Positions 1 to 38,984 of a stretch of 38,984 bases of DNA are shown here, piece after piece. A program made the position numbers and the translations under genes. Within the stretch, counting starts at the first letter, position 1. Each line of letters opens with the position of its first letter. The notes beneath the pieces are model-generated. The model was given only the letters and a program-made list of their open reading frames with translations. It did not search any database and had not been told where the DNA came from. The DNA is from Desulfobaccales bacterium (lineage in GTDB: Bacteria; Desulfobacterota; Desulfobaccia; Desulfobaccales; 0-14-0-80-60-11). Where the stretch lies: positions 1-38,984 of the forward strand of contig JAUXZG010000035.1 in NCBI GenBank assembly GCA_030694005.1. Direction: 5' to 3'.

Positions 1-110
<110 letters not shown>

Positions 111-130
111 ATTGATATCTCCCCACCCCC

Positions 131-1345
131 TCAATACCCCATCAGGCCACAGCAGCGCGAACACACGGGCATCAGCCCGTCTTTGGCCAGGCTGCGCCGA
201 AAATTCCGGTAAGCCGGGGAATTCCACAACTCGGTGATGGTGGCGTCTTTGATGTTGCCCACTACAAAGTCGTGGTAGTCCCGGCAAGGAGACAGGTCGC
301 CGTTACTGTTGATCTCCACCGCCTGGTAAATGGAAATACACTGGTCATAGCCGAACCGGGCCCGGTGGTCGGTATAGTAGGAGCGGAGATTTTCAGCGCC
401 CATGATGGGAGGAATCAGGGTGACGGGAGGGGCGGACCAGGGACGGGACCTCTCCATCAGGCCCCGCAGTTGCCGGTCCAACTCCTCATAATCATCAGGT
501 TTCCAGCCGCCCACCCAGCCCCAGGGGCGGTGGGGCTTAAATCCGAAGCGCCGGTGAAAATCCTCTTCGTGAGCCCGGGCATCCTCCTCATCAATCCACC
601 AGGAAAGGTAAAATACGAACAGGTCCACCCGGTGGCGGAAGGCTTCGTAGAGGTCCACCAGATGCCGCATATTATTCTGGGAAATTACCGTGAGGGAAGC
701 GATCAAGGGCAGGCCTTGCCCGTTACTCTCCCGGGCCTGGCGCACCGCGGTCAAACCGGCCTGAATGTCGGCAAAATTATTCGCCCCCCCCACCCCCGGG
801 CGGAGCTGATTGTGCAAATCGGCAGTGTGACCGTCAATGGAGACCTGCAAAAGGAACATGGGGGCCTTTACCAGGCGGGGGGCGGCCGCAGCAATCCTGG
901 TGCCATTGGTGGCCACCGCGGTAGGCAAACCTAAGGCGGTGGCTCCTTCGATCAATTCCAGGGCCCCCTCGTACAGCATAGGTTCTCCACCCCAGAGGTA
1001 GACATTGGGCCGGTGGCCGTGGCGCACCAGATCGGTGAGCACCTCCAGATAACGGGACAGGGTAACTTCGCTTTTCTTGAGCTCCCGCAAATCCTTGCCG
1101 TGGAGAAACCCCTGGTCCCCCCACTGGCCGCAGGTATGGCAGCGGAGATTACAGAGGTCGGTAATTCTGATGCTTACCTGGCGGACGCGGCCGGCCCGGC
1201 CATTTTCGGCCCGGGGATGGAGCAGGTTAAAAAGCCACTTTTCTCCCTGTAAAGTCGCCAGGTTGGCGGCGATCCAGGGATGCCGGGCCAGGCGCCGAAA
1301 GTTTTTTAACACTACCCCTGGGGCGATTCTGCTTCGTGAAGTCAT
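131..1345 (-). CDS. Radical SAM/SPASM domain protein
   Basis: 404-aa ORF; ITDLCNLRCHTCGQW gives a CxxxCxxC motif; C-terminal Cys-rich SPASM-like region (GDLSPCRDYHDFVVGNI, VCSRCCGLMGY). Confidence 0.85.
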   Translation of the reverse strand: MTSRSRIAPGVVLKNFRRLARHPWIAANLATLQGEKWLFNLLHPRAENGRAGRVRQVSIRITDLCNLRCHTCGQWGDQGFLHGKDLRELKKSEVTLSRYLEVLTDLVRHGHRPNVYLWGGEPMLYEGALELIEGATALGLPTAVATNGTRIAAAAPRLVKAPMFLLQVSIDGHTADLHNQLRPGVGGANNFADIQAGLTAVRQARESNGQGLPLIASLTVISQNNMRHLVDLYEAFRHRVDLFVFYLSWWIDEEDARAHEEDFHRRFGFKPHRPWGWVGGWKPDDYEELDRQLRGLMERSRPWSAPPVTLIPPIMGAENLRSYYTDHRARFGYDQCISIYQAVEINSNGDLSPCRDYHDFVVGNIKDATITELWNSPAYRNFRRSLAKDGLMPVCSRCCGLMGY

Positions 1346-1570
1346 GAACCTGCCGGTTTATCTGTAGTAGTAACCGCATCACGGCTCTAAAGGTTAACGC
1401 GGTTCGAAAATTGACCTATTATAACCCAACTAAACCCGATCCCCAAACCCTTCCAGGCAAGACAATATTCTTGACAAGGTTCCCCTCCCAGGGCACATTC
1501 CTAATCAGCCGGTAAGGACGGCCTAAAAATCCCCTGAAATTCGTTAACTTAAAACTTAAAACTTAAAAAA

Positions 1571-2788
1571 ATGCAAGCCCTGGTATATTACCGTTCCATC
1601 CCGCGCTATTTACTGGCCAAAGCGCTGAACCGCGTCTGGCCCCACCGGTTTTTTCCCCACCTGGCGCCGATGAAGTTGCAAGAAATTACCTTTACCCCCC
1701 CTAACCCCGGTTGGGTCGTGCTGCGCAGCCGCTTGTGCGGTATCTGCGGCTCGGACCTGAATCTTTTGAAGGGAGCGGAATCCCTGTTGCTGGAGCCTTA
1801 CGCCTCCCTGCCAGCGGTGTTGGGGCATGAGGTGGTGGCCGAAGTGGCCCAAGCCCCGCCGGATTCGGAGTGGCACCCGGGGCAGCGGGTAGTGGTGGAG
1901 CCGCTCTTGCCCTGTGAGGTCCGGGGCCTGCCCCCCTGCCGCTTCTGCGCCCAGGGGCAATATAATCTATGTGAAAACTTTACCCGGGGAGGACTGGCGC
2001 CCGGGACTATTTTGGGCTTCAACCGGGACGCCGGCGGCGGCATGGCGGAGTTTTTGGCCGCCCACCCCTCGAGACTGGTGGGCCTGCCTGAGACCGTCTC
2101 CGATGAGGCCGCGGTGCTGACCGACTCGCTGGCCTCGGCATTGCAGCCGGTTCTGGACCACTTTCCCCAGGCCCGGGACACGGTGGTGATTTACGGCGCC
2201 GGCATCATCGGGCAACACCTGGTACGCCTGCTCAGGGTTCTGGGCGCCACCGCCCGTCTGGTGGCGGTGGCCCGCTACCCTTTCCAGAAGGAACTGGCCC
2301 AAGCCGGCGGCGCGGACTTGATTCTCTTAGAGCCAGGTCGGAAGGAACTGGGAAAGGCCGTGGGGGCCCACTGGCTGCCCACCACCCTGGGCGGGGGCAA
2401 CCTAGAAGGGGGCGCAGACCTCTTCTTCGACTGCGTCGGCAGCCGCGCCTCCCTGCAGGAAGCGCTCCTGGCCCTGCGCAGCCAGGGGACTTATGTGCTC
2501 GTGGGCACCGCCGGAGCCCTGGGGATGGTTGACTTCTCCAGCCTGTGGTTTCGGGAATTGAAGCTCACCGGCTCGGCCATGTATGCCCACAGCCGCTTGC
2601 AGGGCCAGCAGGTGCGCACCTATCAACTGGCTGTAGACCTGCTGGCCCGGGGAGACTACCCCTCCCAGGGCCTGCTCTCCCATACCTTCCCCCTTAAGGA
2701 CTACCGCCAGGCCTTTAAAACGGCCTTTAATAAGAAACTCCATCACACCGTCAAAGTGGCCCTGGATATGAGGGAGGTGGGGAAATGA
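1571..2788 (+). CDS. Zinc-dependent alcohol dehydrogenase (MDR family)
   Basis: 405-aa ORF; CGICGSDLNLLKG, LGHEVVAEV, VVIYGAGIIGQ Rossmann motif, structural-zinc-type cysteines. Confidence 0.85.
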   Translation: MQALVYYRSIPRYLLAKALNRVWPHRFFPHLAPMKLQEITFTPPNPGWVVLRSRLCGICGSDLNLLKGAESLLLEPYASLPAVLGHEVVAEVAQAPPDSEWHPGQRVVVEPLLPCEVRGLPPCRFCAQGQYNLCENFTRGGLAPGTILGFNRDAGGGMAEFLAAHPSRLVGLPETVSDEAAVLTDSLASALQPVLDHFPQARDTVVIYGAGIIGQHLVRLLRVLGATARLVAVARYPFQKELAQAGGADLILLEPGRKELGKAVGAHWLPTTLGGGNLEGGADLFFDCVGSRASLQEALLALRSQGTYVLVGTAGALGMVDFSSLWFRELKLTGSAMYAHSRLQGQQVRTYQLAVDLLARGDYPSQGLLSHTFPLKDYRQAFKTAFNKKLHHTVKVALDMREVGK

Positions 2789-2791
2789 GTT

Positions 2792-2834
2792 GTGGGGGGA
2801 GGGCCAGGGAACTAAGTTCCCTGCCCTCCCCCAC
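2792..2834. repeat. G-rich intergenic hairpin, family member 1
   Basis: GTGGGGGGAGGGCCAGGGAACT / AGTTCCCTGCCCTCCCCCAC, near-perfect inverted repeat right after the ADH stop codon. Confidence 0.75.
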
Positions 2835-2867
2835 TGCCATATCCCCAGACAGCTGTTGGGACCGGGT

Positions 2868-3818
2868 ATGAAGTTAGTGATCAGTGTTGATGTGGAGGAA
2901 GAGGGGTTATTTTCCGGGGAATATCCCCGCGTCCCGGCCGGGGTGGCCAATGTCGCTCAGCTTCGTCGTCTCGAGTTTATCCCCCTGGAATTCGGTTTTC
3001 CCTTGACCCTGTTGGTCACCTATCAGGTGGCTCAGGACCCGGCGGCCCGGCAAGTGTTGGCGTACTGGCGAGACCGTTACCGGGCCGAGATCGGCGCCCA
3101 TCTCCACCCTTGGAACACTCCGCCCTTCTTAGACCTGCCCTACCCGGAGCCGGTGAGGTCGGAGAAGCTGCCCCGGCCGCTGTTAAAGGCCAAAATTGCC
3201 AGCCTCGGGGCCGTCCTTAAAAAAAACCTGGGGGTGTCTCCGGTTTCCTTCCGCATGGGCCGGTTCGATGGTAGTGCTAAGGTCTTGGGGCTTTTGCCGG
3301 AGTTCGGCTTTAGGGTGGACAGCAGCATGGTGCCTCTAACCCAGAAAGTGGGCGGCCCAGACTTCTTCCTCATTCCTGCCGACCCTTTCTGTTTTCGGCC
3401 TGGCGGGCCTCAAGGGCCGCCCCTGCTGGAGGCGCCTCTCACCATGGTTCCTGTCTGGGCCGCGGCCGCCGGGCTGGTTTACCGGCTGTCTCAATCCTTG
3501 CCCGGGTCCTGGGGCGGACGGATGCGCGCCGGTTTCCCCTATTGGGGGGCGGCCGGTGTCCAGCCCGCCTGGTATCCGGCGGCCTCCATGCGCGGGGCCG
3601 TGCGCCTGCATCGCCGCCGGGGGGGCAAAGTTCTCACCATTTTTTTCCACTCCTCGGAACTTATGCCCCGCGCTACCCCCCAATTCCCCACGGATGAGGC
3701 CGTAAACCGTTTTACCCAGAAGATCCGCGCCTTTCTTTCCTGGCTGGTTGAGACCGGGCCGGTCCAGGGGGTCACCCTAACGGAGCTTGGGGACGAGTAT
3801 CTTGGGGGAAAGGAATAG
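2868..3818 (+). CDS. Polysaccharide deacetylase-like (WalW-type) protein
   Basis: MKLVISVDVEEEGLFSGEYPRV and GAHLHPWNTPPF; ATG at 2868 preferred over the upstream ORF-track start at 2790, which lies inside the hairpin. Confidence 0.65.
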   Translation: MKLVISVDVEEEGLFSGEYPRVPAGVANVAQLRRLEFIPLEFGFPLTLLVTYQVAQDPAARQVLAYWRDRYRAEIGAHLHPWNTPPFLDLPYPEPVRSEKLPRPLLKAKIASLGAVLKKNLGVSPVSFRMGRFDGSAKVLGLLPEFGFRVDSSMVPLTQKVGGPDFFLIPADPFCFRPGGPQGPPLLEAPLTMVPVWAAAAGLVYRLSQSLPGSWGGRMRAGFPYWGAAGVQPAWYPAASMRGAVRLHRRRGGKVLTIFFHSSELMPRATPQFPTDEAVNRFTQKIRAFLSWLVETGPVQGVTLTELGDEYLGGKE

Positions 3819-4056
3819 AGATGTAATAGTCGAGGGTTGACCTGACAACCTTTCGATCCCGATTCGATATGATCTGACCCTTCGTTGGATTCACCTTCGT
3901 CTTAAACATCAAGCAACAGTTGGCAGAACCTAAAAGAGAATCTTTAGATATCGGTATGATATCGCAACATATGAATATGTGTCGATAATAGCAAGTTATT
4001 CACAGTTAAATGGCGGATGATTTTCCACCGCGAGTTACGCGCCGGACCGCATTACC

Positions 4057-5841
4057 TCACGCGGAGGCAACTTTCCGGAGGCGGATAGCAGCCGGGGTTA
4101 CCTCCACCTGTTCATCGTCATTGATAAACTCCATGGCCTGCTCCAGGCTGAATTGTCTGGGGGGCACGAGACGCAAGGCCTCATCGGACCCTGCGGCCCG
4201 GATATTGGTCAGTTTTTTCTCCTTGGTAATGTTCACCACCATATCTTCGGCCCGGGTGTTTTCGCCGACAATCATGCCCCGATAGACCGGGTCTCCCGGT
4301 TTCACGAAGATAGTCCCCCGGGGCTGCAGGTGGAAAATGGCATAGCCCACCGCCTTGCCGGGCCGGTCGGCAACCAGGGCCCCGTTGGGCCGGCCGCTGA
4401 TCTCACCCGCATAGGGGGTAAATCCCACCAGGATGGTGTTCAAGAGCCCGGTGCCCCGGGTATCGTTCAAAAACTGGCCGCGCCAGCCGATGAGGCCCCG
4501 GGAAGGGATTTCAAACTCCAGGCGCACCCGGCCGTAGCCGTGATTGACCATCTTGACCATCCGGCCCCGGCGGGCGCTCAGCTTTTCGGTAACAATGCCG
4601 ATGAACTCCTCGGGAATATCCACTACCGCCAGTTCCAGAGGTTCGGAGAGCACCCCGTCCCGCTCCCGGGTAATGACCCGGGGTTTGGACAGGGATAGCT
4701 CAAAACCTTCCCGGCGCATCATTTCGATGAGCACGGCCAGCTGTAGTTCGCCCCGGGCGCTCACCCGGAAGGCTTCCTGCTTTTCCGCCTGGCCCACCCT
4801 GATGCTCACATTGTAAAGGACTTCCTTGTCCAGGCGCTCTTTGATGTGCCGGGAAGTCAGGAGCTTCCCGTCCCGGCCCGATAGGGGTGAGGTATTGACC
4901 GAAAAGACCATGGAGATGGTGGGCTCTTCCACCACGATGCCGGGCAGGGGCCGGGGGTCTTCAGGGTCGCCCAGGGTATCGCCGATGAAGGCCTGGGGCA
5001 CGCCGGCCACCGCGGCCAGGTCCCCGGCCTCGATCACCTCCCGCTCCAGGCGCTCCAGACCCTCAAAGCTGTAGAGGAGGCTGAGATGGGCGTTGCCGGC
5101 CATCTCCCCCTGCTTCAGGAGCGCCACCTCCCGGCCCCGCCGCAAGGCCCCGCTGACTATCTTGCCTACGGCAATCAAACCCACATAGTCGCTGTAATCC
5201 AGGCTGGTGACCAGAAACTGCAGCGGCGCGGCCGGATCATAGGTTGGCGCCGGGATGGCCGAGAGAATAGTTTCAAACAGCGGCACCAGGTCCCGGCCCT
5301 CGCCGGCGGGGTCCGTCAGGGCGATGCCGGCCTTGGCGTTGGTGTACAGCACCGGGAAATCCAGCTGCTCCTCGGTGGCGTCCAGATCGATGAACAGGTC
5401 GTAGATTTCGTCCAGAACCTCCTTGACACGCCGGTCCTGGCGGTCGATCTTGTTGATCACCACGATGGCGGGGAGCCCCTTCTCCAGGGCCTTGCCCAGG
5501 ACGAACCGGGTTTGGGGGAGCGGCCCTTCGGTAGCGTCCACCAGGAGCATGACCCCGTCCACCATGTTCAGGGTGCGTTCCACCTCGCCGCCGAAATCGG
5601 CGTGGCCCGGGGTGTCCACGATGTTGATCTTCACCCCTTTATAGGTGATGGCCATGTTTTTGGCCATGATGGTGATGCCTTTTTCCCGCTCCAGGTCCAT
5701 ACTGTCCATGACCCGTTCGGCCACCTGCTCATTTTCCCGAAAGATGCCGCTCTGCCAGAGCATGGCATCCGCCAGGGTGGTCTTGCCGTGGTCCACGTGG
5801 GCGATAATGGCTAAATTTCGTAAATCTTTCCGAACGCGCAT
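4057..5841 (-). CDS. typA: Ribosome-associated GTPase TypA/BipA
   Basis: 594 aa; [44 protein letters not shown]; full-length architecture. Confidence 0.97.
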
Positions 5842-5872
5842 AATGTCTCAGGGAAAAGTGAATTGAGGGGAG

Positions 5873-5947
5873 GGCCGGGGGACTTTTTTGTAAGGGGGCT
5901 CCCCCGCCCTCCCCTCAAACTCCCCTCCCAACCCCCTCTGGGAGGTG
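5873..5947. repeat. G-rich intergenic hairpin, family member 2
   Basis: TTGAGGGGAGGGCCGGGGGA...CTCCCCCGCCCTCCCCTCAA, then CCTCCC-loop-GGGAGG. Confidence 0.75.
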
Positions 5948-6283
5948 GTGAGCAGGCGCAGGAACTGGCTGCTGCCGGAAACCACGGCCAGCACGAGTTG
6001 CACGGCAAAGAGGACATCGGCGGTCAGCTTTTTCGTTAAATGCATGGCTACAATCTATCAGGCTGAGCTCCCATTTCCCACTTAAGGGTTGGCCAATCCG
6101 CCGCGTTGACCGGAGAAACTTCATTACCGACCTCATAACCTCATATATGGAATCGGAGCCAAGGCAGTGGAAGATGCCCGGAGGGTTTAAGAAAATGGAT
6201 AAAAAGGCAAAATCCAGGTAGACTAGAAGTAGATTATCCAAATAAGAAGGAAAAACATACTAAAAACCAATAATGTTAAGTAA

Positions 6284-6340
6284 CTGCTATGACTAGAAAC
6301 TTATCAAACGGCCAAAAATTTCACCTAGCTGGATCATATC
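6284..6340. repeat. Dispersed 57-bp repeat A, copy 1
   Basis: CTGCTATGACTAGAAACTTATCAAACGG...GGATCATATC; 49/57 identical to 13835-13891 by eye. Confidence 0.8.
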
Positions 6341-6380
6341 TTCATTTGTAGTTTTATAAGAAGGTAGAATTATAAGCTTC

Positions 6381-7733
6381 TTATCCCCGACCGACTATAG
6401 CTCGGGCTGCGATTATGCCGCTGGCTGAGGCCTGGATCAGGCCCCGGGTCATGCCGGCGCCATCCCCGATTATGAACAGATTGGGGATCGGGGTCTCCAG
6501 TTCCGGGCTCAGTTTCAGGCGGTGGGAGTAAAACTTCACTTCCACCCCGTAGAGCAAGGTGTGGCGGTTGTTGATTCCTGGAGCCAGGGCATCCAGGGCC
6601 TCTAACATTTCCAGAATGTCTTTAAGGTAACGGTAGGGGAGGACGAAGCTAAGATCCCCGGGGGTGGCACTCTTGAGCGTGGGCCGGGTGAGGCAACGTT
6701 CCAGGCGGGCGGGGGTAGTGCGGCGGCCCACCTGGAGGTCACCCAGTCGCTGTACCAAGGCTCCCTGGCCCAAAAGATTGGCCAGGCGGGCGATATATTG
6801 GCCGTAACTGATGGGATCATCAAAGGGCTCGGTGAAAGTGGAACTCACCAGAATGGCGAAATTGCTGTTTTCCGTTTTCCGGGAAGTATAGCTGTGGCCA
6901 TTGACGGTAACCAGGCCGTCCAGATCTTCTAAAACGACCTCACCGTAAGGATTCATGCAAAAGGTGCGTACCTTGTCGTCGAAGGTACGGGAGTAATAAA
7001 TCAATTTGGCTTCGTAGGCTGCCTCGGTAAGGGGCAAAAGAACCGGGGCTGGGACCTCCACGCGCACCCCGATATCCACTGGGCTTGGAACAGAGGGAAT
7101 AGCGAGGCGACGGGCTTCTTCTCGGATCCAGGCGGCCCCAGACCGTCCAGGAGCGACTATCACATAGCGGGCCCCCACCACCTCCTCGTTATCTAAGGCC
7201 ACCCCAGTCACTGCCCCATCCCCCGCCATAATCTGATGGGCCCGGCATTGGGTACGGATCTCCAAGCGGCCGGCCAAACGCTCTCTCAGGCGGCTAAGGA
7301 TTTTTTGGCAATTTTCCGTGCCGATGTGGCGCAAACGGGTGGGAATGAAGATCATACCCGCATGGCGGGCCCTGGTTTTGAGAAGTTCCTGAGTATCCTG
7401 ATCGCCGCCATAGAGTTCTGCCGGTGCTCCCAGCGATTGATAAATGCTGTCCACCTCCTGGATCAGGACAGTTAACTTATCCAGGGGCAGAAGGTCACTT
7501 AAGAAACCTCCCACCTCGGGGGAGAGGATGAGTTTGCCGTCACTAAAGGCTCCTGCCCCACCCCAGCCGCACAGAAGACCGCCCGGCGTGTCCCGATGAC
7601 GCTCCCCGAGGTCTGGCCCCTGTTCCACTAGCAGGACGTCCCCCACATTTGATTCTGCCAGGTTTAACGCGGCAAATAGCCCCGCCGGCCCGGCTCCAAT
7701 TATGACAACCTCATATGAGCTTTTCCTGTCCAT
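6381..7733 (-). CDS. FAD-dependent oxidoreductase/dehydrogenase
   Basis: 450 aa; YEVVIIGAGPAGLFAALNLAE, C-terminal NLFIIGDGAGMTRGLIQASASGIIAARAI. Confidence 0.85.
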   Translation of the reverse strand: MDRKSSYEVVIIGAGPAGLFAALNLAESNVGDVLLVEQGPDLGERHRDTPGGLLCGWGGAGAFSDGKLILSPEVGGFLSDLLPLDKLTVLIQEVDSIYQSLGAPAELYGGDQDTQELLKTRARHAGMIFIPTRLRHIGTENCQKILSRLRERLAGRLEIRTQCRAHQIMAGDGAVTGVALDNEEVVGARYVIVAPGRSGAAWIREEARRLAIPSVPSPVDIGVRVEVPAPVLLPLTEAAYEAKLIYYSRTFDDKVRTFCMNPYGEVVLEDLDGLVTVNGHSYTSRKTENSNFAILVSSTFTEPFDDPISYGQYIARLANLLGQGALVQRLGDLQVGRRTTPARLERCLTRPTLKSATPGDLSFVLPYRYLKDILEMLEALDALAPGINNRHTLLYGVEVKFYSHRLKLSPELETPIPNLFIIGDGAGMTRGLIQASASGIIAARAIVGRG

Positions 7734-7980
7734 CTTTAGTCCATGTCTAAGCTAAACATGTTCGTTGTTAAGTCCTGAGTCTTGACCTTATCTTATAACA
7801 TCCTTTGACCAACTGGGGATGTTCATGCAGATATCTCTTTTCCCCTATGCTGTCAAGATGAGAGAAAGTTCATGTCCTGGACAGTCAAAAATATAACGTT
7901 TGCCCTGACCGATATCTGGGGATAATGTCATATCCCTGCTTATTGAAATTTCCCCACCAAATGCAGCCCTTTTCAGTATG

Positions 7981-8041
7981 CAAATCATATCTTCAATTCG
8001 CTGGAATTTCTGAGAAGTTTCGGTTTTAGCAAGGTATATTG
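7981..8041. repeat. Dispersed repeat B, copy 1
   Basis: GAATTTCTGAGAAGTTTCGGTTTTAGCAAGGTATATTG, matching 14001-14059. Confidence 0.65.
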
Positions 8042-8200
8042 CATTCGCTATTGCGCTTAGCGGCGTTAGCTTGAGCCGCTGATTAGCTATTCCCCCTGTC
8101 AATAATAGATCTTGCCACAAGGTCTCTTCGAAGCTTTCATGTGTATTCTCCTTCTTCAAACGGTTTCGGTCTGTTGGACACCAGCGTGCGATTCAAGGCA

Positions 8201-8253
8201 GCTAAATACCTGAGCTCAGCCGCAGCGCCCTCGGCTGCAGCGATCTGTTAGGC
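8201..8253 (-). other. attC-like (integron recombination) site, apparently degenerate
   Basis: Minus strand GCCTAAC-AGATCG-CTGCAGCCG-AGGGCGCTG-CGGCTGAG-CTCAGGT-ATTTAGC; box spacing and extrahelical base match the canonical attC layout, but the last 7-mer departs from GTTRRRY. Confidence 0.55.
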
Positions 8254-8292
8254 TGGCCTCCCTTGCACTAATGGCCGAAGTCAATCTGATAA

Positions 8293-8766
8293 CTAGGCAA
8301 CGCGCAGTTGCGCCAGCGATGCACGAGTGCTACCACCGCTTATGTCCGGCACAATCTTCAATTCGAGCGCCGTTACACCGTCGAGATCGATGTCGTAGTC
8401 TTCGACCTCACGTGCCGCCCCCGGCGGACTGAAGTTATACTGCTGGCGCGAAATCTCTCGGTAAGACTGACCGCCGTCTGCTGACCACCGTAAAACGAAC
8501 TCTTGCGTGCGCTCCTGCTCACCTTCATGGAACACTAGGTGGATTCGCCTGAGTCTCAGCGGCTCATCAAACAGGAGGCGGATCGTCTGCTCCCCAGGCT
8601 GCGCGGCCCGCCAACCCGAGCCCATACCCGGAATCAGTGCCGATTCAATCGAGTAGTCGACATCTTCGGACGTGATTTCGACCTGTGCCAAGCGTTCAAG
8701 GTCTACCCAGCCGTGCTCGGCGGCTGAGACCTCACGAGGGCCATGACCGATAATGCGCTTGCGCAT
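8293..8766 (-). CDS. Small protein with a possible galactose-binding-like/XRCC1-N-like beta-sandwich fold
   Basis: MRKRIIGHGPREVSAAEHGWVDLERLAQVEITSEDVDYSIESAL...TIRLLFDEPLRLRRIHLVFHE; GAGGT Shine-Dalgarno before ATG at 8766. Confidence 0.65.
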   Translation of the reverse strand: MRKRIIGHGPREVSAAEHGWVDLERLAQVEITSEDVDYSIESALIPGMGSGWRAAQPGEQTIRLLFDEPLRLRRIHLVFHEGEQERTQEFVLRWSADGGQSYREISRQQYNFSPPGAAREVEDYDIDLDGVTALELKIVPDISGGSTRASLAQLRVA

Positions 8767-8860
8767 AGTGTACCTCCTCATTCCTCACTCAACATAACAA
8801 TTTAACATTATATATTGAGTAGATAATACTTTTTTCGCCCAACTCACCTAGATGAACGAA

Positions 8861-9106
8861 TTATAGGATGTGGGGCCAAACTGCCGCCACTACTATGTGG
8901 TTATCGATGTGGTCGAAAAACGATTCTTTGCTAAAACCTTCGAGAAACAATTTTTCTTCTATTTTTTTCAGTCGGCCCGGCGCTGCTTCTATTTTTTCCA
9001 TCACTTCCGAGAGTTCCATTAGTTTAGCGCTTAATTCTTTTAGTTTGGCTTTGGCTTCCAGAAGTTCCTCTTTTGCTTGTGCTATTTCCTTTTTGGCTTC
9101 CTCCAT
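8861..9106 (-). CDS. Small coiled-coil protein
   Basis: MEEAKKEIAQAKEELLEAKAKLKELSAKLMELSEVMEKIEAAPGRLKKIEEK; AGGAGAGG upstream. Confidence 0.6.
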   Translation of the reverse strand: MEEAKKEIAQAKEELLEAKAKLKELSAKLMELSEVMEKIEAAPGRLKKIEEKLFLEGFSKESFFDHIDNHIVVAAVWPHIL

Positions 9107-9188
9107 CTCACCTCTCCTTTGATCCGGCGCCTCAATGGGCCCATCCAAAAACCCGATTGCCTGGCCGGTCAGTTCGCCTATCAGAATT

Positions 9189-10667
9189 TCATTCTTGACC
9201 TACCCCCGTAATCAGGTCCCCGAGAATCCGGGCGGCCCAGAAAAAGATATTGTGTTCCCGGACCCAATGGCGCATGGAGGCCATGCGGACAGCTTTTTCT
9301 TCGGGCGAGTCCTCCAGGGCTTTATAGAGGTTGTCAGCGATCTCCTCAGGATTAAAGGGGTTGATGCTATATGCCCAGCTCAATTCTCGGGCCGCGCCGG
9401 TAAAGGGGCTGAGGAGCAGAGCGCCGTCGCCGTTCACCCGGCTGGCGACGTATTCCTTGGCAACCAGATTCATGCCGTCGTGGAGGGAGCTGACCACCAT
9501 GACATCCGCCAGGCAGTAATAGGGGACGATCTCTTCCTGGGAAAGGTGGGCCTTGACCACGATGACAGGCTTCCAGCGGCCATAGGCGTATCGGCTGTTG
9601 ATCTCCACCTCCAGGGAATCCACCAGGGCGTTGAGCTGCTTGTACTGCGGGATATTCAACCGGGATACCGGCCCTAGCTGGATAAAGGTGAAATGCCCCT
9701 GGTACTGGGGATACTTCTGGAAAAAGATATTGACGGCTTCCAGGCGTTCGGGGATGCCCTTGGTGTAGTCGAGCCGGTCGACTCCTAGACCTACTTTCAG
9801 CCCGCTTAGGTTGAAGCGGTGGCGCAGCTGCGCGATCTGGGCCTGGGTGTCCTCGGCAGCGGCAAAATTCTCGAAGCGCTCAAAGTCGATGCTGATGGGA
9901 AAGGGCCGCACCCGGGTCTCTTTGCCCTGACGGAAAATGGCGTATTTTTCGTAATCCACCCGAGCCTCCAGGATCCGTTCCACCGTATCGAAGAAGTTAT
10001 TACAGTGGTATTGCAAGTGGAACCCCAGTAAGTCGTTGCCCAGCAACCCTTCCAGGATTTCAGTGCCCCAGGGGCAGATGCGGAAGACCTCGAAACTAGG
10101 CCAGGGAATGTGCCAAAATTGGCAGACGATCAGTCGGGGGTCGGCCTCTTTGAGCATCTGGGGCAGCAGGGCGAAATGGTAGTCCTGGATGAAGACAATG
10201 GTCCGCCTGTCCCTCACTTCAGACAGGATGGCATCGGCAAACTTCCGGTTGACCTGACGATAAACCTCCCAATGGGCGGGGGAAAACAGGGGGCGGGCAT
10301 AGCAGACGTGACACAAGGGCCAGAGGGCCTCATTGGAGAAGCCATAGTAGTAGCCGTTTTCTTCTTCCCGGGTCAGCCAGAGCCGGCGCAACTTATATTT
10401 GGGGTTATGGGGGGGCACCATGATGGTATCTTGCCCCACGACGGCCTCCTGGTCGGCTTCGCCACTACCGGCGGCCACCCAGGTGCCGCCGGTGGTCTGC
10501 ATCAAGGAATCCAGGGCGATGGCCATACCGCTGGCGGGCATAATGACCTCCACCTCCCCGCCCCGGTAGATATGCATATAGGGTTCGCGATTGGACACCA
10601 GGATGAACTGGTAGTCACTAAACTTTTTCTGAACCAAATCCTTTAAACTATCCTTGTTCCACATCAT
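9189..10667 (-). CDS. otsA: Trehalose-6-phosphate synthase (GT20)
   Basis: 492 aa; FILVSNREPYMH, GVDRLDYTKGIPERL, SLHDGMNLVAKEYVA. Confidence 0.92.
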   Translation of the reverse strand: MMWNKDSLKDLVQKKFSDYQFILVSNREPYMHIYRGGEVEVIMPASGMAIALDSLMQTTGGTWVAAGSGEADQEAVVGQDTIMVPPHNPKYKLRRLWLTREEENGYYYGFSNEALWPLCHVCYARPLFSPAHWEVYRQVNRKFADAILSEVRDRRTIVFIQDYHFALLPQMLKEADPRLIVCQFWHIPWPSFEVFRICPWGTEILEGLLGNDLLGFHLQYHCNNFFDTVERILEARVDYEKYAIFRQGKETRVRPFPISIDFERFENFAAAEDTQAQIAQLRHRFNLSGLKVGLGVDRLDYTKGIPERLEAVNIFFQKYPQYQGHFTFIQLGPVSRLNIPQYKQLNALVDSLEVEINSRYAYGRWKPVIVVKAHLSQEEIVPYYCLADVMVVSSLHDGMNLVAKEYVASRVNGDGALLLSPFTGAARELSWAYSINPFNPEEIADNLYKALEDSPEEKAVRMASMRHWVREHNIFFWAARILGDLITGVGQE

Positions 10668-10709
10668 CTGCCCCTCCCTTTGGGTGGCAAATTTGGGACT
10701 CGCTACAGG

Positions 10710-11933
10710 TTACAATTCCATAATCCTCTCGGTCGGATTTTCCCGTAAAATCATCAGGGTAAGATAGTCCCGGATCTTGCGGGTGATGAGAAAATGATGG
10801 CGGACGAATTCTCGGGCCATCTTGCCCATGCGCCGGGCCATTTCCGGCCGGTGCAGGAGATAGCGGATACGAAAGGCGCAGCCCTCCGGGGAATGGACTA
10901 GAAACCCGGTATTATAGTCCCGGAGCTGCAGCACAATACCGCCCACCGCGCCGCCGATAACCGGTTTGCCCTTCCACATGGCTTCGGTGACGGTGAGACC
11001 GAAGCCCTCCCGGGTGGACTTTTGGACAATGATATCGGAGGCCCGCTGCAGGGCATTGACTTCATGGTGGGCGTCCGGCGGCAAGAGAAGGATCTGGATA
11101 TCCGGCTCATCTTTGGCGGCTTCCATGACCTCGGCAAAGATGCGGGGCCCTTCCGGATCATCGATGGCTTCCCCGCCAGCCAGAACCAGCTTACAGGGGG
11201 TATGGCGCCGCACCATGCGAAAGGCCTGGATTACTCCCACGGGATCCTTAAAGGAATCAAAGCGGGAAACCTGCAGGATGATGGGCTTATCCCGTTCGAT
11301 GCCCAGGCGGTCTAGAACTTTCCGGACTTCCGCGGTGCTCAGGTCCCGGTTCTTTTCGCTCAAGGGGTCGATGGAGGGGCGGATGAGATACTGGGGGTGG
11401 GGCAGATTCTGGGCGAACTGGGACATGGAGAACACCGAGGCCTCATATTGGCTGACGATCTCCTGCAGGAATTTCCAGACCAGGCGCTCTGGCCGGGAGG
11501 CATCGATGTGGCAGCGCCAGATCCAGTGTTTGGCTTGGGGACGGAGAAAATTAATCAGATAGGCGGGCTGAGGGTCATGCACCAGGACAAAATCTGATTC
11601 CCAGGTAAACTTGCGGGCGTTCTCCCGATTAATCTCCCGGTAATGATCCAGCATGTCGGGGGAGAGATGTACCTTATAGCCTTGCAGGGCATTATGCATG
11701 GCCTTGGTGATCTCAAAGAACTCCTGATCTCCATGGATCACTTCCCATTTGACATCCAGCCCTAACTGTTCCAGTAAGGGGACGGCCCGGTCTAGAATTT
11801 CTGCCACCCCGCCCCCGGTGCGGGTGGAATTGATGTGGATAAATCGCCGGGGGCCTAGACGGTCCGCCAGTCGTTGGAGCTGTTCGATCACTTCCTGACC
11901 CACGACGGGGGCATAATCATTGAGTCCGATCAC
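10710..11933 (-). CDS. GT4 glycosyltransferase, trehalose glycosyltransferring synthase (TreT)-like
   Basis: FIHINSTRTGGGVAEILDRAVPLLEQLGLDVKWEVIHGDQEFFEITKAMHNALQG; C-terminal STREGFGLTVTEAMWKGKPVIG. Confidence 0.8.
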   Translation of the reverse strand: MIGLNDYAPVVGQEVIEQLQRLADRLGPRRFIHINSTRTGGGVAEILDRAVPLLEQLGLDVKWEVIHGDQEFFEITKAMHNALQGYKVHLSPDMLDHYREINRENARKFTWESDFVLVHDPQPAYLINFLRPQAKHWIWRCHIDASRPERLVWKFLQEIVSQYEASVFSMSQFAQNLPHPQYLIRPSIDPLSEKNRDLSTAEVRKVLDRLGIERDKPIILQVSRFDSFKDPVGVIQAFRMVRRHTPCKLVLAGGEAIDDPEGPRIFAEVMEAAKDEPDIQILLLPPDAHHEVNALQRASDIIVQKSTREGFGLTVTEAMWKGKPVIGGAVGGIVLQLRDYNTGFLVHSPEGCAFRIRYLLHRPEMARRMGKMAREFVRHHFLITRKIRDYLTLMILRENPTERIMEL

Positions 11934-12609
11934 AGAGGTCTCCCAGATGTTGATGAATCAGCCCTAAAAGGGTGTCCCGGATTTCTCTCAAGCTATAGAA
12001 GTAAATATCTATGCCACGGATGGCGGCAACCAACTCCGGCAGACCGAAGTTGGTCTCAATCCAGAAGGAAAAGTCATCGGCTTTGCGCACCCCCAGGCGC
12101 CAGCGGGCTTCAAAAAAATGATAATACATAGAATCCAACCCCACTTTCCGCAGGCTCTCGCAGAACTCCAGCAAGGTATGGGCGCGGATCTGAGAGCGCA
12201 TCACCACGGTGGAGGCCTCACAGAAATGAAACTCAAACCCGGAGCGAGCCCAGGGCACATAGGGGATATCCCAGAGGTACTCCTCCAGGATGTCCACAAC
12301 GGCCTGGCGGACCTGGGCCAGATTGTCATAGTCAAAGGGGTCAAAGGAGCTGAGCTTCTCGGCCAGCTTGGAGTCTTGCAAGGCGTTGGCAGCCCACCGG
12401 GCAAACTCGTTGGGATATTCCTCCGCCGGCTGGGTGATGGCCAGGCGGGACTGAAAGATATGGTAGTAGAGGACCGATTCGTCAAGCTCGCGGAGGGCCT
12501 GAAGCAACTCCCTGAGATTATGCGCCTTTTTCCCGATGGGCATGGGCATGAGAAAACATTCCCGGAACCAAAAGGGATTTTCAGCCGGCTGATCTGGACT
12601 AATTTTCAC
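11917..12609 (-). CDS. DUF5752-like protein of unknown function in a trehalose cluster
   Basis: 230 aa with internally repeated LLQALRELDESVLYYHIFQSR / LLEFCESLRKVGLDSMYYHFFEAR segments; family name from memory. Confidence 0.6.
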   Translation of the reverse strand: MKISPDQPAENPFWFRECFLMPMPIGKKAHNLRELLQALRELDESVLYYHIFQSRLAITQPAEEYPNEFARWAANALQDSKLAEKLSSFDPFDYDNLAQVRQAVVDILEEYLWDIPYVPWARSGFEFHFCEASTVVMRSQIRAHTLLEFCESLRKVGLDSMYYHFFEARWRLGVRKADDFSFWIETNFGLPELVAAIRGIDIYFYSLREIRDTLLGLIHQHLGDLCDRTQ

Positions 12610-13403
12610 GGTTTCTCCTCCCCCTGGGTTGCGAGCAAGGCCAAAAACTCCCGCACTTGCGCTGGATTCTTGAGAAAATGGGTGGCCTTGGTAGGCTGCT
12701 CTTCGTCTCCCACTTTGAAAGATAGACCTTGTTCCTGAATCACTGCAAAAACACTTTTATCAGTAGTATCATCCCCTAGATACAAAGGAAAATATCCAAC
12801 AAAATAAGAAGATAGCAAGATCTTCTGAATCGCCTCACCCTTGTTTACTCCGTAGGGCAAGACCTCCATCACCTTTTTCCCTCGAAGAAGCTGGTAGGAC
12901 CCAGACTCAACTATATGTGCCTTCCAAGTTTCTATAATCTTTAGGAGTTGGTCTTCCTGCCCTGGAGAGGCTTGCCGGTAATGGAGGGCAAAACCCTGGG
13001 GTTTGTCTTCTATCCACCAGCCGGTAAAATGCTCTAAAAGTCCGGCTAACTGTTTTTTCCACCCAGAAATTTCTTCTGAGGCAGATTTCATGTTTATTAA
13101 ATTCAAGGGCTTTCCGGCAATCAGGCCTTCTCCTCCATGGGAGCCAAGATAATTAAGTCCAGGGATAGGCAATAATTTAAGTAAATTTTGTAGAGGTCGG
13201 CCGGAGACCACCACTACTGCATAATCGAGCCGATTAATGAGGCGGGCCAGTAGTCGCAAAAGCCCAGGAGTGGGGTAGGCTAACTCAGGGCGAGGGGCAA
13301 TCTCTACCAATGTGCCATCATAGTCTAACAGCAACAAGAGCTTTCGCCCTTGCCTACGGCCTTGTACCATTCTCGCAAAGAAGTCAACCGGCTGTGCAAG
13401 CAT
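12606..13403 (-). CDS. otsB: Trehalose-phosphatase (HAD superfamily)
   Basis: LLLLDYDGTLVEIAPRPELA, VVVSGRPLQNL, YLGDDTTDKSVFAVI. Confidence 0.92.
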   Translation of the reverse strand: MLAQPVDFFARMVQGRRQGRKLLLLLDYDGTLVEIAPRPELAYPTPGLLRLLARLINRLDYAVVVVSGRPLQNLLKLLPIPGLNYLGSHGGEGLIAGKPLNLINMKSASEEISGWKKQLAGLLEHFTGWWIEDKPQGFALHYRQASPGQEDQLLKIIETWKAHIVESGSYQLLRGKKVMEVLPYGVNKGEAIQKILLSSYFVGYFPLYLGDDTTDKSVFAVIQEQGLSFKVGDEEQPTKATHFLKNPAQVREFLALLATQGEEKP

Positions 13404-13672
13404 TGTTCTTAAAGACTTTAAGCTGCCTTGGATTGCCCGGGTGAGATAAAAGCCTGGGATGGTTGATGGCTGCGCCTTGAACGCAATCCTGCGGCGCTCT
13501 TCCTATGCACATTTTCCAACAAAAGTTGGGGCTTCGGGAGGGCTGAATGGAACTGCCTACCCGAGTCTTTTGGTAAGTATACCTTAAATCTGAGAAAAAT
13601 ACTGTCAATCAACTGCAATCAACCCGTAAGGAGAGCTAGTTGGTTGGAATAATCTGGCGAGGGTATCGATAT

Positions 13673-13700
13673 CTGTTATGAACCGAAACTTATCAAACCG
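13673..13700. repeat. Dispersed repeat A, partial copy 3
   Basis: CTGTTATGAACCGAAACTTATCAAACCG. Confidence 0.55.
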
Positions 13701-13834
13701 ATTGCTGATCGAGCTAAGGTCAAGCTCGCCAGAGATTGTTGTCCCAACACATTCCCATAAAAGCGGATGTCGACCAGTAGTTGTCCAGGCCGAGCCCTGA
13801 ACGGTGTGCCCAGATCCCCACAAAATGCAACTAT

Positions 13835-13891
13835 CTGCTATGACCAGAAACTTATCAAACGGCTGGAAATTCCATCTATCTGGATTATATC
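13835..13891. repeat. Dispersed 57-bp repeat A, copy 2
   Basis: CTGCTATGACCAGAAACTTATCAAACGG...GGATTATATC; equal length to copy 1. Confidence 0.8.
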
Positions 13892-14000
13892 GAAACTTCT
13901 TGGCCTGAAGATTTCCTGGCATTATCCCCCAGCACTCCTGCTTTCTCCTATCTCTGACTGATGGAATCTCCTCCACCATAAGTTAACCGTTTCGATATGT

Positions 14001-14059
14001 GGATCATATCTACAACTCTTTAGAATTTCTGAGAAGTTTCTGTTTGGCAAAATATATTG
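14001..14059. repeat. Dispersed repeat B, copy 2
   Basis: GGATCATATC...GAATTTCTGAGAAGTTTCTGTTTGGCAAAATATATTG. Confidence 0.65.
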
Positions 14060-14173
14060 AGTTTTACAATATAAAATCTGCTTAACTATTTTATAAATGT
14101 ATGAGGACATCCTATTATTTATAGGGACTCAATAGGAGACCTCGAGAGGCTACCGACAATTATTTTAATTAGC

Positions 14174-14201
14174 TTGACATTGGGCAATTTTATTGTAAAC
14201 T
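14174..14201 (+). promoter_or_regulatory. Predicted sigma70-type promoter of the cspA leader
   Basis: TTGACA, 16-nt spacer, TAAACT. Confidence 0.6.
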
Positions 14202-14252
14202 ATAAAAAGTTTAGCATGTCAGACTGAAGCCGGGCCACAAGTCCTGGACAGG

Positions 14253-14290
14253 AATCGGACGGGGATGCTAATTCCCCGCCGATTTTTTTT
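14253..14290 (+). terminator. Intrinsic-terminator-like hairpin inside the cspA leader
   Basis: AATCGGaCGGGGA-TGCTAAT-TCCCCGcCGATT followed by eight T. Confidence 0.75.
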
Positions 14291-14356
14291 GCCTGACTGC
14301 TGTGCGCCCTGCTTTTTTGGCGGGATATCATTGCAGTATCTGCAGGAGGTTTCACA

Positions 14357-14560
14357 ATGAAGGAAACTGGTACGGTAAAATGGTTTAATGACTCCAAGGG
14401 CTTTGGCTTTATCACTCGGGAAAGCGGTCCGGATGTGTTTGTGCATCACAGTGCCATCCAGGGCGACGGCTTCCGCTCCCTGGCAGAAGAACAAGCCGTG
14501 GAATTTGAAGTAACCCAAGGTCCCAAGGGGCCTCAGGCCCAAAACGTGGTAAAGCTTTAG
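14357..14560 (+). CDS. Cold-shock protein (CspA family)
   Basis: 67 aa; [48 protein letters not shown]. Confidence 0.95.
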
Positions 14561-14577
14561 GCCTAAAGCCTGATGGT

Positions 14578-14613
14578 CAGAACTCCGACGATCCCAGGAC
14601 CCTCGGAGTTCTG
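14578..14613. other. Perfect 11-bp stem-loop between cspA and the next ORF
   Basis: CAGAACTCCGA / TCGGAGTTCTG, no T tract. Confidence 0.6.
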
Positions 14614-14643
14614 GCATCTTGAGCCCCATAGAGAGGTAAATAC

Positions 14644-14844
14644 TTGGCCCGAAACCGATATGGCTGGAATAAGCGCACCAAAGAAATAGCCCGAAAACAG
14701 AAGAGCGAAGAAAAATTGAAACGTCGACAGGGCAAAACCCTGACACCGTCGGCGGAGGAAATTCCGGAGGCGACTCCAGAAGTAACTAGCGGTCCGAGCG
14801 AGACCACCCTGCCGGAAACACCTCTGGCAAGTGCATCCCGCTGA
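14644..14844 (+). CDS. Small basic conserved protein, TTG start
   Basis: MARNRYGWNKRTKEIARKQKSEEKLKRRQGK; AGAGAGG ahead of TTG. Confidence 0.65.
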   Translation: MARNRYGWNKRTKEIARKQKSEEKLKRRQGKTLTPSAEEIPEATPEVTSGPSETTLPETPLASASR

Positions 14845-14862
14845 GACTGACAAGGAGAAGAT

Positions 14863-15147
14863 ATGAGTATGAAATTGTACGTGGGCAATCTGTCCTACGA
14901 GATGACCGAAGAACAGCTGAACACTCTTTTTTCCGAGGCCGGCGAAGTGACCTCGGCCAAGATTATCAACGACCGGCAAACGGGTCAGCCCCGGGGCTTC
15001 GGCTTTGTGGAGATGGAAACCAAGATGGAAGGCCAGAAGGCCATTTCCATGCTCAACGGCCGGAGTGTTGACGGGCGCCCCCTGGCAGTCAACGAAGCCA
15101 AGCCGCAGCAAAAAGGCTCCTTTGGGAGCGGTGGTTACCGCCAATAA
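14863..15147 (+). CDS. RRM-type RNA-binding protein
   Basis: KLYVGNLSYEMTEEQLNTLFSEAG (RNP2) and RGFGFVEM (RNP1). Confidence 0.95.
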   Translation: MSMKLYVGNLSYEMTEEQLNTLFSEAGEVTSAKIINDRQTGQPRGFGFVEMETKMEGQKAISMLNGRSVDGRPLAVNEAKPQQKGSFGSGGYRQ

Positions 15148-15213
15148 CTGGGATTCAGGCGGCCGGAGGTGGGTAGCCTAAACTTCTGGCCCCGTGACTT
15201 CCGGGTAGTCAAG

Positions 15214-15240
15214 AGGCGGCTTCTGGGCCGCCTTTCTTTT
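15214..15240 (+). terminator. Rho-independent terminator
   Basis: AGGCGGC-TTCTGG-GCCGCCT then TTCTTTT. Confidence 0.85.
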
Positions 15241-15411
15241 AAGAAACGAACCGAATGCCATTTTCCTGTTTTGGCGGATACCACAATTCTGTCCTGAGAA
15301 GCCCCAGCCGGGTGTCTCTGCAAAACAAACCCTAGAAAAGAGCGAAGGTAATCCGACTAATTGAGTCTGTCGAAGTCCGTTGGGTGAGAGGCGCTCGAGG
15401 AGTTAAGTAAG

Positions 15412-16041
15412 ATGGAAAAAGTTGTTCTGAAAGCTACCAAGCGTGACGTGATCGGCAAGAAGGTGGGTGCCCTGCGCCGCAAAGGGAAACTCCCGGCCGT
15501 GCTGTACGGGCATCACATCGAGACGACGGCGATCATGCTGGACGCCCACGAAGGGTCGCAGACGCTGTCCCACCTGACCTCGTCCAGCCTTGTGACGATC
15601 GACCTGGACGGGAAGGAGTACCTGGCGCTGGTGCGAGAGAAGCAGCGCGATTTTATCAAGAACCGCCTGGTGCATTTGGACTTCCAGGTCGTCTCGCTCA
15701 CTGAGAAGATGCGCGCCAAGGTCGGCATCGAGCTGGCCGGCACGGCCCCGGCGGTCAAGGACTTCAACGCCGTGATCCACACCGGCCTGACCGAGATGGA
15801 GGTCGAGTGCATGCCGCAGGACCTGCCGGAGCGGATCGTGGTCGACATCTCCGGCCTGGCCGAACTCGGCGACAGCGTCCGCGTGCGTGATGTCGTCCTT
15901 TCAGACAAGGTGAAAATCCTGGACGATCTGGAAGAGATCGTCGCCGTCGCTACCGCCCCCAAGAAAGAGGAGATCATCGAAGAGGCCCCGGTTGAAGAGG
16001 AAGCCGCGCCCGAAGTGATCGAACGCGGCAAGAAGGAATAG
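15412..16041 (+). CDS. rplY: 50S ribosomal protein L25/general stress protein Ctc
   Basis: 209 aa; KRDVIGKKVGALRRKGKLPAVLYG, Ctc C-terminal beta domain, acidic tail. Confidence 0.93.
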   Translation: MEKVVLKATKRDVIGKKVGALRRKGKLPAVLYGHHIETTAIMLDAHEGSQTLSHLTSSSLVTIDLDGKEYLALVREKQRDFIKNRLVHLDFQVVSLTEKMRAKVGIELAGTAPAVKDFNAVIHTGLTEMEVECMPQDLPERIVVDISGLAELGDSVRVRDVVLSDKVKILDDLEEIVAVATAPKKEEIIEEAPVEEEAAPEVIERGKKE

Positions 16042-16086
16042 GAAGTCCCCGAAGAGGGCAAGGAGTAATCCCCTTGATAAACAAGG

Positions 16087-16119
16087 AACAGCGGTGTTTA
16101 ACGCACCGCTGTTTTTTTT
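16087..16119 (+). terminator. Rho-independent terminator of rplY
   Basis: ACAGCGGTG-loop-CACCGCTGT + T8. Confidence 0.9.
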
Positions 16120-16315
16120 CGATCTTTCGGCTCAAAATCCCAACAATCCTCCTATGAGTACTACCTGCTATATATGCGCGATTTGCGACCCAATGAAAAT
16201 GTTTTTATATGCTTATCATATATGGATTCTGAACATAGTCGCTTAAATGTCAGGTCTGATCTGAAATCTATTGGGTGATTGTCAGTTTAAATCTAAGTAA
16301 TTACAGAAGAGAAAG

Positions 16316-16344
16316 GTAGGGGCGGCCCGGCGGGTCGCCCCTAC
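16316..16344. repeat. REP-like inverted repeat (GTAGGGGCG...CGCCCCTAC)
   Basis: GTAGGGGCGGCCCGGCGGGTCGCCCCTAC. Confidence 0.75.
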
Positions 16345-16368
16345 TTTCTAACCTCAAAGAAGGGGACT

Positions 16369-17151
16369 TTAATGCTCGAAATAATAGGGATTTGGCTGGA
16401 GGTTTCGTCCAGTGGAGGAAAAAATGCGGAATTCGGCCCACCCCAGCTTCTGCAGAAAAAACTTTACTGAGGTCACCATGACCCCCAGCCCGTATTTCAC
16501 GCTCCGGGGAAAATTGATGGAAGAAGCTTCCGCAAAATAACGGGTGGGGCAGGAAACCTCCCCCACCGGAAAGCCGAAATAAATCACCTGGGCCAGCATT
16601 TCGTTATCAAACACAAAGTCGTCGGAGTTCTCCCAGAGGGGTAGGGCTTCCAATACCCGGCGGGAGAAGGCGCGAAAACCGGTGTGATATTCCGAGAGCT
16701 TGGCGCCTAACAACAAATTCTCGAAAAAGGTGAGAAAACGGTTGGCCAGATATTTATACAGGGGCATCCCTCCCTGGCGGGTCTTGCCGCCCAAAATGCG
16801 AGAGCCGATGGCCGCCTCATATTCGCCGCTGGCCACCAGACCGGCCAGGGCCGGGATAATCTTCGGGGAGTATTGATAATCCGGATGCACCATGACCACG
16901 ATATCGGCCCCCAATTTTAAGGCCTCGGTATAACAGGTCTTCTGGTTGCGGCCGTAGCCCATGTTGCGTTCATGTAAGAAACAGCGAATGCCCAGACGCC
17001 GGGCGACCTCCAGGGTCTCATCGTGGGAGGCGTCGTCCACCAGCAATACCTCATCCACAATGTCCCGGGGAATGTCCTTATAGGTGCGCTCCAGAGTTTG
17101 GGCGGCATTGTAAGCGGGCATGACCACTACCACCTTCTTGCCGGCCAACAT
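16369..17151 (-). CDS. Family 2 glycosyltransferase (DPM1-like)
   Basis: [54 protein letters not shown]. Confidence 0.9.
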
Positions 17152-17412
17152 TTTCTTCCCTTCCTCTTGTCATTTGCTATAATAGACAATTTATTAATTC
17201 CAAAAAGAAACGCCCGGTAAACCGGGTTAACGGCAATTTCGGTAGAAAACACCAGGTTGGGGGGAGCCAAGGTCGGGCCTTAGGATGTGGCAGCCTGCCC
17301 CCCCGCCAGGCCTTCAGGCCTCCTGAGCCAGATTTTCAGACCCCTGGGGCCTTCCCCATTTAATATAAGGAATTATCCCAAAAAAGCAACCTTATCAGGA
17401 TCCCACCTCAAG

Positions 17413-18684
17413 ATGAACTTGCCAACAGCAATTGCCAAGATTCCCCGGGCCGAAAAGATTATCTGGATTTTTTTTGGGGCCACCTGCTTGCAGTTGGCTT
17501 TTTTAAAGCCTTACATTGTGCTGATTCCCAAGGGCCGGGTGAATTTATTCTCGGGACTTTTGTGTTTCATCACCCTCATGATCACCTGCTTTCTGGGTAA
17601 GAAGATTCTGAACAAAAAATCCCCTGAAGTCCTGATATCGTCAGTCCTGGTGTTTTTGGGCCTTCTGAGCGGCTGGTGCAGTATAACCCCTCTCCCCTCC
17701 TCTATGCGGGTCTTCATCCTTTTGGCCTCGGGCCTGGGCGGGTTTTGGGGAGCGAGAATTTTGTTGAACACCGAGGTCAACCGGAGGCTGTTTCAGTGGC
17801 TCTGCCTCGTCATTCTGGCAGGCATCATGCTGTTGAGCTTCATCGGCTTCTTCCTTTCCGGGAAGATCACTCATTTCTTCGAACCCAACTACCACTCTCC
17901 CACGGATATAATTTTTCTCCTCTCTTTTGCGCCTTTGACCCTGATCACTGAGAAATCCCGACCCAAGGTCATCCTGGGGGTAGTGCTTCTCGGGCTGAGT
18001 TACATCCTCCTTTGCCTGAGTGGTTCACTGTCCGTCGTCCTGATAACCCAGGGCTTGTTTTTGGCCATCGCCCTGATGGGCAGATTGCCTTTCAAGTATT
18101 TCCTGATTGTCGTCATTATCATGTCCTTGCTGCCCATCGGTAGAGGCAAGGACCGCCCGGCCATCCTCTATGTGGCTCAGCATATTATGGGGCAAAAGGG
18201 CGTCAAAGAACATGTCTCGGTTTATTATCGCATTGAAAACATTTATCTTTCCTGGAGAATCGCTCTGGAGCATCCTTTATTCGGCATAGGGCTGAGAACC
18301 TCCCGGGATAAATTCCTGGAAAATTATCAACCCCGCTACCCCTATGTGACCAAAGAGAAATTTGCCCAGAAAGCTGGCGAAGTGGTCAGTTCCGATAACA
18401 TGGTCCTTACTATTCTGGCGGGCCTGGGCTTCCCTTTCCTGATAATTTACAGCGCCTCTATATTCATCCTGCTCTGGCGAATGATCCGCATGGCCTCTGG
18501 ACCCTCTTTAGTGCCACCTATCCCGCCCTTGGCGGTCCTGCTGCCGCTATTTGCCAGCCTCCTGCATTTTCAGTTCTTTGACGGCTTGCTGTTTCCCCAA
18601 CTTAGCTGGTTTTTCCATGTCTTACTAGGCCTGATCCCCACAGCCGGGGGAGAAGAGCCGCGTAAGGGGCCTGCCGAGAAATAA
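17413..18684 (+). CDS. O-antigen ligase/polymerase-like multi-TM protein
   Basis: Many hydrophobic helices; SWRIALEHPLFGIGLRTS is a Wzy/WaaL-like motif; ATG at 17413 chosen over GTG 17287. Confidence 0.7.
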   Translation: MNLPTAIAKIPRAEKIIWIFFGATCLQLAFLKPYIVLIPKGRVNLFSGLLCFITLMITCFLGKKILNKKSPEVLISSVLVFLGLLSGWCSITPLPSSMRVFILLASGLGGFWGARILLNTEVNRRLFQWLCLVILAGIMLLSFIGFFLSGKITHFFEPNYHSPTDIIFLLSFAPLTLITEKSRPKVILGVVLLGLSYILLCLSGSLSVVLITQGLFLAIALMGRLPFKYFLIVVIIMSLLPIGRGKDRPAILYVAQHIMGQKGVKEHVSVYYRIENIYLSWRIALEHPLFGIGLRTSRDKFLENYQPRYPYVTKEKFAQKAGEVVSSDNMVLTILAGLGFPFLIIYSASIFILLWRMIRMASGPSLVPPIPPLAVLLPLFASLLHFQFFDGLLFPQLSWFFHVLLGLIPTAGGEEPRKGPAEK

Positions 18685-18691
18685 AGGCAAG

Positions 18692-20038
18692 ATGCAACCA
18701 AAACCCTCTGGTCTCTCTAATTTTGAGCTGATGTTTGTGGCTTTGCTGTTGTTGGCCACCCCCCTGATGATTTTCTGGCGACCCCAGTTACCTTTTTTCT
18801 ATATCCTGGATGATTGGACGGCCCTGATCCAGATGGCCCAGGAGCCTTTCTGGCAATACCTAGTCCGGCCTGACGGGGAACAATGGTTCCCCTTTTTCCA
18901 TCTGATCTTTTATGGGCTGGTAAAGGTTGCCGGAGAACGTTATTACCTCCTAATCATGATTAACAGCCTGGGCATAGGCATAAATGCTTTTTTGCTTTAT
19001 CTCTTTTTACGGCGTCACTTCGGCGCCGGCCTGGCCTTGGTCTTAAGCCTTTTCTATGCCGGGGCGGCAGTAAACCACGCCATTGCCTGGAATGCTTTTT
19101 ATCTCTGCTATGTCCTCAGTCTGGGCTTTTTTCTGGGGGCCCTGCTGTTAACCGCCAGTTATCTCAGCTCTCCCACCTTTTTAAGACTTCTGGGGATCGG
19201 TATCTGTGCCCTGCTGTCCATCCTCTCCCACAATTACACCCTTCTGGGGCTGTGGGCCTTGCCGCTCTATACCGTCTTGCTGGGGGGACCGGAGGGCCGG
19301 GCTAGATCTTTACGCCTGGCCGTGACCGTGGGCGTGGTGTATCTGGCCTTCGGCCTGGGTTACTGCCGGTTTGCCGGCATCACCTCCGCGGCCAGCCACA
19401 ACCTCACCATCTTCTCGGGCCTGCCGGGGCCCAAGTATCTGTTGCATATATTCTTTGCCGCCTTCCTCTCTCCCTTTCTTTATCTGTTTTGGGGCCATTA
19501 TCACTTCCCGGTCTGGGCTTACTTTGCCGGCAGCGCTTTACTGACTACCAGTCTGGCTGTGATCTGGGTGGCAGGCGGAGCCCCAGAGAGGCGTTTGGGC
19601 CTTTGGGCCCTCCTGGGCAACGCCCTGCCTTTTTTGCTCATTTCCCTGACCCGTTATCAAAGATCCGTCAACCAGGCCTTTGTGGCGCGCTACGGGATTT
19701 TCACTCTCATAGGGGCCTTGATCCTAATGGGAACGGCCTGGCGCCTTTTGAACGCCAGGCTTCCCCAGAGGCTCTGGTTCAAGCTGATGGCCCTAAGTTT
19801 ATTGGCCGCCATGGTTGCCGGGCAGTTTTTGAGCCTGCCTCTCTGGCAGCAGAAATATCTGGACATGAGCCGGGCGGCGAGTACTTGTTATCATAAGCTT
19901 AACCTCGAAGGAGAATTTACTGGACCAGTCGCGGAAAAGTTATTTCAACAGTTCTGTCCCACGGCTCATCCCAGCCTCACCCGCAGCCAAGCAGTGGCCA
20001 TTAGGCAGTTCCTCTCTGGTACTCTTAAAGATCGATGA
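18692..20038 (+). CDS. Multi-TM membrane protein, possible GT-C-type
   Basis: 448 aa; LDDWTALIQMAQ loop after TM1, repeated hydrophobic segments. Confidence 0.6.
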   Translation: MQPKPSGLSNFELMFVALLLLATPLMIFWRPQLPFFYILDDWTALIQMAQEPFWQYLVRPDGEQWFPFFHLIFYGLVKVAGERYYLLIMINSLGIGINAFLLYLFLRRHFGAGLALVLSLFYAGAAVNHAIAWNAFYLCYVLSLGFFLGALLLTASYLSSPTFLRLLGIGICALLSILSHNYTLLGLWALPLYTVLLGGPEGRARSLRLAVTVGVVYLAFGLGYCRFAGITSAASHNLTIFSGLPGPKYLLHIFFAAFLSPFLYLFWGHYHFPVWAYFAGSALLTTSLAVIWVAGGAPERRLGLWALLGNALPFLLISLTRYQRSVNQAFVARYGIFTLIGALILMGTAWRLLNARLPQRLWFKLMALSLLAAMVAGQFLSLPLWQQKYLDMSRAASTCYHKLNLEGEFTGPVAEKLFQQFCPTAHPSLTRSQAVAIRQFLSGTLKDR

Positions 20039-20174
20039 TCCCGCAATAATGCCACTTAATACAATTCCGTTAGACTCAAATCAATGTCCTTTATTTCACA
20101 ACTATCAATCAAGTCTCTGGTAATCTCTCAGATTTTACTCAAGATTATTAAAGAATAATCTTTGCATTATTATC

Positions 20175-20204
20175 TTGACATTTCATATTTTTTCTCCTTT
20201 TATA
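20175..20204 (+). promoter_or_regulatory. Predicted promoter in a long intergenic region
   Basis: TTGACA, 18 nt, TTATAT. Confidence 0.45.
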
Positions 20205-20615
20205 TTGTCATCCTGCGTTATTCTCACCCTGAAATCAGGACGGCACTTTACCAAGAGGCGTGAGAAGAGGCCAAGGTGATGAGGCCGCTACCTGTAGCCA
20301 GGCCTTTCCGCCGGGTGTGGGGCCTTAAAGAGGCGGCCTCCCCTACGAGATTGACCAGCAACAGCAGCCCGGCACCTCAGCATTGTTAGGGCCAATAATT
20401 TTTTTCGGGGCAGATGGGCCCGGATAACCTAAGCATTGCTGATAACCAGGGTCAGGCGCAAGACAGGCAGGGGCAACGGCACTAATTGGCAGACCTGGCG
20501 ACAACTGGCGCTCAGGTGCCGACAGGTTTGTTAAATCTTCAAGGTTGACAAAAAAATTTTAAACAAACCCTCAAAAAACCCGATATAAAAATTATTAACC
20601 GGCATTTTTAACGAA

Positions 20616-20631
20616 ACCTGGAATTCCAGGT
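20616..20631. promoter_or_regulatory. 16-bp perfect palindrome
   Basis: ACCTGGAATTCCAGGT. Confidence 0.5.
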
Positions 20632-21312
20632 CTATTTAATAGGAAATGGCCATTTGGAGATAGATACGGCGTTTTATCAGGTTGAGGAGGAGTAGGCCCA
20701 GCCGGTCTGAGTTTAAGAGGTGGAGTGGGGTTCAAATCCGCTGGCCCGGTTCACCCCATTTTCAACTGGAAAATTTCTTGACTATAGGGCAGAAAGTTTG
20801 GTATTTCCCATATCTAAGGTTTTTGAAAATTAAGCGGACATTTTGGCAACTGGCGGCCAAGATTATAGGTCGTTGATATCTTTAACTAATTACCTCCTTT
20901 AAGAGGTCGATCTAAGGACTGGAAGGGTGGTGGACTTCGGCTTTCTCTAGAAGGCCTCCAGCATCTGGTGAAAAAATTTTTATCCCGGATAGGGGCTGGC
21001 CGCATTAGGGGGATAATGCCAGGCAGCCTCGCCACAGGCTAAAAGCCGGGTTGATGTTTCTAAAATCTCTAGCCCTGGGGGAGCTGCCTATCTTCCGATT
21101 TAGCGAATTTGTTCCCTAAGATCCAGTCAAGATAAGGGTAATTTAAGGCTTTCCACCTCTAAACGGAGGGACTTGCCTATGCCTGTGGCCTAGACGCACT
21201 TTTCAGGCAATATTGGCAGATCTTGGGAGGGTCTAGACTTGCCGCTCCCCGGGACCAAATTCTCATCTTTTTTTCGGGAGGGTTTTTTGGCGCTGGGGAA
21301 TCTTAAAAAATT

Positions 21313-21321
21313 TGCTATACT
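21313..21321 (+). promoter_or_regulatory. Extended -10 promoter candidate upstream of the SPT-like operon
   Basis: TGCTATACT. Confidence 0.4.
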
Positions 21322-21424
21322 CAAAAAACTCGGGTCGGGGGATCGCGAGGTTGAAAGGAGGTTATGACTTAGGGTAAGCGCGGTGGATATTTTTCTCCGG
21401 GATTTACCTTAAAAATCTGCAGTT

Positions 21425-21445
21425 TATTTACCTGGAGGGTAAATA
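21425..21445. promoter_or_regulatory. Operator-like inverted repeat next to a TTGACA box
   Basis: TATTTACC-TGGAG-GGTAAATA; TTGACA at 21449-21454. Confidence 0.5.
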
Positions 21446-21508
21446 TCATTGACATTTGCTCAAGATACGACTAAAAAGGTATAAACCTAGGGGGGGGTAG
21501 ATTTCTTC

Positions 21509-22807
21509 ATGTCACTAAAAAACCGCTGCCAGCCTTTTGCTCTTATGGTACAAGGCGCCAGGGAACAAGGGTTTTACCCTTACTTCCGCCCCATCAACCG
21601 CTCTTGGGGGACAGAAGTGGAGGTTGCGGGCCGGCGTCTGATAATGATCGGGTCCAATGACTACCTTGGGTTAAGCCATGACCCTCGGGTATTGGAGGCG
21701 ACGGCTCAGGCCTTGCGCCGCTGGGGCAGTGGCACCGGCGGGTCCCGATTCTTATGCGGCAATTTAACCCTGCATGAGGCCCTGGAAGAACGCTTGGCCA
21801 CCTTTGTGGGCAAGAAAAAAGCCGTGGTCCATGCCACCGGTTTCACCACCAACCTGGGAGCTATCGCCTGTCTTTTGACCGCCCAGGATGTCATTGTGTG
21901 CGACCGGGAAAATCATGCCAGCATTTTTGAGGGTTGCCAGGCCTCCCGGGCCCGGCTGATCCCTTTTGCCCACAATGATGCCGCCGCCGCGGCCCGCAAG
22001 CTGGCCTTGGCCCGCCAGAAAAACCTCAACGGCTGCCTGCTGTTAATCACCGAGGGGGTGTTTTCCATGTCCGGCGACATGGCGCCCCTGGACGAACTGG
22101 TGAAGTTAAAGAAGGTCTATCCAGACCTGCTCCTTTACCTGGACGATGCCCACGGTTTGGGGGTGATGGGCCGTCAAGGCAGGGGCACGGCGGATCACTT
22201 TGGCCTGACCTCCCAGGTGGATTTCATCATGGGTACTTTTAGCAAGGCCCTGGCTTCCATCGGCGGCTTTATTGCCGCAGACGATGAGGCGGTCCTGGAA
22301 TATCTGCGTCACCATTCCAAGCCTTTGATCTTTTCCGCGGCCCTCCCCGCCAGCAATGCGGCCACGGTATTGGCCTGTCTGGATATCCTGGACCAGAACC
22401 CCGAGCGGGTAGCCCGGCTGTGGGAGATTACCAGGCGGGTGCATGCCGGATACCGGGAGATCGGGCTGGTCACCAAGCATTCCAAAACTCCCATCATCCC
22501 CATATATATCGGCGCCGAAGAAAAGGCTTTCTTCTTCGCCCGGGAGATGTTCGATCACGGGGTTTTCGCTCTGCCCGCCATCTATCCCGCGGTGCCCCGC
22601 GGCCAGGCAGTAATTCGCACCGCCTTTATGAGCACTCATAAAGAACGCCAGATCCAGTATGTCCTGGAGGTGCTGGCAAAACTGGCCAAGAAGCATCGCA
22701 TTCGGGCTTGTGACCTTGACGAACCAGAACCTTTTGTGGAAAGGGGCGGCTTTTCCGCCACAGCCGCCAATCCCTCAGGTACCTCAGCCAGCCTGGCGGG
22801 CGATTAA
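21509..22807 (+). CDS. Alpha-oxoamine synthase, serine palmitoyltransferase-like (PLP-dependent)
   Basis: GSNDYLGLSHDPRV, GTGGSRFLCG, YLDDAHGLGVMG, GTFSKALASIGGF. Confidence 0.85.
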   Translation: MSLKNRCQPFALMVQGAREQGFYPYFRPINRSWGTEVEVAGRRLIMIGSNDYLGLSHDPRVLEATAQALRRWGSGTGGSRFLCGNLTLHEALEERLATFVGKKKAVVHATGFTTNLGAIACLLTAQDVIVCDRENHASIFEGCQASRARLIPFAHNDAAAAARKLALARQKNLNGCLLLITEGVFSMSGDMAPLDELVKLKKVYPDLLLYLDDAHGLGVMGRQGRGTADHFGLTSQVDFIMGTFSKALASIGGFIAADDEAVLEYLRHHSKPLIFSAALPASNAATVLACLDILDQNPERVARLWEITRRVHAGYREIGLVTKHSKTPIIPIYIGAEEKAFFFAREMFDHGVFALPAIYPAVPRGQAVIRTAFMSTHKERQIQYVLEVLAKLAKKHRIRACDLDEPEPFVERGGFSATAANPSGTSASLAGD

Positions 22808-22830
22808 AGGGATAATGCGGGAGGTCTTCT

Positions 22831-24009
22831 ATGAGGCTTGATGACCTCTTGCGCGTCAGTGTCCGGCAGGTGCTGCGCCACCGCCGCCGTTACCTGGGGG
22901 TGGTTCTGGCCATCGCCTTGGGTGTTGCCGGCTTCATGCTGGTAATGACCATGAGCCGGGACTTCAAAAAGAATTTCAATCGGGACCTGAACCTGATCGG
23001 TGGCGCTACCATCATCAGGATGTATTTTGAGGACCTGCCAGACCATCGCCCCCAGTGGTTCCGCACCGAAACCCTCGCCGGCCTGCGCCGCATCCCCGGA
23101 GTGACCGACGCCAGCCTGGTGGCCCTGGCCGGGTCGGCCCGCACCAACTGGCGGACCCGCCAATATTACTTCAGCCTGCTGGGAGTAGATGACTCTTTCT
23201 GGGAAGTGCGGGGCTTATGGCCCCTCAAAGGACAATTATTTCACGATGCCGACGTTGAGGCGCGGAAACGAGAGGTCGTCTTGGGGACCGAATTGGCCCG
23301 CCGTATCTTTGGCTCCCAAGAGGTGGAAGGCCGCTACATGGAGATCGACCACGACCTTTACCGGGTGAGCGGCTTACTGGGCGGCATAACCGACAGCAGC
23401 CTGGCCAATTCCGCCTTTATCCCCCTCACCACGGCCCAGGATCGCGTCTCTGGTATTTCTCTACCCAATCGCCTTTATCTGCGCGTTCTCACCTGGGACG
23501 ATGTGGACCGGGTAGTCGCGGCCGTCCCCGCCGCCGTCTCTGCCCACCAGTCCGCGGACCTGCTGCGGGTGGAGGTTTCCTGGGAAGCCCTAAAACGCGT
23601 GAAACATGTGGCCTGGTGGGTGGAGTTCTTTATTTATCTGGCCTTAAGCGCTACCCTGATCCTGGGAGGCTTTGGTATCTGGAATGTCATGATGGCGGCG
23701 GTGCGCTCCCGCACCCGGGAGATTGGCCTGAAAAAGGCCATGGGAGCTGAAGACCGGGATATCCTGGCCCAATTCCTCTCGGAGGCTCTTTGTCTCAGTG
23801 TGGGTTCCGCCATCTTGGGCGTGGCCCTGGGCCGGCTGGCCATGGAGGTCATGGGTTACTTCATCGGCAGCAGTCCGCCGTTAGACCTCTTTCTTATCTG
23901 CTTGGCTTTGGGACTCCTGTTTGCGGTGTTTCTGGGAGTGGGAGCCGGTCTTTACCCCTCCATCCAGGCAAGTCGCATGGAAGTAGTATCGGCCATCCGC
24001 TATGAATAA
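22831..24009 (+). CDS. FtsX/MacB-type ABC transporter permease
   Basis: RHRRRYLGVVLAIALGVAGFMLV N-terminal TM; GIWNVMMAAVRSRTREIGLKKAMGA. Confidence 0.88.
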   Translation: MRLDDLLRVSVRQVLRHRRRYLGVVLAIALGVAGFMLVMTMSRDFKKNFNRDLNLIGGATIIRMYFEDLPDHRPQWFRTETLAGLRRIPGVTDASLVALAGSARTNWRTRQYYFSLLGVDDSFWEVRGLWPLKGQLFHDADVEARKREVVLGTELARRIFGSQEVEGRYMEIDHDLYRVSGLLGGITDSSLANSAFIPLTTAQDRVSGISLPNRLYLRVLTWDDVDRVVAAVPAAVSAHQSADLLRVEVSWEALKRVKHVAWWVEFFIYLALSATLILGGFGIWNVMMAAVRSRTREIGLKKAMGAEDRDILAQFLSEALCLSVGSAILGVALGRLAMEVMGYFIGSSPPLDLFLICLALGLLFAVFLGVGAGLYPSIQASRMEVVSAIRYE

Positions 24010-24709
24010 AAGATCCCCCTCCAATATGGCCAATGGTGCCTTAATCAGCGTCAGCAACCTGGCCAAGATCTATGCCAACGGCGTGGGTACCATTCCGGTA
24101 CTTCAGAAAGTCAATCTAAAGATCTTTCCCGGGGAGATGGTGGCGGTGATGGGTCCTTCCGGCTCCGGGAAATCGACGCTGCTTTTTATATTGGGCCTCT
24201 TTCTGCATCCCACCCGGGGCTCTTACCATTTAGCCGGGGAGGATGTGCTTAAGTTAGATCGGACCGCCCAGGCGGAATTTCGCCGCCGGCGGGTGGGCTT
24301 TGTTTTCCAAAGTTGCGATTTGTTGGAAAACTCCACGGTTTACGAAAATTTGGAATTCCCCCTGATTTACGCCGGCGTGGACCGGCGGGAGCGGCCCGCC
24401 AGGATCCTGGCCGCCTTGGAACAGGTAAATTTAGAGCACCGCATCCACCATGCCTCCAACCATCTTTCCGGCGGCGAGCGACAGCGGGTAGCCGTGGCTC
24501 GCGCCCTGGTCAACCAGCCGCAAGTCATCCTGGCGGACGAACCCACCGGTCAACTGGACCGGAGCCACAGCCACCTCATCATGGACCATTTTGCGGAAAT
24601 CGTCAAAAAAGCGGAAACCGCCGTGGTGGTGGTGACTCACGACCCAGAAATCGCCGGCCGCTGCACCCGGGTCTGTTCCCTGGATGACGGCATCCTCTAT
24701 GAAGGATGA
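24002..24709 (+). CDS. ABC transporter ATP-binding protein (LolD/MacB type)
   Basis: Walker A GPSGSGKST, signature HLSGGERQRVAVARAL, Walker B VILADEPTG. Confidence 0.95.
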   Translation: MNKRSPSNMANGALISVSNLAKIYANGVGTIPVLQKVNLKIFPGEMVAVMGPSGSGKSTLLFILGLFLHPTRGSYHLAGEDVLKLDRTAQAEFRRRRVGFVFQSCDLLENSTVYENLEFPLIYAGVDRRERPARILAALEQVNLEHRIHHASNHLSGGERQRVAVARALVNQPQVILADEPTGQLDRSHSHLIMDHFAEIVKKAETAVVVVTHDPEIAGRCTRVCSLDDGILYEG

Positions 24710-26184
24710 CCACAAGGGTTGGGGTGCCTCAGGCTGGGATGACCATGATAACTAGGGCTTGCATTTATCTCAGGAACCCCGCCGGTCTGTTATGGCGGTG
24801 GGGCAGGCCAGGCCGAAATAGGTCTCACCTGGGCAGATGGACGTCTCAAACCATAACCGGCCTCATTATCGGGTTAGTGTTTTTGGCCTTGAGTACTTTC
24901 TGCCTGGCCCAGGCGGCAGCTGCGGCGGCCAAGGAGACCGCCGGCGAAGCCGCGGCTCTCCCTGAGGGCCCTACGGACTTTGACACCTGTGTTCGCTTCG
25001 CCCTACGCCAGTCGCCCTTTCTTACCAAAAGCTCCATGGAAATTGATCTCAAGCGGCTGGACGAATCCGACAGTCGCTATGGCTTTATCCCCGCCTTAGG
25101 ATTTCGCACCACTTATTATGTGGATCGGCCCACCAGCCAAAACGTTAAACCCAGCCCCTATACCCTGTCCTTTACCAGCGAGGCTTATAATCCCCTTGAG
25201 GCCTACTTTTCTTTACAGGTGAAGAAATTAATCACCGAGTTCGCCATCTTAAGCCACCTGCAGGTCATCGCCAACGGCTTGCTCCGCATTGGCCGGGCGT
25301 TTTTAGATTTAGACACCCTGAAACGGGTGGCCACCTGTCAGGATGAACTCATCAGCCTGGCCCGCCAAAACCTGAATTATGCCGAGAAGCGCCTGGGGAT
25401 CGGCACCGCCACCTCCCTGGAAGTCAAGGTGGCCGCGCAAGAACTGGAGCTTGCCATAAGTGAGAAGGAACGGATCCTGGCTTCCCAGAACAATCTGCTG
25501 GAAGGCCTGAAGTCTTTTCTGGGCATGAAACCCGCCCAGGACTTGACTCTCAATCTGGAACAGGTGCAACGCCAGGTGTTCGGCCAGTTCGACCCCGCCG
25601 CCACCACCCTGGGTCAGGCCAAGGCGAGATCGTATGATCTCAAGACGCATGAAATTAAGAAACAACTCCAGGCCTACAATATCACCCTGGCCAAAACCAG
25701 GGTGCTGCCCAACTTTCTGTTTGGCGTCACGACTCCCGACCCCCTAAGCATGACGACCGCCAAGGGCTTTTTCTTCTATATAGGCCTTGAGGTGCCGGTT
25801 TGGGACGGTTTCAAAAGGATTCGTAATATCTCGCGTCAGAAAACCCTCTTGAGACAAATCGATGTAGAGACGGAGACCAAAGAGAGCGACCTGAGCGGTA
25901 AGTGGCAGGTATCCCTGGAGGATGTGCGGGGAGCCGCGGCCAGCCGCAAAGTAGCTCAGGCCCAAGAGGAATTAGGCCGTCTGAAAGAACGGCAAAACGA
26001 AATCCGCTATAAATCCGGGGGGGAACCCCTGACTACCTTTACCGAAGCCCGCAAGGGCTATTTGGAATCTCAGAAAAATAACCTGTTGAAAGCCCTGGAT
26101 TATGACATGGCCGTCCTGAGTTTGCGCCATCTTTCCGGAGACCTGAGTTATAGCTATGTACAAGCTGATTCCTGGCAGAAGTAG
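24706..26184 (+). CDS. TolC-family outer membrane protein
   Basis: Signal-like N-terminus; YAEKRLGIGTATSLEVKVAAQELELAISEKE and a repeated coiled-coil layout. Confidence 0.8.
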   Translation: MTTRVGVPQAGMTMITRACIYLRNPAGLLWRWGRPGRNRSHLGRWTSQTITGLIIGLVFLALSTFCLAQAAAAAAKETAGEAAALPEGPTDFDTCVRFALRQSPFLTKSSMEIDLKRLDESDSRYGFIPALGFRTTYYVDRPTSQNVKPSPYTLSFTSEAYNPLEAYFSLQVKKLITEFAILSHLQVIANGLLRIGRAFLDLDTLKRVATCQDELISLARQNLNYAEKRLGIGTATSLEVKVAAQELELAISEKERILASQNNLLEGLKSFLGMKPAQDLTLNLEQVQRQVFGQFDPAATTLGQAKARSYDLKTHEIKKQLQAYNITLAKTRVLPNFLFGVTTPDPLSMTTAKGFFFYIGLEVPVWDGFKRIRNISRQKTLLRQIDVETETKESDLSGKWQVSLEDVRGAAASRKVAQAQEELGRLKERQNEIRYKSGGEPLTTFTEARKGYLESQKNNLLKALDYDMAVLSLRHLSGDLSYSYVQADSWQK

Positions 26185-27142
26185 CCTCTTGGTGGGTTTG
26201 GGGGCGGTGGTAGCCTTTGTCTGGCTGTTTCTGGCCTCAGCAGTGACCCCGGCCCAAGAGAAAGGCGGCCCCCCCCAGCCGGAGCCACCCCCCGCCCGGG
26301 GGTCCGAGATCGTGTTTACCGGGAAATTTTTCTGTTCTTTGAAACGCGCGGTGCCCATGCCCTTTAAAGGGACCGTCACTTCTTTAAAGGTCAAGTCCGG
26401 GCAACGGGTGGAAGCCGGGGAAGTCCTGGCCAGATACCGCCTCGCTCCGGAAGCCACTCTCCAGGTCCAGCAGCGTCTTAGTCCTGCCAAAATCAAGGAA
26501 CTGGAAATAAAACAGGCCGAGGTGGAGAAAAACCTGGTCTCCCTGGAAGTCAAACAAAAGGAATTGACTCAGTTGGCCCAGCAGAAGTTGGCCCCCACCC
26601 TGACCAAGACCCAGACGGACCGGGAAGTCCAACAACTGGTCAAACAGCGCAAAGCCGTCTCTGAGCACCTGGCCCAGGAACAGCAACAAGCTCTGGAAGA
26701 CCAGGCCTTCTTAAAAAGTCAACTGGGCAGCTTACCCAATCCCGGGCAGGTTCCCCGGGACGCGGCCCTGGTAGCCCCCGTAAGCGGTTATATCATCTGG
26801 GTGCACCCGGACTTTAGGGAAGGCGCGGAGCTTGACCCCACGAAAGCGGTTTTCCAGATAGGGGTGATGGACCCCATGGTGGTGCGGGCCCATGTTTATG
26901 AAATCGAGGCGCTCCAACTCACCCTGGGCGAGGGGGCCGAGGTCAATGTGGAGTCTTTACCCGGGCGAAATTTTGAGGCAACGGTGAGCCGCATTGCCTG
27001 GGCGCCGGTGCCCCCGTCCATCTATGTCCCCGCCGGGCAGGAACAGCCCTCCTACTATGAAGTTGAGTTAAACGTGCCGAACCCTGACCTCATACTTAAG
27101 GAGGGTTTAAAAGGCCGCGTTACCCTGCGCAAATCCCGCTAA
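26156..27142 (+). CDS. HlyD-type membrane fusion/periplasmic adaptor protein
   Basis: FKGTVTSLKVKSGQRVEAGEVLARYRL biotinyl-lipoyl-like motif; ALVAPVSGYIIWVHPDFREGAEL. Confidence 0.85.
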   Translation: MYKLIPGRSSLLVGLGAVVAFVWLFLASAVTPAQEKGGPPQPEPPPARGSEIVFTGKFFCSLKRAVPMPFKGTVTSLKVKSGQRVEAGEVLARYRLAPEATLQVQQRLSPAKIKELEIKQAEVEKNLVSLEVKQKELTQLAQQKLAPTLTKTQTDREVQQLVKQRKAVSEHLAQEQQQALEDQAFLKSQLGSLPNPGQVPRDAALVAPVSGYIIWVHPDFREGAELDPTKAVFQIGVMDPMVVRAHVYEIEALQLTLGEGAEVNVESLPGRNFEATVSRIAWAPVPPSIYVPAGQEQPSYYEVELNVPNPDLILKEGLKGRVTLRKSR

Positions 27143-27151
27143 AGAGGTAAC

Positions 27152-28291
27152 TTGATGGATTTCCAAGGGGAGCTTAACGTGGCTCCCGTACTGGATGAAG
27201 CTGCTTTATGGGAATTTATCCGACTCCCCTGGCGCCTTTACCAGCATGACCCTTACTGGGTGCCGCCTCTTTTGCCCCACCAGCGCCATTTCCTGGACCC
27301 CCAGCGTGGTCCTTTCTTTGAAATCGGCGAGGCCCAGTATTTTCTGGCAATCCAGCAGGGTCGTCCGGTGGGGCGTATTTCCGCCCACCTTAACCGGCTC
27401 CATGATACCCACCATGGCCCGGAGGCCGGGTTTTTCGGATTTTTCGAATGTGTCCCGGACCAGCGGGTAGCCGACGCCCTCTTCGCCGCCGCGGCCGCCT
27501 GGCTGCGCCGGCGGGGAAAAAAGCGCCTCTATGGTCCCTTGAATTTTTCCATCTACGATGAGATGGGACTTTTGGTGGAGGGCTTCGACTCCCTTCCGGC
27601 AATCTTTCAGACTCACAACCCGCCTTATTATCTGGATCTCCTGACATCTTTAGGGTTCCGCAAGACCCTCGACTGGTATGCCCTGAGCATCACCAATCGG
27701 GACATAGACGCGGCGGCCATGGAAAAATGGCTGGAAAGGATCATGCGCGGACAATCCCTGACTTTTACCACCTACCACCCCCGGGAACTGGACAGGCGGG
27801 CCGAGGAAGTGTACGGCATCTTTAACGAAGCCTGGTCCCGCAACTGGGGGCATGTGCCCGTAACTAGACGCCAGTTTCAAGGGGTACTGAAAGATCTCAA
27901 ACCCCTGCTGCGCCCGGAGTTGGTTAATCTTATCATGGATGGCGACCGCCTGGTGGCCTTCGGCATCGCCGTCCCCGACCTTAACCCCCTGGTTAAAAAG
28001 CTGAATGGGCGGCTAACCTTTTGGGGCCGGCTCAGGCTGCTTTATGAAGCCAAATACAAGCCGGTGCGCAAGGTGCGCGCTCTGGTTTTAGGAGTTACCC
28101 AGCCTTATCAGCATCGGCATTTGCACCAGGCCATGATGCTGAAAACCTACCTGTATCTGGTGCGCCATACCCCCTGTGAGATGTGCGACTTATCCTTGAT
28201 TCCCGAAAACCTGGGGCACTACATAAAAACCATAGAGGCCTTTGGGGCCCGGCGCTACAAGACCTTCCGCGTCCTGGAACGGGATATCTGA
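27152..28291 (+). CDS. GNAT-fold acyltransferase-like protein (YghO-like)
   Basis: 379 aa; WRLYQHDPYWVPPLLPHQRHFLDPQRGPFFEIGEAQYFLAIQQGRPVGRISAH. Confidence 0.7.
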   Translation: MMDFQGELNVAPVLDEAALWEFIRLPWRLYQHDPYWVPPLLPHQRHFLDPQRGPFFEIGEAQYFLAIQQGRPVGRISAHLNRLHDTHHGPEAGFFGFFECVPDQRVADALFAAAAAWLRRRGKKRLYGPLNFSIYDEMGLLVEGFDSLPAIFQTHNPPYYLDLLTSLGFRKTLDWYALSITNRDIDAAAMEKWLERIMRGQSLTFTTYHPRELDRRAEEVYGIFNEAWSRNWGHVPVTRRQFQGVLKDLKPLLRPELVNLIMDGDRLVAFGIAVPDLNPLVKKLNGRLTFWGRLRLLYEAKYKPVRKVRALVLGVTQPYQHRHLHQAMMLKTYLYLVRHTPCEMCDLSLIPENLGHYIKTIEAFGARRYKTFRVLERDI

Positions 28292-28295
28292 ACCC

Positions 28296-30050
28296 ATGGG
28301 GGATGCAGCCAGGCCACTCGCCAAGGACTGGGCGGACTTGGGACTGGTAGCTCTGCTCTCTGCCGCGGTCTTTGGCCTGGCCCATTTGGCGGCCCTCACC
28401 AACCCCTTCGTCATCAATGATGATGTGCGCCAGCAGATCTTCTGGATGCAGCAGTGGCAGGACCCGGAGCTTTTTCGGGGAGACCTCCTAAGCGATTACG
28501 CCCGCCATTATGTTACCTGGGGAGTCAAAGGGTTGTATTGGCTGGCCTCCTGGGTGGTGGGCCCCATAACTTTCTCTAAGATATTGCCCGGCCTGTTGTT
28601 TGTCTTTCTGGCGGGTTGTTTCTTTAAGATCGGTGAGGTCCTGTGGGGGGTACGCCGCCTGGCCTGGATGGCGGTGGCCGTCTTTTGGTTGCTGCCCTTC
28701 TTTCTGGACAATATGTCCGGAGGCCTGGCCCGGGCCTTTGCCGCGCCGATGCTGGCCCTGTTTTGGCTGTACTGGCTTAACCGCTCTCCCCGGGGCCTGG
28801 CTGTGGTCCTGCTGCTGCAAGCCCTGTTCATCCCCTATATTTTTGTATTAGCAGCCACCGCGGCCCTGCTGGCCTGGGGGCTAAGTCGCGTCGGCGGGAG
28901 CTCGCCCCCGCCTTTTCCGGTCCGGCCGGCCCACTTTTCCCTGCTGGCCCTGGGGGCTGGCCTGGTAGTCCTCATGAACTACCAGTTCACCGCCGCGGGT
29001 TACGGGCCCCTGGTGAGCTGGGCCGAGATGACCAACCGCCCGGAATTCGCCTCTGGAGGGCGGTTCGCTATCTTACCGGTGCCTTCCCTCTTCTGGGAAT
29101 TGATCAGCCCCTGGGAGTTCATCGCCCCTTTTAGGGAAGGGGGGCTCATCGTCGGCAGCCTGGGGGGTGCCATCCTTCTGGGGTTGGCAATTTACGGCAG
29201 CCTGCGTCTCGACCGGCGGGCCCTTAAGTCCCGGTGGCAGCCGGTCTGCTATCTGGGTCTGGCCTCCTTGCTGCTCTACCTCCTGGCCCGCCTTTTCTGG
29301 CTAAAGCTATTCGTCCCGGACCGCTATCTCATTTACACCCTTAACCTATTTTATTGCCTAGCCCTGGCCTGGTGCTGGGGGTCGGCCATCCAACTCCAGC
29401 GGTGGCCCCGCCTCCTGACGGTCCTGGCCCTGATCCTGGCGGCCGGGTTAGGGGCCTGGCGCCTTCAAGGGGTGGGGCTCTATGATTTTGCCGTTTACCG
29501 GCCCGTATACGCCGCCCTGGCGCAAACCCCCAAGGACGCTCTGATCGCCGGCCACCCCAATCTGATGGATAATGTTATGACCTTCGGCCAACGGCGAGCC
29601 CTGGCTACCTTTGAACTGTCCCAACCCTGGAGCCGGGGCTATTGGCAGAGGATAAAGTCCCGCCTTGACGACCTATTCACCGCGTATTATACTGATAATC
29701 CAGAGGTGGTGCGGACCTTCGCCCAGAAGCATCAGGTCGCCTTTCTGGTGGTGGATGAGCGGCATTTCACCCCGGCCTTCCTGGCCGGGGGCCGCTTTTT
29801 CGTGCCCTTTAATGATTTAACCTTCCGGGGCCATAGAAAGAAGCTGACCGAGAAGGTCGTTTGTCCCTTTTTTGCTCCTTTCGGGGAGCTGATTCGCACC
29901 CAGACCCAAAACCGTAGCCACTTTGCCTTGCTTGACCCCCAGGCCTTTCCCCGCCAGGCCATCGGTGACCATCTGTGGCTCATAGATATGCGGCCCAGCT
30001 TTAGCGACCATGCCCTCAGGCCGATACCCCAGTCAGGAGAAGTTAGGTGA
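28296..30050 (+). CDS. Multi-TM membrane protein of unknown function
   Basis: Long hydrophobic ORF; ATG at 28296 preferred, 5 nt after the preceding stop. Confidence 0.7.
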   Translation: MGDAARPLAKDWADLGLVALLSAAVFGLAHLAALTNPFVINDDVRQQIFWMQQWQDPELFRGDLLSDYARHYVTWGVKGLYWLASWVVGPITFSKILPGLLFVFLAGCFFKIGEVLWGVRRLAWMAVAVFWLLPFFLDNMSGGLARAFAAPMLALFWLYWLNRSPRGLAVVLLLQALFIPYIFVLAATAALLAWGLSRVGGSSPPPFPVRPAHFSLLALGAGLVVLMNYQFTAAGYGPLVSWAEMTNRPEFASGGRFAILPVPSLFWELISPWEFIAPFREGGLIVGSLGGAILLGLAIYGSLRLDRRALKSRWQPVCYLGLASLLLYLLARLFWLKLFVPDRYLIYTLNLFYCLALAWCWGSAIQLQRWPRLLTVLALILAAGLGAWRLQGVGLYDFAVYRPVYAALAQTPKDALIAGHPNLMDNVMTFGQRRALATFELSQPWSRGYWQRIKSRLDDLFTAYYTDNPEVVRTFAQKHQVAFLVVDERHFTPAFLAGGRFFVPFNDLTFRGHRKKLTEKVVCPFFAPFGELIRTQTQNRSHFALLDPQAFPRQAIGDHLWLIDMRPSFSDHALRPIPQSGEVR

Positions 30051-31615
30051 GAACCCTGCTGCTAAATCCCGAGATGCCTGCGTCCTTCTGGAGCTTTAAG
30101 CAGTCTTGCGAACTTGCGGGTCGCAAGACCCTTCTGCCACCGCTGGGGTTAATTACGGTGGCGGCGCTGCTTCCCCGGGAATGGGAATTCCGTCTGGTGG
30201 ATTTGAATACCCGCCAGGTCAACGAAGCAGACTGGGCCTGGGCTGAGTCAGTGATGATCTCCGGGATGTTGGTCCAGAAGGAAGGCCTGTTGGCCCTCAC
30301 CCGGGAGGCGAAACAGCGAGGCAAAACCGTGGTCGTCGGCGGACCCTACCCCACTTCCCTGCCCCAGGAGGCCCTGGACGCAGGAGCCGATTTTTTGATC
30401 CGGGGAGAGGGCGAGAATACTATCCCGCTGTTTCTGTCAGCACTTAAGGAAGGGAAAAGACCGGGGATAATTGAGCGGAAGGGAAAGCCTGACCTGACGA
30501 CCTCCCCGGTGCCCCGCTTTGACCTGCTCAACTTCGACCATTATATTGACCTTTCTCTCCAGACCTCCCGGGGATGTCCTTTCGACTGCGAATTCTGTGA
30601 TGTGGTCAACCTTTACGGCCGTAAGCCCCGCTATAAAAATCCCCAGCAAGTCCTGGCCGAGTTGGAAACCCTTTACCGCCTGGGATGGAGGGGGGAGGTT
30701 TTTATCAGCGATGACAATTTTATCGGCAACCAGAACCATGCCCGGGCCATCCTGGACGAGCTGATCCCCTGGATGCAGGGCCACGGCGAACCTTTCGGCT
30801 TCTGGACCCAGACCTCGGTGAATCTCGGGTTCCAACCGGACCTGGTGAACCTTTTGACCGCCGCCAATTTCGGCCACATCTTCATCGGCATTGAGTCTCC
30901 CGATGAGGCGGTGCTGACTTTAAATCGCAAGTACCAGAACCTGAGAAATCCCCTGGACCAGTCTCTGGCCAATATCACCGCCAACGGCCTGTCAGTGGTG
31001 GCCAGCTTCATCATCGGCTTTGACCAGGAGCAGCCGGGAGCGGGCGACCGGATCTGCACTTTCGTGGAGAAGAATAATATCCCCCTGGTAATGCTGAACA
31101 CCCTGGAGGTTCTCCCCAACACCAGCCTGTGGGACCGCCTGAAAAAGGAAGGCCGGCTTCTGGAAACTAGAACCAGCGGGAATACCGGAGGCGGCAGGTT
31201 AAACTACCTCCCCACCCGCCCGGAAGCGCAGATATTAACCGAATATGTGGACGCATTAGACCGGCTTTACGAACCCAGGCGCTACCTGTCTCGAACGTAC
31301 CGCTCCTTTCTAACCATGAGGCCCACCCGCCGCCATCTGGCGCTTCAGAAAGGGGAAAAAGCCAGGCCCCGGGTTAAAAAGGAGCGCTCCCCGTTTAGAG
31401 GCGCCCTCAGAGAACTCACCGGGTTGCTGAAGCTCATCTGGCGGCAAGGGGTGAAGGCCGACTACCGGTGGCAGTTCTGGAGGCAGTTAGTGGGGATTTA
31501 CCAGAAAAACCCCAGCCGCCTGAGAAAATACCTGCATAGCTGCAGCATGGGGGAGAATATGTTTCAGCTCCGGGAGGAGCCCCTTAAATCGCGCCAGGCC
31601 AAGGTGCGTCCATAA
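30047..31615 (+). CDS. B12-binding domain/radical SAM enzyme
   Basis: SLQTSRGCPFDCEFCDVVNLYGRKPRYKNPQQVLAE; N-terminal VVVGGPYPTSLPQEALDAGADFLIRGEGE; GTGA overlap. Confidence 0.9.
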   Translation: MRTLLLNPEMPASFWSFKQSCELAGRKTLLPPLGLITVAALLPREWEFRLVDLNTRQVNEADWAWAESVMISGMLVQKEGLLALTREAKQRGKTVVVGGPYPTSLPQEALDAGADFLIRGEGENTIPLFLSALKEGKRPGIIERKGKPDLTTSPVPRFDLLNFDHYIDLSLQTSRGCPFDCEFCDVVNLYGRKPRYKNPQQVLAELETLYRLGWRGEVFISDDNFIGNQNHARAILDELIPWMQGHGEPFGFWTQTSVNLGFQPDLVNLLTAANFGHIFIGIESPDEAVLTLNRKYQNLRNPLDQSLANITANGLSVVASFIIGFDQEQPGAGDRICTFVEKNNIPLVMLNTLEVLPNTSLWDRLKKEGRLLETRTSGNTGGGRLNYLPTRPEAQILTEYVDALDRLYEPRRYLSRTYRSFLTMRPTRRHLALQKGEKARPRVKKERSPFRGALRELTGLLKLIWRQGVKADYRWQFWRQLVGIYQKNPSRLRKYLHSCSMGENMFQLREEPLKSRQAKVRP

Positions 31616-31625
31616 AGGTATTTTC

Positions 31626-31679
31626 TGTAGGGGCGTGATTCATCACGCCATTAAGGGCGCAATAAATTGCGCCCCTACA
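31626..31679. repeat. REP-like compound inverted repeat
   Basis: TGTAGGGGCGTGATTCATCACGCC...GGGCGCAATAAATTGCGCCCCTACA, nested hairpins. Confidence 0.8.
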
Positions 31680-31800
31680 AATCCTTTCTAATAATTACTC
31701 TTCTCTCGGCAACTTGGCATCAGGCCTCAGGAATTTAAAAATAAGCGACAGGCCAGGGGCCTAAGGTCTCGCCCCCGCCCTGGTTCACCAGGGCACACCC

Positions 31801-33486
31801 TTAAGGCATATCGGCCAGATTCTCCACCCCATAAAGGGTGATGGGTTCCTGAATACCCTTGAGCCGGGGCTGGAATTCTCTTTTCACTACCACTTCGTGC
31901 TGCACCTGGCGGTAAACCGAATCGGAGACCACCACCTCACCCCCCCGAGCCTGGGCCTGGATGCGGTGGGCCAGATTCACCGCCGCCCCGATAATGCCGT
32001 ATTTGGCCCGGCTTTCCGAACCGATATTGCCTACCACCACCTCCCCGGCATGCAAGCCAATGCCCATGTGGAGGGGAGGCAATTCCCAGCCCCCCTCAGG
32101 AACATTTACTTCTTTAATGGTCTGCTGCATCTTCAGCGCGCACTCCAGAGCTTGCCGCGCCGTCGGCGCCAGGGGGCCGTCCAGGGGGTCAAAAAAGGCG
32201 AGTATGGCGTCTCCCAGAAAATCCACGATAATGCCGCGATGTTGTTGCAATATCTCGATCATCCGGGAGAAAAAGCGATTCACCAGGTGGATGGTGGCCT
32301 CGGGACTTAATTTCTCCGCCAAGGGGGTGAAATCCCGGATGTCGGCAAACAAGATGACCACATCCCGCTTTTCCCCGCCCAGAAGGGCCGCTTCCGGTCG
32401 GCTAAGCAAATCTTGGGCGATTTTTGGGTCCACATAGCGCCCGAAGGTATTGCTGATAAAATCCCTCTGTTTAAGGCCCTCCACCATCTCATTAAAGCTG
32501 CGGGTCAACTGGCCGATTTCATCCTGGGAGGCAACCGGCAGCGGGTCCCCATAATGACCCTGGGCCACTTTTTGAGCCTTTAAGGATATCTTCCGGATGG
32601 AAAAAACCATGGAGGTCACCCCCAGGCGGATGAGCACCAGGATAACGACCAGACATAAGATGGCCGATAACAGGTAATAGTAGCGGAAGTGCACGATGGG
32701 AGCCAGTATCTGGCTCCCCTGGGCATGGAGCATGATGGCCCAGGGAGCGGCGTGCAGCCGGTAATAGCCGACTACCTCCTCCGGCGGGTGGCCTTTTCCC
32801 ATGAGGGTGCCGAAAGGCTTCTCCTTCATGGCCTCGAGCATGGCCAACTCCAACGGACTCTGGGTGTCCCCCAGACAGTGCCGGCCCTTCATGGAGGGGT
32901 CGCTGTGGGCCAGGAAGTTCCCCCGGTCGGCCTCCACCACACAGGCCATGTGGCTCTGCAGCCAGCCCGAGGTGAGAACGTCTTGCATCAGATAGCTGAA
33001 TTTTATGACGACCTCCACCTGTCCCAGGGAATGCCCGGCTTCGTCCAGGAGGTCGCTTCGCAGGCCCACCGTCTTCTGGCCCGGCGGGTAAAAGTATTGC
33101 GGCGGGGAAACCCTGGCCACCTTTCTGACTGACATCCCGGGCCTGCCGGCTATCTCCTTCGATGCTGGAGCCTTCCAGGTCAGCCTGGCCTGGGTGACGC
33201 CTTCTTGCCTTTGTATCTGCTTAAGAATCCACTCCCGGATAACTGCCCCCTGGGGGTCGCTGCCGGTCTGGGCCAACGCTCCCATCCCTTGGATCAAGAG
33301 GTACAGGCGCATATCCATCTGGTGGGCGGCCCGCTCCAGCCTTAAAATGGCGATCTCCTGCCATTCTTTAAGCAGGCTTTTACGGATATAAAAAAAACCC
33401 AACCCCCCGGTGACTACCAGAAAGAGGGCCACCGGCAATAGCAGATAGAGGGCCAGGCGCTGTTGTAGGCTTTTTAAGGCAAACAT
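31801..33486 (-). CDS. Class III adenylate/guanylate cyclase with N-terminal sensor and HAMP-like region
   Basis: RDVVILFADIRDFTPLAEKLSPEATIHLVNRFF, DFLGDAILAFF, GIGLHAGEVVVGNIGSESRAKYGIIGAAVNLAHRI. Confidence 0.92.
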   Translation of the reverse strand: MFALKSLQQRLALYLLLPVALFLVVTGGLGFFYIRKSLLKEWQEIAILRLERAAHQMDMRLYLLIQGMGALAQTGSDPQGAVIREWILKQIQRQEGVTQARLTWKAPASKEIAGRPGMSVRKVARVSPPQYFYPPGQKTVGLRSDLLDEAGHSLGQVEVVIKFSYLMQDVLTSGWLQSHMACVVEADRGNFLAHSDPSMKGRHCLGDTQSPLELAMLEAMKEKPFGTLMGKGHPPEEVVGYYRLHAAPWAIMLHAQGSQILAPIVHFRYYYLLSAILCLVVILVLIRLGVTSMVFSIRKISLKAQKVAQGHYGDPLPVASQDEIGQLTRSFNEMVEGLKQRDFISNTFGRYVDPKIAQDLLSRPEAALLGGEKRDVVILFADIRDFTPLAEKLSPEATIHLVNRFFSRMIEILQQHRGIIVDFLGDAILAFFDPLDGPLAPTARQALECALKMQQTIKEVNVPEGGWELPPLHMGIGLHAGEVVVGNIGSESRAKYGIIGAAVNLAHRIQAQARGGEVVVSDSVYRQVQHEVVVKREFQPRLKGIQEPITLYGVENLADMP

Positions 33487-33563
33487 TTATTTAAAATATA
33501 GGCCTATTCCAGCGATTATCAAGTTGAGGACCAGACTCGAAGCTTTTTCAAAACTGTTCTTTC

Positions 33564-33779
33564 TGTCATCCTGAACGAACAATCATGGCCTTAGGGCCAC
33601 AACGAAGGATGAAAATCTGAGGCTGGCGGGCACGGAGGCCCGCCCCACCATTGAAATGTATTTGGTGGGGCGGCCGTCTCTGGCCGCCTCCGGGTTATAG
33701 AGAAAAAGCTATTTTCATATAAAGTGAAGAATCTCAATTGATTGAATTTTCGAGATTCTTCGCTGCGTTCAGAATGACA
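33564..33779. repeat. MITE-like compound inverted-repeat element
   Basis: TGTCATCCTGAACG at the left, CGTTCAGAATGACA at the right; internal GCCCCACC/GGTGGGGC and GAAGAATCTC/GAGATTCTTC stems. Confidence 0.65.
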
Positions 33780-33888
33780 TACCATACACCCTCGGGGTTT
33801 TGAAACGGCCTTTAGTGTTAAGAATAAGCCATGAACTGCTGGGCGGCGGAAAAACAGGTAGGCCAGGGGAAATGCCGGCCGTCAAGAG

Positions 33889-34827
33889 CTACCTTTGGGC
33901 CCAGGGGCTGGCCAAAAACCATTCATAGGTCCGCCTGAGGCCCTCTTCCAGAGGCATTTGCGCCCGCCAGCCCATGGCGTGCAGCCGGCTCACCTCTAAC
34001 AGCTTCCGGGGGGTGCCATCCGGTTTGCTGGGATCAAAGGCCAGCTCGCCCTTAAACCCCACCACCTGGGCCACGAGCTCGGCCAGCTCTCTGATGCTCA
34101 GGTCCTGGCCCACCCCCACATTGACGATCTCGGAGCCCTCATAATTTTCCATCAGAAAGAGGCAGGCGTCGGCCAGGTCACCCACATACAAAAATTCCCG
34201 GCAGGGCGAACCGGTGCCCCAGATCACCACTTCCTTAGCGCCGGCGACCTTGGCTTCATGGCACTTGCGCATCAGGGCGGGAACCACATGAGAGTCCAAC
34301 AGGTCGAAATTATCCCCCGGCCCATAGAGGTTGGTGGGCATCAGGGAGATGAAGCAGGTGCCGTACTGCCGGTTGTAGGCCTGACACATCTTGATGCCGG
34401 CGATCTTGGCCACCGCATAGGGTTCATTGGTGGGCTCCAGCTTACCGTCCAGCAGATGCTCTTCCTTCATGGGCTGGGGGCAGAATTTAGGATAGATACA
34501 GGAACTTCCCAGGAAGAGAAGCTTTTTTACCTTATTAACATAGGCCTGATGAATGATATTGTTCTGGATCTGTAAATTGTCATAAATGAACTCCCCCGGG
34601 TAGGTGGAGTTGGCGTGGATGCCCCCCACCTTGGCCGCGGCCAGAAAGATATACTCCGGCCGCTCCTGCTGGAAAAAGTCGGCCACGGCCCCCTGGTTTC
34701 TCAGGTCCAACTCCTCTAAGGAACGATAAATCAGGTGGCCAAAGCCCGCGGCCTTAACCCGCCTGAAGATGGCCCCGCCCACCAGACCCTGGTGTCCGGC
34801 CACATAGATTTTGGCGTCCTTCTCCAT
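33889..34827 (-). CDS. fcl: GDP-L-fucose synthase
   Basis: [64 protein letters not shown]. Confidence 0.95.
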
Positions 34828-34851
34828 CCAGGCCGTTCCTTTGCGGTAATC

Positions 34852-35925
34852 CTAGCGGATTATCCCCTTGGCCGGATTCCCGCCGGCGGAGGTTTCATTT
34901 GCCTGGGTCATTTTTTGGATCACATCCTGGCACTGGCGCATATCCAAAATGGCCTTCAAGTCCGCGTCCACCATGAGGCGCACCAGTTCCTTGAAGGTCA
35001 CCTTGGGCTGCCAGCCCAGGCGCTGCCTGGCCTTGCCGGCATCCCCCAAAAGAGACTCCACTTCGGTAGGGCGGAAATAGCGGGGGTCAATCTCCACATA
35101 TTGCCGCCAATCCATATCCTGGTAAGCAAAGGCCTCCTCTAAAAATTCCCGCACCGCATGGGCTTCGCCGGTGGCGATGACCAAGTCCTCGGGAGTGTCT
35201 TGCTGGAGCATCAGCCACATGGCCTCCACATAGTCCGGGGCATAGCCCCAATCCCGGCGGGCCTCTAAATTGCCCAGGTAGAGTTTTTGCTGGAGCCCCA
35301 GCTTGATGCGGGCCAGGGCCCGGGTGATTTTGCGGGTCACAAAAGTCTCGCCCCGGCGGGGGGATTCGTGATTGAAGAGGATGCCGTTCACCGCATACAG
35401 TCCATAGGCTTCCCGATAGTTCCGCACCATCCAGTAGGCATAAAGCTTGGCCGCGGCATAGGGGCTGCGGGGCTGCATGGGGGTCTCTTCATTCTGGGGG
35501 GGCGGCGAGGCGCCGAACATCTCGCTGGAGGAAGCCTGATAAAACCTGGTGTCGATGCCGCTGTGGCGGATGGCTTCCAGGAGCCGGGTGGTCCCCAGGC
35601 CGCTCACGTCGCCGGTGAATTCCGGCATATCAAAGCTGACCCGCACATGGCTTTGGGCCGCCAGATGGTAGATCTCCTCAGGTTTGAGGTTGTAGATCAG
35701 GTGGCTCAACTGACCGGAGTCGCAGATATCCCCGTAGTGCAGAAAAAACCTGGCCCCGGGTTCGTGGGGGTCCACATACAGGTGATTGATGCGGCTGGTG
35801 TTGAAGGTGCTGGCCCGCCGGATGAGGCCGTGCACCTCGTAGCCCTTTAAGAGCAGAAACTCCGCCAGGTAACTGCCGTCCTGGCCGGTTATGCCGGTAA
35901 TCAAGGCTTTCTTACCCTGGCCCAT
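34852..35925 (-). CDS. gmd: GDP-mannose 4,6-dehydratase
   Basis: [45 protein letters not shown]. Confidence 0.96.
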
Positions 35926-36071
35926 AATCTTCCTTAATTAGAGATTCAAAACATTTGGGGGCAATTCCCTGAATTGGGAGACCACTAGCATCAGCCTAAG
36001 GAGGTGGGCCGGCGGCGGCCGGTGGGCGCCAGTAGGGGGAAGCAGCCACCAAGTCTGGCTATTTCCAGCCA

Positions 36072-37484
36072 TTAATAAGCGTGGGTGTCTCTAAACCCCC
36101 TAAACATCGTGAGCAGGATGATTTTCAGGTCTAACCACAAGGACCAGCGGCGCAGATAATCCAGGTCATACTCAATGCGCTTTTCCATCTTCTCCAGGGT
36201 TTCCGTCTCACCCCGCCAGCCATTTACCTGGGCCCAACCGGTGAGGCCCGGCCGCACTTTGTGGCGGAGCATGTAAGCGGGAATGCGCTGCCGGTAGTAC
36301 TCATTGTGGGCTACGGCATGCGGCCTGGGGCCCACAATGGACATGGCGCCCTGCAATACATTGAAAAACTGCGGCAGTTCGTCCAGGCTGGTGCGCCGCA
36401 AAAATGCCCCGAACCAGGTCACCCGAGGGTCGTCCCGGGTGGCCTGGGGGACCTCCTGACCATCCTGGCAGACCCTCATGGTGCGGAATTTATATACCAC
36501 GATTTCTTCCCCATCCAGCCCGTAACGGTGCTGCTTAAACATCACCGGGCCTGGAGAAGAAAGCTTCACCCCCAGGGCAATAACCAGCATCAAAGGTGAG
36601 ACCAGCAGCAAGATTAAACTTGCCAGGACCAGATCCTCCACCCGTTTCAGCCAACCGTTGATGCCATAGAAGGGGGTTTCCCACAAAGAAACCAACGGGA
36701 TACCCCGCAAATCGGTGAGGCTGGCCTGCAACAGAGAAAAAGCGAAGAGGTCTGGAGCAAAATAGACCGAGGCCGTGGTGTCTTTTAAAGCGTCCACGAC
36801 TTGCCGAAAGCGATCCTGGGCCCTTAAGGGCAAGGCGATATAGACCATGTCTATTTTATGGTCCCGGACAAAGGGCGCCATATCGTCCAGGTCGCCCAGG
36901 ACCGGATAGCCCCGCCCCCCGGGTTGGAGTTCGATCTTCTCGCCCACCAGCCGATCGTCAAAAAACCCGAAGAGCCGCATCCCCAGCCAGGGGGTATCCA
37001 CCACATTTTTGGCCAACTGCTTGCCCAGCTCTCCGGCCCCGGCAATGACCACAGTGCGGGTATTGAGACCCCGCTCCCGGGCCCAATGCAGACCCATGTA
37101 AACCTTGAGGCGTAGGCCCACCAGGATGAAAGGGGTCAGCACCATCCAGGAAAGCATTACCTTACGGGAAAAGATGGCCGAGGTCTTGGTCACATAGCCC
37201 AGAGTCACCAGAATGGCGGCCACCAGAACCCAGGCGACGAAGACCTGGCGCACCAGCCCCATCAGGTTGGCCCCCCTCCAGGGGCGGTAAAGCCCGGCGC
37301 CCTGAAAAATCACCATCATCAACAGGAAGGTGACGATCCCCAGGACCAGGAATTCCCGCTTAAAGATGACCCCGTGGAGCCAGCAGAGGAAAAACAGCAG
37401 AGATATGACCACTGCGCCGTCCAACAGGCGCTGAATTCTGGAGATTAACCAGCGATATTGGTTGAAAATCCCTTGCCTCAACAT
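36072..37484 (-). CDS. Undecaprenyl-phosphate sugar phosphotransferase (WcaJ-like)
   Basis: C-terminal VYKFRTMRVCQDG, RRTSLDELPQFFNVLQGAMSIVGPRPHAVAHNEYYR, VRPGLTGWAQVNGWRGET. Confidence 0.92.
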   Translation of the reverse strand: MLRQGIFNQYRWLISRIQRLLDGAVVISLLFFLCWLHGVIFKREFLVLGIVTFLLMMVIFQGAGLYRPWRGANLMGLVRQVFVAWVLVAAILVTLGYVTKTSAIFSRKVMLSWMVLTPFILVGLRLKVYMGLHWARERGLNTRTVVIAGAGELGKQLAKNVVDTPWLGMRLFGFFDDRLVGEKIELQPGGRGYPVLGDLDDMAPFVRDHKIDMVYIALPLRAQDRFRQVVDALKDTTASVYFAPDLFAFSLLQASLTDLRGIPLVSLWETPFYGINGWLKRVEDLVLASLILLLVSPLMLVIALGVKLSSPGPVMFKQHRYGLDGEEIVVYKFRTMRVCQDGQEVPQATRDDPRVTWFGAFLRRTSLDELPQFFNVLQGAMSIVGPRPHAVAHNEYYRQRIPAYMLRHKVRPGLTGWAQVNGWRGETETLEKMEKRIEYDLDYLRRWSLWLDLKIILLTMFRGFRDTHAY

Positions 37485-37544
37485 TCAAGTCACCTTGTTT
37501 GCCCAGGTGGTTAAGAGCATTCCTTAACGGGCCGCCTTAAGTCC

Positions 37545-38795
37545 CTAAAGGTCTTCGGGGCGCTTAATCCGGGTTAGCCGGTAAAGGAGGTCTTCCAGGC
37601 GGGGTAGGATAGCCTCCCGGCCCAGCCGTTCCTCGGCATAGCGCCGCGCTTTTATCCCCATCTGCTCCCTGGTGTCAGCCTCCCCGGCCATCTTTAGAAT
37701 CGCCTGGGCCAGGGCCTGGCCATCTTCCGGCGGGACCAGCAGGCCGGCCTGGGAGGCCGCGGTGATTCGGGCTAACTCCGTGCCTGGCCGGGAGGTGGCG
37801 ATGAACGGCCGCCCGGCCGCCAGTATGTTGGCTAGCTTGGAAGGCATCACCAGGTCAGCGGCTGGCCCCCGCTGGATTACCAGGTGGATGTCTCCCGACG
37901 CCATCAGCCAGGGATAACGCTCATTTGATTGTAAGGGCAAAAACGAAACATTGTCAAGACCATAGTGCCGGGCCAGCCCCTTAAGACGGGACTTGGCGGC
38001 CCCGTCGCCCGCCACCAGATAGCGGAGGTCAGCCCGGTCCCGGGTCAGGGCGGCGCTCTGGAGGATAACCTCCAGACCCTGCTTTTCCCCCAGGTTGCCG
38101 GCATAAAGGACCAAAATCTCGGAGGTCAGCCCCAGTTCCGCCCGCAAGGGGTTATCTCGGGGGCGGGGTCGGATGTTCTCCAGGTCCGCCCAGTTGGGCA
38201 AGAGGTGGAGGCGGGCGGCGGCTACGCCCTTGCCCTGCAACCGGGCCGCCATGCCCGCCGATATGGTGGTAACCGCCTGGGCCCGGCTTAACAGGAAACT
38301 TTCCCAACGCTTAAGGATAGTCAATAACTCTTTCTGCTTAAGGATCCCCAGTTCCTGGGCCGCATCCACCTGCAGGTCCTGGATGTGAAAGATAAAGGGA
38401 ATCCTCTGCCGCCTGGCCAGCCAGGCGGGCAGCAACCCGGACTGCAGCAAGGGACAGACCGCCAGCACCGCGTCCCAGGGCTGCCGCATCAGGTGGGGCC
38501 ACCAGTAAAGGCAACTAACGCCAAAGGAAAGCTCATGGAGCACCCTGGCCTTGGCCGTGACCCGGGCCGGCACATAAAGCGGGGCGCGCAACACCTCCAC
38601 CCCTTCTCGCCATTCCCGCATCCAGCCCCGTCCCCGGTAGCTTTCCGGCACCCGCCACTTCGGATAATAGGGCAGAGCCGTGAGCACGGTGACCGCATGG
38701 CCCCGGGACGCCAGCCAGGCCCCCATTTCCCCGGTGTAACGCCCGATGCCGATAAGCTCCGGGGCATAATTAATGCCATGAATCAATAAACGCAT
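37545..38795 (-). CDS. Family 4 glycosyltransferase (WcaI-like)
   Basis: MRLLIHGINYAPELIGIGRYTGEMGAWLASRGHAVTVLTALPYYPKWRV; VLYAGNLGEKQGLEVIL. Confidence 0.88.
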   Translation of the reverse strand: MRLLIHGINYAPELIGIGRYTGEMGAWLASRGHAVTVLTALPYYPKWRVPESYRGRGWMREWREGVEVLRAPLYVPARVTAKARVLHELSFGVSCLYWWPHLMRQPWDAVLAVCPLLQSGLLPAWLARRQRIPFIFHIQDLQVDAAQELGILKQKELLTILKRWESFLLSRAQAVTTISAGMAARLQGKGVAAARLHLLPNWADLENIRPRPRDNPLRAELGLTSEILVLYAGNLGEKQGLEVILQSAALTRDRADLRYLVAGDGAAKSRLKGLARHYGLDNVSFLPLQSNERYPWLMASGDIHLVIQRGPAADLVMPSKLANILAAGRPFIATSRPGTELARITAASQAGLLVPPEDGQALAQAILKMAGEADTREQMGIKARRYAEERLGREAILPRLEDLLYRLTRIKRPEDL

Positions 38796-38819
38796 CAGCT
38801 TAGGTCTTTCAAATGGTTC

Positions 38820-38931
38820 TTGAGGGAAGGGCTGGGGGACCGCAGGTCCCCCAGCCTCCCCTCAAACTTCCCTCCCACCCCCCTTTCGGGGGCCGGAGAC
38901 GGCGGGGCCTTTGGCCCCGCCTTCTCCGGCC
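38820..38931. repeat. G-rich intergenic hairpin family member 3 plus an adjacent long hairpin
   Basis: TTGAGGGAAGGGCTGGGGGACC/GGTCCCCCAGCCTCCCCTCAA, then GGCCGGAGAcGGCGGGGCC-TTT-GGCCCCGCCtTCTCCGGCC. Confidence 0.8.
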
Positions 38932-38984
38932 AATAATCCCCCTAAAGGTATTGGGGGTGGGTGTTTGGGGGTGGGGGTAAGGGC

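Follow-up and report, generated by a model that had tools for sequence, protein, structure and literature searches.

A worn attC site behind a retained gene in an integrase-free lineage of the Desulfobaccales, probably the relic of an integron gene cassette

In the window analyzed here, a stretch of 38,984 nucleotides from a Desulfobaccales genome (contig JAUXZG010000035.1 of assembly GCA_030694005.1), a hairpin resembling the recombination site of an integron gene cassette lies behind a gene for a protein of 157 amino acids, which raises the question whether this gene was once a cassette and how it came to stand alone in a chromosome. The bottom strand of an attC site, when single-stranded, folds to a hairpin that is recombined by the integron integrase IntI between the G and the TT of the R' box. 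A preceding sequence-only reading had placed an attC-like site at 8201-8253 on the minus strand, and both its sequence and its coordinates proved to be exact. Read from 8253 to 8201, the site is GCCTAAC-AGATC-GCT[G]CAGCC-GAGGGCGCTGC-GGCTGAGC-TCAGGT-ATTTAGC, corresponding to R'', a 5-nt spacer, the L'' arm, an 11-nt loop, the L' arm, a 6-nt spacer and the R' position (Table 1). As the same reading had claimed, the segment lengths are those of canonical attCs, with spacers of 5 and 6 nt matching the aadB site and sites from Desulfobacterota, and the inner arms pair throughout, leaving a single extrahelical base after the third pair, the same place as in canonical sites. Arms, spacers, extrahelical base and R'' are shared with attCs from Desulfobacterota and with the class 1 aadB attC (L112), and near-identical arms were found in the attC of a Desulfobacterota integron (L094:6244-6299 in G065, GTCTAACAAGTCGCTGCAGCCGAC...CGGCTGAGC). 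Unlike the lone site in the window, however, the Desulfobacterota and class 1 attCs are situated in arrays near intI, and those of class 1 have a canonical R'. The only broken element in the window is indeed the final 7-mer, whereas the inner arms, the spacers, the extrahelical base and R'' are all as in a genuine attC. Since the R' position has neither the GTTRRRY form nor full complementarity to R'', we refer to the site as a worn or hybrid attC and not as an active one. The sequence GTTGGAC at 8172-8178, previously mentioned as a nearby core-like 7-mer, is on the strand opposite to the R' of the site, and a search for attC left halves gives no hit at this position, so that it probably occurs by chance.

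Table 1. Coordinates of the worn attC site, the gene in front of it and neighboring features on the minus strand of the window.
Feature	Position	Strand	Properties
Putative cassette gene, 157 aa, stand-alone galactose-binding / F5/8C-like beta sandwich (predicted fold)	8293..8766	-	Start at 8766 behind AGGAGG
Probable attC site, R' broken, 53 bp	8201..8253	-	27.1 bits with R1 and 31.9 bits with R2; stands out from the rest of the genome; inner arms pair 8/8, one G extrahelical
R'' box GCCTAAC	8247..8253	-	Fits RYYYAAC; consensus of relatives also GCCTAAC
L'' arm GCT[G]CAGCC with extrahelical G	8233..8241	-	8/8 pairs with L'; same arms in the real array attC L094:6244-6299
L' arm GGCTGAGC	8214..8221	-	Pairs with L''; missing from the homologous spacer of relatives
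R' position ATTTAGC, degenerate or hybrid	8201..8207	-	4/7 pairs with R''; 5/7 to GTTRRRY
GTTGAGT, candidate 5' cassette boundary	8787..8793	-	6/7 pairs with R''; homology with G018 and G013 starts at 8793
GTTGGGC, alternative 5' cassette boundary	8837..8843	-	7/7 pairs with R''; homology with G006 and G021 starts at 8847-8849
Small coiled-coil gene MNEQ	8861..9107	-	After the 157-aa gene and half attC in most relatives; here upstream, behind OtsA

Statistical support was obtained from two covariance models built here from attCs of other genomes, R1 from 11 attCs of real integrons and the broader R2 from 55 attCs, with no sequence of the window's family included in either training set. R1, which recovered 84 sites with E-values of 1 or less when checked on 47 integron loci, assigned 27.1 bits to the site and 14.7 bits to the next best match in the genome; with R2, the corresponding scores were 31.9 and 17.3 bits. 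The E-values, which are rough due to the short calibration of both models, were 1.6e-5 for the window and 0.0011 for the genome with R1, and 5.6e-6 and 3.8e-4 with R2, so a significant covariance-model match, as asked for in the sequence-only reading, was obtained with both of these models. When R2 was run over 29 genomes of the order as an empirical control, all genomes without a lone attC-like site stayed below 18 bits. Neither R1 nor R2 detected a second attC in the window, and a search of the window with Rfam at gathering thresholds gave no match.

The position of the site relative to the gene is that of a gene cassette, with a single ORF and an attC just downstream in the same orientation, R'' lying 39 nt past the stop codon. 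The predicted fold of the 157-aa protein (pLDDT 77.5) matched CBM32, F5/8C and XRCC1 N-terminal domains, all of them beta sandwiches, in Foldseek searches (E about 1e-5); no Pfam family was found at cut-off and no NCBIfam model matched. In comparison with homologues, dN/dS values of 0.12-0.42 were obtained, indicating that the gene is kept under purifying selection. Its earlier description as an orphan gene turned out to be wrong, as homologues are present at 18 loci in named genomes (Deltaproteobacteria, Thioalkalivibrio, Methylobacter, Pontibacter and Spartobacteria) and in 9 of the 40 genomes covered by a search of relatives. A plasmid search yielded one homologue (42%) in Granulicella, and viral contigs yielded no homologue of the gene and no stretch identical to the attC left half. 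In several relatives the gene adjoins cspA; in the window, the trehalose genes (OtsB, DUF5752, a TreT-like gene and OtsA) and MNEQ stand between the two (8861-14559).

No IntI above the cut-off was found in the window's genome, a draft assembly of 94.7% completeness. Within the phylum, 107 of 297 sampled genomes encode IntI, and none of these 107 belongs to the window's family or order, indicating that the site is immobile now; together with the mismatch between R' and R'', the lack of an encoded IntI suggests that it should be inactive. An intI, or alternatively at least two attCs together, would define an integron or a CALIN, and the locus has one attC in a genome devoid of detected IntI. 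The sequence-only reading had regarded the lack of any attC or integrase in the genome and its close relatives as an argument against a cassette relic. With respect to the integrase this lack holds for the genome and, within the phylum sample, for its family and order, but lone attCs do occur in the family. The clearest case is G017, where a lone attC with 56.4 bits (R2) belongs to a complete lone cassette with a methyltransferase-like ORF (L155, 557-1572, on contig C195), in a family without detected IntI. There, a GTTAGCC located 25 nt before the start codon forms 7/7 pairs with the R'' GGCTAAC, and perfectly paired inner arms are combined with a hybrid-looking R' of GTCATCT, an anatomy as expected of one circular cassette inserted at a non-attC target. 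Lone, mutually homologous attC-like repeats with 33-38 bits were detected in G007, G018 and G013, and a weaker lone site in G008. A dispersed attC-like repeat of approximately 60 bp, AGCTAACCGGCGGTTGCAGCCGACGGCG...CGCTGAACCGCGGCGTTATCC, was observed in G007, G018, G013 and G017 (L156, L165, L166 and L172) and is 75-92% identical between genera. The window's own genome contains a second worn attC candidate on contig C169 (L171), starting at 1496 with a left-half score of 20.3; it follows a 310-aa ORF without Pfam match, the stop codon of which lies within the R'' GGCTAAC, and has perfect inner arms and a lost R'.

We consider it likely that the gene for the 157-aa protein was once an integron gene cassette, with 8253-8201 on the minus strand as its attC, both now standing alone in the chromosome. 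If IntI was once present, it would have recombined the folded bottom strand of the site between the G and the TT of R'. Insertion of one cassette at a non-attC, attG-like site would leave the inner arms perfect, place the cassette's own TTRRRY at the 5' end and leave host bases in R'; the combination of intact inner arms and a poor R' is common to the window and G017. The broken R' may thus be a hybrid of host and cassette sequence rather than a product of point-mutation decay, a refinement of the earlier proposal of a fossil or inactivated attC marking a cassette relic, which is otherwise well supported. Under the single-insertion model, a substitution is needed to account for the A at the first base of R', a position at which the G of the cassette should stand. 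Two 7-mers of the GTTRRRY type, ending at 8793 and 8843, could mark the 5' end of the cassette; about one such 7-mer per 1,300 nt of strand is expected by chance. In search of an empty site, the DNA preceding the FAD gene in relatives was compared with the window, as was the stretch behind OtsA in G020, and neither shares a junction with it. Insertions of single cassettes at genomic attG sites have been described (Loot et al., 2024, Nat Microbiol, doi 10.1038/s41564-023-01548-y, as cited in PMC12444791) and, as far as they are described in the citing article, resemble the site in the window in their intact inner arms, non-canonical R' and position away from any array. They differ in that position 1 of R' is A instead of G in the window, where a putative insertion is deduced from sequence.

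Alternatively, the site could have arrived by another route and represent the last survivor of an array that decayed at this locus, R' having been lost by decay. It is common for arrays to lack an integrase (IntegronFinder 2.0, PMC9024848) and the frequency of IntI in the phylum is consistent with such an origin, but no second attC is found nearby, the surroundings of the site consist of trehalose and housekeeping genes, and the sister case in G017 bears the signature of a single insertion. This variant of the cassette reading is conceivable, yet we regard it as rather doubtful.

The relatives provide evidence for the age of the site. In most genomes of the same family, the 157-aa gene is followed by the spacer ...GCCTAACAGATCGCTNCAGCCGACGGCGCCGGATCAAAGGAG and then by MNEQ, and homologues in other genera share the left half of the attC in the same place, indicating that the site is old; the right half is absent there, and in most relatives the left half runs into the MNEQ leader. 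A left-half profile made from 28 non-redundant attCs, none of them from the window's family, was run over 911 kb and ranked the site in the window first, with the spacers of G018, G010, G021 and G007 all among the top eight. The consensus of the relatives' left halves, GCCTAACAGATCGCTGCAGCCGAC, scored 27.4 of a possible 32.9, above each single copy and all background. Such scattering of copies around a more canonical consensus fits decay from a true attC. No complete attC was found beside any near or distant homologue of the 157-aa gene, so that the right half is known from the window's genome only, and the star-like, unresolved gene tree dates neither the retention of the right half in the window nor its loss in the relatives.

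These findings could also be accommodated if the left half alone were an ancient attC remnant in the clade of the gene, the right half having been lost in an ancestor by fusion of the gene with MNEQ, and a later rearrangement at about 8225 had joined unrelated DNA that happened to complete the hairpin. Consistent with this scenario, homology to the relatives ends at about 8225, where they continue into MNEQ, and the DNA to the right has no match in the relatives except a short repeat. The presence of MNEQ is labile among the relatives, and its position on the upstream side in the window, behind OtsA as also in G020, indicates that the locus was reshuffled. However, 8/8 inner pairs, canonical spacing, the TCAGGT spacer and 5/7 matches in R' would all have to be products of chance, a combination absent from the 426 kb of other loci scanned, where the inner geometry by itself was found 6 times and never (0/6) with at least 5/7 matches in R'. 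We therefore judge a coincidental right half to be improbable.

That the site is no attC whatsoever but a chance hairpin, a terminator or a spacer element is highly unlikely, since the agreement of its fold energy with that of shuffled sequences (z=0.01), which makes energy folding uninformative, and the expectation of the bare inner geometry about 0.5 times per 39 kb, hence not very rarely, are opposed by genome-wide E-values of about 4e-4 to 1e-3, the next match scoring far lower, by a likeness to the real attC L094:6244-6299 of 21.8 compared to at most 15.4 for shuffles, by the conservation of the left half with an attC-specific consensus in other genera and by the result of a search of the region for terminator-like sites, which found none.

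With a worn attC following a cassette gene that was preserved in a lineage lacking the integrase, the locus is a new example of an already known type of relic. By default, IntegronFinder 2.0 reports only clusters of at least two attCs (PMC9024848). The locus resembles the single-attC CALINs or lone cassettes without IntI (PMC9024848) in having one attC behind one ORF and in lacking IntI both in its vicinity and in the genome as a whole, but differs from them in the broken R' and in that chromosomal homologues from other genera have the same left half. Lone attCs are usually disregarded as potentially false matches, whereas here the site can be verified through homologues of the gene that have kept half of it, which offers a means of identifying ancient cassette insertions where a genome has no integron. 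In addition, the locus suggests that integrase-free lineages received integron genes and retained them as normal parts of the chromosome. More tentatively, a family devoid of IntI might keep and re-use an old cassette gene, with upstream sequences varying across genera, a halved attC serving as leader of a second gene and single cassettes having been inserted outside integrons over long evolutionary time.

MNEQ occurs behind the 157-aa gene, behind OtsA or alone, with different upstream sequences, and a conserved stretch extends up to about 160 nt past its stop codon, which gives it the appearance of a module that moves on its own. Another repeated element was observed at 7928-8041 of the window, within a 104-aa ORF. 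Divergent versions of its DNA recur at 13946-14059, on the contigs C190 and C171, and also in G002, G010 and G017. These copies constitute an undescribed dispersed repeat or a small gene family.
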